DNA of 64,000 nt from Rhizobium sp. 007 (GTDB lineage: Bacteria; Pseudomonadota; Alphaproteobacteria; Rhizobiales; Rhizobiaceae). Of the stretch, positions 1 to 64,000 are shown piece after piece. The translations under genes and the position numbers were made by a program. Location of the stretch: the NCBI RefSeq assembly GCF_015353075.1, contig NZ_CP064187.1, forward strand, positions 1,922,001-1,986,000. Reading direction: 5' to 3'. The first letter of the stretch is position 1. Every line of letters begins with the position of its first letter. Below the pieces are notes generated by a model that did no database searches, was not told the DNA's origin, and worked only from the letters and a program-made list of their open reading frames with translations.

Positions 1-17
1 TAAGTCGCTTCTGTCAT
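1..17 (-). CDS. Start of next ketosynthase gene (partial)
   Basis: Only the first five codons are inside the window (ATG at 15-17 on the minus strand, reading M-T-E-A-T). A GAGGAG Shine-Dalgarno sequence overlaps the stop codon of the preceding gene and lies 7 nt before the ATG, so the two genes look translationally linked. In rhizobial acpXL clusters the gene at this place is a second beta-ketoacyl-ACP synthase (fabF1XL). That identity is inferred from gene order alone, since no conserved domain is visible here. Confidence 0.55.
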
Positions 18-28
18 TTGATCACTCC

Positions 29-1234
29 TCACGCATCCGCGGAAAGAACGGCGACACCCTCGCCGCGCTGGTGGCCGACTGCGGTGACGACAGCGGCCGT
101 GGTACTCGCGCTCATCGGTTTTTCGTGCGCGGCATCGAAAGGCGGCACCTTCGCTTTGCTGTCGACGGCGAGTGCCGCAAAAGCAAGTCCAAGGGTAAAC
201 TGCGCTTCGATGGCATGGCCGGACACGCCGCCGAAGCCGCGGACGACCGCGCCCGGAAGCTGATGCTCCAGAACCGCCTTTTCGCGCTCTGCCAGATCAT
301 GCATGCCGGTCGAGCCCGAGAAGATCGCAGTCGTTTCCGGCGCAAGCTTCTTGGCCGGCTGCAGCAGGCGCTCGAGACGAACCTCAAGGTTTCCGGCATT
401 CCGGTTACCGCGGTCGCCCTCGATGGAATCGATCCTCGCATAGATATGCGCCCCCCGCGCTTCCGCGTGCTTGCGCGATTCCAGAACGAGAAACGCCCCG
501 GCCGAACCCAGGATCATGCCGCCGCCTTCGGTATCCTTGCGCGACCAAAGCGGCGCCCATTTGCCCTGCAGGTGAGCGCCGATCGATTCGGGCAAAAGGA
601 TCATGTCCTGACGCTCGGCGGCAAAGGCGCCGCCGACGAGCGCATGCGAGGATTCGCCCGACTTGATCCGGTAGAATGCGGTTTCGACGGCGGAGATGCC
701 TGCAGCCTCCTCGCCCATGAACGTCCGCGAGGAACCGGTGACCTTATGGACGATCGAAATATTGCCGGCAAGGAGGTTGGAAAGCTGCGCCAGGAAGAGC
801 GTCGGGCGCAGTTCCGTGGTCAGCTTCTCGTTGAGTAAGAGCTCGCGATCATTGCGCTTCAGGCCCTCGTCGACGATCAGCGTATCGACATTGATGTCAC
901 GCTCACCGCCGCCGGCGGCCACGATCATGTCCATCCTGCCGCAGGTTTCCGCATTCTCCTTGAAGCCCGCGTCATCGAGCGCCAGGCCGGCGGCAAAAAC
1001 GCCGATGCGCTGCCAGTTCTCCATCTGGCGCTGGTCGCCGCGCTTGGCGATCTGCTGCGACCAGTCGATTTCCGGCAGCGGATGCACCGGATAGGGCTTG
1101 AATTTTTCAGTCTCGATGATCGGCTCCGGCGCTCGACCTGCCGTCAAGAGCGCGACATGCGCATCCTTGCCGACGCCCTGACAAGTGACGATACCGACGC
1201 CGGTGATGACGACATCATTTTGAGCCTTGCTCAT
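29..1234 (-). CDS. fabF2XL: Beta-ketoacyl-ACP synthase-like protein of the acpXL cluster
   Basis: A 401-residue thiolase-fold ketosynthase homologue. It lies in an acpXL-fabZXL-fabF order known from rhizobia, where these genes elongate the C28-type acyl chain carried by AcpXL and attached to lipid A. The fold is recognisable from the N-terminal VVITGVGIVT strand and the C-terminal GGVSGHAIEA segment with a His near residue 340. The usual nucleophile motif (T-A-C-A-T-G in FabF) is replaced around residues 165-173 by V-T-G-S-S-R-T-F-M, with no cysteine. The usual H-G-T motif is replaced by S-G-S-T-G near 306-310. It therefore resembles a KS-beta or chain-length-factor partner more than an active condensing enzyme. 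It overlaps fabZXL by 4 bp, so the two are probably co-translated. Confidence 0.85.
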   Translation of the reverse strand: MSKAQNDVVITGVGIVTCQGVGKDAHVALLTAGRAPEPIIETEKFKPYPVHPLPEIDWSQQIAKRGDQRQMENWQRIGVFAAGLALDDAGFKENAETCGRMDMIVAAGGGERDINVDTLIVDEGLKRNDRELLLNEKLTTELRPTLFLAQLSNLLAGNISIVHKVTGSSRTFMGEEAAGISAVETAFYRIKSGESSHALVGGAFAAERQDMILLPESIGAHLQGKWAPLWSRKDTEGGGMILGSAGAFLVLESRKHAEARGAHIYARIDSIEGDRGNRNAGNLEVRLERLLQPAKKLAPETTAIFSGSTGMHDLAEREKAVLEHQLPGAVVRGFGGVSGHAIEAQFTLGLAFAALAVDSKAKVPPFDAAHEKPMSASTTAAVVTAVGHQRGEGVAVLSADA

Positions 1235-1713
1235 CCCTTTACTCCCTGCGCGGCGATCGCATCCATCAGGCCGACCTCGCCCGCGCGCTTTTTCACGATA
1301 TCGCCGAGCGGAACCTCGCTGAAGGGCATGGTGCGCAACTTCAGTTGCGCATCGCAGACCTTCTTGCCGCCGCTCGTGATCTTTGCCTTGGTCACGGCAA
1401 AACCGGACCCGTCATGCTCCAGAAACGCCTCGATGTCGAGAACCGCCTCTGGCTCGACGAAGGTTCGCATCTTGGCGCCATCCACCGACATCAGGAACGG
1501 CATCGCGGCAAAATCAGTCGCGGCCAGCACCAGCATGCCCGAGGCCTGCGCCATGGTTTCAATGAGAAGCACGCCCGGAACGAGCGGCATACCCGGAAAA
1601 TGGCCTTCGAAGACGGGGCTATTCGCCGGCACAACGGAACGCGCCTTGAGCACACCCTTTTCGAGGTCGACCGCTTCCACGCGGTCAATCATCTGGAAAT
1701 ATTCCAGCAGCAT
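1231..1713 (-). CDS. fabZXL: 3-hydroxyacyl-ACP dehydratase, FabZ-like
   Basis: A 160-residue single hot-dog domain protein of the FabZ/FabA family, which dehydrates 3-hydroxyacyl-ACP to the trans-2-enoyl form in the cytoplasm. The signature G-H-F-P-G-M-P-L-V-P-G is at about residues 37-47, with the catalytic His at 38 and the catalytic Glu at 52 in I-E-T-M-A-Q. Length is close to ordinary FabZ (about 150). Its position between acpXL and the ketosynthase gene points to the AcpXL-linked very-long-chain acyl cycle for lipid A, not general fatty acid synthesis. That role is inferred from context. The 3' end overlaps the ketosynthase start by 4 bp. A 114-bp gap separates it from acpXL upstream. 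Confidence 0.9.
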   Translation of the reverse strand: MLLEYFQMIDRVEAVDLEKGVLKARSVVPANSPVFEGHFPGMPLVPGVLLIETMAQASGMLVLAATDFAAMPFLMSVDGAKMRTFVEPEAVLDIEAFLEHDGSGFAVTKAKITSGGKKVCDAQLKLRTMPFSEVPLGDIVKKRAGEVGLMDAIAAQGVKG

Positions 1714-1827
1714 CGGATCCTCCGGCCCGGCGGGAAAGCGAGCGCCGGATACGCCTAGTTAGGAACAAAACCGCCCGGCCGCTACGGTTCGCAGAGGCAG
1801 GGCGGAGAAAAAAGATAGCTGTGTCGC

Positions 1828-2106
1828 TCAGGCCTTAGCGGCGCGAAGCTCATCGATCTTGGCACAGAGGTTCTTCAGCACGAAATATTCCTCGGTGGAA
1901 ACCTTCCCCTCGTTGACTTCCTGCGTCCACTTTTCGAGCGGGATCTTGATGCCGAATTCCTTGTCGATGGCGAAAACGATATCGAGGAAGTCGAGGCTAT
2001 CGATACCGAGGTCGTCGATCGTATGGCTCTCCGGCGTGATCGTCTCGCGATCGATCTCGCTGGTTTCTGCAATGATGTCGGCAACTTTATCGAATGTAGC
2101 GGTCAC
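1828..2106 (-). CDS. acpXL: Acyl carrier protein AcpXL
   Basis: A 92-residue specialised acyl carrier protein that carries the very-long-chain (omega-1)-hydroxy fatty acid later moved to lipid A. The 4'-phosphopantetheine attachment site is the Ser at residue 37 in [10 protein letters not shown] chose the GTG start at 2104-2106, preceded by an AGAGG ribosome-binding site. It gives the family length of 92 residues, and residue 2 onward ([11 protein letters not shown]) matches the AcpXL N-terminus as I know it. An in-frame ATG at 2193 would add 29 residues that do not look like ACP. It is the first gene of the acpXL-fabZXL-fabF unit. Confidence 0.93.
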
Positions 2107-2297
2107 GCGCTGTACCTCTTTCAATGACGAATTTATCCCCCTCATAGGCAAATCCATTTCAAAAGCCAATGCTTTCGCATGATCTGCTTTCAAATTTGAC
2201 GGGCAACTGTTGCCGAAACAGCAATTCGCATAAAGGCTCGGAACACCAGGCCAGCATTCTTACCTGGATAGCGCCGCAACTCTCCTGCGAAGCACAG

Positions 2298-3278
2298 TCA
2301 AAGCAGAGCGACGAATGCCAGAAACACGGCGATCGCCAGTATCATGCAACTCGCATTGAATACTGCGATCCCGTCTTCGACGTCCTTGACGGTGGCGGTG
2401 CCGCGGCCCGCGCCGTTGATCATCGGTTCGCTGACGACAATGCCGGAATAGACGCGTGGACCTGCCAATTGAACATCAAGTGCACCGGCCATGGCCGCTT
2501 CCGGCCGGCCGGAATTCGGTGAGCGATGCAGACCGCCGTCGCGGATCGCAACCTGGAAGGCCTCGCGGCTGGCGCTTGCGCCGCGCCGAAGCCAGGCGCC
2601 AGCGGCAATCAGCACGATGGCAAGACGGGCGGCCGGCCAATTCGCCAGATCGTCGAGGCGAGCCGAGGCCCAGCCGAAATCGATGTACTTGTCCGACTTG
2701 TGTCCGATCATCGAGTCGGCGGTATTCAGCATCTTGTAGAGGAAGAGGCCGGGCAGGCCGAGGACGACATACCAGAGCGCCGGTGCAACGACGCCGTCGG
2801 AGAAGTTTTCGGCGAGGCTTTCGATTGCCGCACGGCAAATGCCCGGCTCGTCCAGTGTTTCTGGATCGCGCCCGACAATGCGGGAGATGGCCTTGCGACC
2901 GCCGACGATCCCCTCGCCGCGCAAGGCTTCCGCCACCGCAGACACGTGATCCGCAAGGCTCTTCTGCGCCAAGAAGATCGCGACGCAGGCAACTTCGAGA
3001 AGAATTCCCACAAAGCCGAACAGTCCGAAGAACCAGTGCAGCACGAGCCCGGCGGCGGCGCTGAACGCCAACAACACCGTGATCGAGACGGTGCCGTTCA
3101 GCCGCCGCTCGGCCTTCGTCAGCGTCTCGCTGTTGAACTGCCGGTCGAAATTGGAAATCGCTTTGCCGAAGAGGACGACGGGATGCGGCAGCCGCGACCA
3201 CAGCCAATCCGGATCGCCGACGATCCGGTCGAGAAGGAGCGCCAGCAACAGCACGAGGAGATTTTCGTCGATCGTCAT
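2298..3278 (-). CDS. cobD: Adenosylcobinamide-phosphate synthase (CobD/CbiB)
   Basis: A 326-residue integral membrane protein of the CobD/CbiB family. In the aerobic pathway it attaches the aminopropanol (phosphate) arm to adenosylcobyric acid. Several hydrophobic segments are visible (residues about 5-15, 50-105, 165-185, 210-230 and 305-326). Family-typical stretches include L-D-R-I-V-G-D-P-D near the N-terminus, the H-P-V segment at about 32, and the N-T-A-D-S-M-I-G-H segment near 185. It ends the tightly packed cobA-cobB-cobC-cobD string and overlaps cobC by 4 bp, so translational coupling is likely. Its partner CobC, immediately upstream, supplies the aminopropanol phosphate. Confidence 0.95.
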   Translation of the reverse strand: MTIDENLLVLLLALLLDRIVGDPDWLWSRLPHPVVLFGKAISNFDRQFNSETLTKAERRLNGTVSITVLLAFSAAAGLVLHWFFGLFGFVGILLEVACVAIFLAQKSLADHVSAVAEALRGEGIVGGRKAISRIVGRDPETLDEPGICRAAIESLAENFSDGVVAPALWYVVLGLPGLFLYKMLNTADSMIGHKSDKYIDFGWASARLDDLANWPAARLAIVLIAAGAWLRRGASASREAFQVAIRDGGLHRSPNSGRPEAAMAGALDVQLAGPRVYSGIVVSEPMINGAGRGTATVKDVEDGIAVFNASCMILAIAVFLAFVALL

Positions 3279-4276
3279 CCGTCAAAACTTTCCAAAGCGA
3301 CCACAAGCCTGTTGTCGGCGGCGAAATCGGGCGGGAGGCCGAAACGCAGCCATTCCGGCGCATAGTCGAACTTGCGGACGAGAATATGGTGGCGGCAGAG
3401 ATGCGTGTGAATGCGGCCTGCGCGGCTGTCTTCGACGAGCGAAAAGAGCCGAGTTCCGCCGGTCATTTCCAAACCGGCGCCTTTCAACACGCCCTCCAAG
3501 GCATCCTGGCGCTCGGCGATCTTGCGGATGATCGGAGCCGTATCCGACCGCAGCAAGGACGCGGCAATCGACAGCGCCGGGCCGGACACCGCCCAAGGGC
3601 CGAGCCAATCCTCGAAACGCGCGCGGATATCGCTTGCAGTCACGACGAAGCCGAGCCGCAGACCTGCGAGTCCGAAGAACTTTCCGAACGAACGGAAGAT
3701 GACGAGATTTGAAAACCGCGATGCCAGAGGCACGAGACTCAAATTCGGCTCAGCATCGCCGAAGGCTTCGTCGACGACGAGACAGCCGCCCTGCCCTTTC
3801 AGCCGGTCATGCAGCGCGGCTAGCTCGTCCGGCTTATAGCTTTGGCCATCGGGATTGTTCGGATTGACGACGACGGCAAGCGCGTGCCGGTCGTCGACAG
3901 CCCCGATCCCATCGACCGCATCCACGATAAAGCCGGCTGACCGGAACGCCTTGTCGTATTCGCCATAAGTCGGCGAGACGATCGCGATTCGCCTGCCGGG
4001 CTCAACCAGTCTGGGCAGAAGTTGGATCACCGATTGCGTGCCTGGAACAGGCAACGGCAGGAGATCGCCGCTGCGGTAATAGTCGCTGGCAGCGGCAACG
4101 GCCGATTGCACCAGATATTTGTCCGGCAGGCGATGCCAGGATTCAGCAGGAATGTCCGGCAGCGCCGCCGGGCACGGATTGATGCCGGTCGATAGATCAA
4201 GCCAATCCTGCGGCCTTCCGCCAAAGGCAGCGGCGGCGGCCGAGATCCCGCCGCCATGCAGGATCGCAACACTCAT
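3275..4276 (-). CDS. cobC: Threonine-phosphate decarboxylase CobC
   Basis: A 333-residue fold-type I PLP enzyme of the aminotransferase I/II family. It decarboxylates L-threonine O-3-phosphate to (R)-1-amino-2-propanol phosphate for the cobalamin nucleotide loop. The PLP-binding Lys is at about residue 199 in S-F-G-K-F-F-G-L-A-G. Other PLP-contact motifs are N-P-N-N-P-D-G at 138-144 and D-E-A-F-G-D at 169-174. The order and tight overlap with cobB (ATGA, 4 bp) and cobD (4 bp) separate it from general histidinol-phosphate aminotransferases, which share the fold. Confidence 0.94.
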   Translation of the reverse strand: MSVAILHGGGISAAAAAFGGRPQDWLDLSTGINPCPAALPDIPAESWHRLPDKYLVQSAVAAASDYYRSGDLLPLPVPGTQSVIQLLPRLVEPGRRIAIVSPTYGEYDKAFRSAGFIVDAVDGIGAVDDRHALAVVVNPNNPDGQSYKPDELAALHDRLKGQGGCLVVDEAFGDAEPNLSLVPLASRFSNLVIFRSFGKFFGLAGLRLGFVVTASDIRARFEDWLGPWAVSGPALSIAASLLRSDTAPIIRKIAERQDALEGVLKGAGLEMTGGTRLFSLVEDSRAGRIHTHLCRHHILVRKFDYAPEWLRFGLPPDFAADNRLVVALESFDG

Positions 4277-5580
4277 GCGGCGGCTCCGGCAAGGTCGATC
4301 AGATGCATATAAGACCCAGCGATCTGGCCGCGGCGAAGGCCGGCTTCACCGAGACCGATGCCGAGAGCATCGCTCACCGTGAAGAGCCTGTCGGCGTCGC
4401 CTTCGCGAACGACAGTGGAGTAATGATATTCATGGGCCGTCATGGCATGGTCGAAGAATGCCCCGTCGACCGGCTGAACGCGGCGATAGCCGAGATGCCG
4501 GCTGCGCTCTTCATAGCTGGTCACAAGCGGCAGCAGGCCGAGCATCTCGTGCCGCGTGGCGCCGGCATCGATCAGCCCGTCGCCAAGAACCATGTAGCCG
4601 CCGCACTCGCCGTAAATGCGCGTGCCGCGTCCTGCAGCCTCGATCATCGCCCGACGGAAATTCTGCGCACCCGCGATCTCTCCGGCATGCAGTTCCGGAT
4701 AGCCGCCCGGCAGATAGATCGCGTCGGCATCGGCAGCGGGTGCTTCGTCGGCCAGCGGCGAGAAGAAGGCGATCGTTGCCCCGCGGCGGCGCCAGCCGAG
4801 CAGCATATGTTCGTAGGAAAAGGCAAAGGCGATGTCGCGGGCAACGGCAATCCGGCTTCCAAGCGGCGCCAGCCGATGGATATTCGCCGCCGAGGGAACG
4901 TTGAGACCCTGGCGCGCGGTGCGCAGAAGAAACTCGAAATTGCACTCGTCGGATACGGCTTCGGCAGCATGCTCGATAAAGTCCTCCAGCCCCTGATGCT
5001 CGCCCGCCTGCACGAGGCCCAGATGCCGCTCCGGAAGCGCCAGTGTCTTGTCGCTGCGGATGACCGCGATGACCGGCATGCGGATCGCATCGAGCGCCTG
5101 GCGCAGCATCGTCTCGTGCCGCTCGCTGCCGACCTTGTTGAGAATGACGCCGGCGATGCGGACATCGGCGCGGAAGCTCGCAAAGCCGCTGACGAGCGGC
5201 GCGACCGAATGCGACATGCGCGAAGCGTCGACAACGAGCACGACGGATAGGCGAAGCATGGCGGCGAGATCGGCCGCGGTCCCCTTGCCGTCGGCCGCAC
5301 CGTCGAAGAGGCCCATCATCGCCTCAATGACCAGGATGCGATCGCCGGACCGGTGCAGCGCGGCATTGGCGGAAATCAACTCGGGCCGCATGGCCCAGGC
5401 GTCGAAATTCAGGCAAGGCGTGCCGCTGGCGGCGGAGTGAAAGGCAGGATCGATATAGTCCGGGCCGGCCTTGCCGGGAGCGACCGCAACACCGCGGTTG
5501 CGAAGCGCCCGAAGCAGGCCGAGCGTGATCGTAGTCTTGCCGGAGCCGGAGGACGGCGCAGCGATCAGCAACCCGCTCAT
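4273..5580 (-). CDS. cobB: Hydrogenobyrinic acid a,c-diamide synthase CobB
   Basis: 435 residues. It amidates the a and c side chains of hydrogenobyrinic acid with glutamine and ATP. An N-terminal dethiobiotin-synthetase-like ATPase domain starts with the P-loop S-S-G-S-G-K-T-T at residues 9-16. A C-terminal class I glutamine amidotransferase domain carries the nucleophile Cys in Y-G-E-C-G-G-Y. The start is the ATG at 5578-5580, in a 4-bp ATGA overlap with the cobA stop. The reading frame continues upstream only as an out-of-frame shadow of cobA. The next gene, cobC, overlaps its stop by 4 bp. Confidence 0.95.
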   Translation of the reverse strand: MSGLLIAAPSSGSGKTTITLGLLRALRNRGVAVAPGKAGPDYIDPAFHSAASGTPCLNFDAWAMRPELISANAALHRSGDRILVIEAMMGLFDGAADGKGTAADLAAMLRLSVVLVVDASRMSHSVAPLVSGFASFRADVRIAGVILNKVGSERHETMLRQALDAIRMPVIAVIRSDKTLALPERHLGLVQAGEHQGLEDFIEHAAEAVSDECNFEFLLRTARQGLNVPSAANIHRLAPLGSRIAVARDIAFAFSYEHMLLGWRRRGATIAFFSPLADEAPAADADAIYLPGGYPELHAGEIAGAQNFRRAMIEAAGRGTRIYGECGGYMVLGDGLIDAGATRHEMLGLLPLVTSYEERSRHLGYRRVQPVDGAFFDHAMTAHEYHYSTVVREGDADRLFTVSDALGIGLGEAGLRRGQIAGSYMHLIDLAGAAA

Positions 5581-6419
5581 GCCGTCACCTTCCCTCCGGT
5601 GCGGCGAAACGGATCGGGCTGTAGCCTGCGCCCCGCCAAAGCACCCAGCCAATCGAGCGACGGGCGCAATCTCACGACCTCGCCGACGACGACAATTGCA
5701 GGCGGCTCCAAGCCGGACGCCGCGACGGCGCCCGGTGCTTCGCCAAGCGTCGTTTCTAGAACCTGCTGCCCGCTGGTTGCCGCGTTGCAGACGAAGGCGA
5801 CCGGCTCCGACGGATTGCGGCCCGCCGTGATGAGGTTGGCGCTGATCTGGGCGATATGCTTCATCGCCATATAGATGACGATCACCGGCGAACCGCGGCC
5901 GATCGCCTCCCAATTGATCGCATCCGGCACGATGCCGGAAGAATCATGGCCGGTGAGGAACGTGACCGCATGGTTGATGTCGCGGTGGGTGACTGGAATG
6001 CCAGCATAGGCGAGCCCGCCGATCCCGGCCGTAATGCCCGGCACGATGCGGAACGGGATGTTGTGCTCGACCAGCGTCAGCGCCTCTTCGCCGCCACGGC
6101 CGAAGACGAAGGGATCGCCGCCCTTCAGCCGCAGCACGCGTTTGCCGGAGCGCGCAAGTTCGACCAGGCGAAGCGAGATATCCCGCTGATTCGCGGAAGG
6201 CTTGCCGCCTCGCTTGCCGGCATATTCGAGAACGGCATCGGGCCGCGCGAGCCTCAAGCATTCCTCGTTCACCAGCGCGTCGTGAATGATCAAATCGGCT
6301 TCCGCCATCGCCTTAGCGGCAAGCAGCGTCAGCAGGCCAGGATCGCCCGGCCCGGCGCCGACGAGCCAGACGCTGCCCGGCTCCAGCGCCGGCAGATGGG
6401 AGAATGCGCTTTCGATCAT
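5577..6419 (-). CDS. cobA: Uroporphyrinogen-III C-methyltransferase CobA
   Basis: A 280-residue SAM-dependent methyltransferase that makes precorrin-2 by methylating uroporphyrinogen III at C-2 and C-7, the entry to cobalamin and siroheme. The tetrapyrrole-methylase fold is shown by V-G-A-G-P-G-D-P-G-L-L-T near residues 20-31, the L-K-G-G-D-P-F-V-F-G-R-G-G-E-E segment near 98-112, and V-P-G-I-T-A-G-I near 127. There is no fused Rossmann or ferrochelatase domain, so it is CobA and not CysG. It begins the overlapping cobA-cobB-cobC-cobD string. A 185-bp gap separates it from the nucleoside hydrolase gene. Confidence 0.94.
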   Translation of the reverse strand: MIESAFSHLPALEPGSVWLVGAGPGDPGLLTLLAAKAMAEADLIIHDALVNEECLRLARPDAVLEYAGKRGGKPSANQRDISLRLVELARSGKRVLRLKGGDPFVFGRGGEEALTLVEHNIPFRIVPGITAGIGGLAYAGIPVTHRDINHAVTFLTGHDSSGIVPDAINWEAIGRGSPVIVIYMAMKHIAQISANLITAGRNPSEPVAFVCNAATSGQQVLETTLGEAPGAVAASGLEPPAIVVVGEVVRLRPSLDWLGALAGRRLQPDPFRRTGGKVTA

Positions 6420-6604
6420 TCAGGTGATCTATGCCCGGCAGCAGGCAAGGTCAACGGCAACGGTGAAAGCCGACCACAGGCTGCCGGGTGAAAACTGACT
6501 CAATTTTGGAAAGGGTTGAATCCGAACTTAAGGAAAGCAAGCCATCCCATTGATCGGATTCAGCAAGAACCGGCCGGAGGAGACGCCGGCCGGTCGGCAA
6601 TTCA

Positions 6605-7555
6605 TCAGGCGCGCAGCAGCGTCTCGCGAACGAGGCCGATCACCTTTTCCGACTCGACGCCGGTGCAGACGATCTGGCTCGGCAGGCCGTCCCAATCGCC
6701 GGGCGGGAAGCGGCGGCCGTCCGGCTTCAAGATCGTCTGGCCGTCGGCAATACCGCCACAGACGACGCGAACAGAACCTGTGATGGTCGAAAAGAGTTCC
6801 GGCGCCACGACATAGACGCAGGCGCAGCTGTCGTGGACCATCATTCCGTCATCGACCGCATGCGCGTAGAAATCGATGTAGAACTGCGAGAGATCGTTCA
6901 GCAGTTTGACGGCCCTGTCGCCCTCTGCGGCGGCAGCGGCGAGATAGCGCCGGCTCATGGTCGTGACCGCCGTCACGTCGAGGCCGATGACCACAACCTT
7001 CCAGGGAGCGGTCAGGACGATGTCGGCAGCTTCCGGATCGCCGTGAATATTGGCTTCTGCGACTGGCGAGACATTGCCCGGCACATAAAAATTGCCGCCC
7101 ATGATGACGACGGCCTTCACGAGCTTGGCGATCTCCGGATCTTCCTTCAGGGCCAGCGCAAGGTTCGTCATGCGGCCGACGGCAACGAGCGTCACCTCGC
7201 CCGGATTGGCGCGCACGGTGTCGACGATGAACCGGTAGGCCGGGCGCGGATCGAGCGGCACATCGACCGTTTCCGGCACGTCGATATTGCCGAGGCCATT
7301 GTCGCCATGCACGAAGGTCGGCCAGTCGATCTCCTTGCGCGACGGATCGATCGTCGTACCCGTACCCTTGGCGACGGGGGCTGAAATATTCCATTCGCGC
7401 TTCAAAAACAGCGCGTTGCGCGTCGTCGCTTCGATCGAGGCATTGCCGAAAACGGTCGTGATGCCGATCAGATCGACGTCGGGGTGACGATGCAGGAAGA
7501 GGAGCGCCATGGCGTCATCGACGCCCGGGTCCGTGTCATAAATGACCTTGTGCAT
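6605..7555 (-). CDS. Inosine-uridine preferring nucleoside hydrolase family protein
   Basis: A 316-residue ribonucleoside N-glycosidase homologue. The family hydrolyses N-ribosidic bonds with a calcium ion bound by an aspartate cluster, visible as D-T-D-P-G-V-D-D-A-M-A-L at residues 7-18. The start is the ATG giving M-H-K-V-I-Y-D. The frame upstream is an antisense shadow of cobE. It sits between cobE and cobA on the same strand, so it may be co-expressed with them. A link to lower-ligand nucleoside (alpha-ribazole) salvage is only a guess from location. General purine or pyrimidine salvage is the default. Confidence 0.88.
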   Translation of the reverse strand: MHKVIYDTDPGVDDAMALLFLHRHPDVDLIGITTVFGNASIEATTRNALFLKREWNISAPVAKGTGTTIDPSRKEIDWPTFVHGDNGLGNIDVPETVDVPLDPRPAYRFIVDTVRANPGEVTLVAVGRMTNLALALKEDPEIAKLVKAVVIMGGNFYVPGNVSPVAEANIHGDPEAADIVLTAPWKVVVIGLDVTAVTTMSRRYLAAAAAEGDRAVKLLNDLSQFYIDFYAHAVDDGMMVHDSCACVYVVAPELFSTITGSVRVVCGGIADGQTILKPDGRRFPPGDWDGLPSQIVCTGVESEKVIGLVRETLLRA

Positions 7556-7625
7556 GAGATTTCCTTTTATGCTGTTCGCCGCGTGCCGGAAAACGCCTCG
7601 CGAAGTGGCGACACCATAGCGCCCG

Positions 7626-8066
7626 TTATTCTTTCTGCAACCGCATGCGGGCGATCGCCGCAGTTGCGTGCGCAGATTTGATCTTGGGCACCGCAAGCTC
7701 TGCGTTGCGGCCGCAAGCGGCAAGCGCAGCCGACTCGGCAACGCCGTGGCAGCCGACCCGGGCAAAGACGATGTCGGATGGATTCTTAAGGCGCGGCGTC
7801 TCTTCCTCAAGGCGTGCGGCACTGAAAAACAGCATCGGCACGCCGAAATGCCTGGCGGCCTCGATAATAGCAGGCTCCCCGGCCCGGCCGTCGATCGACG
7901 CGATCGCGGCGAGTTCACCGGGCGCCAGACCGCCCAGCCACAAAACCTCGGCCGCAAGCGCCATGACTTCGTCGGGCGGCGTGCCGCGCTCGCAACCGAG
8001 GCCGAGGACATGGCGGCGTGAAATATCGAACGTGATCCCTGTCATCGGCCCTATTTTGAAATGCAT
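7626..8066 (-). CDS. cobE: Cobalamin biosynthesis protein CobE (CbiG C-terminal-like)
   Basis: A 146-residue single-domain protein of the CobE/CbiG C-terminal family. The typical pattern is visible: G-L-G-C-E-R-G-T-P near residues 22-30, a W-L-G-G-L-A-P-G-E-L-A-A-I-A-S-I-D core near 43-59, and S-A-A-L-A-A in the C-terminal third. CobE belongs to the aerobic pathway; its exact reaction is not settled in the literature I know. I chose the ATG at 8064-8066 because a GGAAGGA ribosome-binding site lies 6 nt upstream. Longer in-frame starts would run into the divergent TauE/SafE gene. The nucleoside hydrolase gene follows after 70 bp. Confidence 0.85.
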   Translation of the reverse strand: MHFKIGPMTGITFDISRRHVLGLGCERGTPPDEVMALAAEVLWLGGLAPGELAAIASIDGRAGEPAIIEAARHFGVPMLFFSAARLEEETPRLKNPSDIVFARVGCHGVAESAALAACGRNAELAVPKIKSAHATAAIARMRLQKE

Positions 8067-8109
8067 GCGTGTCCTTCCAGCCATTGCAGCCGGAAGCCGG
8101 AAATGCAAC

Positions 8110-8958
8110 ATGGCGCGGACTTCAGTCCTGCCTTCGAGTTCCGCCGTGTCCGATATCGCACCCCATCTTCTTCTTCTCCTCTGCCTTGCCGGCTTTTTTG
8201 CCGGCTTTGTCGATGCCATCGCCGGCGGCGGCGGGCTCATTACCGTCCCGGCGATGCTGATCGCAGGGATTCCGCCGCTCCAGACGCTCGGCACGAACAA
8301 GGTACAATCCGTTTTCGGAGCAGCGTCCGCGACGATCGCCTATGCGCGCAAGGGCCATGTGAACCTTCGAGAACAACTGCCGATGGCCATGATGGCGGCT
8401 ATGGGCGGTGCGCTCGGTGCGGCCCTTGCGACGATCGTGCCCGGCGATGTCCTGCGCGCCATCATGCCGGTGCTGCTTATCGCGATCGCGCTCTATTTCG
8501 CCTTCAAGCCAAACCTCAACGACCTCGATACCCACCGCCGCATCACGCCTTTCGTCTTCGGCATGACCTTCGTGCCGCTGATCGGCTTTTACGACGGAGT
8601 TTTCGGCCCGGGCACGGGTTCCTTCTTCATGCTTTCCTTCGTGACGCTTGCAGGTTTCGGCATGCTGAAGGCGACGGCGCATACCAAGCTTCTGAACCTT
8701 GGCTCGAATATCGGCGCGCTCATCGTCTTCGCCTCCTTCGGAGCAACGCTCTGGACGGTCGGGCTGATGATGGGTGTCTGCCAGTTCCTCGGCGCACAGG
8801 TCGGCTCACGGCTTGCGATGCGCACCGGCGCCAAGCTCATCAAACCACTGCTCGTGACGGTTTGCATCGCGTTCACGATCAAGCTTCTGTCCGACCCGAC
8901 GAACCCTCTCCGCCTCTGGAGCCTGGCAATGGCCTCCGATTACCTGCCGGGAAATTGA
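8110..8958 (+). CDS. TauE/SafE family membrane permease
   Basis: A 282-residue polytopic inner-membrane protein of the TauE/SafE (DUF81) family, with two repeats of about four helices. The first repeat carries F-A-G-F-V-D-A-I-A-G-G-G-G-L near residues 24-37, and the second has the matching F-Y-D-G-V-F-G-P-G-T-G-S-F near 160-172. The family is linked to export or uptake of sulfonates, sulfite and other small anions. The substrate here is unknown. It is divergent from cobE (43 bp between starts) and ends 7 bp from the end of the convergent cobO. The chosen ATG has a weak upstream site (GGAA). Confidence 0.88.
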   Translation: MARTSVLPSSSAVSDIAPHLLLLLCLAGFFAGFVDAIAGGGGLITVPAMLIAGIPPLQTLGTNKVQSVFGAASATIAYARKGHVNLREQLPMAMMAAMGGALGAALATIVPGDVLRAIMPVLLIAIALYFAFKPNLNDLDTHRRITPFVFGMTFVPLIGFYDGVFGPGTGSFFMLSFVTLAGFGMLKATAHTKLLNLGSNIGALIVFASFGATLWTVGLMMGVCQFLGAQVGSRLAMRTGAKLIKPLLVTVCIAFTIKLLSDPTNPLRLWSLAMASDYLPGN

Positions 8959-8965
8959 TCCGCCA

Positions 8966-9598
8966 TCAGAACTCCACGCCGGGCTGTCCCTTGATACCGG
9001 AGCGGAACGGATGCTTGATCAGCTCCATTTCCGTGACCAGATCGGCGATCTCGATCAGCTCGTCCTTGGCGTTCCGGCCGGTCAGCACGACGTGAGTCAT
9101 ATAGGGTTTCTCGGCCTTGAGAAATGCGGCCACCTCGTTGACGTCGAGATAGTCATAGCGGAGCGCAATATTGATCTCGTCGAGCAGCACCATGGAATTG
9201 CGCTCGTCGCGGATCAGTTCCTTCGCCTTCTCCCACGCAGCCCTCGCCGCTGCAACATCGCGCGCGCGGTCCTGCGTCTCCCAGGTGAAGCCTTCGCCCA
9301 TCGTATGAAACTGACAAACGTCGGAGAAATGCTTCTCGATCAGGTCGCGCTCGCCGGTCCACATCGCGCCCTTGATGAACTGCACGACGGCAGACGGTTT
9401 GCGGTGGGCGATATGTCGGAAGATCATCCCGAAGGCGGCCGACGACTTGCCCTTGCCTTTTCCGGTATGGACGATGATCAGGCCTTTCTCGTCGGTCTTC
9501 GTGGCCATGATCTTGTCGCGCGCGGCCTTCTTCTTGGCCATCTTTTCGGCGTGACGTGCATCGTCCTTCTCGCCGCTTTCCACTGCTTCTTCGCTCAT
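8966..9598 (-). CDS. cobO: Cob(I)yrinic acid a,c-diamide adenosyltransferase CobO
   Basis: A 210-residue ATP:corrinoid adenosyltransferase of the CobA(Salmonella)/CobO/BtuR family. It places the 5'-deoxyadenosyl group on cobalt. The P-loop is H-T-G-K-G-K-G-K-S-S-A-A near residues 45-56. The R-Y-D-Y-L and V-L-T-G-R-N-A stretches toward the C-terminus also fit the family. The first about 35 residues are charged and lysine-rich, as is common in CobO. It is the last gene of the riboswitch-led cobP-cobW-cobN-cobO unit, 18 bp after cobN, so adenosylation directly follows cobalt insertion. Confidence 0.95.
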   Translation of the reverse strand: MSEEAVESGEKDDARHAEKMAKKKAARDKIMATKTDEKGLIIVHTGKGKGKSSAAFGMIFRHIAHRKPSAVVQFIKGAMWTGERDLIEKHFSDVCQFHTMGEGFTWETQDRARDVAAARAAWEKAKELIRDERNSMVLLDEINIALRYDYLDVNEVAAFLKAEKPYMTHVVLTGRNAKDELIEIADLVTEMELIKHPFRSGIKGQPGVEF

Positions 9599-9616
9599 TG
9601 TTCTTCCCTCTAAACC

Positions 9617-12600
9617 TTATGCCGTTTCTGTGTGACGTGACGGTGCGAGATCGAAGCGCGCCGAATTGCTGCGCGGCGTCCAGAGCCTGCGCTCGATCGC
9701 TTCGAGCAGCCGCTCCTTCATGTCCGCAAGCGCCGCCGGGTTCTTCTCCGCCATGAAATCGCGGACTTTCGGATCGGCGACGAAGGCCTGGTAGACGGCC
9801 TCGAAATGGTGGTTGCCGACGGCACCCGTCGTCGCTGCAAAAGCGAAGAGGTAATCGACCGTCGCGGCGATCTCGAAGGCGCCCTTGTAGCCATGGCGCA
9901 TGACGCCATCGATCCATTTCGGATTGACCGCACGCCCGCGCACGACGCGACCGATCTCCTCCTCCAGCGAGCGGATCACCGGCTTTTCGGGCCGCGAGTG
10001 ATCGTTGTGGTAGATCGCGGGACGTACTCCACCCAGTTGTTCGGCCGCGGCCGCCATGCCGCCTTCGAATTGGTAGTAATCATCGCTGTCGAGCAGGTCA
10101 TGCTCGCGGTTGTCCTGGTTCTGCACCACGGCCTGGATGGAGCGCAGGCGCTCCTCGAAGACGCCGCGTTCGGCCCTGCCTTCCTCCGCCGCGCCGTAAG
10201 CATAGCTGCCCCAGACAAGATAGGATTCCGCCAGATCGGCCCGCCGCTCCCAGCCCTTTTCGTCGATCAAAGCCTGCAGGCCCGCACCATAAGCACCAGG
10301 TTTGGAGCCGAAGATGCGGTAGCCGGCGCGTTTCTGTGCGGATGCCTCATCGAGGCCGGCTGCGGCAAGGCGCGCGGCTTCGCCGCGCATGCGGGCGGCG
10401 ATCGGGTTGTCGGCGGCATCTTCATCCAGAGCACCTACAGCGCGGATTGCCCTGTCAAATAGCGCGATCTGTTCGGGAAAGGCATCCCGGAAGAAGCCGG
10501 AGATGCGCAGCGTCACGTCGACCCGCGGGCGCCGGAGCAGCGCAGGCGGAATGATCTCGTAGCCGGTGACGCGCCGCGAGGTCATGTCCCAGACCGGCTT
10601 GACGCCGATCAGCGCCAGCGCTTGCGCGATATCGTCGCCGCCGGTGCGCATGTTCGATGTGCCCCAGGCCGTCAGCCCGAACGAGACCGGCCAGTCGCCA
10701 TGGTCTTGAACGTAGCGCCGGACGAGCAATTCGGCGGATTTTTTGCCAAGTTCGAAGGCTGCAGGCGTCGGAACGGCGCGGCTATCGACTGAGTAGAAAT
10801 TCCGCCCTGTCGGAAGCACGTCCGGCCGCCCGCGCGTCGGCGCGCCGGAAGGACCGGGAGCGACGAAGCGGCCGTCGAGACCGCGAAGAAGGCCCGCGAT
10901 TTCAGCCTTGCCGCAGGCGAGGATGGAAGGCTTCAGGCGGGTTTCGATCTCGGTGAGAACCGATTGGGTTGCCGGCCAGTCTGGCGGGCATGGAATTTCA
11001 CCGGCGACCAGTTCTGCGGCAAGCAATTCGATGCGCTCGACGGTGTCGCCGTTGGTGCGCCAGGGGGTATTGCAGGTCTCTACCAACAGCGAGGGCCGCG
11101 GACCGAGCCAGGGCGCCGACATATCGCAATCGAGGGGGTCGAAGGCTAGCGACTGTCCCCCAACGGAGAGAAGGTGGCCCGAAGGGTCGGACGAGACGCA
11201 GGGGGCGGAATGTTCGGCCTGGCTGGCGCCTGCTCGTTCGCTCCTTTTGTCGCTTACCCCCTCATCTGTCCTGGCGGACATCGTCTCCCCGCGCAGGAAA
11301 AGAGGGAACCCAAAAAACGCATCTGCCGCAATCGCCCGGTGCAGGCTGGCATCGCCCCGCTCGCCCAAACTGCGCGGAACGCGGGCCAGTGCCACCGTGA
11401 GATCAGTCAGTAACCGGCCCTGCGGCGCAACACCGAACACATGCAGGCCATCGCGAATCTGCATTTCCTTCAGATCGCAAAGATAGGCGTCGAGCTTCTT
11501 GAGCGCCTCGTCCCCGCTCTCGCCTTTGGCGATCCCCGCATCCCGGTCGAGACCAATATCGGCGACGAGATCAAGGATCTGCTTGGCGAGCAGCCGAATG
11601 CGCCGCGGGTCGCCGCCGGAGGCCTCGTAATACTCGTCGACCAGCGCTTCCAGGTCCTTCAACGGGCCATAGCTCTCGGCCCGCGTCAACGGCGGCGTGA
11701 GGTGATCGATGATCACGGCACTCGAGCGCCGCTTGGCCTGCGTGCCTTCGCCCGGGTCGTTGATGATGAAGGGATAGAGATGTGGCAGCGGGCCGAGGAT
11801 CGCTTCCGGATAACATTCCGGAGACAGCGCCAGCGCCTTGCCCGGCAGCCATTCCAGATTGCCGTGCTTGCCCATATGGATCACGGCATCGGCGCCGAAT
11901 TCCTCGCGGAGGAAGGCATAGAAGGCGAGATAGCCATGCGGCGGCACGAGGTCCGGTGAATGGTAGCTTTCCTTCGGATCGATGTTGTAGCCGCGTGCAG
12001 GCTGGATGCCGATGAGGAGATTTCCGAAGCGGGTGAAAGGCAGGGCGAAACTGCCGTCTTTGAAATAGGGATCGGACGCCGGGTCCCCCCAGCGGGCGGC
12101 AATCTCGTCTTGAATCTTTTTCGGAAGAGATGCGAAGAACGCTTTGTACCCATTCAAGCAAAGCGTCTCGCGGATCACCTTGCCATCGTGTCCGGAATTG
12201 GTCGGCCCCTCGGCGAGGTGCCGCATCAGCGCATCGCCATCAGCCGGGAAACCGGAAACAGCGTAACCCGCATCCCGCATCGCCTTCAGCACCTCGATCG
12301 TGCTGGCTGGCGTATCGAGGCCGACGCCGTTGCCGAGGCGTCCGTCACGGTTTGGGTAGTTTGCAAGCACCAGCGCGATGCGCCGCCCCGCAAGCTGCCT
12401 GTTTCGGAGGCGCGCCCAGTTGGCGGCGAGTTTCGCCGTATAACGCATGCGATCGGTATCCGGCTCGCTGGCGACGATATTGGCCTCGACGGCCGCGTCG
12501 TAACGGGCGGCAGACTTGAACGAAACGGCCCGCGCCAGCACGCGGCCATCGACCTCCGGTAGCGCGACGTTCATGCCGAGATCGCGGGCGGAAAGGCCTT

Positions 12601-13546
12601 GCGATGACGAGGCCCACGCCTCCTTGGATGTGGCGGAGAAAATCGCCTGGAGAACGACGGCGCCGTTTGTTTCAAGCACGCTCGGCGCGCGATCGGCGCC
12701 GGGCGCAGACACGGCAAAGCCGGTGGTGTTGATCACCACCTCGGGCGGCGCTTCTGCAAAGATGCGCTCGAGAATGCCGGTCGACAGCGGATCCTTGAGG
12801 CTATAGGCGAAGATCGGCAGAGGGCGCAGGCCTTCCGCCGCCAGCGCTTCGATGAGCGCTTCGACGGGGGCCGTTTCGCCGCTTTGCACGAGCGCGCGGT
12901 AGAAGCTGATGGCGACGGTGGGTTTGAATCCGGCCTCTTCCTTCGAGTTTGGGATACCGCACGCGGAAACAACTTTCCACTCCTCAACCCCAATCACACC
13001 TCGACCCGGCCACCAGATACCCGCCTTCATCAGCGGCGCAGCCGCGCCCGGCTTCTCATCGCCGGAGAGCATCGCCGTCGCGTAATCGAGAAAGCTTCGC
13101 GAATTCCCGTCGCCGCCTTCGATCAGATAAGCCCAGAGCGCGTTGAGATCGTTGAGCGGCACGTTCGAAAATGGCGTCAATCCGGCATCCGGCTTCGAAT
13201 CCCCAGGCAGCACCGCAATCATCGCACCATGCCGCGCCGCGCAGGCATGCAGCGCCTCCAGCGCGTAGTGGAAGTAGCTCGCGCCCCCAAGCGCCCGGAC
13301 GATGATCAGCTTTGCGCACCTCGCCGTGCGCTCGACATAGGCATCGACGGACATTGGGTGCTTGAGGCTCATCAGGCTGGCGAGCCGGAGCGTGAAAGGC
13401 CTTCCGCCTTGCGCGTGAGCCGCGGCGATCGCCGCAAGCTCCGTATCCGCCGCAGACAAAAACAGGATATCGGCGGGCGATTGGCCGAGGTCGATCGCCT
13501 CGTCGCCGTCGCTGATCGTTCCTCTCTGGGCAAGAAGCAGATGCAT
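9617..13546 (-). CDS. cobN: Cobaltochelatase large subunit CobN
   Basis: A 1309-residue large subunit of the aerobic ATP-dependent cobaltochelatase (CobN-CobS-CobT). It inserts cobalt into hydrogenobyrinic acid a,c-diamide. The CobN/magnesium-chelatase H domain is recognisable throughout, e.g. the H-M-G-K-H-G-N-L-E-W-L-P-G-K-A-L segment and the G-R-N-F-Y-S-V-D segment. About 50 residues (roughly 748-797, DNA 11155-11305) look foreign to the family: polar, low in hydrophobic residues, and coded by repeat-like DNA with an imperfect inverted repeat. Classical CobN proteins are about 1275 residues, so this one is longer. The gene starts 9 bp after cobW. cobS and cobT are not in this window. Confidence 0.95.
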   Translation of the reverse strand: MHLLLAQRGTISDGDEAIDLGQSPADILFLSAADTELAAIAAAHAQGGRPFTLRLASLMSLKHPMSVDAYVERTARCAKLIIVRALGGASYFHYALEALHACAARHGAMIAVLPGDSKPDAGLTPFSNVPLNDLNALWAYLIEGGDGNSRSFLDYATAMLSGDEKPGAAAPLMKAGIWWPGRGVIGVEEWKVVSACGIPNSKEEAGFKPTVAISFYRALVQSGETAPVEALIEALAAEGLRPLPIFAYSLKDPLSTGILERIFAEAPPEVVINTTGFAVSAPGADRAPSVLETNGAVVLQAIFSATSKEAWASSSQGLSARDLGMNVALPEVDGRVLARAVSFKSAARYDAAVEANIVASEPDTDRMRYTAKLAANWARLRNRQLAGRRIALVLANYPNRDGRLGNGVGLDTPASTIEVLKAMRDAGYAVSGFPADGDALMRHLAEGPTNSGHDGKVIRETLCLNGYKAFFASLPKKIQDEIAARWGDPASDPYFKDGSFALPFTRFGNLLIGIQPARGYNIDPKESYHSPDLVPPHGYLAFYAFLREEFGADAVIHMGKHGNLEWLPGKALALSPECYPEAILGPLPHLYPFIINDPGEGTQAKRRSSAVIIDHLTPPLTRAESYGPLKDLEALVDEYYEASGGDPRRIRLLAKQILDLVADIGLDRDAGIAKGESGDEALKKLDAYLCDLKEMQIRDGLHVFGVAPQGRLLTDLTVALARVPRSLGERGDASLHRAIAADAFFGFPLFLRGETMSARTDEGVSDKRSERAGASQAEHSAPCVSSDPSGHLLSVGGQSLAFDPLDCDMSAPWLGPRPSLLVETCNTPWRTNGDTVERIELLAAELVAGEIPCPPDWPATQSVLTEIETRLKPSILACGKAEIAGLLRGLDGRFVAPGPSGAPTRGRPDVLPTGRNFYSVDSRAVPTPAAFELGKKSAELLVRRYVQDHGDWPVSFGLTAWGTSNMRTGGDDIAQALALIGVKPVWDMTSRRVTGYEIIPPALLRRPRVDVTLRISGFFRDAFPEQIALFDRAIRAVGALDEDAADNPIAARMRGEAARLAAAGLDEASAQKRAGYRIFGSKPGAYGAGLQALIDEKGWERRADLAESYLVWGSYAYGAAEEGRAERGVFEERLRSIQAVVQNQDNREHDLLDSDDYYQFEGGMAAAAEQLGGVRPAIYHNDHSRPEKPVIRSLEEEIGRVVRGRAVNPKWIDGVMRHGYKGAFEIAATVDYLFAFAATTGAVGNHHFEAVYQAFVADPKVRDFMAEKNPAALADMKERLLEAIERRLWTPRSNSARFDLAPSRHTETA
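11155..11305. repeat. Repeat-like insertion inside the cobN reading frame
   Basis: About 150 bp inside cobN has the look of a rhizobial intergenic mosaic element. One end holds CGGAGAGAAGGTGGCCC (11164-11180). The other end holds a diverged inverted copy (11273-11291), matching at about 12 of 17 positions. The phrase CCCCCTCATCTGTCC, typical of such elements as I know them, lies next to the second end. The reading frame stays open through it. Boundaries are approximate. Confidence 0.55.
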
Positions 13547-13555
13547 GGCCGAGCC

Positions 13556-14605
13556 TTAGACGAGTGCCTGGATGGCCTTGCGGACGGTATTCTGATCCAT
13601 CTCGTGCAATCCGATCACCACAAGCCGTGTGCCGCGCGCTTCGCCCGGCGCCCAAGCGCGGTCGAAATACTGGTCGATACGGCTGCCGACGGCCTGGACC
13701 TGCAACCGCATCTGCTTGCCCGCGACATCGGCAAAGCCCTTCAGGCGCAGAACATCGTGCTCGGCAATCACGCCTTTCAGCTTCTCGGTGAAGCCTGCCG
13801 GATCGTCGATCGGGCCAAGGTCGACCACGAAGCTGTCGAACTCGTCGTGATCGTGCGGCGTGCCGTCCTCATGCTCCAGCTCGTGATGAGACTTGCGGTT
13901 GCCGATGTCCTCTTCAGTACCGATGCCGAGGCCGAGCAGCACGCTTGTCGGAACCTCGCCGTTCCTCGCCTCGATCATCGCCGGCTTGCGGGCGATGCGG
14001 GAGGCCACTTCGTGGCGCACGCGGCTGAGCCCTTCGCCGTCAAGGAGATCGGTCTTGTTGAGCACGATGAGGTCGGCGCAGGTCAGTTGGTCCTCGAAGA
14101 GTTCTTCGATCGGGCTTTCATGATCGAGCGAGGCGTCGTCTGCGCGGCGCGCATCCACCGCATCGTGATCGTCGGCAAAACGGCCGGCCGCGACGGCCGC
14201 GCTGTCGACGACGGTGATGACGCCATCGACGGTCACTTCGCTGCGGATATCCGGCCAGTTGAAGGCGGCAACGAGCGGCTGCGGCAGGGCAAGGCCGGAG
14301 GTTTCGATGACGATGTGATCCGGACGCTGGGCGCGCTCGAGAAGCTTCGTCATCGTCGGAATGAAATCGTCGGCAACGGTGCAGCAGATGCAGCCGTTGG
14401 TCAATTCGATGATATCGTCCTCAGTGCAGTTTTCCGCGCCGCAGCCCTTCAATACATCGCCATCGACGCCGAGATCGCCGAACTCGTTGATGATCAGCGC
14501 GATCTTCTTGCCGCCAGTGTTGGAAAGCAGGTTGCGGATCATCGTCGTCTTGCCGGCGCCGAGGAATCCGGTGATGACGGTTGCGGGGATCTTCTGCTGG
14601 CTCAT
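13556..14605 (-). CDS. cobW: Metal chaperone GTPase CobW
   Basis: A 349-residue G3E-family P-loop GTPase of the CobW/COG0523 group. The Walker A G-F-L-G-A-G-K-T-T is at residues 13-21. The metal-binding G-C-I-C-C-T-V motif is near residues 71-77. A histidine- and acid-rich stretch (H-H-E-L-E-H-E-D...H-D-H-D-E) lies near 240-255, before the CobW C-terminal domain. Family members deliver metal to a target enzyme with GTP hydrolysis. In this operon cobalt supply to the CobNST chelatase is the likely task. It starts 4 bp after the cobP stop and is followed 9 bp later by cobN. Confidence 0.94.
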   Translation of the reverse strand: MSQQKIPATVITGFLGAGKTTMIRNLLSNTGGKKIALIINEFGDLGVDGDVLKGCGAENCTEDDIIELTNGCICCTVADDFIPTMTKLLERAQRPDHIVIETSGLALPQPLVAAFNWPDIRSEVTVDGVITVVDSAAVAAGRFADDHDAVDARRADDASLDHESPIEELFEDQLTCADLIVLNKTDLLDGEGLSRVRHEVASRIARKPAMIEARNGEVPTSVLLGLGIGTEEDIGNRKSHHELEHEDGTPHDHDEFDSFVVDLGPIDDPAGFTEKLKGVIAEHDVLRLKGFADVAGKQMRLQVQAVGSRIDQYFDRAWAPGEARGTRLVVIGLHEMDQNTVRKAIQALV

Positions 14606-14609
14606 AGGT

Positions 14610-15134
14610 TCAACCCTTCATTTTCAGCGGCAAACCGGCCGCGATGAAATACACTTCCGCGGCTTCCGCCGCTATCATCTGGTGCAGCCGTCCGGCATGG
14701 TCGCGGAAATCCCGGGCCATGCGGTTTTCCGGCACGATGCCGAGGCCGACTTCATTGGAAACGATGACGAGCCGCGCTCTTGCCTTCGGCAACCAAGCGG
14801 CAAGTGCTGCGAATTCCGCTGCCATGTCGCGCTCCTCCATGATCAGATTGGTGACCCAGAGCGTCAGACAATCGACGAGGATCGCCCGGTCCTCGCGGTC
14901 GATAATGGAAAGACGGGGGACGAGCTCCAGCGGCTCCTCCTGCGTCGTCCAGAGTGGGCCGCGATCGGTTTTGTGGCTCTCGATCCGCTGACGCATCTCC
15001 TCGTCCCAGGCCCGGCCCGTCGCAACGTAGTGGCGCTCAAGCCCGCTATCGGCAATCAGCTGCTCAGCAAAACGGGATTTGCCGGAACGCGCGCCGCCGA
15101 GGACGAAGGCGGTGCCGCATGTGGGATGAGTCAT
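14610..15134 (-). CDS. cobP: Adenosylcobinamide kinase / guanylyltransferase CobP
   Basis: A 174-residue bifunctional enzyme that phosphorylates adenosylcobinamide and then adds GMP, activating it for lower-ligand attachment. The Walker [11 protein letters not shown] is at about residues 12-21. The family H-Y-V-A-T-G-R-A and R-I-E-S-H-K stretches follow. I chose the ATG at 15132-15134 ([10 protein letters not shown]) because the longer in-frame version reads into repeat DNA. It is called CobU in enteric nomenclature. It is the first gene after a cobalamin riboswitch leader and leads cobP-cobW-cobN-cobO. Confidence 0.94.
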
Positions 15135-15184
15135 CTGGAGGCCTGCGGCGTAAGAAACGGCTCTGCCGAGGTATGGCGCAGCCA

Positions 15185-15335
15185 ACCCTCATTCCTGTGC
15201 TTGTCACAGGAATCCAGTGCCCCCAAGTCCTTGGGCGCGGAAGACACCCTCGAGATGGCTGTTTCATTTACGGCGCGGACGCGCCGTGGCGGGTTTCTTG
15301 TGACAATCCTCGGGTTAAACCCGAGGACAGGAATG
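15185..15335. repeat. Intergenic mosaic repeat in the cobP leader
   Basis: This stretch between riboswitch and cobP holds three inverted repeats in a row. ATTCCTGTG/CACAGGAAT lies at 15191-15213 with a 5-nt loop. CCCAAG/CTTGGG lies at 15222-15235 with a 2-nt loop. CCTCGGGTT/AACCCGAGG lies at 15308-15326 with a 1-nt loop. The mixed palindromes resemble mosaic repeats that recur in rhizobial intergenic DNA. Frames through it are open but look like repeat translation, not a gene. Confidence 0.6.
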
Positions 15336-15464
15336 CGGGAAGTCGAAAGTGCGGTGTCCCGCAAAGACGCCACAAAATGCGGCATGGAATTCCATCGTTC
15401 AGCCATGACAACCTCCGTGCTGGCAGCGGGGAACAATGCCCAGAATGGGCTCTTCGCCCGGCAC

Positions 15465-15830
15465 GCATGGCAGGTCTCCTGGCTCGCGGGTGTCGGCCGA
15501 CCGGGGCGACCATCTAAGGTCGCCCCTGATCGCGCCAGTGGATCTTCCTCGCCTTCCCGGCTGCATTCTCGTGAAAAGGCGGACGATTCGTAGAAATAGA
15601 GGCGTCCTGCCCCGGCTGATCACAATGCATTTCCAGTGGCTTTTCCGGCGCCCCAGCCACTTCACCTGATCCGCAACATGCGAAAGGAGCCGTGAAATGG
15701 CCTGAACGCCGGACGGAAGACCCTGACCGCTCTACAGTCGCGGGGTCGGCTGTGATGAAGACGCCCGGCTTGGGTCCGTCCCTTCACATTCCCTTTTCAT
15801 CCGGAACGGCATCTGCCGTCCCGGAACCAT
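15465..15830 (-). promoter_or_regulatory. Cobalamin riboswitch upstream of cobPWNO
   Basis: On the minus strand the conserved cobalamin-aptamer blocks occur in order. A GGTTCC block lies near 15825, followed by GATGAAAAGGGAA near 15788-15800. The CCCGC-ACTGT element with its CCGC/GCGG stem is at 15727-15743. GCCACTGG lies near 15640 and GGGAAGGC near 15555. The B12 box AGCCAGGAGACCTGCC is at 15469-15484. The family binds adenosylcobalamin and lowers expression of the following genes. The span of about 366 nt is longer than the usual 200 or so because of an enlarged middle part. A small GCCCATTCTGGGC hairpin follows the B12 box and may be part of the switch. Confidence 0.9.
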
Positions 15831-16009
15831 CCGTAAGTAATTCATCGTTAGGCAAGCCGCCTTCCGAAGTCAATTGCGGGCACCCAAATGAAACCGGCGG
15901 CGAACAGCTTCCAATTCGCGGTGCCTTTCGCGCCGGGCTTTCGCCACATTTCGGGAGCAAGCGCCCCTCTCGCCCTTGACGCTGTTGGCCGCCACCTAGT
16001 TCTTTGCAT

Positions 16010-17800
16010 ATGCTCACGAAATTGAATTTCCCGCGCCTCTACCGGCTCTACCGCCTGCTCGACGCCGGGCGGCTTCGTGCGCTTGCCCGCCGCAGTGAAA
16101 TGGGCATGGTCTTCGCCGGGATCGCCGTCGGCGTGACGTCGGGCCTGGCTGTCACCGGCATGAGCCTCCTCTCGCGCGAGCTGCATCGCTTGATCTTCGG
16201 CATCAGCGACATCGAACGGCTGAGTTCATCGCAGACAAACGACAAATTCCTGCTTCTGATGGCGCCGGTCTGCGGCGGGATGCTGCTCGGCCTTCTGTTT
16301 TTCATCCTCGCGAGAACCCGCAAGAAGCCCATGGTCGATCCCATCGAAGCGAACGCTTTGCATGGCGGACGGCTGTCGCTGACGGATAGCATCATCGTCG
16401 CCGTGCAGAATCTGGTTTCGAACGGCTTCGGCGCCTCCGTCGGCCTCGAGGCGGGCTATGTCCAGCTCGCGGCGGGTATCGCCTCCAAGCTCGGACTGAA
16501 GCTGCAGCTCCGCCGTGCAGATCTGCGCGTCCTTGTCGGCTGCGGCGCCGCCGGTGCGATCGCCGCGGCCTTCAACGCACCACTGACAGGCGCCTTCTAT
16601 GCATTCGAGCTCATCATCGGCACCTACACGATCGTGTCGCTGACGCCGGTCGTCGTTTCCGCGCTCGTCTCGACGCTCGTCGCGCGCCTGCTGGCGGGAA
16701 GCGATTTCATGATCGATGTCGGGGAGTTCGGCACGGTGGTTCCGGCTGATTATATCCCTGCCCTGTTGCTTGGCGCCTTCAGCGCCGGCGTCGGCATCCT
16801 GATCATGCAGGGCGTAGCCTTCATCGAGGAGCTGGCGCGCAAGAGTTCGGTTCCGACGCCGCTTCGCCCGGCGCTCGGCGGCATCGTCGTCGGCCTTCTG
16901 GCGATGATTACGCCGCAGGTGCTTTCGGCGGGCCATGGCGCGCTGCATCTGAACCTTGGCCGTGATGTTGCCATCCCGGTCCTGGTCGGTCTTCTCCTGC
17001 TGAAATCCTTCGCATCGGCGATCTCCATCGGTTCCGGCTTCAGGGGCGGCCTCTTCTTCGCCTCACTCTTCATGGGCGCTCTGCTCGGCAAGCTTTTCGC
17101 CTATGCTGCCCCCTATTTCGCCCATGCGACGCTGACGCCCGTGATCTATGCCGTGGTCGGCATGAGTTCGCTCGCCGTTGCGGTCATCGGAGGGCCGCTG
17201 ACGATGACGTTCCTGGCGCTCGAGATAACCGGGGACTTTCCGATCACCGCGCTGGTACTTGCGGCCGTCATCACCTCGTCGCTCGTCGTGCGCAACACGT
17301 TCGGCTACTCCTTCGCGACATGGCGTTTTCATCTTCGTGGCGAAAGCATCCGCAGCGCCCATGATGTCGGCTGGATCCGCAATCTGACGGTCGACAAGCT
17401 GATGCGCTCGGACGTGAAAACGGCGAAGGTCAGCATCACGATTGATGATTTCAAGAAGGCCTTCCCGATCGGATCGAGGCAGCGCGTCATCCTCGTCGAC
17501 GACTCCGACAAATATGCCGGCATCGTGCTCGTTCCGGAAATCTACGCGAGCCCGGTTGCCACCGACGACGAGGGCAAGGATCTGAAGGATTTCATCCGCT
17601 ACCGGAACGACTTCCTGCAGCCGCAGATGAACGCAAAGCAGGCGGCGGCGATCTTTGACAAGACGGAGAGCGAAGCACTCGCCGTGCTCAACAATCTGAT
17701 CGAGCGCCGCGTCGTCGGCCAGCTCAGCGAAAGCTATACGCTGCGCCGCTACAGCGAAGAGCTCGACCGCAGGCGCCGCGAGGTCTCCGGCGAAATCTAG
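16010..17800 (+). CDS. ClC-family chloride channel/transporter with C-terminal CBS-type region
   Basis: A 596-residue ClC family membrane protein. The core of about 10-12 membrane helices spans residues 25-440. Family stretches seen include G-F-G-A-S-V-G-L-E-A-G-Y near 142-153, A-A-F-N-A-P-L-T-G-A-F-Y-A-F-E near 186-200, and G-S-G-F-R-G-G-L-F near 343-351. The C-terminal about 140 soluble residues fit a CBS-type regulatory pair. The start is the ATG at 16010; a TTG two codons earlier is in frame, and neither has a clear ribosome-binding site. Its TAG stop overlaps the stop codon of the convergent cobQ by 3 bp. No functional link to cobalamin is evident. Confidence 0.9.
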   Translation: MLTKLNFPRLYRLYRLLDAGRLRALARRSEMGMVFAGIAVGVTSGLAVTGMSLLSRELHRLIFGISDIERLSSSQTNDKFLLLMAPVCGGMLLGLLFFILARTRKKPMVDPIEANALHGGRLSLTDSIIVAVQNLVSNGFGASVGLEAGYVQLAAGIASKLGLKLQLRRADLRVLVGCGAAGAIAAAFNAPLTGAFYAFELIIGTYTIVSLTPVVVSALVSTLVARLLAGSDFMIDVGEFGTVVPADYIPALLLGAFSAGVGILIMQGVAFIEELARKSSVPTPLRPALGGIVVGLLAMITPQVLSAGHGALHLNLGRDVAIPVLVGLLLLKSFASAISIGSGFRGGLFFASLFMGALLGKLFAYAAPYFAHATLTPVIYAVVGMSSLAVAVIGGPLTMTFLALEITGDFPITALVLAAVITSSLVVRNTFGYSFATWRFHLRGESIRSAHDVGWIRNLTVDKLMRSDVKTAKVSITIDDFKKAFPIGSRQRVILVDDSDKYAGIVLVPEIYASPVATDDEGKDLKDFIRYRNDFLQPQMNAKQAAAIFDKTESEALAVLNNLIERRVVGQLSESYTLRRYSEELDRRRREVSGEI

Positions 17801-19251
17801 CCGAGAAGCCCGGCCAGCCAGCCTTTGTCGAGATGGATTTCGAGTTCGTCCGCGACCTCGTCGAGCGCCTGGTCGACGCTTTGACGGTAGCTCCGCCGTT
17901 CGCCGGATAGGCCGAAGCTCTCGAGAAGCTTGCCGCGATAGGCATCGCTGCCGAAAAGGCCGTGCAGATAGGTGCCCATGATCCGGCCGCCAGCAGATAC
18001 CGCGCCATCGGCCACACCGTCGATCACCGCTGATGGCCTGGCGCAGTCCGGCCCGGTCGTGACGCCCAAATGGATCTGGTAGCCGGCAAGCGGAACGCCG
18101 TGTTCGGCCGAGACCGCCAGGCTGTTCCGCACGGTCTTTTCCGGCGCCATTTCGGTCTCGACATCAAGCAATCCAAGACCCGGTGTCACAGTGCTCGCCC
18201 CCTCGATGCCGAGCGGATCGCGAACCGTGCGCCCGAGCATCTGATACCCGCCGCAGATGCCTATGACGCGCCCGCCACGCCGGATGTGCGTCTCCAGATC
18301 GCGGTCCCAGCCGGCAGCGCGCAGATCACGGAGGTCGGCAATCGTCGATTTCGACCCGGGCAGGATCACCAGCGCTGCATCGCCCGGCAGCCGGTCTCCC
18401 GGCTTCACGAAGACGAGCTCGACATCGGGCTCGGCACGCAGAGGATCGAGATCGTCGAAATTGGCGATGCGCGGCAGAACCGGTACGGCGATCTTCAACG
18501 CACCGGAGGCGCCCCTGGCGAGGCGCTCCAGCACGACGGAGTCCTCCGCCGGCAAGCGGGCGGCGGCCTTCAGCCAGGGCACCACGCCGAAACACGGCCA
18601 TCCGGTGAAGCGATTGATCGCTGCGTTGCCTTCATCGAAGAGCGAAACATCGCCGCGGAACTTGTTGATGATATAACCGGAAATCATCGCCCGGTCGTCA
18701 TCCGAAAGGATCGCGTGCGTGCCGGCAAGAGAGGCGATCACGCCGCCACGATCGATATCGCCCACGAGCACGACTGGCACCTTGGCGCGGGTGGCAAAGC
18801 CCATATTGGCGATATCGCCGGGACGCAGGTTGATTTCGGCCGGCGAGCCCGCGCCCTCAACGATGACGAGATCGGCGCCTTCCGAGACGATCGTAAAACT
18901 CTGCAGGACATGTTCAAGAAGCAGCGGCTTTAACCTCTGGTAGTCACGGGCCTTCGCCTGCCCGAAGACCTTGCCCTGCACGATGATCTGGCTGCCGTTT
19001 TCGGATTGCGGCTTGAGGAGAACCGGGTTCATGTGTATCGACGAGGACGTGCGCGCCGCAAGCGACTGCAGCCACTGCGCCCGGCCGATCTCCCCGCCGT
19101 CATCGGCAACAGCCGCGTTGTTCGACATATTCTGCGGCTTGAAAGGCTTCACCTTGAGGCCGCGATTGGCCGCAAGCCGGCAAAGCCCGGCAACGAGCAC
19201 CGTCTTGCCGACATCCGAGCCGGTTCCCTGCAACATGATCGCCTTGGTCAT
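17797..19251 (-). CDS. cobQ: Cobyric acid synthase CobQ
   Basis: A 484-residue glutamine-dependent amidotransferase that amidates side chains b, d, e and g of adenosylcobyrinic acid a,c-diamide. An N-terminal ATPase domain has the P-loop G-T-G-S-D-V-G-K-T at residues 10-18. A C-terminal class I amidotransferase domain has the nucleophile Cys in I-G-I-C-G-G-Y-Q-M-L. The stop overlaps that of the convergent ClC gene. It lies about 2 kb upstream of the cobP riboswitch as a separate unit. There is no B12 box upstream. Instead there is a hairpin-rich segment, listed separately. Confidence 0.95.
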   Translation of the reverse strand: MTKAIMLQGTGSDVGKTVLVAGLCRLAANRGLKVKPFKPQNMSNNAAVADDGGEIGRAQWLQSLAARTSSSIHMNPVLLKPQSENGSQIIVQGKVFGQAKARDYQRLKPLLLEHVLQSFTIVSEGADLVIVEGAGSPAEINLRPGDIANMGFATRAKVPVVLVGDIDRGGVIASLAGTHAILSDDDRAMISGYIINKFRGDVSLFDEGNAAINRFTGWPCFGVVPWLKAAARLPAEDSVVLERLARGASGALKIAVPVLPRIANFDDLDPLRAEPDVELVFVKPGDRLPGDAALVILPGSKSTIADLRDLRAAGWDRDLETHIRRGGRVIGICGGYQMLGRTVRDPLGIEGASTVTPGLGLLDVETEMAPEKTVRNSLAVSAEHGVPLAGYQIHLGVTTGPDCARPSAVIDGVADGAVSAGGRIMGTYLHGLFGSDAYRGKLLESFGLSGERRSYRQSVDQALDEVADELEIHLDKGWLAGLLG

Positions 19252-19289
19252 GCGATGAGGCCTACAACGCGGTACGATCCGCGGTCAAT

Positions 19290-19460
19290 CGTCTGTCCGA
19301 AATGCGAAAACCGCGCGGGCTGGCGGGCGCCGCGCGGTCTGCCGAAAACTCTGGCGTATTCGCCAATACACGGCGAAACTCGTATTCTCCGGGACGCACT
19401 ACCTGATCCGGAGAAAGCGGCGGTTGTCCCCCGCCGTGGTTCAACTGATAGCGTGACATT
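19290..19460 (-). ncRNA. Candidate structured RNA upstream of cobQ
   Basis: Four hairpins follow each other on the minus strand. Arms are at 19418-19423/19431-19436 (6 bp), 19385-19392/19408-19415 (8 bp), 19359-19364/19372-19377 (6 bp) and 19310-19318/19330-19338 (9 bp). The last is followed by TTTTC, like an intrinsic terminator. CACGGCG and CGCCGTG (about 19433-19439 and 19369-19375) could pair instead, giving an alternative fold. A 65-codon ORF (19262-19459) covers the same DNA and ends 10 nt before the cobQ ATG, so a small protein or leader peptide is the other reading. I do not recognise the RNA family. Confidence 0.4.
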
Positions 19461-19843
19461 CTTACCGGAGTGTTATTGCGGAACTCAGCAATGGTGGATT
19501 TTGACCTTTTTTGACATTTTACCGATTCTCGATCCGCATGCAGTTCATTGAGGTCAAGCTCGATGCAGACTTTCGCTCGTGGATCAGTGGGAATATTAGC
19601 TCATTCAAATCAGTCGTTTAGCTCAAAAAAATTCGGCCGCAAGCGGATTTCAATTGCCATGTCAAAGGCGTAGGCTGGGATGTAATCGGAATGTCCCAGG
19701 CCGGCGATCGCGATGCAAAAAAACGCATGGCACCTGAAATTGCGACGGCCAAACTGCTGCATGCATTCATTGAACGAACGCATTGGGCGGTTAGTATTAC
19801 ATCCAAAAGCTGCATGTCAGCATCAAAAATCGGGGAACGAGCG
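19461..19843. other. Intergenic region between cobQ leader and betaine-type binding protein gene
   Basis: About 380 bp, richer in A and T than its neighbours, with runs such as TTTTTTGACATTTT near 19507 and AAAAAAA near 19624. Promoters for both directions must lie here or just outside. Short reading frames are present but none has both a ribosome-binding site and protein-like composition. Confidence 0.5.
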
Positions 19844-20839
19844 ATGAAGATCATCCTGGCTTGGCTGTTTATTGCCGTATGTCTCGTCGCCGGCGGCCGC
19901 GCCGCGCAGGCTGATTGCGGTAATGTTTCGATCGCGGAGATGAGTTGGGCCTCGGCGGCGATTGCCGCCAATTTCGACAGCTTCATTCTCAAAAACGGCT
20001 ATGGATGCAATGTCAGGACCGTGGCCGGCGATACCGTGCCCACTTTTGCTTCGATGGATCAGAAGGGCGAACCCGATATCGCACCGGAACTCTGGACCGC
20101 GTCCGTCAGGACTCAACTCGAGGCGGCAGTGAAGAGCGGGCGCCTGATCCAGGCCTCCGAGATTTTGTCGGATGGCGCAATCGAAGGCTGGTGGATCCCG
20201 AAATTCATCGCCGATGCAAATCCCGACATCCGCTCCGTACAGGATGCCCTGAAACGGCCAGACCTCTTCCCCGCGCCGAAAAATGCCGCCAAGGGCGCCG
20301 TCCACAATTGTCCGCCGGGCTGGAGCTGCCGGATTTCGACAGCCAATCTCTTCAGGGCCTTGAACGGCGAGAAGGCCGGTTTCGAGCTGATCGACAGCGA
20401 AAGCCCGCAAAGCCTGGACGATTCGATCGGCGCAGCCTTCGACGCCAAAGTTGGCTGGCTCGGCTATTACTGGGCACCAACGGCGATCCTCGGCAAATAC
20501 GACATGACACGGCTCAGTATGGGTGTCAGCCACGATAAGGCGGAATGGCTGGCCTGCACCTCGGTCGAAGGCTGCGCGCGTCCGCAGCTTAACGCCTATC
20601 CCGTCTCCCAGGCCTTTACCGTCGTCACCAAGGCCTTTGCCGACCGTGCCAGTCCGGAACTCGCCTACTTGCGCTCCCGCACCTGGGACAACAACACCAT
20701 AAACGACATTCTGGCGTGGCAGGACGAAAACCGGGAAAGCAGCGAGAACGCCGCGCTCTATTTTCTGCGCAACTACCCCGAACTCTGGACACGGTGGATG
20801 CCGGCTGACGTCGCGGAAAAGGTGAAGGCCGCTCTTTGA
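19844..20839 (+). CDS. ABC transporter substrate-binding protein, glycine betaine/choline type (OpuAC-like)
   Basis: A 331-residue exported binding protein of the OpuAC/ProX/ChoX family. A signal peptide covers about residues 1-23, with a hydrophobic core and cleavage near A-Q-A-D. The mature part shows family features: a ligand cage rich in Trp (W-T near 86, G-W-W near 119, G-Y-Y-W near 208) and paired cysteines in C-P-P-G-W-S-C. The family captures quaternary amines such as glycine betaine, proline betaine or choline in the periplasm. The start has GGGGAACGAG upstream. No permease or ATPase gene is adjacent, so it is an orphan or works with components encoded elsewhere. Confidence 0.82.
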   Translation: MKIILAWLFIAVCLVAGGRAAQADCGNVSIAEMSWASAAIAANFDSFILKNGYGCNVRTVAGDTVPTFASMDQKGEPDIAPELWTASVRTQLEAAVKSGRLIQASEILSDGAIEGWWIPKFIADANPDIRSVQDALKRPDLFPAPKNAAKGAVHNCPPGWSCRISTANLFRALNGEKAGFELIDSESPQSLDDSIGAAFDAKVGWLGYYWAPTAILGKYDMTRLSMGVSHDKAEWLACTSVEGCARPQLNAYPVSQAFTVVTKAFADRASPELAYLRSRTWDNNTINDILAWQDENRESSENAALYFLRNYPELWTRWMPADVAEKVKAAL

Positions 20840-20934
20840 GCAATTCCAGCCTCGCGTAGGCTATCGCTCCTAGGCTGACGGCATATTCTAGTCAAACGAC
20901 TGCCGGGCCATGGCAGCAACGCAATGGATGACCG

Positions 20935-21285
20935 ATGACGCCAGCCGCTTCCTTTCCCGATCGCGACACTGTTGCCAGCAAATTTGCAGGCGCTTCCGAA
21001 GCGGACAGGTCGTATCTTGCGCTGCTCATGGAAAATGCAGCGCAGGACGACAGCCTGATCGACGGCTTGCATCGGTATCTGGATCTGGCCGCGGCTGCGC
21101 CCTTTCTCAATTCACTGAAACTTGAAAATACCGGAATGTGGGTTGGTGAAGCCGCGCCGGCGCGGCTTCAGATCCGTTTGACCGAAGCGGCGAAATCAAG
21201 CCAGCATCCGGCCTATCTTGCTTTCCGCACTGGCCTCAACCGATCGGGCGGCCTCGAACGCGCCTATCCTGCCGCAACGGTCTGA
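20935..21285 (+). CDS. Hypothetical protein
   Basis: A 116-residue soluble, mostly helical-looking protein with no signal peptide or membrane segment and no domain I recognise. Composition and GC-rich third positions fit the organism. It lies 95 bp after the binding-protein gene on the same strand and ends 6 bp before the end of the convergent lipoprotein gene. The ribosome-binding site is poor (GGATG), so the start is uncertain. Confidence 0.5.
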   Translation: MTPAASFPDRDTVASKFAGASEADRSYLALLMENAAQDDSLIDGLHRYLDLAAAAPFLNSLKLENTGMWVGEAAPARLQIRLTEAAKSSQHPAYLAFRTGLNRSGGLERAYPAATV

Positions 21286-21291
21286 AAAGAT

Positions 21292-21447
21292 TTAGCGGCG
21301 TGCGGCGCGGTTGACCGAATGGCCGGCATCCTGCGTCGCGTTGACGGCGTTTGCCGTATCACGGCCCACGCCACGGATGGTATTGCCACAGGAAGAAAGC
21401 GCCAGAAGCAGCATCAGCGCTGCGCCGATTTTGACCGTTATCGTCAT
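21292..21447 (-). CDS. Entericidin-like small lipoprotein
   Basis: A 51-residue precursor with a hydrophobic signal (residues 7-17) and a lipobox ending A-L-S-S-C at residue 20, followed by G-N-T-I-R-G-V-G-R-D. The entericidin A/B family has this C-x-N-T-x-R-G-x-G-x-D pattern after the lipidated Cys. It should be a small membrane-anchored lipoprotein, related to stress or envelope functions; a toxin/antidote role is known only for the enterobacterial pair. A clear AGAGGA ribosome-binding site lies upstream of the ATG at 21445-21447. Confidence 0.82.
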   Translation of the reverse strand: MTITVKIGAALMLLLALSSCGNTIRGVGRDTANAVNATQDAGHSVNRAARR

Positions 21448-21550
21448 TTTGGAAATCCTCTTTTGCAAACTAGAAATCGCGCGGCCGAGGCAGCATGCTG
21501 CTCTCGCCGTTCAACGCGCCGAAATCCATTAAAGTTCCTCGCCGTCCGGA

Positions 21551-22450
21551 TCAAGCGGCGGCGGCCTTTGCCTTTTCCGCGAAAGCAAAGCGGATGCTGT
21601 CGGCGACCGCCTCCATAGGCCCCGAGAGCTGGGAGGCCGTCAGCAGCCGGATGTCGAACGAGCCGAGTTCAGGCAGGCCTTCTTGCGCACCGAGCATCAC
21701 CATGCCGTCGGCCACATAGGAGCGCGGCAGCGGCGCGATCGCAAGGTCGGAAAGCACGGCGGCGCGCTGCGCCATCGTATGGCCGCTGAGATAGGCGACG
21801 CGGTAAGGCCGCTTGTTACGCTCAAGCTGCGCCAGTGCCTCCTGGCGCCAGATGCAGCCATCCTCCCAGATCGAGATCGGCAGGGGATCGCGCCTGTGGG
21901 CAGTACCGCATTTGGCGCCTGCCCAGACAAGGCGTTCACGAAACACGATCTCCCCGCCGGTCGGAAACGGCCGCGTGGCGCAATTGATCAGCGCCAGATC
22001 CAGCCTCTGCTCTTCCATGCGCTTCTTGAGGCCGATGCTCATGTCGATCGTCACGTCGACCATGATGCCCGGATAGCTCTCCGCGAAGCTCTTCAGGATA
22101 CTTGGCAGCAGCCGCTCGCCGATATCCTCCGGCGCGCCGAGCCGCACGACGCCGCTGAGTTCCGGCATGATGAAGCGCGAGACCGCCTCGTTGGAGAGCG
22201 CCAAGATATTGCGAGCGTAAGTCAGCAAGAGCTCACCGTGCTGCGTCAGCGTCACCGAACGCGCATCACGCAAAAAGAGCGTCGCGCCGAGCTGTTCCTC
22301 GAGCTTCTTGATCTGCATGGAAACCGCCGACGGCGTGCGGAACACAGCCTCGGCTGCAGTCGAAAAATTACCCGTTTCCGCAATGGCGACAAAGGTTCTC
22401 AGAACATCATTGTCGAGCAACGGGATCGGGCGGCGAAAGGGCATAGTCAT
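21551..22450 (-). CDS. LysR family transcriptional regulator
   Basis: A 299-residue LysR-type regulator. The N-terminal winged helix-turn-helix covers residues about 10-70 (F-V-A-I-A-E-T-G-N-F-S-T-A-A-E-A-V and I-K-K-L-E-E-Q-L-G). The co-inducer binding domain covers about 95-290. The start is the ATG at 22448-22450; an ATG two codons later is also possible. It is divergent from a small gene at 22560 with 109 bp between starts, the usual arrangement for a LysR regulator and its target. The inducer is unknown. Confidence 0.88.
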   Translation of the reverse strand: MTMPFRRPIPLLDNDVLRTFVAIAETGNFSTAAEAVFRTPSAVSMQIKKLEEQLGATLFLRDARSVTLTQHGELLLTYARNILALSNEAVSRFIMPELSGVVRLGAPEDIGERLLPSILKSFAESYPGIMVDVTIDMSIGLKKRMEEQRLDLALINCATRPFPTGGEIVFRERLVWAGAKCGTAHRRDPLPISIWEDGCIWRQEALAQLERNKRPYRVAYLSGHTMAQRAAVLSDLAIAPLPRSYVADGMVMLGAQEGLPELGSFDIRLLTASQLSGPMEAVADSIRFAFAEKAKAAAA

Positions 22451-22559
22451 CGTCGCATCTTTCAATTTTTCTGATATTAAACACCATATCATTTCGTTTG
22501 TTTGAAAGTCAACGCAAAGCTATTTTAGCAACATGGCTCGATAAACAAAGGAGGCCATA

Positions 22560-22832
22560 ATGACCGAGGCTGCACACAGCATTCTGGACATCTTCTTTGC
22601 GTTCAGGGCAAGGCAACTGCAGCGCACCACCTGGGAGAACACTATGCGGCAGATGACCGCGCTGCCCAGCCACCTGATCGCTGATGTCGACCCATATGCG
22701 CTCAACAATACCCGAGAAGGAGGCACGCAACCTTCTCCTCACCAGAGTTCTGCACGTTTGGCGATACAGACACTGCATGAAATGCGGTTCACGCCCGGCT
22801 CGTCCGCCGCCAGCTATCATCGCAACGTGTAG
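22560..22832 (+). CDS. Small hypothetical protein, weakly DUF1127-like
   Basis: A 90-residue protein preceded by a full AAAGGAGG ribosome-binding site at 22547-22554, 5 nt before the ATG, so translation is well supported. The middle part (Q-R-T-T-W-E-N-T-M-R-Q-M-T-A-L-P) resembles the short basic helix-rich pattern of DUF1127 proteins, but only loosely. The C-terminal 40 residues are polar and unlike that family. It is divergent from the LysR gene and may be its target. Function unknown. Confidence 0.6.
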   Translation: MTEAAHSILDIFFAFRARQLQRTTWENTMRQMTALPSHLIADVDPYALNNTREGGTQPSPHQSSARLAIQTLHEMRFTPGSSAASYHRNV

Positions 22833-22875
22833 CTGGCTCCTAGGTGTGCAAGTCGGGGGTGTGCCCTCACTTGAA

Positions 22876-23685
22876 CTATTGATGCCGCCAGACTTTCAAC
22901 GCTGAAATCAGGAGGATCACGGCAAGCGTAGGCAATAGGAACACACTCGGTACAATGCTGAGAAGTAACCCGCCGATGAAGGTTCCGACAGTCGATCCCG
23001 CCGCCATCACGAGCAGAAATGCCTTGTTGCGACGGATAACCGAAAAGCTCTGATCCCGGCTGTAGCGGGTGAAGCCGACAAGCATCGTCGGCAGGCTCAC
23101 CGCGAGCGAGAGGCTTCCGGCCAGCTTGATATCGGCGCCGAACAGTAGCACCAAAGTCGGTATCAGCAATTCCCCGCCTGCCACGCCGAGCAGCGAGGCT
23201 ACCACGCCGATGACGAAGCCTGCGATCACGCCCGCGATCAGCTGGAACGGCCCAGTCAGAACCGGCTGACCTGCACGAGCGTCATGGCCGAGGACCAGCA
23301 CCGCCGCGATAACAACGAGCAGGACGGCAATAACCTTGTAGAGCGTTTCCGATTTCAGGCGCGTTGCCCATCCGGCCCCACACCATGCACCAAGCAGGCT
23401 TCCGGCGAGCAGGTTGGCGGCGATAAGCCAGTTTTCGGCGATAACGGCGAAAGGCACCGTTCCGGCACGGAGCGGCAGGGCCGTCGCGACCACGACGAGG
23501 CTCATGGCTTTGTTAAGAATGACGGCTTCCAGGGCCGCGAAATTGAAGCGGCCAATCAGCAACGGCAAACGAAATTCCGCGCCGCCGAGGCCGATCAGCC
23601 CACCGAGCGCGCCAATAATTGCGCCTCCCGCGAATGCCATGGGTAAGTTGCGCGATTGAGATGCGGCCGCCGTTTCGTGTGTCAT
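22876..23685 (-). CDS. TauE/SafE family membrane permease
   Basis: A 269-residue polytopic membrane protein of the TauE/SafE family with eight or so hydrophobic segments. The two family repeats are visible: G-A-L-G-G-L-I-G-L-G-G-A-E-F near residues 25-38, and V-A-S-L-L-G-V-A-G-G-E-L-L near 161-173. It is a likely small-anion or sulfur-compound permease; substrate unknown. It is not a close copy of the permease at 8110. It lies 73 bp downstream of the universal stress protein gene on the same strand, so joint transcription is possible. Confidence 0.87.
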   Translation of the reverse strand: MTHETAAASQSRNLPMAFAGGAIIGALGGLIGLGGAEFRLPLLIGRFNFAALEAVILNKAMSLVVVATALPLRAGTVPFAVIAENWLIAANLLAGSLLGAWCGAGWATRLKSETLYKVIAVLLVVIAAVLVLGHDARAGQPVLTGPFQLIAGVIAGFVIGVVASLLGVAGGELLIPTLVLLFGADIKLAGSLSLAVSLPTMLVGFTRYSRDQSFSVIRRNKAFLLVMAAGSTVGTFIGGLLLSIVPSVFLLPTLAVILLISALKVWRHQ

Positions 23686-23758
23686 CGATATAGCCAGATG
23701 GAAGTACCGACTTTGTAGCGGCTTTTCTTGGCGCAGGCGAGATCAAGCGTCGCCGCCG

Positions 23759-24661
23759 CTAATGCTTCATCATCACTGGATGTGGCGAATGCGACAGCAG
23801 GTAGTGAGTGACACGGCCGAGCAGCAGCTCCAGGAAATAGCCATGGTTGAAAGCGCCAATCAAAAGGCACGTCGCATCCACCGACTTGGCGAAATCGAGG
23901 ATCGCCTCTCCGACGGACCGGCTTCCCGAGCTGATTGCAACGACGTCGCCGTCAAGCCCCAGCTGATCTAGCAATTCCCTTGCCGTTGACTGGTAGCTTC
24001 CGTCCGGTTTGTCGTTGACGCATAGAACCGTCAAGCGATCGGCCGCAGCCAGCCAGCGCCTGGCGGCGGCGACGGCACCCTGCGCATGATCATGCGGTTT
24101 CCAGCCGATCACCACATGCCCCAGCAGATTGCCGGCATAGGCATCGGCAGGTGGTGCCAATACCAGCTTGTGCTCATTGAAAAGGAGATCGTGAAAAGCG
24201 TCGCGGGCATCCATGTTGCCATGGCATGGGGCGACGACGAGCGCCGTCTCATGGGCTTCGGCGGTCACGCAGCGATTGAGATCGCCGCGGCAGTCATCGA
24301 GAAGGAGCCGTTCTCGGCTGGGCTTGCCCTGCTTCCAATCCTCGAAGGCGCGGGCGACCCGCTCGAACCGCTCTTGCGGCGAGCCTTCGGCCAGGTCGCG
24401 CAGCATCTGCAGATCGATCTCCTCGGGCGCGGCGATCATCCGTTCCGGATCCGCACCGACATGGGCCACGGCCATGGTGCCGTGGATGGCGCGGGCGGCG
24501 TCTTCTGCGATATCCAGGCAAGGCTGCGCAGTTGCCGGATCGGGCAGCAGAGCGAGAACGTCGGCATGGACGGTCACTTCCCGCACATGGCCGGCGAAGA
24601 TGACACCGGCTTCTGCCGGGGGCGGTTTCCGCGGGGTGTCGTTTACGGTCGCATTGCTCAT
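23759..24661 (-). CDS. Universal stress protein, two-domain
   Basis: A 300-residue cytoplasmic protein with two UspA-like domains. The C-terminal domain ends with the ATP-binding type pattern L-L-I-G-A-F-N-H-G followed by L-L-G-R-V-T-H-Y-L-L and S-P-H-P-V-M, near residues 268-297. The N-terminal half is more diverged. The start M-S-N-A-T-V is chosen because a perfect AAAGGAGG lies 7 nt upstream, while longer starts lack one. Related proteins respond to stress or starvation in many bacteria. No partner is evident beyond the neighbouring permease. Confidence 0.85.
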   Translation of the reverse strand: MSNATVNDTPRKPPPAEAGVIFAGHVREVTVHADVLALLPDPATAQPCLDIAEDAARAIHGTMAVAHVGADPERMIAAPEEIDLQMLRDLAEGSPQERFERVARAFEDWKQGKPSRERLLLDDCRGDLNRCVTAEAHETALVVAPCHGNMDARDAFHDLLFNEHKLVLAPPADAYAGNLLGHVVIGWKPHDHAQGAVAAARRWLAAADRLTVLCVNDKPDGSYQSTARELLDQLGLDGDVVAISSGSRSVGEAILDFAKSVDATCLLIGAFNHGYFLELLLGRVTHYLLSHSPHPVMMKH

Positions 24662-25026
24662 ACCGGGCCTCCTTTCGCGAGTGCTCCCACCTCGCTCCCG
24701 GTCGATCACGTTTGAAAGTTTACTCCTGTGTCCCATGGCTAGCAAACGCTGCACACTTGTTAGCACGCAATCACTCGTTGCCATGGAAGTGACGGTAGGA
24801 ACTATTCCATGCACTTCATGACAACCCTAGCGTCATTGGCCCCACGGCCGCCCAGGCCGAAATGAAATGGAGAATCTACGCGAAATGCGCCTCCCTGCCC
24901 CGCGGCGGCCATCCCGCCGCGGAGCAAATGATCGTGGCGAAGCCGCGCCGCTTTCGCACCACTTGCGGCATCCTTTTGAACAATCAGGCAGTTTCCGCGT
25001 TCATTTGAAGGGCAAAGGAGCTCTTG
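24662..25026. other. Intergenic region with hairpin and stress-type promoter
   Basis: Between the divergent universal stress protein gene and the gene at 25027. It holds a perfect 9-bp hairpin, CCGCGGCGG/CCGCCGCGG at 24900-24908/24914-24922, and an EcfG-like promoter for the plus strand, listed separately. No coding sequence is supported. Confidence 0.55.
24977..25001 (+). promoter_or_regulatory. EcfG (RpoE2)-type general stress promoter
   Basis: TGAAC at 24977-24981, a 16-nt spacer and CGTT at 24998-25001. This is one mismatch from the alphaproteobacterial general-stress sigma consensus GGAAC-N16/17-CGTT. It lies 25 nt before the ATG of the next gene. Confidence 0.5.
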
Positions 25027-25470
25027 ATGTCATACGGATCGCTGAGTGCTTTTGGTGACACCTGGTGCCGGTACAGCCCGGACACCGAGACCCTCGAGGC
25101 CGCTCATGACCTGGTGGACCAATACCTCGTGTTCGCCGAGGAAGCGCAAGTGGGAAATGACATCATCGACGAGATCGAGCTGCCCGTCCCGAAGCCTGTC
25201 CTGATCAAGTCGTTTGGCCTCGTCATCGCTGCCGAGCACCGTCCGCAGATAAGAACTCTGCTGATCAAGGCCGCCATGACGCTTGCCCAGTACCGCGACG
25301 ACGTCGGACCACGGATGCGGTTAAAGCCTACGACACCGCACGGCAGGCCGCGGGCGGCCCGATCGCGGGAATTCGAGCGCCGTCTCGAAAAGAAGCTTGT
25401 GGCGGTCGCTGCAGAACGGATCAACCTCGGCGCGTTCTATCGCCGCGCCTTTATCGAGGCCATGCATTGA
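25027..25470 (+). CDS. Hypothetical protein with stress-type promoter
   Basis: A 147-residue soluble protein with a charged, Arg-rich C-terminal half (residues about 100-130) and no recognised domain. The ATG follows AAAGGAG by 6 nt; a TTG one codon earlier is possible. An EcfG-like promoter just upstream suggests induction in general stress. The minus-strand small genes at 25508 and 25716 converge on it. Confidence 0.65.
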   Translation: MSYGSLSAFGDTWCRYSPDTETLEAAHDLVDQYLVFAEEAQVGNDIIDEIELPVPKPVLIKSFGLVIAAEHRPQIRTLLIKAAMTLAQYRDDVGPRMRLKPTTPHGRPRAARSREFERRLEKKLVAVAAERINLGAFYRRAFIEAMH

Positions 25471-25507
25471 CGCCAGGTGCGGTCGCACCTTGCCTTGCCC
25501 GCGACGT

Positions 25508-25696
25508 TCAGATCGCCGCCTGCATCAGGTAGAGGGATCGTTCCGGAGGAAGCTGTGCAACCATTTTCATCATGATCTTGGGATCGACATGGGGAACGGA
25601 TCGCAGTTGGCCGTCCCGGTAGATGATCGTCAAGACGCGCGTCTCTTCGTCATAATCGAGTTCAGCGATCGTTTTCGTGTACACCAGGAACCGCAT
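25508..25696 (-). CDS. Small hypothetical protein, KTSC-like
   Basis: A 62-residue protein with the pattern A-E-L-D-Y-D-E-E-T-R-V-L-T-I-I-Y-R-D-G, close in layout to the KTSC domain (a small beta-rich domain with Y-D and F-x-x-G positions). The assignment is by eye and weak. A GAGGTG ribosome-binding site lies upstream. The start is 19 nt after the stop of the small membrane protein gene at 25716, so the two are likely co-transcribed. Confidence 0.55.
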   Translation of the reverse strand: MRFLVYTKTIAELDYDEETRVLTIIYRDGQLRSVPHVDPKIMMKMVAQLPPERSLYLMQAAI

Positions 25697-25715
25697 GCCG
25701 TTTACACCTCGCTGG

Positions 25716-25808
25716 TCAATGGAACATCACCAAGGTGATGGTGCCGACCATGACCCACCCGGAAACGATAATCAGGGACATTCTCAACAACGCCGTCTTG
25801 ATCGTCAT
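25716..25808 (-). CDS. 30-residue single-span membrane peptide
   Basis: A very short ORF of 30 codons with an ATG at 25806-25808 and GGAG 8 nt upstream. The peptide has a basic start (K4, R9) and a hydrophobic stretch over residues 10-29, enough for one membrane helix. Its stop is 19 nt before the next start. Its size, charge pattern and spacing suggest a real small membrane protein; no family is recognised. Confidence 0.45.
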   Translation of the reverse strand: MTIKTALLRMSLIIVSGWVMVGTITLVMFH

Positions 25809-26084
25809 GGAATACTCCAAATCGCTTCAACCAAACTAGCTGTACTTTGGGACGAGTGTGGCCTATCGGGCCGAACCCTCATCCCGGCGGGATTATATGT
25901 CTGACGCCCTTAGGCGAGTATGGGAGCCGAAGGCGTGACTGGAATCACCTCCAGCGCGACTAAGCACACCCTAATATAGGCAGTCGCGTGAAATCGACGT
26001 GACACACGTATTGCGCGAACAGCTGTATCGCGCGTCTCAATCTGTGCGCACAGCGACGGGGATAGGATAGGAACCTGATCCGGA

Positions 26085-26771
26085 TCAGAAGTCGCCGAGT
26101 GCGTAGCCGGCGCCACGCACCGTCCGGATCACCTTATCGGCCTTGCCGAAACTGATGCCCTTCCGGAGACGCCCGATGTGTACGTCGACAGCGCGCTCAT
26201 CGACACTGGCATCGTTACCCCACAGCGATGCCCTCAATTCCGATCGGGAGTGGACGCGGCCGGGGGACTTCATCAGAAACTCGAGCAGCCTGAACTCGGT
26301 GGGGCCGAGCTTGACTTCCTTCTTCTGCCTGTGAACCCGGCGGGCGTTCTTATCGAGCGTCAGATCCCCGACCTTCAGCGTGCTCTCCAGCAGCGCTGGA
26401 TTGAGACGCCGCAGGAGGTTCCGCAAGCGGATGAGGAGTTCCACGGGGGAGACTGCCTTTATGAGGCAGTCGTCGGCTCCGGCGGAGAGAACGGCCAACC
26501 GGTCCTGCTCGAGGGCCGAGTCCAGCAGCACCACGATCGGAAGGCGGGCGGTCGCTCCAGTTGTCCGGAACTGGCGGCATGTCGAGATTGCCATCGAGCC
26601 AGGAGCCGGCGCACCGAATATCACCGCATCAGGCAGCCGCAACGCCACGAGCTCGACCAGCGACGCATGCGGGTGAAGACAGTTCACCGAATACCCTTCT
26701 GTCTCCAGAGCATGCTTCAGTGTCGCGAGCAGATCTTCGTCCTGCTCAACAACAAGTACCCGCACCGACAT
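26085..26771 (-). CDS. PhoB-like protein with degenerate receiver domain
   Basis: A 228-residue OmpR/PhoB-type protein. Its C-terminal winged-helix domain (residues about 130-226) is very close to that of the adjacent PhoB, including the G-P-T-E-F-R-L-L-E-F-L-M recognition region and V-R-G-A-G-Y. The N-terminal receiver has lost the phosphoacceptor Asp: the position aligned to L-D-W-M-L-P-G of PhoB reads F-G-A-P-A-P-G. The acidic pocket E-D is E-Q, and the switch Thr is missing, while the Lys near 105 remains. It lies 17 bp after phoB on the same strand, with GGAG upstream. It is probably DNA-binding but not regulated by phosphorylation. See findings. Confidence 0.85.
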   Translation of the reverse strand: MSVRVLVVEQDEDLLATLKHALETEGYSVNCLHPHASLVELVALRLPDAVIFGAPAPGSMAISTCRQFRTTGATARLPIVVLLDSALEQDRLAVLSAGADDCLIKAVSPVELLIRLRNLLRRLNPALLESTLKVGDLTLDKNARRVHRQKKEVKLGPTEFRLLEFLMKSPGRVHSRSELRASLWGNDASVDERAVDVHIGRLRKGISFGKADKVIRTVRGAGYALGDF

Positions 26772-26788
26772 CTTCTCCGGCCTCCCTG

Positions 26789-27472
26789 CTATGCTTCCAT
26801 CGAATATCCTGCGCCGCGGACGGTGCGGATGACGTCCTGCATGTTGGAGAAGTTCAGCGCCTTGCGCAGTCGACCGACATGAACGTCCACGGTGCGCTCG
26901 TCGACATAAATGTCGTGGCCCCAGACACCGTCCAGAAGCTGCGAACGCGAGAAGACGCGGCCGGGCGACGACATCAGGAATTCCAGTAGACGGAATTCGG
27001 TCGGGCCGAGACGGACTTCGCGGCTCTTGCGGTGAACACGATGCGTTTCGCGGTCGAGTTCGATATCGCCGCATTTCAGCACCGTGGAGAGCACCTCGGG
27101 CTTGGCGCGGCGCAGCATCGCCTTGACGCGGGCAACGAGTTCGGGCGTGGAGAACGGCTTGACCACGTAGTCGTCGGCGCCGGTGGAAAGGCCGCGCACA
27201 CGCTCGCTTTCCTCGCCGCGCGCCGTCAGCATGATGATCGGCAGACGCTCCGTTTCCGGGCGCATGCGCAGGCGGCGGCAAAGCTCTATGCCCGACACGC
27301 CCGGCAGCATCCAATCGAGGATCAGAATATCCGGCGTGCGCTCCTGAAGCCTGATTTCGGCCTCGTCGCCGCGCAGAATGGTGTCGACCTCGAAACCTTC
27401 GGCCTCAAGGTTATAGCGAAGAAGCACGCTCAGTGCCTCTTCGTCTTCAACGACTGCAACTCTCGGGATCAT
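26789..27472 (-). CDS. phoB: Phosphate regulon response regulator PhoB
   Basis: A 227-residue response regulator. Receiver domain residues 1-120 have the acidic pair E-D near 9-10, the phosphoacceptor Asp in I-L-D-W-M-L-P-G (about 53), the switch Thr in M-L-T-A-R and Lys in V-K-P-F. The winged-helix DNA-binding domain covers 130-225. When phosphorylated by PhoR it binds Pho boxes, such as those upstream of pstS and phnC here. It is next after phoU (34 bp gap). phoR is not next to it; in many rhizobia it lies just upstream of pstS, where phnC is found here. Confidence 0.95.
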   Translation of the reverse strand: MIPRVAVVEDEEALSVLLRYNLEAEGFEVDTILRGDEAEIRLQERTPDILILDWMLPGVSGIELCRRLRMRPETERLPIIMLTARGEESERVRGLSTGADDYVVKPFSTPELVARVKAMLRRAKPEVLSTVLKCGDIELDRETHRVHRKSREVRLGPTEFRLLEFLMSSPGRVFSRSQLLDGVWGHDIYVDERTVDVHVGRLRKALNFSNMQDVIRTVRGAGYSMEA

Positions 27473-27506
27473 TCGGTTCTGTCTCCTGAGGGCCGGTTCG
27501 GAATTG

Positions 27507-28220
27507 TCATTCCGTGACCGCGCCGACGGTGTTGGCAGTATCGTCCTTCGGACGTTCGCCTTCCGGCTGTGCGCCGGTCGCCATGTAATAGATCGTTTCG
27601 GCAATGTTAGTGGCGTGATCGCCGATGCGCTCGATGTTCTTCGCACAGAAGAGAAGATGCGTGCAGCTGGTGATGTTGCGCGGATCTTCCATCATGTAGG
27701 TCAACAGCTCGCGGAACAGCGAGGTGTACATCGCGTCGATTTCCTCGTCGCGCTCGCGGATCGACTTCGCCTTGTCGGCTGAACGCGAGGCATAGACGTC
27801 GAGTACTTCCTTGAGCTGGACCAGCGCCAGTTCGGAAAGATGCTCGAGACCGCGGGCGAGCTTGCGCGGAACGCCGGTGCTCTGCACGGCGATGACACGC
27901 TTGGCGGTGTTCTTGCCGAGATCGCCGACGCGCTCGAGATCGGCCGCGATGCGGATCGAGCCCATGATCTCGCGAAGGTCCGAGGCCACCGGCTGGCGGC
28001 GGGCAATCGTGACGATCGCCTTGTCGCCGATCTCGCGCTCGGCGTGATCCATGACGACATCGTCGGAGATGACCTTCTGGGCCAAGCCAGCGTCACCGTT
28101 AACCAGCGCGCGGACGGCGTCCGACACCATCTGCTCGGCAAGCCCGCCCATTTCCGAGATGCGGCGGGACAAATACTTCAGATCCTCGTCATAGGCAGAA
28201 AAGATATGGGTCGATGCCAT
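27507..28220 (-). CDS. phoU: Phosphate signalling protein PhoU
   Basis: A 237-residue cytoplasmic helical-bundle protein with two PhoU repeats. The metal-binding E-R-V-G-D motif appears near residue 100 (D-L-E-R-V-G-D-L-G-K-N) and its second copy near 200 (N-I-E-R-I-G-D-H-A-T-N). PhoU links Pst transporter activity to PhoR/PhoB signalling. The start M-A-S-T-H-I-F-S follows the pstB stop by 34 bp. Confidence 0.95.
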   Translation of the reverse strand: MASTHIFSAYDEDLKYLSRRISEMGGLAEQMVSDAVRALVNGDAGLAQKVISDDVVMDHAEREIGDKAIVTIARRQPVASDLREIMGSIRIAADLERVGDLGKNTAKRVIAVQSTGVPRKLARGLEHLSELALVQLKEVLDVYASRSADKAKSIRERDEEIDAMYTSLFRELLTYMMEDPRNITSCTHLLFCAKNIERIGDHATNIAETIYYMATGAQPEGERPKDDTANTVGAVTE

Positions 28221-28254
28221 TGGGATTGTCCTTGAATAGCCTGAACGCCGCAGC

Positions 28255-29070
28255 TCAGCCGAAGCGGCCCATGATGTAATCCTGGGTGCGCGGGTCGTCC
28301 GGATTGGTGAACATCTTGTCGGTGTCATTCTCCTCGACGAGATTGCCGAGGTGGAACATGGCGGTGCGCTGCGAAACGCGGGCTGCCTGCTGCATCGAGT
28401 GCGTCACGATGACAATACTGTAGTTCTCGCGAAGCTCGTGGATCAGCTCCTCGACCTTGGCGGTCGCGATCGGATCGAGCGCCGAGCACGGTTCGTCCAT
28501 CAGGATGACTTCCGGGCTGACGGCAACGGCGCGCGCGATGCACAAGCGCTGCTGCTGGCCGCCCGACAGACCGGTGCCGGATTCCTGCAGGCGGTCCTTG
28601 ACTTCGTTCCAGAGGCCGGCCTTATGGAGGCTGCTTTCGACGATCTGATCAAGGTCGGCCTTCGACCTCGCAATTCCATGGATGCGCGGTCCGTAAGAAA
28701 CGTTCTCGTAGATAGACTTCGGGAACGGGTTCGGCTTCTGGAAGACCATGCCGACGCGGGCGCGGAGTTCCACGACGTCGATGTCCGGATCGTAGATATC
28801 CGCGTCGTCCAGCTTGATTTCGCCCGTGACGCGGCAATTGTCGATCGTGTCGTTCATGCGGTTCAAGCAACGCAGGAACGTGGACTTGCCGCAGCCCGAT
28901 GGGCCGATGAGGGCGGTAACAGTGTTTTCGCGGACGTTCAGGTTCACGTCGAAAAGCGCACGCTTCTCGCCGTAGTAGACAGACACCGTCTTGCCGACCA
29001 TCTTATAGGCGCTCGTATTCAGTTTCTGCTCCAGAGCCTTCTCAACTGCTGTTTCAGTCAACATGTTCAT
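28255..29070 (-). CDS. pstB: Phosphate ABC transporter ATPase PstB
   Basis: A 271-residue ABC ATPase. Walker A is G-P-S-G-C-G-K-S-T, the signature is L-S-G-G-Q-Q-Q-R and Walker B is [12 protein letters not shown]. The P-x-P-F-P-x-S-I-Y Q-loop region is typical of PstB. It powers high-affinity phosphate uptake with PstC and PstA. The start M-N-M-L-T-E is chosen over an upstream in-frame ATG that lies inside the pstA 3' end; 13 bp separate it from the pstA stop. Confidence 0.96.
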
Positions 29071-29083
29071 AATCCTTACTCCG

Positions 29084-30370
29084 TTACCAGCGGCGTTCAA
29101 AACGCTGCCTGAGGAAGATGGCGATTGCATTCATCAATATGAGGAAGCCCAACAGCACGAGAATTGCGGCGGAGGTCCTCGATACGAAGCCGCGCTCCGG
29201 GCTGTCCGCCCAGATGTAGATCTGGCTGGGAAGGGCCGTCGACGCCGCGAAGATACCATCCGGCGGGCTTGTGATGAAGGCGTTCATACCAATGAGCAGC
29301 AGCGGCGCCGTTTCACCAAGCGCTCGCGCGAGCGAGATGATCGCGCCGGTCATGACGGTCGGCATGGCGAGCGACAGCACGTGATGGAAGATCATCTCGT
29401 GCTTGGAGGCGCCGACCCCGAGAGCCGCCTCGCGGATCGAGGAAGGCACCGCTTTCAGCGACACGCGTGTGACGATGATGAGCGTCGGCAGCGTCATCAG
29501 CGAGAGAACGAGGCCGCCGACGAGCGGAGACGACCGCGGTAGGCCGAAGCCGTTCAGGAAGACGGCGAGCCCGAGGAGACCGAAGACCACCGACGGGACC
29601 GCCGCAAGGTTGTTGATGTTGATCTCGATGAGGTCGGTGAAACGGTTCTTGGGAGCGAACTCTTCCAGGTAGATCGCCGCCGCGATGCCGATCGGGAAGC
29701 TGATCGCGAAGCAGACCAGCAGCGACCAGAACGATCCGGAAATCGCGCCAGCCAAGCCAGCCAGTTCCGGGAAGCGGCTGTCGGCATTGAGGAAGAGCGC
29801 CCAGTTGAACGGGCTGGAGATCACGCCCTTGGATACGAGCTGGTCGATCATGCCGATCTGCTCGTCGCTGACGCGGCGCTGGCTCTCGGGCGTGTCCCGG
29901 CTGATCTCACCCTTGACGAACTGGTCGGCCGGGTCCGACATCGGGATAACGAAGGTGCTCGGCCCCTTAAGGCGCGCCGGATCCTTGATGACCGCGTCGC
30001 GGACGAGGAACGGTGCCGACGACGTGAAGAGGTCGAAGTAGGCCTTCTCCTGCCTGCGAGGCAAATCCCCCACCTGAGTGCGCAACGCGTCGCGTACAGC
30101 GCCGCGCCAATCGGCCTTCATCATATCGCTTGTATCGAGCTCAGCTTTGCTCAGGTCGATGTTGATGGTGGCCACCGTCTGGGTGAACGCCTTGTACCCC
30201 GTGAGCGTCAGAGAACCGATGAGGAAGGCGAGGAAGCCGAGCGCGAAAACAATCGCGATCATGCCATAAACCTGGAGACGGCGCTCGGCGGCATAGCGTG
30301 CCTTCCGGCGCGCCTTCATGTCGTCCGAATGCCAGTTGACACGCGTTCCGGCGACTGCGGTCGTGGACAT
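29084..30370 (-). CDS. pstA: Phosphate ABC transporter permease PstA
   Basis: A 428-residue permease, long for PstA (E. coli about 296). A cytoplasmic N-terminus and one helix (about 37-60) are followed by a roughly 150-residue periplasmic insertion, then the MetI-like permease core with the [10 protein letters not shown] coupling helix near 322-331. The longer form with a periplasmic domain is common in alphaproteobacteria. The start ATG overlaps the pstC stop by one base (TGATG), so translation is coupled. Confidence 0.94.
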
Positions 30371-31749
30371 CAGTATTTCTCCCGGTACTTGCGCACGGTG
30401 CGCAGCGCGATGAGGTTCAAGCCGAGCGTGACGAGGAAGAGCACGAGGCCGAGTGCAAAGGCCGCCAGCGTCTTCGGGTTGTCGAACTCCGAGTCGCCAA
30501 TCAGCAGGGTGACGATCTGGACGGTCACGGTGGTGACCGCGTCGAACGGGTTGAGAGTAATCTTCGCGATCAGGCCGGCCGCCATGACGACGATCATCGT
30601 CTCGCCGACCGCACGGCTGAGTGCAAGAAGGACGCCGCCGATAATCCCTGGCAAAGCGGCGGGCAGCAGGACCTTGCGGATAGTCTCTCCCTTCGTCGCG
30701 CCAAGAGCCAGCGAACCGTCGCGCATGGCACGGGGCACTGCGGCAAAGGCGTCGTCCGAAAGCGAGGAAATGAACGGGATGATCATCACACCCATGACAA
30801 GGCCGGTGGCAAGCGCGCTGTTCGGCGACGAGGGTATCCCGACGGCCGCGCCCAGAGCCCTGATAGCAGGGGCGACAGTCAGCACGGCGAAGAAGCCGTA
30901 GACGACCGTCGGAACACCGGCGAGAATTTCGAGAAGCGGCTTCACGACGGCACGGAACCGCGGGTGCGCATACTCGGTCAGATAGATGGCGGAGAGGATG
31001 CCTGTCGGCACCGCGACCAGCATCGCGATCGCAGAGATGACAAACGTTCCGAACAGAACGGGAAGAACGCCGAACGCGCCCTGCCCCGCCACTTGGTCCG
31101 CACGAATGGCGATCTGAGGTTCCCAGCGCAGGCCGAAGAGAAATTCGGTAACCGGCACCTTCGCAAAGAAGTGCAGCGCTTCGAAGACGAGCGAGCCGAC
31201 GATGCCCAGCGTGATGATGATGGCGACCAGGGAGGAGAACATCATGAAGCCCGTGACCGCAGTCTCGACGCTGTGGCGGGCGCGATACCGTGGGCTGATT
31301 ACCTTCATGCCGAGGAACGCGCCGACGGCGGCGATGCAGAGGCCAATGGCCGTCATCAGGTAGGTAGAGTAGGTCTGGAGGGACCGCAGGTGCTCTGCTG
31401 CAGCGGCAACCTCGGGCGACGGCTGGCGGAACAGGTTTCCGGCCGCGACCTGGCGGATTTCGCCGATCAGCAGCGACCGTGCGGCACCGTCCATGGCTTC
31501 GGAGCCTGGATATGAGGCCACCACAAGCTGATTGATGACGCTGGACTGGAAGGCGAGCCAGAGAAGAAGAAATACGAAAGCGGGAACAGCAGTCCAAATC
31601 GCGGCATTGAGGCCGTGGTAAATCGGCCGGGAATGCGCCTTTATGCGGCTCGTTCCTGCCGTTGTCGCTACGGCGAGGGCGCGCGAGCCTCCAAAGTAGG
31701 CCGCGATCACGGCCGCGGCAACCAATACGAGGAAGAGATAACCGGACAT
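30370..31749 (-). CDS. pstC: Phosphate ABC transporter permease PstC
   Basis: A 459-residue permease with two N-terminal helices, a loop region, and the MetI-like core. The coupling helix region G-S-L-A-L-G-A-T-K-G-E is near 350-360, and the S-R-A-V-G-E-T-M segment near 381-388 is typical. Like PstA it is longer than the enterobacterial form. It starts 62 bp after pstS, with a strong hairpin in that gap. Confidence 0.94.
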   Translation of the reverse strand: MSGYLFLVLVAAAVIAAYFGGSRALAVATTAGTSRIKAHSRPIYHGLNAAIWTAVPAFVFLLLWLAFQSSVINQLVVASYPGSEAMDGAARSLLIGEIRQVAAGNLFRQPSPEVAAAAEHLRSLQTYSTYLMTAIGLCIAAVGAFLGMKVISPRYRARHSVETAVTGFMMFSSLVAIIITLGIVGSLVFEALHFFAKVPVTEFLFGLRWEPQIAIRADQVAGQGAFGVLPVLFGTFVISAIAMLVAVPTGILSAIYLTEYAHPRFRAVVKPLLEILAGVPTVVYGFFAVLTVAPAIRALGAAVGIPSSPNSALATGLVMGVMIIPFISSLSDDAFAAVPRAMRDGSLALGATKGETIRKVLLPAALPGIIGGVLLALSRAVGETMIVVMAAGLIAKITLNPFDAVTTVTVQIVTLLIGDSEFDNPKTLAAFALGLVLFLVTLGLNLIALRTVRKYREKY

Positions 31750-31770
31750 GTTGCCCCCATGTGAGAAGAA

Positions 31771-31795
31771 GCCGCCCGCGGGGTGCGCGGGCGGC
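31771..31795 (-). terminator. Hairpin between pstS and pstC
   Basis: A perfect 9-bp stem (GCCGCCCGC/GCGGGCGGC) with a 7-nt loop, followed on the minus strand by TTCTTCT. It lies directly after the pstS stop and before pstC. Such hairpins after a binding-protein gene commonly act as partial terminators or mRNA stabilisers, giving more PstS than permease; here that is inferred. Confidence 0.65.
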
Positions 31796-31810
31796 CGGTG
31801 AAATTCGATA

Positions 31811-32848
31811 TTACGAGCCGAGCTTCTTGGCGGCCAGGACAGCCTTCTCGACTTCCTCGCGCTTGGAGTCGTCAAGCGGCGTCAGGCCACGTTCGGCAAG
31901 ATAGCCGTCCTCGCCCATCGAAGCCTTGGAAGTGTACTCTTCCAGGAACTCCTTCATGCCAGGAATGACGTCGCGGTGCGCATTCTTGACGTAAATGAAG
32001 AGCGGGCGGGATACCGGGTAGGAGCCGTCCTTGATGGTGTCGAAGCTGGCTTCCACACCTTCGATCTTGATGTCCTTGAGCTTGTCTTCGTTCTCGTAGA
32101 GGAACGAATAGCCGAAGATGCCAACGGAATTCGGATCGGATTCAAGACGCTGAACGATGAGGTTGTCGTTTTCGCCGGCTTCGATGAACGGACCGTCCTG
32201 GCGCATGCGCGAGCAGGCTTCCGTGTATTTCTTCTCGTCGGCCTTCTTGATGTCGGCCATGCCAGGAACCTTGGCGCAGCCCTCGAGCATGACCAGTTCG
32301 ACGAAGGCGTCGCGGGTGCCGGAGGTCGGCGGCGGGCCAAAGGCGACGATGTTGACGTCCGGAAGGGACTTGTCAATGTCGGACCACTTCTTGTTCGGGT
32401 TGGCGACGAGGCCGCCCTTGCCGTCGGGAAGCTGGGCAGCGAGCGCCTGGAAGATCTGTTCCTTGGTCAGGTTCCAGTCGCCAGTATTGGAACGGGAGAC
32501 GGCGATCGAGAGGCCGTCATAGCCGATGAGGGCTTCTGTGATGTCGGTCACGCCGTTGCCGGCGCAGAGCTTGACTTCCGATTCCTTGATCGCGCGGGAA
32601 GCGCCGGTGATGTCTGCGAAGTCTTCGCCGACGCCGCCGCAGAAGGCCTTGAAGCCGCCGCCCGTACCGGTCGACTCGACAACCGGGGCAGGCTTGCCGG
32701 TCTTGTTCGCGAACTCTTCAGCGACGGCCTGGGTGTAAGGGAACACGGTGGACGAACCGACGATCTTGATCTGATCGCGGGCCGATGCGACGCCTGCGGT
32801 TGCCAGCAAAATAGCGGCGACTGCGCAGCTTCCGAGATATTTCTTCAT
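31811..32848 (-). CDS. pstS: Phosphate-binding protein PstS
   Basis: A 345-residue periplasmic phosphate-binding protein. The signal peptide covers residues 1-23 (M-K-K-Y-L-G-S... with A-S-A-R-D cleavage). The mature N-terminus I-K-I-V-G-S-S-T-V-F-P-Y is characteristic, and the T-G-A-S-R and S-G-T-R-D segments carry phosphate ligands. The start M-K-K-Y is supported by the signal peptide. It is the first gene of pstSCAB-phoU-phoB and has a Pho box 64 nt upstream. Confidence 0.96.
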   Translation of the reverse strand: MKKYLGSCAVAAILLATAGVASARDQIKIVGSSTVFPYTQAVAEEFANKTGKPAPVVESTGTGGGFKAFCGGVGEDFADITGASRAIKESEVKLCAGNGVTDITEALIGYDGLSIAVSRSNTGDWNLTKEQIFQALAAQLPDGKGGLVANPNKKWSDIDKSLPDVNIVAFGPPPTSGTRDAFVELVMLEGCAKVPGMADIKKADEKKYTEACSRMRQDGPFIEAGENDNLIVQRLESDPNSVGIFGYSFLYENEDKLKDIKIEGVEASFDTIKDGSYPVSRPLFIYVKNAHRDVIPGMKEFLEEYTSKASMGEDGYLAERGLTPLDDSKREEVEKAVLAAKKLGS

Positions 32849-32911
32849 GGATACTCTCCCGTAGAATTTAACGATGACGCTTCGGCGTCGGCTCCCCTCT
32901 ATAGGCACCAC

Positions 32912-32940
32912 GTAACAGTTTTGTGACAGTTTTGTATCAA
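32912..32940 (-). promoter_or_regulatory. Pho box upstream of pstS
   Basis: On the minus strand CTGTCAC-AAAA-CTGTTAC (32912-32929), two 7-bp direct repeats with a 4-bp A spacer, preceded by a weaker third copy TTGATAC with the same AAAA spacing. This fits the PhoB-binding Pho box (11-bp repeat period). It lies 64 nt before the pstS ATG. Confidence 0.88.
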
Positions 32941-33172
32941 TTCATTGTACGGGAAGGAAGGCATCGGCGATGCGCGCCAGCTGCGCCAGTGAGGCCGATT
33001 TTTAAGTATCGAACCAAAAACAAATTAGACAAACAGAGTCAATGCCTTCCCGACACTTGCCCATCTGATTTCGAACTGAGCGGGCAGGTTCCGGCGTCCA
33101 GGCAGAAAAGAGCTGGCCAACACATCCATTATCCGTCGCGCAGCCAAGGGAAAATCGGCAAACATTATAAAA

Positions 33173-33201
33173 GTGACATAAAACCGACATTACACCGTTA
33201 A
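33173..33201 (+). promoter_or_regulatory. Pho box upstream of phnC
   Basis: Three 7-bp units at exact 11-bp period: GTGACAT (33173), CCGACAT (33184) and CCGTTAA (33195), separated by A-rich 4-nt spacers. It is less perfect than the pstS box but has the right period and place, 47 nt before the phnC start. Confidence 0.72.
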
Positions 33202-33247
33202 GAACGCGGCATATGTCCCCTCCAACGCAATGACGAGGGACGCGCCA

Positions 33248-34093
33248 ATGCTGGAAATAACGGATTTGACCCGGCGGTTCGGTGGCAAGACGGCGGTCGA
33301 CCAGACGAACCTGAGAATACCGCAGGGCCAAATGGTGGGCATCATCGGCCGCTCGGGCGCCGGCAAATCCACGCTTCTTCGCATGATCAACCGCCTGCAG
33401 GAGCCGACGTCCGGCTCCATCCGATTCAGCGGCGTCGAAGTCTCCGCACTCCGCGGCGAAGCCCTGCGCAACTGGCAGCGCGATTGCGCGATGATCTTCC
33501 AGCAGTTCAATCTCGTCCCTCGCCTCGACGTTCTGACCAATGTCATGCTCGGCCGCCTCAATCACCGCCCGACCATGCTGAGCATCCTCAACATCTTCAG
33601 CCGCGACGAGCGCATTCATGCGATTGCGGCTCTGGAGCGCCTCGGCATCGAGCAGACGGCGCTGCAGACCGCCGGCACGCTCTCCGGCGGCCAGCAGCAG
33701 CGCGTGGCGATCGCGCGCGCCCTGATGCAGAACCCGAAGATGGTACTCGCCGACGAGCCGATCGCCTCGCTCGACCCGCTGAACGCCAAAATCGTGATGG
33801 ATGCGCTGCGCGACATCAACGAGCGCGAGGGCATTACCGTCATCACCAACCTGCATACGCTCGATACGGCGCGCAACTATTGCGAACGCATTGTCGGGAT
33901 GGCCGCCGGCCGCGTCGTTTTCGACGGCAAGCCTTCAGAGCTGACAGCGGCTGCGGTCAAGGAAATCTACGGCACCGACAAGGATGGCGCCGGCATCGAC
34001 GAGACCATGACGTCTACCTCGATCAACATGCCCGCGCCAGCCACCGCTCAAGCATCCGTCGGCCTGCAACCGGTTGCCCTGGCGGGCCTCTGA
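33248..34093 (+). CDS. phnC: Phosphonate/phosphate ABC transporter ATPase PhnC
   Basis: A 281-residue ABC ATPase: Walker [10 protein letters not shown], signature L-S-G-G-Q-Q-Q-R, Walker [13 protein letters not shown], and N-L-H as the H-loop. The ATG at 33248 ([12 protein letters not shown]) matches the usual PhnC start and follows GAGGGA; an ATG six codons earlier has no such site. The extra about 30 residues at the C-terminus are Ala/Pro-rich. In rhizobia this system (also named phoCDET) takes up phosphate and phosphonates under phosphate starvation. Confidence 0.93.
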
Positions 34094-34180
34094 GAGACGG
34101 CGGCGATCGACCGCCCCGTCAAGGGCACACTTCTTCGTAACAGCAAGACCACCGGGGAACCGGTCAATCAGGAGAGAACC

Positions 34181-35086
34181 ATGTTGAAGAAAGCACTCTT
34201 TGCCGCGACAGCGCTTTTAGCGCTTGCCGGCGCTGCCGCAGCCGAAGACCTCAAGGAATTCCGTGTCGGCATTCTCGGCGGCGAAAACGAGGCTGATCGC
34301 CTGCGCAATTTCCAGTGCCTGTCGGAAAAGCTTCCCGCTGCGATCGGTGTCGAGAAGGTCTCCTTCTTCCCGGCAGCCGACTATGACGGCGTCGTCCAGG
34401 GCCTGCTCGGCGGCACGCTGGACTACGCAGAACTTGGCGCCTCCGCCTATGCCAAGGTCTATCTCGCCAATTCCAAGGCCGTCGAACCGATCCTGACGAC
34501 CGTGCAGACCGACGGCGCAACCGGCTATTACTCGGTCATGGTCGCCCGCAAGGACAGCGGCATCAAGAAGCTCGAAGACATGAAGGGCAAGAAGCTCGGC
34601 TTTGCCGATCCTGACTCGACTTCCGGCTACCTTGTTCCCCTCGTCACGCTGCCGGAAGCCATTGGCGCTCCGGTCAAGGAATACTTCTCTTCCACCGGCT
34701 TTGGCGGCGGCCACGAGAACCTCGTCTTGGAAGTCGTAAAGGGCAACTTCGACGCGGGCACCACCTGGGCGTCGGGCGTGGGCGAGTTCAAGGATGGCTA
34801 CAGCTCCGGTAACCTTCGCAAGATGGTCGACAAGGGCATCCTGAACATGGACGACCTCGTCGAACTCTGGAAGTCGCCGCTCATCCCGAACGGCCCGGTC
34901 GTCATCCGCTCCTCGCTGAACGACGACATGAAGACCAAGTTCAAGGCATTCATGCTCGGCCTGCCGAAGTCGGACCCGGCCTGCTTCGCTGCCATCCAGG
35001 GCGGCGACTTCAAGGGCTACACCGAGGTCAACGTCGACTTCTACAAGCCGATCATTGACGTCCGCAAGGCAGCCATTGGCGGCTGA
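34181..35086 (+). CDS. phnD: Phosphonate/phosphate-binding protein PhnD
   Basis: A 301-residue periplasmic binding protein with a signal peptide (residues 1-21, cleavage near A-A-A-E-D). The PhnD family pattern F-R-V-G-I-L-G-G-E-N-E, the Y-A-E-L-G stretch and the D-P-D-S-T-S-G-Y-L-V-P ligand segment are present. A CAGGAGAGA ribosome-binding site precedes the ATG. It lies 87 bp after phnC and is followed by a strong hairpin. Confidence 0.94.
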   Translation: MLKKALFAATALLALAGAAAAEDLKEFRVGILGGENEADRLRNFQCLSEKLPAAIGVEKVSFFPAADYDGVVQGLLGGTLDYAELGASAYAKVYLANSKAVEPILTTVQTDGATGYYSVMVARKDSGIKKLEDMKGKKLGFADPDSTSGYLVPLVTLPEAIGAPVKEYFSSTGFGGGHENLVLEVVKGNFDAGTTWASGVGEFKDGYSSGNLRKMVDKGILNMDDLVELWKSPLIPNGPVVIRSSLNDDMKTKFKAFMLGLPKSDPACFAAIQGGDFKGYTEVNVDFYKPIIDVRKAAIGG

Positions 35087-35100
35087 TACCGTTTCCTCCC

Positions 35101-35132
35101 GCAAAGCCGCCGGATCCCTCCGGCGGCTTTGC
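35101..35132 (+). terminator. Hairpin between phnD and phnE1
   Basis: A perfect 14-bp stem with a 4-nt loop (arms 35101-35114 and 35119-35132), starting 15 nt after the phnD stop. There is no clear T-run after it, so it may protect the phnCD message or attenuate read-through to phnE. The pstS-pstC hairpin is placed in the same way. Confidence 0.65.
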
Positions 35133-35158
35133 CATATCCCACGTTCGACAGGCTGAAG

Positions 35159-36121
35159 ATGAGCGACACTGCGCTGCGCCACCCCCCGAGTGAAACTGCA
35201 AGCATGATCGAGCGGCACTGGCATGAGCTTGCCTCCCGGCGCCGCGGCCAGACGTTGCTTGCCCTGTTTCTCGTCGTCGTCTTCACCGCGGGTTCGGTGT
35301 GGTTCGCCAATGAGACCAACGCGGGCAAATTTTGGGACCGCCTCCGCTATCTGGCGGACTTCGTGGGGGACCTCGTGCCGCGCGACGCGTGGGAGCCGGT
35401 GCGTGCCCTGCTCGATCTCCCCTCCCCCTATTACGACGGGAGCCAGAAGTACGACTACCCCGAGGGCCGGTTCTACGTCACGCAGACCCTCTACGTTCCG
35501 GAATATGTCGAAAAGATCGTCGAGACGGTGAATATCGCCATCTTCTCCACAGGCGTCGGCTTCTGCCTGGGATTCGTGCTCTGCTTCTCCGCAGCGAAGA
35601 ACATGACGCCGAATCCTTATGTCAGGGGCGCCGTACGCCGCTTCATGGAAATTCTTCGAGCGTTTCCCGAGGTCGTCATCGCAGGCTTCTGTCTGGCAAT
35701 TCTGTCGCTGGGGCCGGTCCCTGCGATCATCGCACTATCCGTCCACACCACCGGAGCGCTCGGAAAGATGTTCTTCGAGGTGGTGGAGAACGCCGACATG
35801 CGCCCCGACGAAGGCCTGCGGGCCGTCGGCGCGACCTGGCTCGAACGGGTCTGGTTCGCAATGGTGCCGCAGGTCATGCCCAACTTCGTGAGCTATTTCC
35901 TCCTGAGGCTTGAGATCAACGTGCGGGCGTCCACGATCATCGGTGCGGTCGGCGGCGGCGGCATCGGCGAGCTTCTCAGGCTCTCGATCGGACAGGGTCA
36001 TCCGGCCAAGACTCTTGCGATCGTATTCCTGCTTTTCTGCACCATCATTGCCGTCGACCAGTTCTCCGCATGGCTGCGTAAAAGGCTGGTCGGCGAGCAG
36101 TCGTTCCGCGCCGTGGTATGA
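35159..36121 (+). CDS. phnE: Phosphonate ABC transporter permease PhnE1
   Basis: A 320-residue inner-membrane permease. One N-terminal helix (about 29-48) and a periplasmic segment with Y-D-Y-P-E-G-R-F are followed by the MetI-like core with E-G-L-R-A-V-G-A-T-W near 220-229. The C-terminal V-G-G-G-G-I-G-E-L-L stretch is typical of PhnE. The ATG at 35159 is chosen; a TTG ten codons earlier lies inside the hairpin. It is 10 bp ahead of phnE2. Confidence 0.92.
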   Translation: MSDTALRHPPSETASMIERHWHELASRRRGQTLLALFLVVVFTAGSVWFANETNAGKFWDRLRYLADFVGDLVPRDAWEPVRALLDLPSPYYDGSQKYDYPEGRFYVTQTLYVPEYVEKIVETVNIAIFSTGVGFCLGFVLCFSAAKNMTPNPYVRGAVRRFMEILRAFPEVVIAGFCLAILSLGPVPAIIALSVHTTGALGKMFFEVVENADMRPDEGLRAVGATWLERVWFAMVPQVMPNFVSYFLLRLEINVRASTIIGAVGGGGIGELLRLSIGQGHPAKTLAIVFLLFCTIIAVDQFSAWLRKRLVGEQSFRAVV

Positions 36122-36131
36122 GGTTGCATCG

Positions 36132-37661
36132 ATGAACACGCTTTCGCCCGTCCAAAAGGCCGACATCGCCGCGCGCCACCCGCAGCTCTTCGACACCACC
36201 TCGCTGCGCCGCTACCGCGCTCCTCTTCTCGTCATTCTCGCAGCCGCCTATGTCGCGTTCTCGTTCTGGTTCTTCGCGTTCGGAAAGGTCTTCTCTCAGG
36301 CCGACTACTCGATCGCCGGCACCTACCTTGCCGACTGGATCTCCTTCGAGGTTCGTCCCGAGATCGACATGGCAGCCGACGGGACCATGAAGATTTCCTA
36401 TTCCCGGTTCGATCCGCTCGGCGAACATCCGAACCCCGACTGGGTGCAGACCGAAAAATCCGTCGTCACCCATCAGACCGGCACAGCCACACCGACGGCC
36501 AGCCCGTCCGAGCCACAGACAAAGCCGAAAAGCAGCATATTGCTGATGGCTCCCGGTGCGGCCATGGGATCGTCCGCACCTAAAGGGTCCGGCTCGCCCG
36601 CGCAGCACCCGGTGGCGACCGCTCCGGCAATCGTCACCGAGGAGGTTGTCACACGGGCGCGGATCGCCATGAGCAGCAGTTCCTCGATAGAAATGACTGC
36701 CAATAAGGCGGTGTTGACGAGAGGCGGAGAAACGGTCGTCGTGCCGATGGGCAGGCCGGACATCCGCATTGGAGCTCCCCTTCCGGACTGGGCGTCGCAG
36801 AGGCGGCCGGGCGAGAAGATCATAGCCAGCTTCGGATTCGCGGGCTGGGCGGAAGTCACGACCAACGACGTCAAGGTCCACAAGCGGTTTCTCGGGTGGG
36901 TGAATTTCCTGTTCGACACGCGGTCTCCCTTCTTCGGGAAGCCATATTCCGAGGTTGCAAGCCTCATCCTCAGCGGTCCACGCATCGACCCGGAGCGAAG
37001 CAACCTCGCTCTCGCCTGGGACAACATCCTCTACAACAGCGAATGGCAGCACCTCGACGTCTGGACGAAGCTCCTGCAGACCATCGTGATGGCGTTCGTG
37101 GGCACCCTGTTCGCCTCGCTCGTCGCTTTCCCCCTGGCATTCGTGGCGGCACGCAACATCACCCGCAACCGCCCTACGAACCAGGTGACGAAAAGGTTCT
37201 TCGATTTCCTTCGCTCCGTCGACATGCTGATCTGGGCGCTTTTCTTCACACGCGGCTTCGGGCCTGGGCCTCTGGCCGGCATCTCGGCGATCTTCTTCAC
37301 GGATACCGGGACGCTGGGCAAACTGTATTCGGAATCGCTCGAGAACATCGACGAGAAGCAGCGGGAAGGCGTCCGCTCCGTCGGAGCGTCGCCGATTGCG
37401 GTGCAGCGGTTCGGCGTCCTGCCGCAGGTGCTTCCTGTCTTCGCGTCCCAGGCCCTCTACTTCTGGGAGTCCAACACGCGCTCCGCGACGATCATCGGCG
37501 CCGTCGGCGCGGGAGGAATCGGCCTCAAACTCTGGGAGGCGATGCGCACCAACCAGGACTGGGAGAACGTCGGCTACATGGTGCTCCTCATTCTGATTGT
37601 CGTGTTTGCCTTCGACGCCGTCTCGAATGCGATCCGGTCACGTCTGATGGGACGCCGCTGA
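36132..37661 (+). CDS. phnE: Phosphonate ABC transporter permease PhnE2, enlarged
   Basis: A 509-residue permease paired with PhnE1. After the first helix (about 31-51) there is a soluble periplasmic part reaching to about 310. It includes a low-complexity Thr/Pro/Ser/Ala stretch at about 115-170 (T-G-T-A-T-P-T-A-S-P). The MetI-like core follows, with E-G-V-R-S-V-G-A-S-P-I near 410-420 and V-G-A-G-G-I-G-L near 457-464. The tandem PhnE arrangement is normal in rhizobia; the size of the periplasmic part is at the high end and the low-complexity insert looks unusual. Confidence 0.9.
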   Translation: MNTLSPVQKADIAARHPQLFDTTSLRRYRAPLLVILAAAYVAFSFWFFAFGKVFSQADYSIAGTYLADWISFEVRPEIDMAADGTMKISYSRFDPLGEHPNPDWVQTEKSVVTHQTGTATPTASPSEPQTKPKSSILLMAPGAAMGSSAPKGSGSPAQHPVATAPAIVTEEVVTRARIAMSSSSSIEMTANKAVLTRGGETVVVPMGRPDIRIGAPLPDWASQRRPGEKIIASFGFAGWAEVTTNDVKVHKRFLGWVNFLFDTRSPFFGKPYSEVASLILSGPRIDPERSNLALAWDNILYNSEWQHLDVWTKLLQTIVMAFVGTLFASLVAFPLAFVAARNITRNRPTNQVTKRFFDFLRSVDMLIWALFFTRGFGPGPLAGISAIFFTDTGTLGKLYSESLENIDEKQREGVRSVGASPIAVQRFGVLPQVLPVFASQALYFWESNTRSATIIGAVGAGGIGLKLWEAMRTNQDWENVGYMVLLILIVVFAFDAVSNAIRSRLMGRR

Positions 37662-38200
37662 ACGCTTGGCAGCAGGCGTTTGGTTCTTGTGTCAGCTCAC
37701 TGAATTACTATCTATGATGAGTGCTCCTACGAAGACTTATCGAGGTTTATTTTTCCTCGACTGCGTCTTTTGCTCATCGTTCAAGATGAGCTTCCTGAGT
37801 CAACAAACTGCATTTGGCAGACAAAAGAATTCGCCTCGTTTTGCCCACTTGCCGGCGGAAGTTGATAATGATTCAGCTAACTGATTGAAATACTTAAGCC
37901 TGGAACAAATATTGATCGAAGCCGCCCGTCACTTTCATCTATTGCGACAAGCCTCTTTTCCCAGTTTCGTCCCTAAGCGTACCGAGGACCGTCGCAGGCG
38001 AATCCGCCTTCGGCGCACTCTGCGATTAGCCGCATGATGAGAAGATCGAACTTCGCGTGCAACTCTCATTATCCGGGTCCTGGGCATTCAGCGTGTCTCC
38101 TGGTGAGCAGGCAACACACGACGCGAGGTTCGTTTCATTGTGAGGGAACATTCCCCATAGCATCTCAGTTTAGCGGCATGAAATTCAAGAGGATGATGCC
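37662..38200. other. Long intergenic region at the left edge of the accessory part
   Basis: About 540 bp with clearly lower GC than the phn operon (notably 37680-37920). Short reading frames lack ribosome-binding sites and protein-like composition. The right end carries an EcfG-like promoter. It may mark the left border of inserted DNA, but no repeat or integrase was seen. Confidence 0.5.
38145..38170 (+). promoter_or_regulatory. EcfG (RpoE2)-type general stress promoter
   Basis: GGAAC at 38145-38149, 17 nt, then AGTT at 38167-38170. This matches the alphaproteobacterial stress sigma consensus GGAAC-N16/17-CGTT except for one base. It is 30 nt before the ATG of the following gene. Confidence 0.55.
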
Positions 38201-38602
38201 ATGGCTACCCATTTAGACGAGCGCGGCAACCGGGTCGCGTCAGAGGACAAGGATAAGGATAAGGATGTCGTGGAATCGCCGGTCGAAGCACGACAAGGGT
38301 TTCTGGGCCGTCCGGTCTTGATGGTCCTGGTCGGGGGCCTGTTTCTGGCGATGATCGCTTGGGGCATCTCGGAAATGTTTGGCGAGGCGGTTGACAACGA
38401 TGCGGCGACCGACGTCAACCAATCGACCACGACGGAGCCGAATGCCGTTGTCACTCCTACCGACCAAAAGGTGATCGACAATACCCCTCCGGCCGGTGAG
38501 AAGATGCAAACCGCGCCGACGGATCGCGATCCGACTGCTGGATCCGGTACGGGCGGAGATTCTCAGTCTGTCGCGCCAGCAGGCACCGAGAAAACACAAT
38601 AA
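38201..38602 (+). CDS. Single-span membrane protein, hypothetical
   Basis: 133 residues. A charged N-terminus with a Lys-Asp repeat (D-K-D-K-D-K-D at 17-23) is followed by one membrane helix at about 41-62 and a Thr/Pro/Asp-rich C-terminal tail that is probably disordered and periplasmic. AAGAGGATG precedes the ATG. An EcfG-like promoter lies just upstream and a 58-residue gene follows, so a stress role is likely but unproven. Confidence 0.7.
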   Translation: MATHLDERGNRVASEDKDKDKDVVESPVEARQGFLGRPVLMVLVGGLFLAMIAWGISEMFGEAVDNDAATDVNQSTTTEPNAVVTPTDQKVIDNTPPAGEKMQTAPTDRDPTAGSGTGGDSQSVAPAGTEKTQ

Positions 38603-38623
38603 CCTCCGACGAAAAGAAGACAC

Positions 38624-38800
38624 ATGACAAAGCGCGAACTCATCGATAGCGGCACCGACAAACGCTACGTCCGGCGCGACGAAGACGTCCGGCTCAAGGA
38701 ATCAGTGGACGTCGGAAAATCTCTGGCAACCGACCGCCGCACGAAGGCCAAGACAATGGCAAAAACGGGCGAAGGTGACAAAGGCGATCACGAGCGCTGA
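38624..38800 (+). CDS. Small basic hypothetical protein (58 aa)
   Basis: A 58-residue, highly charged, helix-prone protein (M-T-K-R-E-L-I-D-S-G-T-D-K-R-Y-V-R-R-D-E...). I recall similar short proteins in rhizobial stress loci, without a known function. It follows the membrane protein gene by 21 bp with GAAAAGAAG upstream, so both are probably one transcript. Confidence 0.62.
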   Translation: MTKRELIDSGTDKRYVRRDEDVRLKESVDVGKSLATDRRTKAKTMAKTGEGDKGDHER

Positions 38801-39034
38801 TGAAGATCACTTTGTCTTGCATTGTCATGAATTCGCTTCGGAAAGGCGATTTCGCTCATTTCGGCCCTCGCGAGCCGCAGCCATTGTTTGACGCTTTTCG
38901 CCCCAGATTCTTAGCCGCCCCCGCAATTGTTTGTGAGGGAGGGTCAGGTTATTATAGAGCAATGCCGTGTCGTATGCTAAGTGCGTGGATAGCTGTGAAC
39001 GGCATAGGAAAACCACACGACAGGACGATATAGC

Positions 39035-39415
39035 TTGAGACATCCAGGCGATGATAATTTTGCCAATCGTCGCAAAGCGGCGAACGAAGCCAAGCAGCAC
39101 CTGCTTGACAAACTCAAGGCCGCGCCCAAGGCCGACGACCCTGAGATGGTCGCCAGGCGAGCCGAACGACGGGCCACAGCCGAGGCGCGTGAACTACGAC
39201 GTGCCGAGCGCGTGAAGTCAAAACAGGAAGAAGCGGAACGCAACCTTGCCGCCGCAGCCGCCCTGGCTGACGCAGCCAATGCTGAGGCGCGGGCGAAAGC
39301 CGAGGAGCGCGAAACGCAAGAAAGAGAGCGAATTGCCAGAGTGATCTCAGACGAGGCAGATCGGAAGGCTGAGCGGGACCGCCGCTACGCAGCCCGCAAG
39401 GCGCGGCGCGTCTAA
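39035..39415 (+). CDS. Charged coiled-coil hypothetical protein (DUF6481-like)
   Basis: A 126-residue, Arg/Glu/Ala-rich protein that should form a long helix or coiled coil from about residue 20 to the end. The N-terminal part (D-D-N-F-A-N-R-R-K-A-A-N-E-A-K) fits small alphaproteobacterial proteins of the DUF6481 type, from memory. No ATG fits; the TTG at 39035 has AGGA about 9 nt upstream and gives the expected N-terminus. A 234-bp gap separates it from the 58-residue gene. Confidence 0.6.
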   Translation: MRHPGDDNFANRRKAANEAKQHLLDKLKAAPKADDPEMVARRAERRATAEARELRRAERVKSKQEEAERNLAAAAALADAANAEARAKAEERETQERERIARVISDEADRKAERDRRYAARKARRV

Positions 39416-39446
39416 AAGACAAGGCAGGTCTGGTTGATCAAAGTCC

Positions 39447-39620
39447 TCAGACTATGAGGACGATCAGCTTTCGGTCGAACAGGCAGACGATGGATCGTGG
39501 TCGTTGGTTCGGTGGCAGCTTGTCAGCGAGGATGGCGATGAAGACCAGGTTGTCGATCCCCAACACGATTTCGAGAGCGATCAAGGTCGCAAGACCAGCC
39601 CAAGCCTCTGGATCAGACAT
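39447..39620 (-). pseudogene. TerC-family membrane protein, N-terminal fragment
   Basis: About 57 codons keep the start of a TerC-family integral membrane protein ([22 protein letters not shown]). After that the frame loses similarity and stops. The rest of the gene (normally 230 residues or more) is absent. It is joined in frame to a transposase fragment, which indicates an insertion-sequence-linked deletion. Confidence 0.78.
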
Positions 39621-39665
39621 GTCGACAGAGCCGCATACCGCGAAATGCATAGAGCGTGAAGACAG

Positions 39666-39995
39666 ATCGTTGTAATCGCTGCGCCAACTAGAAAACGCCG
39701 ACCGAACATGAGCCAGTGACGAGAAAAGCGTTTCATTCAATAGCTCATCTCGCAACCGTACATTGAAGCTCTCGATGAAGGCGTTCTGGATTGGCTTGCC
39801 AGGCGCGATGTAATCCCAACCCACCTTGGTTCAATCCGTCCATTGAAGGATCACGTTGCTGGTGAATTCGCTGCCATTGTCACTGACGATCATCTTGGAT
39901 TTTCCGCGTTCCTCGATGATCCGATCCAGCTCACGAGCAACACGCAGGGCGGAGAGCGAGGTATCGGCCACGAGACCCAGGCATTCTCTGGTAAA
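39666..39995 (-). mobile_element. IS3-family transposase (OrfB) remnant
   Basis: About 110 codons of an IS3/IS407-type DDE transposase. R-E-C-L-G-L-V-A-D-T-S-L, then the second catalytic Asp in I-V-S-D-N-G-S-E-F-T and the Glu region in [16 protein letters not shown] are clear. An in-frame TGA at 39831-39833, probably from CGA, interrupts it. The N-terminal part with the first Asp and the C-terminal end are missing. No terminal inverted repeats are visible. It is a dead copy. Confidence 0.85.
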
Positions 39996-40231
39996 AGAAA
40001 ACTTCCTTCTGGAAGCAAGAAAAAGTTCCCCTGATACCACTATATGTGACGAACTCGGTTTAAAGAGAATCATCCAAGCCACTGATTTGCAACAACACGG
40101 TCAGCTTATAGCGGATCTCATCCGTCAGCACCCGTAGAACGACCGTGACTATCGTTGGGTTGTTCCGTTGTCGCGGAAGCGGGTCACCAATTCGCGATGC
40201 TCAAGTTAGGCAGGGCAGCAAGGCGGCCGGA
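39996..40231. other. Remnant DNA beside the IS scar
   Basis: About 235 bp that continue the decayed zone left of the AraC regulator gene. No gene, inverted repeat or ribosome-binding site can be supported. Confidence 0.4.
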
Positions 40232-41281
40232 CTAGGCGACACCACGAAGGGCCTGGCAGAGTGTGAGCGGGCCTCCATGCCGAAGATTCTTCTCTCGTTG
40301 AACATGAAAGACATCCCGGAACCAACCGACCTCCCGCGCCTCTTTTGGCGTCATTCCAAACTCGTGTCTGAAGGCCCGGCTATATGCGGACGGATCGTCA
40401 AAACCCCATTCCTCCGCGATATGAAATATAGCCCGAACGTCATTGCTATTGGTGATTCCTGCACGCGTCCTGACCAGACGCTCATGCCGGATATAGGCCG
40501 CAACACCACCCAGCGGCTCGAATAATCGATATAACCGGGAGCGCGAGACACCTAGCTCGCTGCAGATCGTCTCGGCAGTGAGCGAGTGGTCGGCAAGTCT
40601 CGTGTTTATCAAACGCTTGGCGCGTTCCAGAACCACCGCCCCGATTGGTGTGTGAGCGTCTACGACCCGATCTTGCGAGGGAGCTAGACACGCGATGATA
40701 AGGTTCCTCGTGGCCTCGACCACGTATGGCACCTCTGCCACGGTGAGGTCGGCCAACGATCGAGCCAGAAGCACAAGGTAGTCGGCGAGGAGATGGCCGA
40801 ACGCTCCCTCCATCTTCCTATGGAGCAGGCTCTCGAGCGTGGACGTCGCGACAAACCCATCTGACGGAAGAAAGACCGACAATGCGCCCTCATCTTCCAC
40901 CATAACCTCGAACGGTTTGGCCAGGCATCGAAGATGGGGCAAGGTCTGCCCTCCAGAGGCGCGCTCCAGGGCCTGGACCGGCAAGCACAAATACCAGTTA
41001 TCCAATGCCGCCTTCTTCACGTGCCGCCATTCGTGGGCGTAGCCTTTTCCTGGCAGGACAGTGGAAACAACCAGCATCGAACCGAGTATCCAGACCTTCA
41101 GTCGGGCGGGAAAGGAACCGTCCGCGCTCTTGCAGAATGTCAGATCAGCGACGCCAACGTGAGCACTCCTGAATATCTCGAATTGGTTGTCCCTGGGAAA
41201 CGATTGGGTACTCAGATCTATCGAGCAAGGGAATTTGTAATCAATCGCTCGCTCGGTACCCGTCTCTGGCATGTTGTCCAT
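40232..41281 (-). CDS. AraC family transcriptional regulator
   Basis: A 349-residue regulator. The N-terminal half (to about 230) is an AraC-type binding/ligand domain. The C-terminal about 100 residues hold two helix-turn-helix units (A-E-T-I-C-S-E-L-G-V-S-R-S-R-L-Y-R and the I-A-E-E-W-G-F-D-D-P-S-A-Y-S-R-A-F region). The ATG at 41279-41281 follows GAAGG by 7 nt. It is divergent from the AbgT-M20-SLC13 genes across a 339-bp control region, and is the likely local regulator. Confidence 0.88.
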   Translation of the reverse strand: MDNMPETGTERAIDYKFPCSIDLSTQSFPRDNQFEIFRSAHVGVADLTFCKSADGSFPARLKVWILGSMLVVSTVLPGKGYAHEWRHVKKAALDNWYLCLPVQALERASGGQTLPHLRCLAKPFEVMVEDEGALSVFLPSDGFVATSTLESLLHRKMEGAFGHLLADYLVLLARSLADLTVAEVPYVVEATRNLIIACLAPSQDRVVDAHTPIGAVVLERAKRLINTRLADHSLTAETICSELGVSRSRLYRLFEPLGGVAAYIRHERLVRTRAGITNSNDVRAIFHIAEEWGFDDPSAYSRAFRHEFGMTPKEAREVGWFRDVFHVQREKNLRHGGPLTLCQALRGVA

Positions 41282-41620
41282 GACAATACCTTCGCCGATG
41301 TCCACGAAAGATTTTTCATTTCAAACCTGAGCAGTAGTATCATTTTTTACAACAAACCACAACCGCTACGGAGGTATTTGGAGATCGTGATATCGCGCTA
41401 CAGCTGCATTTCGCGCCGCACGGCGCTGTTTTCTACTTCGCGCTTCTTGTGGCGGCAGCCTCGCCCCACTGCGGGATCTTTTCGGGACACCCTGCTCAGG
41501 TTGTGGATTCTGCGCTCACGACTCTGCGGCTGCTCCAACTAAGATGGGTTGTAGTTCGTCCGCGTCGGCGATGTCGGCGTTGCGCCTCGCGCTGCGGGGC
41601 TAAGGGGTAGGAGATCACCC
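41282..41620. other. Divergent control region, AraC regulator / AbgT transporter
   Basis: 339 bp without a gene. It should hold promoters and operator for both directions. No direct repeats that would mark an AraC operator stood out on reading. Confidence 0.5.
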
Positions 41621-43171
41621 ATGTCCACGGCGGGAGCGGCTCCAAAAACCGTTATGCAGAGATTCCTCGATGGGGTCGAAAAGGTGGGCAACATGGTCCC
41701 CCACCCCGTCATAATCTTTCTCATCCTCATCGCCATAGTGATTGGACTGTCGGCCCTTCTGGGTACATTCGGTGCCTCGATAACCTTTGAGCGGATCAAT
41801 CCGGAAAGCCATGAGATCGAAGCCGCTACGACTTCGATCAGGAGCCTGCTGAACACCGACGGCATCCGCTTCATGTACGAGTCGCTCATCCCGAATTTCA
41901 TGAGCTTCACCGCGGTCGGGCTGATGATAGCCGCGATGGTTGGCGCTGGCGTCGCCGAGGAATCCGGGCTTGTGACGGCGTTGATTCGGAAACTGGTGAT
42001 TGTATCCCCGCGCTGGGCGCTGACCTACATCCTTGCTTTCGTGGGCATCATCGCCAGCGTTGCGGCGGACGCTGGCTATCTCGTCCTTATTCCTCTCGCG
42101 GGCATCGCATATCTCGCTGTCGGGCGTCACCCCCTTGCAGGTCTCGCCTTGGGCTTTGCCGCCGTCGCCGGGGCATTCACCGTGAACATGCTGATCAAGC
42201 CGCTCGACGCGGTTCTTGTCGAGTTCACCAATGACGCCGCCCATCTTGTCGACGCGACCAGGTCGATCGGGTTGGCCTCCAATGTCTGGTTCTCTGTCGC
42301 ATCAGTTCTGTTCCTGACCGTAGTGATTGCCTTCATTTCGGACCGCATGATCGAACCGAGGCTCGGCCCTTACACCCCTGACCGACCGGTGGACGGTGAG
42401 CGCACCGGCGAAGGAGCGGTGCTTTCTGAATCGGAATCACGGGGGCTGCGGTTCGCGTTGTTCGGACTGATTGGCCTCGTGATCGTGTTCTGCCTCCTGA
42501 CGCTGCCCAGCGGCGCACCGCTACGGAACGCCGAGACGGGCGAACTGATCGGCAACTCGCCTTTCATGAACGGCCTAATCGCGCTGATCATGCTGATCTT
42601 CCTTGTCTCCGGCTGGTGCTACGGAATCGGAGCCGGCACTCTTCGGACTCTCACCGAGGTGATCACGGCGATCGAGAAATCCGTCAGGAATCTAGGAGGC
42701 ACGATCTTCCTATTCTTCGTGCTGAGCCAGTTCGTCGCCTATTTCACGTATACTAACATGGGCACCGTCATGGCCCTGAGCCTCTCCGGAGCGCTGCAGG
42801 CCGCCAGTATCGGAGCACTGCCCTTGCTCCTCGGATTTATCATCGTCGTCGCGATCATAGATCTCCTGCTGACGGGTGCGATCGCCAAATGGGCGATATT
42901 CGCACCAGTCTTTGTTCCCCTTCTGATGAAGCTCGGAGTAGAGCCGGAGGCGGTCCTAGCTGCCTATCGTGTTGGGGATTCTCCGATGAACGCCATCACT
43001 CCGCTGAACGCGTACTTCGCGTTGGTCGTAGGTTTCGCCCAGAAGTACGACAAGTCGGCTGGCGTCGGGACCATTGTATCCCTGATGCTGCCTTACGTGG
43101 CTTGGATGTTCGTGTCGTGGACCTTGCTATTCGCGGCTTGGAAGATGGTGGGACTACCCTGGGGGCTATGA
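41621..43171 (+). CDS. AbgT family transporter
   Basis: A 516-residue polytopic membrane protein of the AbgT family (E. coli AbgT imports p-aminobenzoyl-glutamate; other members export sulfonamides). An N-terminal amphipathic start (M-Q-R-F-L-D-G-V-E-K-V-G-N) leads into P-H-P-V-I-I-F. The family hairpin regions include A-D-A-G-Y-L-V-L-I-P-L near 150-160 and the G-D-S-P-M-N-A-I-T-P-L-N motif near 455-466. A strong TAGGAGA ribosome-binding site precedes the ATG. It lies 46 bp before an M20 peptidase gene. Confidence 0.92.
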   Translation: MSTAGAAPKTVMQRFLDGVEKVGNMVPHPVIIFLILIAIVIGLSALLGTFGASITFERINPESHEIEAATTSIRSLLNTDGIRFMYESLIPNFMSFTAVGLMIAAMVGAGVAEESGLVTALIRKLVIVSPRWALTYILAFVGIIASVAADAGYLVLIPLAGIAYLAVGRHPLAGLALGFAAVAGAFTVNMLIKPLDAVLVEFTNDAAHLVDATRSIGLASNVWFSVASVLFLTVVIAFISDRMIEPRLGPYTPDRPVDGERTGEGAVLSESESRGLRFALFGLIGLVIVFCLLTLPSGAPLRNAETGELIGNSPFMNGLIALIMLIFLVSGWCYGIGAGTLRTLTEVITAIEKSVRNLGGTIFLFFVLSQFVAYFTYTNMGTVMALSLSGALQAASIGALPLLLGFIIVVAIIDLLLTGAIAKWAIFAPVFVPLLMKLGVEPEAVLAAYRVGDSPMNAITPLNAYFALVVGFAQKYDKSAGVGTIVSLMLPYVAWMFVSWTLLFAAWKMVGLPWGL

Positions 43172-43217
43172 GAGCTGCTTGAGCGCCAGAATCTAATCGC
43201 ATCAAAGGATGGACACG

Positions 43218-44420
43218 ATGGACAACCCCTCGATTCCCTTGGACAAGACTGCTGCCGAAGAACACCTCATGCGGTTCCTCTCCGTCGAAGGCGTGACAGG
43301 TCATGAGGCGAACATCGCGTCGGCGGTCATCGAAGCTCTGAAAGCTGTTGGCGTTCCTGAAGCGGATATCCGCTTCGATGATGCAAACGACAGGATTCCT
43401 CTGCCAACCGAAACGGGGAACCTGATTGTCGATCTTCCGGGAACCCGCCCCGGCCCTCGCCTGCTATTCTCCACGCATCTCGACACCGTCCCTTTATGTG
43501 CGGGGGCAAAGCCGCGACGTGATGGCGACCGTATAGTATCGGACGGAACAACCGCTCTCGGTGGCGACGCGCGCACAGGAGTAGCGCTTCTGGTGGTGGC
43601 GGCGGAGATGCTGATCAAGCATAACCTCCCGCACCCGCCAATCACCCTCCTGTTCACCGTGCGCGAAGAGAGCGGATTGCATGGCGCGCGCGAACTCGAT
43701 CCGGCCGTCCTCGGCGGACCGGTGATGTGCGTCAACGTCGACGGCCAGCTCGCATCGGACCTCATCGTTGGAGCAGTGGGGCAGGAGAACTGGGAAGTGG
43801 AAATCCACGGACAGGCGTCCCACGCCGGCGTCGCTCCGGAGAAGGGTATCTCAGCGACGCTCGTGGGAGCTCTCGCCCTTGCCGAGGCCCATGCGGCAGG
43901 CTGGTTCGGGAAAGTCGAGAAACCCGACGGTCGCGGCACAAGCAACATCGGAATATTCGGGGGGAAGAACGGCGGGCCTGCCGGCGACGCCACCAACGTC
44001 GTCACCGACTACGCCTTCCTAAGAGGCGAGGCCCGCAGCCCCGAACTGACCTTCGCGACGATAATCGCCAAGGGATATAAAGCCGCTTTCGAGAAGGCGA
44101 AGAACAGCGTGAAAGACCACCACGGAGCGACTGCCCGCGTGACCTTTACCCACAAAATCGCCTACCCGCCCTTCAAGCTGAACGAAGATGCACCCGTCGT
44201 GGTTCGTGCGACCAAGGCAATGAAGTCGCTGGGACTCGAGCCGAACTATCTGTTCTCAAACGGCGGCCTCGACGCAAACTGGCTAGACAAGCACGGCATC
44301 CCGACGATCACGATCGGCGCAGGCCAAGCGGAAATCCACACCGTGAAGGAGTATGTCGACCTCGCGGAGTACGAGAAAGGATGCCGCCTGGGTGTGCTTC
44401 TCGCGACGATGCCGGACTAG
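43218..44420 (+). CDS. M20 family metallopeptidase, peptidase T-like
   Basis: 400 residues, cytoplasmic. Di-zinc ligands are visible: H in F-S-T-H-L-D-T-V-P (about 93), D in T-A-L-G-G-D-A-R-T-G, E-E in V-R-E-E-S-G-L-H-G, D in V-N-V-D-G-Q, and the last His in A-E-I-H-T-V-K-E-Y. The dimerisation domain holds A-S-H-A-G-V-A-P-E-K-G. The family cleaves peptides or N-acyl amino acids. Next to AbgT it may hydrolyse imported acyl- or aminobenzoyl-glutamate-like compounds (inference). The ATG at 43218 is preferred because AAAGGA lies 8 nt upstream. Confidence 0.88.
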   Translation: MDNPSIPLDKTAAEEHLMRFLSVEGVTGHEANIASAVIEALKAVGVPEADIRFDDANDRIPLPTETGNLIVDLPGTRPGPRLLFSTHLDTVPLCAGAKPRRDGDRIVSDGTTALGGDARTGVALLVVAAEMLIKHNLPHPPITLLFTVREESGLHGARELDPAVLGGPVMCVNVDGQLASDLIVGAVGQENWEVEIHGQASHAGVAPEKGISATLVGALALAEAHAAGWFGKVEKPDGRGTSNIGIFGGKNGGPAGDATNVVTDYAFLRGEARSPELTFATIIAKGYKAAFEKAKNSVKDHHGATARVTFTHKIAYPPFKLNEDAPVVVRATKAMKSLGLEPNYLFSNGGLDANWLDKHGIPTITIGAGQAEIHTVKEYVDLAEYEKGCRLGVLLATMPD

Positions 44421-44507
44421 CCTTCACTTAGGACGTGCGAATGATCGCGCGAACAGGGACCTGCAAAGTTTTCCGCCAGACGCAGTTGTTAGAAGGAAGC
44501 TGACCAA

Positions 44508-46343
44508 TTGAGCCCGATAGCCTATATCGCCGCAATCGTCGCCGGGGCCGTCGTTTTGTTCGTTTGGAACAAGCTGCCAGTGGTTCTGGTCGCCATCATG
44601 ACCGCAATGGCACTCTGGGCAAGTGGGGTGTTGACGGTCGAGCAGGCACTCGCAGGGTTCGGAGATCCTGCTGTCATCTTCATCGCATCACTGTTTGTGA
44701 TCAGTGCAGGCCTCGAGGTGACCGGCGTGACGGCCTGGGCAGGACAGCTTCTCATCCGCGGAGCGGGCAAGGAAAGCAGATTTCGCCTTCTGCTACTGAC
44801 CATGGGCCTGGTCGCGCTCCTTACAGCGCTCATCAGCGTCAACGGGGCCGTCGCCGCCCTGCTGCCAGTGGTGGTGGTTATTGCAGTAAGGCTCCGGCGG
44901 TATTCATCGCAACTTCTCATGCCGCTGGTGTTCGCCGCGCATGCCGGATCGAAGCTCGCGCTTACCGGATCCCCGGTGAACGTGCTGGTCTCGGACGCTG
45001 GCCGCGATGCTGGTGTAGGCGAATTCGGCTTCTTCGAGTTCGGGCTCGTCGGTGTTCCACTGCTTGCCGGAACCATGGCAATAATCATACTCTTTGGCCG
45101 TCCTCTCCTGCCGGAACGGAACGGCGCGGCGATGCCGGCCGACTTTAGCCGGCACGCCAAGACGCTGGTCGAACAATATGGCCTTGAAAGCGGTATTCAC
45201 CAGATGCGGGTGCGGGCAAGCTCGCCTTATGTTGGCGCAGCAGCTTCGTCCATCGTTCTCTCGGGGACGGCCAATCTTCAACTGGTTGCCGTACAGGACG
45301 CCGAGACGGGCGCGCCTCTCCGCAGAGCTACTATCGCCGAAGGAGACTACCTCCTGGTGCGGGGCGACAACGAGGCGGTGGCGGCTCTCGCCGCCGACAT
45401 GCATCTAGCCTTCCGTGAGAAGACTGAATCCTCAAGCGGCGAGGACATGCTCTTTAATCGCCGGTCCGGCCTTGCGGAGGTAGTCATTCCGCCCCGCTCG
45501 GGCCTAATCGGCAGGTCAGTGTTCCCTGGTATGGTCACAGAAAGCGGAGACCTCATCGTTCTCGCGGTACAAAGGGGCGGCAACGAGATCGACAGCGAGG
45601 CAGGCGGCAAACGCTCAGGCACGACCACCTTGCAGGCTGGCGACACGATGCTACTTCAAGGTACCTGGAAGGCATTGGATATGCACCTCGACGACCCGGA
45701 TGTCCTGGTCGTCAGCTCGCCGGAACTTGTCCGGCGTCAAGCAGTTCCAATGGGTCCGGGAGCATGGCAGGCGATCGCCATCCTTATCGCCATGGTGTTT
45801 CTGCTCGCGACGGGAATAGTGCCTCCGGTTGTTGCGGGTCTCCTGGCTGCCGGCGCGACGATCCTCGCCGGGATCATGACGGTCGAGCAGTCGTATCGCG
45901 CGATAGGATGGACGACCGTGATTCTTGTCGGCGCCATGATGCCGCTTTCCACAGCGATGGTGGAGACGGGAGCGGCAAAGCTTATGGCCGAGCAGCTTGT
46001 CGATCTAGTTGGCGATGCGGGACCTATCGCTCTTCTGGCTGGTCTCTTTCTGATGACCGCCGTGCTGGGGCAACTGATCAGCAACACGGCGACAGCCCTG
46101 ATCATCATTCCCATCGGCGTGGCCGCAGCGACGACCATGGGCGTTTCCCCTCATCCGGTTCTCATGAGTACGTCCGTCGCCGCAGCGGCGGCGTTCCTGA
46201 CCCCGATCGCCACACCGACGAACCTGATGGTCATGGGACCGGGAGGGTATGCGTTCAGCGATTACTGGAAGCTCGGCCTGCCTCTGATTATATGGTTCTT
46301 CGTCGTCTCGGTATTCATCGTTCCTCTCATATGGCGCTTCTAG
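44508..46343 (+). CDS. SLC13-family transporter with TrkA-C domains
   Basis: A 611-residue inner-membrane protein of the divalent anion:sodium symporter / ArsB-NhaD superfamily. About six helices at each end flank a soluble middle (about 215-400) that looks like two TrkA-C (RCK_C) regulatory domains. The segments A-L-T-G-S-P-V-N-V-L near 150 and the matching T-P-I-A-T-P-T-N-L-M near 564 are typical substrate motifs. It starts with TTG after AAGGAAG. Substrate unknown; dicarboxylates, sulfate and related anions are common in the family. It probably shares the transcript with the AbgT and M20 genes. Confidence 0.83.
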   Translation: MSPIAYIAAIVAGAVVLFVWNKLPVVLVAIMTAMALWASGVLTVEQALAGFGDPAVIFIASLFVISAGLEVTGVTAWAGQLLIRGAGKESRFRLLLLTMGLVALLTALISVNGAVAALLPVVVVIAVRLRRYSSQLLMPLVFAAHAGSKLALTGSPVNVLVSDAGRDAGVGEFGFFEFGLVGVPLLAGTMAIIILFGRPLLPERNGAAMPADFSRHAKTLVEQYGLESGIHQMRVRASSPYVGAAASSIVLSGTANLQLVAVQDAETGAPLRRATIAEGDYLLVRGDNEAVAALAADMHLAFREKTESSSGEDMLFNRRSGLAEVVIPPRSGLIGRSVFPGMVTESGDLIVLAVQRGGNEIDSEAGGKRSGTTTLQAGDTMLLQGTWKALDMHLDDPDVLVVSSPELVRRQAVPMGPGAWQAIAILIAMVFLLATGIVPPVVAGLLAAGATILAGIMTVEQSYRAIGWTTVILVGAMMPLSTAMVETGAAKLMAEQLVDLVGDAGPIALLAGLFLMTAVLGQLISNTATALIIIPIGVAAATTMGVSPHPVLMSTSVAAAAAFLTPIATPTNLMVMGPGGYAFSDYWKLGLPLIIWFFVVSVFIVPLIWRF

Positions 46344-46420
46344 GGTGGAACTCCTACCGCCATAACCTCGGTTTATCCCGGAGTTGCCCACATGCCGCCG
46401 ATTGTCCCTCGAGGTGCACG

Positions 46421-47463
46421 ATGATTGAGCGCGCTCCGGCAGCTGTGCCGACCATCCTTACAGTGATCGGCACGACAACGGCCCTTTATTTCGCGGACGC
46501 GGTGCTGGCACCTGTCGCAGGCGCGCTGTTCATCATCGCCATACTGTGGCCGCTTCAAAGCCGCCTGCAAGTACATCTGCCCAGAGTTTTGGCGTTGGCC
46601 ATCGTCGCGGCGCTGCTGTTAGGGATCTTTCTAGTGTTCATGTCCCTCCTGACGTTGAGCTTCGGCAGGATCGGGCGCTCGCTGATGGCGGATGTCGGTC
46701 AGTTTCAATTGCTTTACACTCGCCTCGCCGAATGGCTGGAGGGGCATGGAATACCTCTGGGCGGAGTCTGGGCCGATAACTTCAACTCCCGGGTCCTGTT
46801 GCGCGTCCTGCAAGGAATTTCGGCTCGGCTGAACACGATGTCGCGTTCTGGCTCGTGGTTCTCGTTTATGTCATCCTCGGACTTTTGGAGGTGCCCGACT
46901 TGGGAAACAGGATCCGTCGGCTGGCAGACAGCCGAAACGCTGCTCACATGATCAAATGCTTCGCACTCGCGTCATCGAGGATCCGACGTTACCTTCTTAT
47001 CAGGACGATCATGAGCGCGGCAACCGGGCTGGCAGTCTGGGCACTTGCCGCTGCATTCGGTCTGCGATTGGCCGCCGAATGGGGAATAGTCGCGTTCGCA
47101 TTGAACTATATCCCGTTCATCGGTCCCTGGATCGCGACGCTGCTTCCGACATGCTATGCCCTTGCTCAGTTCCAGTCCCCGCAGTCCGCTCTGGTCGTCT
47201 TTGCATGCTTGAGTGCTGCACAGTTTGTGATAGGGAGCTACATCGAGCCAAGAGTGGCGGGAAACACGCTCGGCATCTCTCCGTCGCTCGTCCTCTTTTC
47301 CGTCTTCCTTTGGACGTTTCTCTGGGGAATATTCGGCGCGTTCATCGGCGTGCCCATCACGATCGCGGTCCTCGCGTTCTGCACCCAGTTCGCGTCGACC
47401 AGATGGATAGCGGAACTTTTGGGCACAGAGGGGGTGGCAAACGGAGAACTTGAACGCAGCTGA
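46421..47463 (+). pseudogene. AI-2E family (PerM-like) transporter, frameshifted
   Basis: The N-terminal part (frame from 46421, M-I-E-R-A-P-A-A-V-P) and C-terminal part (frame through 46855-47463, with F-A-L-N-Y-I-P-F-I-G and G-A-F-I-G-V-P-I-T-I) both match the PerM/AI-2E membrane family. They lie in different frames. The switch is near 46830-46845, where L-N-T should continue to D-V-A-F-W-L-V-V-L-V-Y-V. A single missing base explains it. Repaired length would be about 347 residues, normal for the family. It is either a recent pseudogene or a sequence error. Confidence 0.8.
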
Positions 47464-48002
47464 CGCTCGATCCGCCGCGCGCACTCCTGTCAAACTGATG
47501 TCTGCTAGGGACGAGAACGAGAACCAGCCGACGCCGTCTTGCATGGGCGATGTCTGGTTGATGAATCCTGACAAGGCCATCAGTTCGCCGTTGTCGCCGG
47601 TCGCCATTTTTAGCGCCTCTGCAGGTTTGTACGGCGACCAAGCCGTGCAAGCGAAGCTTCCGACCGGAACGGCTGGTTCCTCGAAGTCGTCTGCCAGGCT
47701 TGGAGCGAGCGCATCTGGCGACACAGTAAAAACGACCGATATTCATAGCCGATACCACCGTCTTCCGAAGCCTGCCATCCATGCACCCATCGAACAGATC
47801 CGTCGGCGCTGCTCCTCCTATTGACCACGGGCCTTTGTGGTAGCTTTTTCGCGGATCATAATCTTCTCGTAGTGGTGGTCATGAGCCGAGAATCCATGAC
47901 CTTGACGCTCCGTCCCAATTCATGGAGCAGGTCGCCGTCTTCCTTGACAACCCACAGTCTCAGAGAATGATGCATCCATCGGCACAATCGATGGAGGTCG
48001 CG
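47464..48002. other. Gap after AI-2E gene
   Basis: About 540 bp without a supported gene. On the minus strand, 47464-47724 reads as moderately protein-like sequence (with S-L-A-D-D-F-E-E-P and G-V-G-W-F-S-F-S-S-L), but it has no clear start signal and runs antisense into the AI-2E gene without a stop, so it may be a remnant. Confidence 0.35.
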
Positions 48003-48269
48003 ATGGGCAACTTTGTTGCCGCCAAGCTGTGCCTGGCACTGATCCTGATGACGTTCGTCTCCCAGCCCGCGCTCGCGCAATCTGTGGATGTCAATATCCG
48101 CATAGGGACAAGTCTCGTCGAGGCTACTTCGCCTCCGCGGATCCGATATCAGGCGGGTAGATTGCCGGGACGCTTCTACATCTACCGGGCCCGGCTCGGC
48201 ATAAGACGGTTCGAGGTCGCATTGAACTCGCGTGATCGGGTGGTGGATATGCGGCCAATAAGGAGGTAG
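48003..48269 (+). CDS. Small secreted hypothetical protein
   Basis: An 88-residue precursor with a signal peptide (residues 1-24, A-L-A-Q-S cleavage) and a short mature part of about 63 residues that looks beta-rich (I-R-I-G-T-S-L-V, R-I-R-Y-Q-A-G, F-E-V-A-L-N). A GGAGG site lies 5 nt before the ATG at 48003, deciding the start over two upstream ATGs. Function unknown. Confidence 0.6.
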   Translation: MGNFVAAKLCLALILMTFVSQPALAQSVDVNIRIGTSLVEATSPPRIRYQAGRLPGRFYIYRARLGIRRFEVALNSRDRVVDMRPIRR

Positions 48270-48299
48270 CAGCTTCCCCACGGCCATGCGCGACAGCCT

Positions 48300-50018
48300 A
48301 TGCTCGTCGTGGATGTGCAATTGAGGCGGGAGCAGCTATGCAGAAGGTGTCTCGATTTGCCCCAATTTATCGAAAGGCTCAAGCTGCACTCCCGCGCGGG
48401 AGTGATGATGGCGCTGTTGTTTTTCGCCGGGTCGCTGACACCCAGCATGATTCCGAGAACCGACCTCATTCAAGGAATATTATCGGGACTCGCGACAGCG
48501 CTCGGGTATGGCATCGGGCTTTCGATAACCGCGACATGGACTTTTCTCCAGCTTCCACCGGCAAAGGGGCTGATTGCGCGGGTGATAGCTACGGCGGCCA
48601 CGCTCGCATGCGCGGTAGTCGCGCTCGCGGCTCTTTTGAAAATGCCTGATTGGCAGAACTCCGTCCGGCTGTTGATGGGATTGGAAGCCGTCGAGATTGG
48701 CAGTCGACTACGGACTGCACTGGTGACGGCTCTTGTTTTTCTAATGCTTGTCCTTTTGGGACGTCTCTTCAGGTTCTGCTTCGTACGCGTCTCGACGACA
48801 TTCGAGCGCTTCGTTCCCGTGCGGATTTCCTATGCGATCGGTGCGATCGTCGCGACAACCTTGTTCTGGTTCGCCGCCGAAGGTATTCTCTTTAGGGTGG
48901 CGTTGAGGGTGATGGATTCGTCCTTTCAGGAACTCGATGCTCTGGTGGAGGACGACATCCCCCGCCCCACACAGCCAGGGAAGACTGGAAGCCCCCCGTC
49001 CGAGGTGTCATGGGACAATCTGGGGCGGCAGGGACGCCGATTTGTATCATCCGGACCCACCGAGGCTATGATCCGGGACTTGTTCTACGGCGAAACCGTT
49101 GAGCCGATCCGAGTCTATGTCGGAATGAATTCTGCCGGAACCGCGGAAGAACGGGCGGAGCTCGCCCTGCGGGAGCTCATGCGGACTGGCGCATTCGAGA
49201 GATCGATATTAATCATTGTCGTTCCGACCGGGACTGGGATGGTCGATCCAGCCGCTCTTGATACGGTGGAGTACCTACATCGAGGCGACGTGGCGAGCGT
49301 CGCGGTTCAGTATTCCTATCTTGCAAGCTGGCTTTCACTCCTCGTGGAGCCCACCTACGGTAGCGAGACAGCCGTGGCCTTGTTCCGCGCAGTGTACAAC
49401 TACTGGATCACGCTTCCACGCGACGACCGCCCCAAGCTCTATCTCCACGGACTAAGCCTCGGTGCCATGAACTCCGAGCTATCGGCCGATCTGTACGATA
49501 TTATTGCCGATCCGTTCCAAGGCGCTCTGTGGAGCGGGCCTCCGTTCACGAGCAGAACCTGGCGGTCGGTGACGAACGGCCGCGATCCACGGACACCCGA
49601 ATGGCTCCCGCGGTTCCGCAGCGGCTCAGTTTTTCGATTCACGAACCAGAAGAACGCATTGGATATCCCCGGCGCTGTCTGGGGGCCGATGCGGATCGTC
49701 TACCTCCAATATGCCAGCGATCCGATCACCTTCTTCGACACTGCCACGTTATACCGGGAGCCGGACTGGCTTCGTCCACCACGAGGCCCCGACGTCTCGA
49801 CGGAAATCGCCTGGTATCCAGTCGTCACGATGTTGCAGCTCGCTGTCGACATGGCAATCGCGACAACGTCGCCAATGGGTTACGGGCACGTGTTCGCCCC
49901 GGAGCACTACATCGACGGATGGGTAGCGGTGACCGATCCGCCGAACGTAACCGCCGACGACATCTTGCGGCTGAAGACTTTCTTCGCCAATCGCCGAACC
50001 GGAAGCGGAACCGACTGA
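48300..50018 (+). CDS. Membrane-anchored alpha/beta hydrolase family protein
   Basis: 572 residues. The N-terminal third has four to five hydrophobic helices (about 34-220). The C-terminal part is an alpha/beta-hydrolase (Abhydrolase_9 type) with nucleophile Ser in L-H-G-L-S-L-G-A-M-N-S-E. Late Asp and His candidates are in Q-Y-A-S-D-P-I-T-F and M-G-Y-G-H-V-F-A-P. The family is known from actinobacteria and alphaproteobacteria; its substrate is not established. The ATG at 48300 has no strong ribosome-binding site, so a start a few codons downstream is possible. Confidence 0.82.
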   Translation: MLVVDVQLRREQLCRRCLDLPQFIERLKLHSRAGVMMALLFFAGSLTPSMIPRTDLIQGILSGLATALGYGIGLSITATWTFLQLPPAKGLIARVIATAATLACAVVALAALLKMPDWQNSVRLLMGLEAVEIGSRLRTALVTALVFLMLVLLGRLFRFCFVRVSTTFERFVPVRISYAIGAIVATTLFWFAAEGILFRVALRVMDSSFQELDALVEDDIPRPTQPGKTGSPPSEVSWDNLGRQGRRFVSSGPTEAMIRDLFYGETVEPIRVYVGMNSAGTAEERAELALRELMRTGAFERSILIIVVPTGTGMVDPAALDTVEYLHRGDVASVAVQYSYLASWLSLLVEPTYGSETAVALFRAVYNYWITLPRDDRPKLYLHGLSLGAMNSELSADLYDIIADPFQGALWSGPPFTSRTWRSVTNGRDPRTPEWLPRFRSGSVFRFTNQKNALDIPGAVWGPMRIVYLQYASDPITFFDTATLYREPDWLRPPRGPDVSTEIAWYPVVTMLQLAVDMAIATTSPMGYGHVFAPEHYIDGWVAVTDPPNVTADDILRLKTFFANRRTGSGTD

Positions 50019-50675
50019 CAGAAAGGAAGTCGAATTAGGGGAATCACGGACATGGACTGAGGCAACGATCTTAACCGCGCGCCCGGGGTTATCCCGGTGT
50101 GGCTGACTACATTGGACGATAGGCCGCGAGAACAGAGCAGCGCTTTCAAGAATATCGTCTGATGTAGGACGAGACGCACAGTTTTGGAATTCTGAGCCAA
50201 TGGCAAGGCGGCCAGAAGGCGCTATCTTCAACGACTGAAACGGAACTGATTAGGTTTGACTATTCCAGTACTGATTATCTCGATGGTAGTGGAAAGCAAC
50301 AGAACAACAACTGCGGCGCTGCGCTGCTTGCGCTCTCATATGCAGGCATCGTGAGGGTTCTCAAACTGTAACCACGATCCACCGGCGATTGCAACGAAGT
50401 CCAGGCATTCCTGAAGCAACCGCCCAAATTGCATCCCGGCTGCCCTCGGTTCTTGCCAACGGTGGCCTCCGGATTCGGGACTGTTGATCGAGCGTGAGCG
50501 GAAAGTGGTGCGGTGACGATGCTGTCGAAGGCATCGTAGCGGAACCGCGAATTTATGCACTAGGTGCATTCATCTCGCGAACGTGGGGGCCCTGCTCAGA
50601 TGTCGATCGAACTAAATCATGAAATGCCAGGAAATCTATCCGCCACCCCACCCACATTTCACAAGGGACTTCATC
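50019..50675. other. Intergenic region before the AstE/AspA-like gene
   Basis: About 650 bp of mixed composition. Several short frames exist on both strands without ribosome-binding sites. It may include decayed mobile-element DNA, but no fragment is recognisable. Confidence 0.4.
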
Positions 50676-51875
50676 ATGTCCGGCAACTCCAAAAGAGGCC
50701 TCGACCGTCGCGATCTGCTAATAGCATCCATCGCCACGGTCGGCGCCGCGGCCACTCTCGCAGCTGGCTCTGTGAAAGCCCAGGATGCAGCGGCTCCCTC
50801 TGCCGAAGCCGCATCCGATGGGTCTCAGGGAACGGTCTATACCGGCGAAGTGATCCAAGGAAAAAAGGTCGTCAGCGCGCTCGACGTCAACGATCTGGAA
50901 TCTGGGCAGAAGCACCTCTTGTATTTTCAGGGCGTGCAGATGCCCACCGGACAGTACTGGTATGTGTCAGTGACGGTCGCCAAGGGGGCGAAGCCGGGCA
51001 AGCGCGTCGTCATGACCAGTGGCGTGCATGGCGACGAGATGAGTTCCATACATACGGTCCAGACCGTGATGAACCAGCTCGACCCGGTGCAGATGTCGGG
51101 CACGGTGATGACGGTCACGGACATCTCCCGCCCGGCCATCGAGGGCATGCAGCGTAGATGGCCCAATTTTGGCAGGGGCAACGATCTGATCGACATGAAC
51201 CGGGAATGGCCAGGGAACGAGAACGGCGCCACCGCGCCGAGCCGACACGCCGGGCTCCTGTTCAACCGACTGCTGCGGCCGAACGCCGACGCCGCGATCG
51301 ACTTCCACACCGGGACGAGCGGTTTCGATGTCACTGCATTCAACATCGGCGGCATGGACATTCCCGAGGTCAAGGCGATGGTGGAACTCTACCCAGTCGG
51401 CCAGATCTTCGACAGTCATGTGTATCCCGGTGTCCTTCACAACGCTTTTGTCGACGCAGGCATCCCGTCCTTTTGCCCGGAGATAGGCGCTGCACGGGTC
51501 TTGGACCTCGAGATGATCTCGCTGTTCGTGGAAGGTACGATGAACGTCCTCAAGCATCACGGTATCATTGCTGGGCCCGTGGGGCGCACAGGCAAGGACG
51601 TGAGTGTTTTTCTTGGCAACAGTGCGTTCCCGATACTAGCAACAGAAGGCGGGATCGTCGAGCACCTGGTCAAGCTCAACGACAAGGTCGAAGCCGGGCA
51701 GAAGGTGGCGATCCAGCGCAACAGCTTCGGTGAGGTTGTTGCGGAATATACAAGCGGCGTTACCGGAGAGGTGACGGGCCAGCGCAGCGACGCGATGTCC
51801 GAGCCTGCCAACCCCCTTGTATTCATCCTTTTCCAAAAGCCGCCGCCGGAGGGCGTCGAGGCTTACCCTGAGTGA
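50676..51875 (+). CDS. Tat-exported AstE/AspA-like (M14) hydrolase
   Basis: 399 residues. The N-terminus has a twin-arginine type signal (D-R-R-D-L-L-I-A-S, then a hydrophobic stretch to A-Q-D near 35). The catalytic domain is of the succinylglutamate desuccinylase/aspartoacylase family. Zinc ligands H and E are in S-G-V-H-G-D-E, and a later His in I-D-F-H-T-G. An N-R-E-W-P-G segment lies between, and the C-terminal beta domain includes V-K-L-N-D-K-V-E-A-G-Q. The family releases acyl groups from N-acyl amino acids; export to the periplasm is less usual. AAGGGA precedes the ATG. Confidence 0.86.
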   Translation: MSGNSKRGLDRRDLLIASIATVGAAATLAAGSVKAQDAAAPSAEAASDGSQGTVYTGEVIQGKKVVSALDVNDLESGQKHLLYFQGVQMPTGQYWYVSVTVAKGAKPGKRVVMTSGVHGDEMSSIHTVQTVMNQLDPVQMSGTVMTVTDISRPAIEGMQRRWPNFGRGNDLIDMNREWPGNENGATAPSRHAGLLFNRLLRPNADAAIDFHTGTSGFDVTAFNIGGMDIPEVKAMVELYPVGQIFDSHVYPGVLHNAFVDAGIPSFCPEIGAARVLDLEMISLFVEGTMNVLKHHGIIAGPVGRTGKDVSVFLGNSAFPILATEGGIVEHLVKLNDKVEAGQKVAIQRNSFGEVVAEYTSGVTGEVTGQRSDAMSEPANPLVFILFQKPPPEGVEAYPE

Positions 51876-52308
51876 TCTTACGCGGCCTCGACCGCGGCAA
51901 GTCAACACGTCGTGCTGAGCCGCGTGCTCAAGCGAAGAACGGGCACCGCTCCCGGAAAATGGCGGCAGATGATGTCCACTGCCGAACTAAGCACCTCAGG
52001 AGAGATACACACCATTGCACTTAAGCCAGAAGGCGGATCGTGTTCGTTCGACCTGTCAGCGGACAAGGGTGCGGCCTGGTCGACAATTCGCTGGCCACGA
52101 ACGCTAGAGCGCAGTCCACAGAAGCTAGCCGCGTTGTCAGGCTCGATCCGTTATACCCTGACCAACCCAGGGTTACCTCGAATCCTCGACATGTATCTTA
52201 TGTTCCCACCGCTATTGAGAAAGATGAGCCGATCCTGATTATCCGGCAACATCCGGAACATTCAGTCTGCGATCCGATTACCCCTCCTCCACATAGGAGG
52301 AAGCAATC
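51876..52308. other. Intergenic region before the PRC-barrel gene
   Basis: About 430 bp with no supported gene. GGAAC at 52255-52259 followed after 16 nt by GATT could be a weak EcfG-type promoter for the PRC-barrel gene. Confidence 0.4.
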
Positions 52309-52605
52309 ATGGATCATACAAACCACGTTCGCCTGACCACCTCGGAACTCACTCCAGCCGTCCTCGAAGGAGCGACCATCTATGGCGCCGACGATCAAAA
52401 GGTCGGCAAGGTCGATCACATCCATGGAGCGGGCGCCGGAGGATCTGCCGTCATCGATGTTGGAGGTTTCCTAGGCATCGGTGCGAAGCCTGTTGCAGTT
52501 CCGATCTCGGATCTCGAGTTCATGCGCGATGAAGACGGTGATGTTCATGCCGTTACGAGCTGGACCAAGGACGAGCTCAAGCAGATGCCCGAACACCGCG
52601 ACTGA
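52309..52605 (+). CDS. PRC-barrel domain protein
   Basis: A 98-residue protein consisting of one PRC-barrel domain: L-E-G-A-T-I-Y-G-A-D-D-Q-K-V-G-K-V near 20-36, then a strand with A-V-I-D-V-G-G-F-L-G-I-G-A-K-P-V-A-V-P near 48-66. Stand-alone PRC-barrel proteins of this size are frequent in rhizobial stress and envelope loci; a fixed function is not known. A strong AGGAGG is 8 nt before the ATG. Confidence 0.85.
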   Translation: MDHTNHVRLTTSELTPAVLEGATIYGADDQKVGKVDHIHGAGAGGSAVIDVGGFLGIGAKPVAVPISDLEFMRDEDGDVHAVTSWTKDELKQMPEHRD

Positions 52606-52677
52606 TGCGGCCATCCGATGCCTTCCGTCCTGTCGTTCTCGTTGACGCTGCAGGGCGGAAGGCCCATTTAATCCCGC

Positions 52678-52812
52678 ATGGCAAAACCCAGGACCAATGA
52701 CGATGCGGAGCTGATCAAGGAGTGGTCCCTGTCGCCCGCGGCTACGCTCGGATCATCCGTGCGTGCCAAGGGAATGTTGCTAGAAATTCGCGCCCGGCTT
52801 CTGCGGCGGTGA
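52678..52812 (+). CDS. Small hypothetical protein (44 aa), coupled to next gene
   Basis: A 44-codon frame from ATG 52678 with natural-looking composition (M-A-K-P-R-T-N-D-D-A-E-L-I-K-E-W...), ending in L-L-R-R. Its TGA stop overlaps the GTG start of the next gene by 4 bases read as GTGA. The ribosome-binding site is weak. No family recognised. Its arrangement argues that it is translated. Confidence 0.5.
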   Translation: MAKPRTNDDAELIKEWSLSPAATLGSSVRAKGMLLEIRARLLRR

Positions 52813-53306
52813 GAAAGTCGCTCGACATCGAAGCGGGTGTTCTGACATTGGCGATGGCTGAAAAGGCCAAGAGTGCGTTCCGTGCTACTTCATCGATTAT
52901 TTCCAACGCGCTTGAAGGCATCGAAAGCCTGCCTGTCATCCCCCGTGAAATCCAGGATATCCTGACGATCTCTACCACTGAGAGGCATCGGTGGCTCAAC
53001 GACGGTCGCTTGCCCAGCGCAGGAACCCGTACGGTAAAGCTTCGAGGGCGCGCGAGGAAGATTACCTTCCACGTCTTCGATCCACGTGTCGTCGAGGACA
53101 TCCTGGACAGGGACTTGGTGACAATCTGGCGCGAGGAAGATGCCGAAGCTGCTGCCGAGAACAGGCATCGGGCCGCGTTGAAAGCGAAGCTCACGCGTTC
53201 GCTACGCAGCAGCAAGAAACCTTCAACAGAAGGAAGCTCCGATGATGCCTCGCGTCCGAAGTTAAGCGGATGGGAAGAGTTCGGCCGCGACGGACTCCTC
53301 CGCTAG
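52809..53306 (+). CDS. Hypothetical protein, second gene of coupled pair
   Basis: A 165-residue soluble protein from GTG 52809. The central part (P-R-E-I-Q-D-I-L-T-I-S-T-T-E-R-H-R-W-L-N-D-G-R-L-P) looks like a helix-turn-helix/excisionase-type DNA-binding fold followed by a K-x-R-G-R-A-R-K-I-T-F-H-V-F wing, which is suggestive only. The C-terminal 50 residues are charged. It overlaps the 44-residue gene by 4 bp and probably depends on it for translation. Confidence 0.6.
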   Translation: MRKSLDIEAGVLTLAMAEKAKSAFRATSSIISNALEGIESLPVIPREIQDILTISTTERHRWLNDGRLPSAGTRTVKLRGRARKITFHVFDPRVVEDILDRDLVTIWREEDAEAAAENRHRAALKAKLTRSLRSSKKPSTEGSSDDASRPKLSGWEEFGRDGLLR

Positions 53307-53308
53307 TT

Positions 53309-53440
53309 TAGGAAAAGAGGGCCGAAACCGGATAAGGCAGCGCAAGGGATACCTTGTCATCTTCGATGTATTCGATAAGCGGGACGATCTCTTCCGGCCA
53401 GCCGCGCCTCGAGGCATGGAGCTTCAGTCGCTTGCGGGTT
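53309..53440 (-). pseudogene. Possible C-terminal gene fragment
   Basis: A minus-strand stretch reads as about 40 protein-like codons (R-G-W-P-E-E-I-V-P-L-I-E-Y-I-E-D-D-K-V) ending in TAA at 53309-53311. The frame is closed upstream by TGA and has no start. It looks like the tail of a lost gene; identity unknown. Confidence 0.3.
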
Positions 53441-53504
53441 CACTCGCGATGGATGTGCGATCGACCACGGTCGTGGTATTATTGCCCACGGGGAGGTAGT
53501 TGTC

Positions 53505-56500
53505 ATGCCGGACATCGCCTCATGGCTGGCCCGCCTCGGGCTGGACAAGTACACCGAGGCGTTCACCGCCAACGAAGTCGATTTCGATGCGCTTCGACAT
53601 CTCAGTGAAGAAGACCTGAGCGAGCTGGGTTTACCCCTTGGGCCGCGTCGCAAGATCCTGGCGGCGTTTGCCGCAATGGACGCCATGTCATCAGCGAGTT
53701 CCGCCCCAACGCCTTCGCGAGCCGAAGCCGAACGGCGGCAATTGACAGTGGTATTCATCGATCTTGTGGGGTCGACCGAGCTGTCACAGCGGCTGGATCC
53801 GGAGGAAATGCGCGAGGTCTTGCGAGCGTACCAAAGTGCGGTATCGATGGCGATTGCACGGTACGACGGTTACGTTGCGAAGCTCATGGGCGACGGCGTC
53901 CTCGCCTATTTCGGTTGGCCAAGCGCGCATGAAGACGACGCCGAACGGGCAGTGCGGGCGAGCTTGGCGGCAGCGGCTGCGACCGCCAGCCTGACGACCC
54001 CGCTGGGCAAACCCCTTGCAGCCCGGATAGGCATTGCCACCGGTCTCGTCGTGGTCGGCGACCTCGTTGGCGAAGGATCAGCGCAGGAACAGGCCGTTGT
54101 CGGCGAAACGCCCAACCTTGCGGCGCGCTTGCAAGCCTTGGCCGAGCCAAGCACCGTCGTGATCGCTGACAGCACGCAGCGGCTGGTTGCCGGGTTGTTT
54201 GAGATGATCGATCTCGGTCTCCAGGGGCTCAAGGGCTTCGCAGCTCCCGTCCCCGCGTGGCGCATCGTCGGCGAGGCCGATGCCGAGGGACGTTTCGATG
54301 CGCTGCACGCCATCACGACACCGCTGGTGGGGCGATCCGAGGAACTCGACGTTCTGCTTCAACGTTGGCAGATGGCCCGAGAAGGGCAAGGTCAGGCGGT
54401 GATGCTGTCGGGGGAACCCGGCATCGGCAAGTCGCGCCTGACCGCCGCGTTGGAAGAGCGACTGAATACCGAGCCACACGCACGCTTGCGCTACTTCTGT
54501 TCCCCCTACCATGTGAACAGCGCACTCTACCCGGTGATCCAGCAGCTTCGGCGCGCTGCCAGACTTGGAAGGACCGACAGTACAAATGCGAAGCTGGACA
54601 AGCTCGAGGCGCTGATGCTGCGATCGACCCCGGACATAACCGAAGCTGGCCCGCTTTTGGCAACTCTGTTGTCAATCGACACCACTGGCCGCTATGCGCC
54701 GCTGACGCTGACACCGCAAGCGCAGAAGGCCCGTACGCTCAGCGTTCTCATCCAACAGCTTGAAGGGATCACGGCGAACCACCCTGCTACGATGGTCGTA
54801 GAGGATGCGCATTGGCTCGATCCGACGACAGCCGAATGGCTCGACATGCTCATGGAACGCCTGCCCGATCTGCCGGTGCTTCTCATCGTCACCTTTCGTC
54901 CCGAATTCCGCCCGCCTTGGCGGGGATTGTCACATGTGACGGCCCTCTCGCTTGGCCGTCTCGAGCGCGATCAAGGAGCAGCGATTGTAGACCGGGTAGC
55001 CGGCGGCAGGACCCTGCCTTCGGACGTCAAGAACCAGATATTGGCCAGGACGGAGGGCGTGCCGCTGTTCGTCGAGGAGTTGACGAAGACCATCCTTGAG
55101 TCTGGCCTCCTTGTCGACGTCGGCAATCATTATCGATTGAAGGGTCCATTGCCATCGCTTGCGATCCCATCGACTTTGCAGGATTCACTGATGGCCCGCC
55201 TCGACCGACTCTCTTCGGTCAAGAACATGGCGCAGATCGGCGCGTGCATCGGTCGCGTCTTCCACCACCGGCTGCTGGCGGCAGTCGCCGGATGTGATGC
55301 CGTCAGGCTCAGGGATGATCTTCAGAATCTCGAAAAATCCGGGCTCGTCCTGCGAAACGGCGTCGCCCCGGAAGCCACGTACGCCTTCAAGCATGCACTG
55401 GTGCACGACGCGGCGTATCAGAGCCTTCTCAGGAGCCGACGGCAACAAATCCACGCGAGCATCGCGTCAACTCTGGAGCGGCACTTCCCCGAAGTCACCG
55501 AGACCGAACCTGAGACACTCGCGCACCACTACACGGCCGCCGGGCTGGCCGATCAGGCCGGAGACTACTGGCTGAAAGCAGGGCGGCAGGCGCAGAAACG
55601 CTCGGCGAATATCGAAGCCTTGGCCCAACTCGGGAGGGGATTGGAGGTGGTCGCGTCATTGCCCAGCACGGAGGCCCGCTTAAAGCGTGAAGTCCATTTA
55701 CAGAATGCCATGGGCGTGGCCGCAATGGCCGTCAAAGGCTGGGGCGCTCCGGACGTTTTGCACGCCTTCTCATCGGCACGCAAACTTTGCGAGAGGCTGG
55801 ACGACAGCAAGGAGCTCTTCGTGGCGGTTCGGGGCGAAGCCTCATACCAACTGATATCGGGTCACTTGCGCGAGGCGGACGACCTCGGCCGCCAATGTCT
55901 GCGGATCGCTCAGTCGGCGAATGATTTAAGCCTCCTCCTCGAAGCGCATCATCAGTTGTGGGCAAGCAAACTCTTCCTCGGGGATTATCGAGCCGCCGAG
56001 GAACACACAAGCTGGGGGATCGCGAATTACGATCGCGAGCGAGATCATCGCCTGACCTATGTCTATACGGGTCATGACCCCGGCGTCTGTTGCAGGAACT
56101 ACTCTTCGGAGATTCTTTGGATCCACGGTTACCCCGACCAGGCTCTGGACCGCGTTCGAGAGGCGGTGTCGCTGGCCAAGCGCGTGTCTCATTCCGTGAG
56201 CATCGCCACCGCGCTGAGTAACTTGGCCATAGTCCATCTCCTGCGCCGTGAACCTGGGGCAGCCCGCGAAGCGGCGCAGGAGCAGCTTGAGGTCTCGACC
56301 GAATTCGACTTGCCACTCATGGCCGGGGGGGCCCGGTCGAAAATCGGCTGGGCACTCGCCCAGCAAGGGAAATTGGAAGAGGGTATCCGGGAAATGCGCG
56401 AAGCGGTTGAAGCCGTTGCGGCTACCGGTGCAGACATGGGCATGGCGTTCCGCCTCTGTGTCCTGGCCCAAGCGCATGCGCAGCTCGGCGAGGTAAGCGA

Positions 56501-56843
56501 AGGGCTGATCTTGCTTGAGCAGGCGTTCGACATCACCGCCAAGACTGGATCGAAATATCAAGTGCCCGAGCTACTCCGCACCAAAGGCGAACTCTTATCG
56601 CGCATGGAACCCCACTGCAGCGGTGCTGAGAGGTGGTTTCGAAAGTCACTGACGATGGCGCGCACCGAGGGTACCAAATCGGCGGAGTTGAGAGCTGCCA
56701 CAAGCCTCGCCAGGTTTTACTTCGACCAGGGCCGCAACAAAGAGGGTCGAAAGCTTCTTGCCCCCATCTATGCCTGGTTCACCGAAGGCTTCGAGACTGG
56801 CGACCTTGTCGATGCCAGGGCCTTGCTTGAGCACCTGAGGTAG
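53505..56843 (+). CDS. SAM-domain adenylate/guanylate cyclase with AAA ATPase and TPR-type region
   Basis: 1112 residues. Order of parts: SAM domain (about 1-60); class III nucleotide cyclase (about 80-250) with both metal Asp sites in V-F-I-D-L-V-G-S-T and M-G-D-G-V-L-A-Y-F; NTPase domain (about 270-560) with Walker A G-E-P-G-I-G-K-S-R and Walker B M-V-V-E-D-A-H-W-L-D; and a long helical repeat (TPR-like) C-terminus. It has no membrane segment. Such proteins are numerous in rhizobia and are thought to sense ligands through the NTPase-repeat part. GGAGG precedes the ATG by 8 nt. Confidence 0.9.
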   Translation: MPDIASWLARLGLDKYTEAFTANEVDFDALRHLSEEDLSELGLPLGPRRKILAAFAAMDAMSSASSAPTPSRAEAERRQLTVVFIDLVGSTELSQRLDPEEMREVLRAYQSAVSMAIARYDGYVAKLMGDGVLAYFGWPSAHEDDAERAVRASLAAAAATASLTTPLGKPLAARIGIATGLVVVGDLVGEGSAQEQAVVGETPNLAARLQALAEPSTVVIADSTQRLVAGLFEMIDLGLQGLKGFAAPVPAWRIVGEADAEGRFDALHAITTPLVGRSEELDVLLQRWQMAREGQGQAVMLSGEPGIGKSRLTAALEERLNTEPHARLRYFCSPYHVNSALYPVIQQLRRAARLGRTDSTNAKLDKLEALMLRSTPDITEAGPLLATLLSIDTTGRYAPLTLTPQAQKARTLSVLIQQLEGITANHPATMVVEDAHWLDPTTAEWLDMLMERLPDLPVLLIVTFRPEFRPPWRGLSHVTALSLGRLERDQGAAIVDRVAGGRTLPSDVKNQILARTEGVPLFVEELTKTILESGLLVDVGNHYRLKGPLPSLAIPSTLQDSLMARLDRLSSVKNMAQIGACIGRVFHHRLLAAVAGCDAVRLRDDLQNLEKSGLVLRNGVAPEATYAFKHALVHDAAYQSLLRSRRQQIHASIASTLERHFPEVTETEPETLAHHYTAAGLADQAGDYWLKAGRQAQKRSANIEALAQLGRGLEVVASLPSTEARLKREVHLQNAMGVAAMAVKGWGAPDVLHAFSSARKLCERLDDSKELFVAVRGEASYQLISGHLREADDLGRQCLRIAQSANDLSLLLEAHHQLWASKLFLGDYRAAEEHTSWGIANYDRERDHRLTYVYTGHDPGVCCRNYSSEILWIHGYPDQALDRVREAVSLAKRVSHSVSIATALSNLAIVHLLRREPGAAREAAQEQLEVSTEFDLPLMAGGARSKIGWALAQQGKLEEGIREMREAVEAVAATGADMGMAFRLCVLAQAHAQLGEVSEGLILLEQAFDITAKTGSKYQVPELLRTKGELLSRMEPHCSGAERWFRKSLTMARTEGTKSAELRAATSLARFYFDQGRNKEGRKLLAPIYAWFTEGFETGDLVDARALLEHLR

Positions 56844-56980
56844 GCGCAATCAAGTAGCCCTGCCAGTCTATCGCCTTCGTCGCGGCCGCGAAGGCCAAAG
56901 GGACCGCTTGCCGTTTGGGAGACGTCGCGTATCCTCCCGCCACGCCATCTCCTTCGCCTGCAAGTGACGACGTGGTGCCG

Positions 56981-57196
56981 CTAGTCGTTCTCGTCCTCGG
57001 CTGACGCTTCCTTCACATCCAGATCCAGAAAGCTCTCGTCCTTTTCGCTGACGACAGGATCCTGCCACGCGGCGACTAGCCATCCGTCATGGTTCTTCGA
57101 AACCTGACGGAAGCGTAGTTGCTTGTCTGATTGATAGTAGGCGGCGAACTTCTGATTGGCGCCTTCATCGAAATCATCAGGGTGTGCCTTCACCAT
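56981..57196 (-). CDS. Small acidic hypothetical protein (71 aa)
   Basis: 71 residues with a very acidic C-terminus (D-L-D-V-K-E-A-S-A-E-D-E-N-D). AGGG lies 9 nt before the ATG. The N-terminal half (A-Y-Y-Q-S-D-K-Q-L-R-F-R-Q-V-S, G-W-L-V-A-A-W-Q-D) looks like a small beta-rich fold. Not recognised. Confidence 0.5.
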   Translation of the reverse strand: MVKAHPDDFDEGANQKFAAYYQSDKQLRFRQVSKNHDGWLVAAWQDPVVSEKDESFLDLDVKEASAEDEND

Positions 57197-57673
57197 GACG
57201 AGAAGCCCTGGGCGACCGAGGACACGCTGGGCTTGGGGGTGGGTTGAAACGATCCTCCGCTACCACGTTTCGTTAGGAAAAGCAGATACTTAAGTGTAGT
57301 CTGTCGCGTTTTGCAGGAATGCGAAATTGCAGCCGGTCGCTGTTGGAGACCGGTTTGCGCCATGCGGACTCCACCGTTGCAGTAGCAGGCGCTGCGATTT
57401 ACATCGATCACGAATCCTGTTCAGATCGCGTTGAAACTGACGACATCATGTCGCTTGAATGCTGATGTTCCTGTAATGTTCCTTCTGGAAATCGGAGTCA
57501 ATACGACGCCAGATAGGAATAATCTCCCACAATTTAGTTTTTCCGAAGATTGTTTCGATGAATCAGGCACGTAGCCGAATCTCGTAAGTCACCGGCTTTA
57601 TTGAAAAAAATTTTGTCGTATGTGAAGGATTGCCTTCGCCGCCCTGTCCGATTAACAACCCGGCCGTTTCGTC
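57197..57673. other. Intergenic region, AT-rich
   Basis: About 480 bp, lower in GC than its surroundings in 57430-57620. No gene is supported. It should contain the promoter of the gene at 57674 and of the acidic protein gene. Confidence 0.45.
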
Positions 57674-57934
57674 ATGGAGCCGTCGTTGCCCGGGAAGACC
57701 AAGAAGCCACTCGACTTGTCCTCGACACTGCGTCAGGTGCGCGATCCCATCATAGAGGTCGAGTGCCAGGCCTGCGGTCACTCAGGCAGCTACGTCCGCG
57801 CAGAACTCGTCAAGAAGCATGGTGCCAGCGTGACGTTCGCCCGGCTCCGGCGCATGTCAGCGTTAGGTTGCGACCGCTTGGTCGCTGCCGAGGGTGATCA
57901 ATGCGGCACCCGCTTCCCATGCCTGCAGACCTAG
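57674..57934 (+). CDS. Small zinc-finger-like hypothetical protein
   Basis: 86 residues with C-Q-A-C near 31-34 and a second Cys pair C-D-R-L...C-G-T-R-F-P-C toward the C-terminus, suggesting a zinc-binding knuckle. The central L-V-K-K-H-G-A-S-V-T-F-A-R-L-R-R-M segment is basic. I recall similar rhizobial proteins without known function. The ribosome-binding site is weak, so the exact start is uncertain. Confidence 0.6.
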   Translation: MEPSLPGKTKKPLDLSSTLRQVRDPIIEVECQACGHSGSYVRAELVKKHGASVTFARLRRMSALGCDRLVAAEGDQCGTRFPCLQT

Positions 57935-58033
57935 TTCGTCAGGAAAATCTCGCCGATCTTAGAAGTCGGTGGGTACGGACGTTTCCCGCCACCACCTTAT
58001 GATCTCCGCGTCCGAAACATGCCTTAACTGCAG

Positions 58034-59878
58034 TCAGTGTTCAGGCAATCCTGCTTGCCGCAAGCCCTCGGCCATTTGATCTGCCCATTGCGGTATGGCT
58101 CGAAACACAGGCCGTGTCAGATAGCGCTGGATCGTAAAGCCCGGCTCGGCTGCCAGCAGCTTTTTCGCCGCCCATCGAGCTGTGTCCTCGTCACCACTCA
58201 TTGCCGACCAGGCAGTCATCATCCGGTATGGCCACGTCACCTCCGGGTGTTTGTTGACTACCTCCCGGGCGATGGTGACTGCCTCGGAAAGGTTGCCTGC
58301 CAACGCCAAGGAGAGAGCCAAGCCCATTCTCATATTGAAGGCGAGTGGATCCGCCGGACTAAGCGTCATCGCCCGCTCGAAACGCTCCTTCGCGCGATCA
58401 GGCTGGCCTTTGTAGCTTGCGACCCATCCATACCTCGCCCATGCCCAGGCATTGTTTGGATCGAGCGCCAGTGCTCTTTCGAGATAGGCCGACGCACCCT
58501 CCTGATCGCCGCAGTGACTCAACGCCCCCCCGGTAGCGGTCAAGGCAGTCGGATCATCGTCAATCGAGGCTGCTGCAGCCTCGATGGCGCTTAATGCGCA
58601 TTCGAGGTCCTTCTCTGGTTCTTCAGTCCAGATGTAGCCGAGGTTCTGGGCATGGCACCAGGCTAAGAAAGCATGGGCGCGGCCGTACGTAGGATCGATT
58701 CCGATGGCGTCCTGAAGGAGCGGGATTGCCCGCTTGATAGCATCCTTGTTGTGACCCCAGAGGTATGGGTAAGCGCGCATGACGAGGTCGTAGGCGCGCA
58801 GACTGCTGGGCGGCTTGCGCATCGCGAGCTCGATTTCCGCGCTGCGAATGGCTGGATGGACTGCGCCCGCGACCTGCGCCGCGATCCTGTCCTGGAATTC
58901 GAAGATGTCCTGGATCGCGCCCTCATAGCGCTCGGACCAAAGCTGGGTCCGCATCTCAGCTTCAACAAGTTGCACCGAAATACGCAGCCGGTCCCCTCCC
59001 CGTCGGACGGTACCTTCGACCACATAGGTCACGCCAAGTTCCCTGCCGACACTACGCACGTCGACGAAGCGACCCTTGTACGTGAACGCAGACTGGCGCG
59101 CGATCACGAAGAAATTTCGAACTCGGGAGAGAGCCGCGGTGATTTCCTCCACGACGCCGTCCACGAAATACTCATCGCTCTGGCCGCTAAGGTTGTCGAA
59201 GGGCATGACCACGATCGATGGCTGGTCCTTGCCAAAGCGGGCCGAAAACGATCGCACCGACCCTGTCTCATTTCCTTCACCGTTCTCTTCCGGCCAATCC
59301 ACGCGAAAGACAGAAACTGGCTTGGGGATGTTTTTCAGGACGCGCTCTCCAAGGCTGGTGAGCGTGAACAGTACTTTGCCGTCGAGATGCTCGCGCACCG
59401 ACCCGGAAATGCATATGCCTGATGGAGCGGCCATCTCCTGCAGGCGCGCCGCGATGTTCACGCCGTCGCCAAGCAGATCATCGCCAGACACGATCACGTC
59501 GCCCAGATTGATGCCGATGCGAAATTCCAGGCGGCGATCCTCTGGAAGGTCGTTTGAGTGGCTGGGAAGGCTGCGCTGCATTTCAACCGAGCACCGGACG
59601 GCCTGCACAGCACTTGGGAACTCCGCGACAAGGCCGTCACCTGCGCTGCCGAAGATACGACCGCCATGCTCGCGCACTAATTCGGCGATCCGACTGTGAC
59701 ACAAGTTAAGTGCACGAACCGTGCTTTCCTCGTCCAACGCCGTAAGGCGGCTGAAGCCAGCAACATCGGCGGAAAGGATGGCTGCAAGCTTTCGATCCAC
59801 AGCGGTGACCGCTCCTGCGGCGTACAATCGTTGGGTGGATATGCGCGCATTTAATGCCGCGACTTTACCTCTGAACAT
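58034..59878 (-). CDS. Class III adenylate/guanylate cyclase with TPR C-terminus
   Basis: 614 residues. N-terminal class III cyclase (about 30-195) with metal-binding Asp in I-L-S-A-D-V-A-G-F-S and second site S-A-G-D-G-L-V-A-E-F. A middle domain follows (about 215-350, P-S-I-V-V-M-P-F-D-N-L-S). The C-terminal TPR repeats lie at about 375-610 (A-L-A-L-D-P-N-N-A-W-A-W). This layout is common among rhizobial cyclases. The ATG at 59876-59878 has GGA 8 nt upstream; a GTG eight codons earlier is an alternative start. Confidence 0.88.
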   Translation of the reverse strand: MFRGKVAALNARISTQRLYAAGAVTAVDRKLAAILSADVAGFSRLTALDEESTVRALNLCHSRIAELVREHGGRIFGSAGDGLVAEFPSAVQAVRCSVEMQRSLPSHSNDLPEDRRLEFRIGINLGDVIVSGDDLLGDGVNIAARLQEMAAPSGICISGSVREHLDGKVLFTLTSLGERVLKNIPKPVSVFRVDWPEENGEGNETGSVRSFSARFGKDQPSIVVMPFDNLSGQSDEYFVDGVVEEITAALSRVRNFFVIARQSAFTYKGRFVDVRSVGRELGVTYVVEGTVRRGGDRLRISVQLVEAEMRTQLWSERYEGAIQDIFEFQDRIAAQVAGAVHPAIRSAEIELAMRKPPSSLRAYDLVMRAYPYLWGHNKDAIKRAIPLLQDAIGIDPTYGRAHAFLAWCHAQNLGYIWTEEPEKDLECALSAIEAAAASIDDDPTALTATGGALSHCGDQEGASAYLERALALDPNNAWAWARYGWVASYKGQPDRAKERFERAMTLSPADPLAFNMRMGLALSLALAGNLSEAVTIAREVVNKHPEVTWPYRMMTAWSAMSGDEDTARWAAKKLLAAEPGFTIQRYLTRPVFRAIPQWADQMAEGLRQAGLPEH

Positions 59879-60163
59879 AGTCAAAATCCACCGCGCGTAC
59901 ACCTGAGCGCTGGCGGCTCCTCGCTGGCTCCTTGCTAGTCGTTCCGAAACCAGCGGGTTTTGCCGAGTAGCCTGTTTTGCTGCACTTGGAGAGTGTCTTT
60001 TGGTGCGTAGTTTGCGATCATGTTCACCGTTGGTTCGGCCTATTCAACGGCAATCGGTGGCGACTCGCATTTGGGGCAAGCAAGATCGAATCCATCCTGT
60101 CCGCGCTCCAGGTTTTCTCAAACACCGATAGCCTCAGACGCTGGCGCTAGCGTCGCGAGGCGA

Positions 60164-61285
60164 TCACCGTCGATTTTCCATGATGTCCAAGAGGGATTGG
60201 CGCAATTCGCCGGGATGCAGAGACAAATCGACGGTAACGAAACGAAACCGATGTCCTTGGATTGTGACGGCTTCATCAATGTGCCGTTTAATGGATGGAT
60301 GGAGTAGGATTCCTTCTGCTCGGTCGGCGCAATCATCTCCCAGTCCGGCCTGGGAGTGCAAATATGCGTAAAGCTGATAGATATGTGCGCTTTTGAGTCC
60401 TTCGGAACCGTGCGAACGCGGCGCAAGGATGCCCGTGAACTTTGTGTCCAGGACAACCCTCCGGTCCGTTCCTTTTCGAAAGAAGATGTCCGCGCGCATA
60501 ACGGGAAGGATTGCATGGAGGCCATCCGTCGGCTCGCTGGCACTCCATCTGAATTGCGTTTGTCTGCTTACCGCCCATCCGTCACGTCCATGTAGCTCAT
60601 GACGATAGAATCCAAAGTCAGCCTGCTCGAATATTTGGCGGAGAAGATGCTCGTCGCGGTTAAGGCCGGTAAGTCGTGTAGCACCAGCCTTCTCAGACGG
60701 GAGGACGAGATCCAATGCAAGTTTCGCAACTCGAACCATGAGCGCGTCGTCCCCGTCGTTACGGGCGAAACTGTCGCGTGAAACCTCCGCTCTCGACGGA
60801 AGTCTCGGCGCTACTCCGGCGTCGAGCAGTGTTTTCGCCAGCATATCACATTGGCGGGCCAATTCCAGGTTGCCTACCCTTGTACATGTCTGGATCAACG
60901 CCGCGAGCACGAGACGGTTACGTGGCGTATCGAGCGTCAGTTCCTCGAAACGGCAGGCAATCTGGCCCCGGCTCGTAAGTAGTTCGGCTTCTGTTCTCAA
61001 CCAATCGATGCGTCCGCGGACCCGATTGAGATTTGCTGCCCGTGCCTGATACCCGCGCGAGAGGTTCCGTCGCAGTCTGCGCTCGACGACGAACGCTAGA
61101 AGCCGCCCAAGGATGTCCGGAAGCTCGGCATCGTTCTCGACTTCCGTTTCAAATGGATCAAAGAACTCTGCGAGGCCCGAGGCGTAGACCAATAGCACCC
61201 AAAGGTTCCGAATGGGGATGCCGGCTTGACTTACCCAGGCCTCCTCGCTCACGTGCGGCACCGAATCCGAAGATGCTCCCGCCAT
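60164..61285 (-). CDS. mcrC: McrC-like subunit of a 5-methylcytosine restriction system
   Basis: A 373-residue McrC family protein, the nuclease-bearing partner of McrB. The PD-(D/E)xK-type core is visible in M-R-A-D-I-F-F and V-V-L-D-T-K-F-T-G. Family segments include I-P-I-R-N-L-W-V-L-L-V-Y-A-S and R-G-R-I-D-W-L. The ATG at 61283-61285 overlaps the mcrB stop by one base (TGATG). The protein looks intact, but its partner gene is broken. Confidence 0.83.
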   Translation of the reverse strand: MAGASSDSVPHVSEEAWVSQAGIPIRNLWVLLVYASGLAEFFDPFETEVENDAELPDILGRLLAFVVERRLRRNLSRGYQARAANLNRVRGRIDWLRTEAELLTSRGQIACRFEELTLDTPRNRLVLAALIQTCTRVGNLELARQCDMLAKTLLDAGVAPRLPSRAEVSRDSFARNDGDDALMVRVAKLALDLVLPSEKAGATRLTGLNRDEHLLRQIFEQADFGFYRHELHGRDGWAVSRQTQFRWSASEPTDGLHAILPVMRADIFFRKGTDRRVVLDTKFTGILAPRSHGSEGLKSAHIYQLYAYLHSQAGLGDDCADRAEGILLHPSIKRHIDEAVTIQGHRFRFVTVDLSLHPGELRQSLLDIMENRR

Positions 61286-62045
61286 CAAATCGACTCCAAT
61301 TGTGCGATCTGGGCCTCTGCTTCCTTGATGTTGTCATACCAATATTCTTCGAGAAGTGGCATTATCTCCGTACGCACAGTCTCCAAATACCACGACCTCC
61401 ACTCCTGATCCGTGACGCCAGGCGCGACGTGCGGCGTTACGAAGCTGTGACCGACCTGGAACTGACGGCCGAGCGAGCGTTCTCCTTCGATGGCTGTATT
61501 AAGCGATGTCATTTCCGCCGCGATTGCGGACACAAGGTTCTCCGGCGCGCCCGTTCGACCAGCCATCGCTTCCAGGTTTCGTTGAACTGCGGTGAGAGCG
61601 ACACGAATGAAAAACGACGCCGCAGCGCGAGATCGACGAGCGCGAGCGATCTGTCTGCCAGGTTCATGGTTCCGATGAGATATAGATTCTCCGGAACGTA
61701 CACGCGTTCATCGATCGTCCTCGGATAGGCGAGCCGGAGAGCTTCGGCGGGCGAACGTTTTCCATCCTCGATAAGGGTTAGCATCTCGCCGAGGATCTGG
61801 GCAGGGTTTCCCCTGTTGATTTCCTCGACGACGAGCACGTGCGGCGTCTGAGGATCGGCTCTGGCGGCGGCGACCGCATCAAGGAAAACGCCATCGACAA
61901 GCTGCAGTCCTTTCGATCCATCAGGCCGCCAACCTCGAACGAAATCCTCGTAGGAGAGCGTGGGTTGAAATTGGACGGCCGTGAGTCTTTGATGGTCTCG
62001 CGCCCCAATCAGTGCATACCGGCGTCGACGCCACAACGGAAGCAC
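61285..62045 (-). pseudogene. mcrB: McrB-like GTPase, truncated and frameshifted
   Basis: The C-terminal half of McrB remains: Y-E-D-F-V-R-G-W-R-P, Walker B L-V-V-E-E-I-N-R-G-N, and the sensor stretch G-T-M-N-L-A-D-R-S...A-L-R-R-R-F. The N-terminal DNA-binding part and the Walker A loop are absent. A frameshift near 61545-61555 (inside GGGCGCG) separates W-L-V-E-R from G-A-P-E-N-L-V; one missing base explains it. The result is very unlikely to be a working AAA+ GTPase. Confidence 0.8.
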
Positions 62046-62408
62046 TGGAACCGAAAAAAAAACGATTCAGGTTCGCGTGAAAAGCTGGGAAGATGAATTA
62101 GGAAAGCAGCGCAGGTCGAAAATGACGCGCGAATTTGGCGAAATGCTTCAATAATTTTTCTAAACTAGCAATAAGAAAAATGTCTTCATAACAATTGCTT
62201 AGCGCAAATTCCCACCCGCGCAGTATCAATTTTTTCGGCAAAAAGATCATTTTGAATTGGTCCTGTAATATGCGGTTGCGGCGGCAAACGGGAACCGCCC
62301 CGATAGGTTCAACAAATCTGATCGTATCCATAAAATCTATTCGTTTGTTTGATGGATGGCCAGGGAGCATATTAAGCATCAAGCGCAAACCTCGTGAGAA
62401 AGGAAACG
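62046..62408. other. AT-rich region left of the DUF1127-like gene
   Basis: About 360 bp, low GC, where the missing 5' part of mcrB would be expected. A 96-codon minus-strand frame (62098-62388) has no ribosome-binding site and is not supported. Confidence 0.45.
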
Positions 62409-62609
62409 ATGATGACTACGATCGGTTACCGGGATGGCAAGAGCTCATCCTCCGACGCGCACTTTGATGTAGCAAGCCTTGCCCGCAGGCTCGCACATTC
62501 CTGGCACCAGTGGCAGAACGCGCGGGAAATCGAATCCATGCCTTTCGACATTCGCAAGGATATTGGTTGGCCGTCTGCGGAAGACGCGGATGAACGCAAG
62601 GTTATGTAA
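62409..62609 (+). CDS. Small DUF1127-like protein
   Basis: 66 residues. The C-terminal half (L-A-R-R-L-A-H-S-W-H-Q-W-Q-N-A-R-E-I-E-S-M-P, then D-I-R-K-D-I-G-W-P) fits the short basic helical DUF1127 pattern with its late D-I-G. AAAGGA lies upstream of two adjacent ATG codons; the first is taken. A strong terminator-like hairpin follows. Some DUF1127 proteins affect stress, RNA or phosphate metabolism in alphaproteobacteria; the role here is open. Confidence 0.65.
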   Translation: MMTTIGYRDGKSSSSDAHFDVASLARRLAHSWHQWQNAREIESMPFDIRKDIGWPSAEDADERKVM

Positions 62610-62634
62610 TGAATGCGACATACCTCCCCGCTTG

Positions 62635-62669
62635 AAGGCGGCGCCAGCCCACCGGCAGCGCCGCCTTCA
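62635..62669 (+). terminator. Hairpin terminator after DUF1127-like gene
   Basis: An 11-bp perfect stem (GAAGGCGGCGC/GCGCCGCCTTC) with a 13-nt loop, 26 nt after the stop codon, followed by CATCGTCT. Its place and strength suggest transcription termination. Confidence 0.6.
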
Positions 62670-62784
62670 TCGTCTCAGCGCCCCGCAGATTTAATCTTGA
62701 ATTCTAGAGGCATATATCTTCAAACAAGCCGATGCCGCAACTTTTGCCGACTGTTTTCGTCATTTGACGACGATCAAATTCGCC

Positions 62785-62845
62785 AATGTCGCAAAATAGC
62801 TCTTCACGGCCGCATTTTTCCATGCGAATGTCGCTTTCGAGACAT
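62785..62845. promoter_or_regulatory. Repeated AATGTCGC sites upstream of glxA-family gene
   Basis: Direct repeats AATGTCGC at 62785-62792 and 62827-62834, spaced 42 bp (about four helical turns). The second copy is followed by GACAT in inverted orientation at 62841-62845. They lie 60-120 bp before the regulator gene and may be operator sites. Confidence 0.3.
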
Positions 62846-62904
62846 CGGAACGACGCATTCCACGCAACGAATAGGCAATCGCCCCTCGAGCATGGATTTT
62901 TCTC

Positions 62905-63924
62905 ATGAACAAGATGCTGACCAAGAAGCGTTCTCTCGTCTTCTTTATGGTTCCCCAGTTCACCATGCTGCCCTTTTCGGCGGCGATCGACACGCTGCGC
63001 ATCGCCAACCGCATGCTCGGCTATCAGGCTTATACCTGGCGGCTGACCTCGGTCGACGGCAACAAGGTCTATTCCTCCTGCGGCATCGGCGTCGAGGCAA
63101 ATTCGTCGCTTGCCGAAGAGCGCCGACACCTCGGCGGTGAAAACCGCCCGAACATGGTGCTCGTCTGTTCGGGCATCGATGTCGAGGATTTCAACAACAA
63201 GTCCGTCAATGCCTGGCTTCGCGAATCCTACAATCGCGGCGTGGCCGTCGGCAGTCTCTGTACGGGCGCGCATGTGCTTGCTCAGGCCGGGCTCTTGAAC
63301 GGCAAGCGCTGCGCGATCCACTGGGAAAACCTGCCGGGTTTCTCCGAAGCCTTTCCGCAGGCGGAGGTCTATGCCGACCTCTACGAAGTGGACAGCAATC
63401 TCTACACCTGCGCCGGCGGCACCGCGTCGCTCGACATGATGCTGAACCTCATCGGCCAGGATTTTGGCGAAGCGCTCGTCAACCGTGTCTGCGAGCAGCA
63501 TCTGACCGATCGTGTCCGCAGTCCGCACGACCGCCAGCGCCTGCCGCTGCGCGCCCGCCTCGGCGTCCAGAATTCCAAGGTTCTGTCGATCATCGAACTG
63601 ATGGAAGGCAATCTCGCCGAACCTCTGTCGCTGCTTGAGATCGCTGATGGCGCCGGCCTGTCCCGCCGCCAGATCGAACGGCTTTTCCGGCAGGAAATGG
63701 GCCGGTCTCCCGCCCGCTACTATCTGGAGATCCGGCTCGATCGCGCCCGCCACCTGCTGGTGCAGTCTTCAATGCCGGTCGTCGAGGTCGCAGTCGCTTG
63801 CGGCTTCGTTTCCGCATCGCATTTCTCGAAGTGTTATCGCGAACTTTACAACCGTTCACCGCAGCAGGAGCGCGCCGAGCGCAAGCTGACGATGGCAACG
63901 GCTCGCCAAGCGATCGCAGCATAA
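62905..63924 (+). CDS. GlxA family (AraC-type) transcriptional regulator
   Basis: 339 residues. The N-terminal DJ-1/PfpI-like domain (about 10-190) contains S-L-C-T-G-A-H-V-L-A-Q-A-G-L-L. The C-terminal AraC helix-turn-helix pair is at about 225-325 (L-S-L-L-E-I-A-D-G-A-G-L-S-R-R-Q-I-E-R-L-F and V-A-C-G-F-V-S-A-S-H-F-S-K-C-Y). Members of this group control quaternary-amine or amino acid catabolism in several proteobacteria; the inducer here is unknown. An internal ATG three codons later is an alternative start. Confidence 0.9.
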   Translation: MNKMLTKKRSLVFFMVPQFTMLPFSAAIDTLRIANRMLGYQAYTWRLTSVDGNKVYSSCGIGVEANSSLAEERRHLGGENRPNMVLVCSGIDVEDFNNKSVNAWLRESYNRGVAVGSLCTGAHVLAQAGLLNGKRCAIHWENLPGFSEAFPQAEVYADLYEVDSNLYTCAGGTASLDMMLNLIGQDFGEALVNRVCEQHLTDRVRSPHDRQRLPLRARLGVQNSKVLSIIELMEGNLAEPLSLLEIADGAGLSRRQIERLFRQEMGRSPARYYLEIRLDRARHLLVQSSMPVVEVAVACGFVSASHFSKCYRELYNRSPQQERAERKLTMATARQAIAA

Positions 63925-63932
63925 CAAAGATG

Positions 63933-63952
63933 GCGGCGCACTACTGCGCCGC
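63933..63952 (+). terminator. Hairpin after glxA-family gene
   Basis: A perfect 8-bp stem (GCGGCGCA/TGCGCCGC) with loop CTAC, 9 nt after the stop codon. It also covers the last codons of the convergent GGDEF gene, so it may serve both directions. Confidence 0.55.
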
Positions 63953-64000
63953 TTCCTCCGTCATCCTGGCGTCGGAATAGACCTGGTTACGGCCCTTGTG
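63941..64000 (-). CDS. C-terminal end of a GGDEF-type protein (partial)
   Basis: The last 19 codons of a minus-strand gene, reading H-K-G-R-N-Q-V-Y-S-D-A-R and ending in TAG. K-x-G-R-N-x-V is the typical C-terminal end of GGDEF diguanylate cyclase domains. The rest lies outside the window. Confidence 0.65.
   Translation of the reverse strand, partial: HKGRNQVYSDARMTEEAAQ

Follow-up and report, generated by a model that had tools for sequence, protein, structure and literature searches.

The phoB2 gene and its operon

The window, i.e. the whole stretch of 64,000 nucleotides of Rhizobium sp. 007 that was analysed, is part of a 4.30-Mb contig in a genome of 7.6 Mb. Its minus strand carries the genes pstS-pstC-pstA-pstB-phoU-phoB-phoB2 in this order, with phnCDE1E2 in divergent orientation (Table 1). 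The last gene, phoB2, is an intact open frame of 228 aa with an ATG start. It begins 17 bp behind the stop of phoB and is preceded by GGGAGG at a distance of 9 bases and GGAG at a distance of 3 bases. Its GC3 value is 0.76, compared with 0.76 for phoB and 0.80 for phoU. A preliminary description had reported a second PhoB-type gene directly after phoB, with an intact frame, a ribosome-binding site and normal codon use, and all of these points are borne out by the values given here.

Table 1. Features of the pst-pho-phn region (positions within the window)
Feature	Position	Strand	Remarks
phoB2	26085..26771	-	PhoB paralogue; pseudo-receiver (Q10, G53, L83, C102, K105) and conserved winged-helix DNA-binding domain
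phoB	26789..27472	-	ordinary PhoB, the sole phoB found in the genome, above the NCBI PhoB cut-off
phoU	27507..28217	-	identity to annotated phoU of plasmid operons
pstB	28255..29070	-	
pstA	29084..30370	-	arsenic-island type; 82% to PstA of an Ensifer aio plasmid, 50-52% to PstA of four other genomes of the genus
pstC	30370..31761	-	arsenic-island type; no other close PstC found in the genome
pstS	31811..32851	-	arsenic-island type; 84-85% to Ensifer aio plasmids
Pho-box-like repeats upstream of pstS	32912..32929	-	CTGTCAC-AAAA-CTGTTAC; third half-site 11 bp upstream
Pho-box-like repeats upstream of phnC	33173..33190	+	GTGACAT-AAAA-CCGACAT; 10/14 matches, weaker
phnC	33230..34093	+	divergent from pstS
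phnD	34181..35086	+	
phnE1 and phnE2	35189..37658	+	74% and 63% to the PhnE pair of an Ensifer aio plasmid; ends as matched, not start codons

The encoded protein contains the Pfam domains Response_reg (40.8 bits, cut-off 30.2) and Trans_reg_C (87 bits, cut-off 26.2), in this order, and is thus an OmpR/PhoB-type response regulator. The best PDB matches of its fold model (mean pLDDT 86, pTM 0.57) are full-length OmpR/PhoB regulators. With 215.9 bits, PhoB2 is below the cut-off of the NCBIfam PhoB equivalog TIGR02154 (296.2 bits), whereas the neighbouring PhoB is above it (341.9 bits). The two proteins of the window are identical at 46/122 positions of the receiver (38%) and at 63/103 positions of the DNA-binding domain (61%). 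The description of the DNA-binding domains as nearly the same is therefore accurate for the recognition helix, which is almost identical, but overstated for the domain as a whole.

In the receiver of PhoB2, D10 is replaced by Gln, D53 by Gly and T83 by Leu (E. coli numbering, used throughout), and E9 and K105 are kept. The preliminary description had already reported Gly in place of the phosphoacceptor and the loss of one acidic-pocket residue and of the switch Thr. With the phosphoacceptor Asp replaced and other catalytic residues missing (G53, Q10, L83), the domain is a pseudo-receiver, i.e. an aspartate-less receiver. Many further changes are found in it, including the 84-88 loop, P106A and F107V. 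The Y102C exchange, the clade, the arsenic-island setting and the separation of the operon from phoR, all reported below, go beyond the preliminary description.

The Pho-box-like repeat upstream of pstS has 11/14 matches, a value reached by 1.0% of 1000 random 378-nt stretches of the window. The same box, with T as the last base, precedes pstS in all four operons checked for it (L120-L123). A scan of the whole window with the Pho-box consensus gave a number of hits not above chance, and the assignment of the pstS box thus rests on position and conservation. A simple scan for promoters and terminators around phoB2 yielded no promoter and two terminator-like sites versus 1.2 expected, so that no terminator is claimed after phoB2. 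The spacing of the genes suggests that the operon is co-transcribed including phoB2. A short open frame at 39447-39824 resembles, as judged by eye only, a transposase fragment of an IS element.

The PhoB2 clade: residues and selection

In the homologue search 8000 candidates were scored, 6877 of which passed 1e-40, and the best 120 were listed. Sorting by rank and key residues gave 58 PhoB2-like proteins (fragment P0056 excluded) and 63 PhoB proteins, each set including the respective window protein, and residues were counted in the alignment of the two sets. The closest named matches of the window PhoB2 are two Rhizobium mongolense records (97%). Among the matches listed, the named members belong to Rhizobium, Ensifer/Sinorhizobium, Agrobacterium, Neorhizobium, Pararhizobium, Mycoplana and a few other Rhizobiaceae.

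Both trees that were calculated unite the PhoB2-like rows in a single clade (62 rows with support 100/99, and 55 rows with 100/100). The outer group of the first tree consisted only of PhoB of the same order, and the PhoB2 clade was placed beside all of them. For the second tree, 29 PhoBs of other alphaproteobacterial families were used as outgroup and seven long-branch rows were left out. In this tree the clade lies inside the PhoB of the order, near Rhizobiaceae PhoB and on a stem of 0.72, and by this placement the PhoB2 clade is derived from phoB; due to the long stem, its exact sister PhoB is not firm (89/78).

The phosphoacceptor D53 is absent from 48 of the 58 members and kept in 10, the replacements being Asn (20), Ser (13), Gly (11), Glu (3, all from Sinorhizobium: P0009, P0011, P0019) and Ala (a single member). 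Of the other catalytic positions, T83 is kept in 10/58, K105 in 45/58 and D10 in 46/58. The mean entropy of the five catalytic positions among the 58 members (1.70) is reached by 13% of random sets of PhoB-conserved receiver positions. The catalytic positions are thus not singled out as more variable than such sets, and, taken by itself, their loss argues only weakly for a new function.

Position 102 behaves differently. Tyr102 is the partner of the switch Thr; it is present in 62/63 PhoB proteins (Phe in the remaining one), whereas 56/58 PhoB2-like proteins have Cys. A non-Asp residue at position 53 is combined with Cys102 in 46/58 members, including the window protein (G53, C102). Cys65 is common to PhoB2 and PhoB, and Cys102 is the only clade-specific cysteine. 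Together with N118 and A194 it makes up the clade-wide signature residues.

The residues that we take to form the alpha4-beta5-alpha5 dimer face are highly conserved. L95, D100, E111, R115 and R122 are kept in 58/58 members, both singly and all five together, position 101 is Asp or Glu in all 58, and 48 members have R91. The mean entropy of the seven dimer-face positions, picked from what we presume the interface to be, is 0.21 bits, compared with 1.22 for random PhoB-conserved receiver sets, and about 1 in 10,000 such sets is as low. Of the presumed PhoB DNA contacts, R201, R203, T217 and R219 are present in 58/58, R193 in 57/58 and H198 in 56/58, and T194 is Ala in 51/58. The residues listed as sigma70 contacts in the available text of PMC3348028 (W184, G185, V190, D192) are about as conserved as in PhoB: W184 and G185 are invariant in the 58 members, V190 is present in 52 (Ile in the other 6), and position 192 is acidic in 58/58.

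On the second tree two changes are counted for Y102 (54/55 rows have Cys and one row within the clade has Tyr), two for A118N, of which one apparently belongs to a PhoB row, and one for T194, which is consistent with changes at all three positions on the stem of the clade. D53 requires two changes, most simply two losses, and T83 three. The seven long-branch rows, three of which (P0055, P0059, P0060) likewise have D53, do not enter these counts. Five members (P0026, P0027, P0029, P0030, P0046) retain all five catalytic residues and already have Cys102. Hence the coupling residue changed before the loss of the phosphoacceptor, and D53 was lost after Y102C, apparently at least twice; early members with all catalytic residues may still be phosphorylated.

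Selection was estimated as Nei-Gojobori dN/dS between the phoB2 of the window and five distinct comparators (L034, L035, L036, L139, L140). The whole-gene values are 0.06-0.19. The values for receiver and DNA-binding domain are 0.16 and 0.04 for L034, 0.32 and 0 for L035, 0.19 and 0 for L139, and 0.07 and 0.055 for L140 (dS 0.25); for L036 the DNA-binding domain has 0.04 and the receiver dS is saturated. The DNA-binding domain thus has 0-0.055 across the five comparators, with small substitution counts in the closest pairs, and phoB itself has values of 0 to 0.02 in the same pairs. More distant pairs of the clade have 0.04-0.28 for the receiver and 0.03-0.09 for the DNA-binding domain where dS was computable. 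Compared with phoB, phoB2 thus evolves faster, chiefly in its receiver, yet purifying selection acts on both domains and is stronger on the DNA-binding domain. The proposal that the gene is kept by selection is supported by these values and by its occurrence in many species; a gene confined to this strain and relaxed over the whole protein, which had been named as the opposite outcome, is not what was found.

Distribution and genomic setting

At E <= 1e-97, phoB2 was found in 6/148 genomes of the genus, including the window genome. In a sample of 394 genomes of the family, at least five have a match with a score far above those of PhoB; more carriers may exist, since the scores of diverged members may not differ from those of PhoB. 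The distribution is patchy. The gene adjoins phoB in 14/14 contexts (the window, L034-L038, L091-L094, L120-L123); the two genes are separated by about 110 bp in L094 and by about 10-30 bp elsewhere. L124 and L177 are close repeats of L123 and L120 and do not belong to the 14. The genes are also adjacent in L137-L141, three of which appear to be the genomes of L034-L036 again, from another collection. Plasmid pC6.5c of Rhizobium rhizogenes (L125, 8001-8681) encodes a lone PhoB-like regulator with 44% identity, Asn53 and Tyr102. It adjoins phnCDEE, has no phoB beside it, and is perhaps an outlying relative.

All four other genomes of the genus that were compared (L129-L132) have the usual gene order ppk2-phoR-pstSCAB-phoU-phoB-argD-argF-hslO. 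In the window genome, phoR and argD are found at about 0.16 Mb of the contig, and the pst-phoB block between them is missing (L128, C1:148000-166000, 9677-10737). Apart from those of the window, which lie about 1.8 Mb from phoR, no phoB and no close pstC was found in the genome. PstS, PstC and PstA of the window share 84, 78 and 82% identity with their counterparts on the arsenic plasmid of Ensifer E-60, and 44-52% with those of the four relatives. In contrast, PhoB of the window is 97-99% identical to PhoB of the four relatives. With pstSCA of the arsenic-island type beside a phoB of the usual Rhizobium type, the operon looks mosaic. The R. mongolense contexts L034 and L035 have the flanking gene g25024 in common with the window and differ from it in pst type; in L035 the site also matches the window in usp but carries the other type of pstA, whereas pstSCA of the window (29084-32851) is of the arsenic-island type. 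This suggests an allele replacement inside the pst operon.

Arsenic islands with pst, pho and phn genes are already known, according to the available parts of two reports (PMC3834237, PMC7533571). We found 19 plasmid records with a match to PhoB2. Six of them (H1-H6) have 54-63% identity, and all six matches lie within about 12 kb of arsenite-oxidase genes; the other 13 (44-49%), of which only H19 was examined, were taken as ordinary PhoB or unclear. Residue 53 of the plasmid members is Asp, or Glu in S. americanum, and several early-branching members keep D53. In L037, arsK adjoins phoB2. The aio cluster of the window genome itself is located at C1:2.91 Mb, about 0.96 Mb from the pst operon (aioX, aioS, aioR, aioB and aioA at 9415-16123 of L175, C1:2893000-2912000), and pst genes are absent from the 19 kb around it. 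The idea that phoB2 marks arsenite oxidisers as a general rule holds for the six plasmid records but fails in the family: among its 394 genomes, aioA is present in 2/5 detected carriers of phoB2 and in 51/389 others, a difference that is not significant (p = 0.14).

Interpretation and comparison with known systems

We judge PhoB2 to be a natural pseudo-receiver version of PhoB. Three roles had been proposed for it, i.e. constitutive activator, competitor and heterodimer partner. Of these, the evidence described above favours the activator, is compatible with the heterodimer partner, and makes a pure competitor less likely, since the sigma70-contact residues are conserved too.

In the best-supported reading, which we regard as about evenly balanced between right and wrong, PhoB2 would be a natural phosphorylation-independent (constitutive) PhoB that exerts positive feedback from an operon with a Pho box. 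After a duplication of phoB, the copy first gained Y102C, which would break the Tyr-Thr coupling of the dimer face to phosphorylation, and later lost D53, apparently more than once. As the alpha4-beta5-alpha5 face, the Pho-box contacts and the sigma70 loop are retained, PhoB2 should form dimers, either of its own or mixed ones with PhoB, and should turn on Pho-box promoters independently of PhoR. Since phoB2 closes a pst-phoB operon equipped with a Pho box, the level of PhoB2, and not its phosphorylation, would be regulated. PhoB~P would turn the operon on and PhoB2 would build up, adding a phosphate-independent and slowly diluted component. Placed last in an operon that PhoB drives, a constitutive PhoB would contribute positive feedback and hence a more sustained Pho response.

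Two structures of E. coli PhoB bear on this reading. The sequence of PDB entry 2JBA has Ala53 and Cys102 (plus a K-to-R difference near 69), and that of 2JB9 has Ala10 and Glu53. We take these entries to be the two constitutively active PhoB receiver mutants, the activity of the 2JBA form likewise being our assumption; two such mutants are reportedly, by its title, the subject of one paper. By its sequence, with a residue other than Asp at position 53 and with Cys102, the window protein qualifies for the D53A/Y102C type and so resembles 2JBA, and Glu53 of the three Sinorhizobium members resembles 2JB9. However, both entries are laboratory double mutants with an otherwise nearly intact receiver, whereas PhoB2 occurs in nature as a gene of its own next to a normal PhoB, and its receiver differs at many more positions. 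In support of the assignment of the two entries, the Asp10Ala/Asp53Glu protein is described in the available text of PMC3978041, with reference to the paper on the two mutants, as constitutively active and able to activate Pho promoters without phosphorylation, and a similar use is found for AbrC3 (PMC4428217). On the other hand, the equivalent Tyr mutant of RitR is mostly monomeric and less active, according to the accessible part of PMC4395418, and the effect of losing this Tyr is thus not uniform.

A main role as heterodimer partner comes next and is a tentative possibility: PhoB2 would pair with PhoB~P and shift promoter choice or the lifetime of PhoB~P. The invariant dimer face (58/58) and the PhoB encoded alongside in 14 contexts speak for it, as does the precedent of the BldM-WhiI heterodimer, as far as the available source text goes. 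In addition, a single interface is common to OmpR/PhoB members, and the formation of mixed dimers has been considered. However, the same residues serve homodimers, and the lone relative on pC6.5c has no adjoining phoB, although it retains Tyr102 and its membership in the clade is uncertain.

We think it unlikely that PhoB2 is a competitor or damper that occupies Pho boxes, activates poorly and lowers the maximum of the Pho response. The conserved DNA contacts and the window receiver without a phosphoacceptor would fit such a role, but the sigma70-contact residues are about as conserved as those of PhoB, and Y102C matches a constitutive form rather than a dead one. A decoy for PhoR is disfavoured: positions 17, 20 and 23 of alpha1, on what we assume to be the kinase-recognising face of the receiver, are conserved in PhoB and variable in the clade (entropy 2.7-2.8).

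Slightly less likely still is a thiol switch at Cys102, by which the redox state or arsenite would control PhoB2 across the dimer face instead of phosphate. Cys102 is nearly invariant, in contrast to the drifting D53, and already occurs in members whose catalytic residues are all intact, the six plasmid records with 54-63% identity come from arsenite-oxidase islands, and cysteine redox switches are known among other pseudo-receivers. Yet there is one clade-specific cysteine only, it is missing in two members, the operon of the window lies outside an arsenic island, and the distribution of aioA in the family shows no significant association. We give the same low probability to the extended form of this idea, in which Cys102, besides being an activating lesion, would be an arsenite or oxidant sensor on the dimer face that replaced the phosphate switch and, in arsenite-oxidising rhizobia, coupled the Pho regulon to arsenic stress; the later chromosomal members would have given up the phosphorylation site and retained the thiol. 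That PhoB2 is a decaying, functionless duplicate kept by chance or by operon structure, as its faster-evolving receiver, patchy distribution and score below the PhoB equivalog cut-off might indicate, is very improbable in view of dN/dS values well below 1 in both domains (0-0.055 for the DNA-binding domain), the signature residues C102, N118 and A194 across the clade, the intact frame and the adjacency to phoB across genera; a pseudogene or an oddity of one strain is rejected on the basis of dN/dS and the clade.

Natural evolution has here reached the same Cys102 as a laboratory PhoB that we take to be constitutively active, which makes PhoB2 a direct and testable case. The operon type offers a graded series, from the intact parent through members with Cys102 and all catalytic residues to members with D53 changed to Asn, Ser, Gly, Glu or Ala, and would represent a circuit in which the amount of a regulator, and not its phosphorylation, carries the signal. 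The switching of bacterial pseudo-receivers "remain[s] a mystery" according to the available text of a 2025 review. Among the top hits listed in our search of open-licence papers, covering titles and the starts of abstracts, nothing concerned a tandem phoB pseudo-receiver.

RitR, ChxR and HP1043 share with PhoB2 the OmpR/PhoB architecture and the missing phosphoacceptor. They are presumably orphans with targets of their own, whereas PhoB2 is encoded beside its parent and has kept the parent's DNA contacts. Activity without phosphorylation has been reported for ChxR and HP1043. The dimer face of ChxR is atypical, while PhoB2 keeps the classic one. CmrT of C. difficile, the second regulator of cmrRST, is, like PhoB2, an atypical regulator co-encoded with a normal one in an autoregulated operon; for CmrT, control of a pseudo-receiver by expression level in such an operon has been proposed (available text of PMC12632262). 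In contrast, the phoB2 operon contains no kinase gene. The arsenite-oxidising Agrobacterium strains 5A and GW4 also possess pst-pho operons, of which one is part of an arsenic island. To judge by the available text of PMC3834237 and PMC7533571, the names PhoB1 and PhoB2 appear to denote the PhoBs of pst1 and pst2 in these strains and not a tandem pair with a pseudo-receiver.
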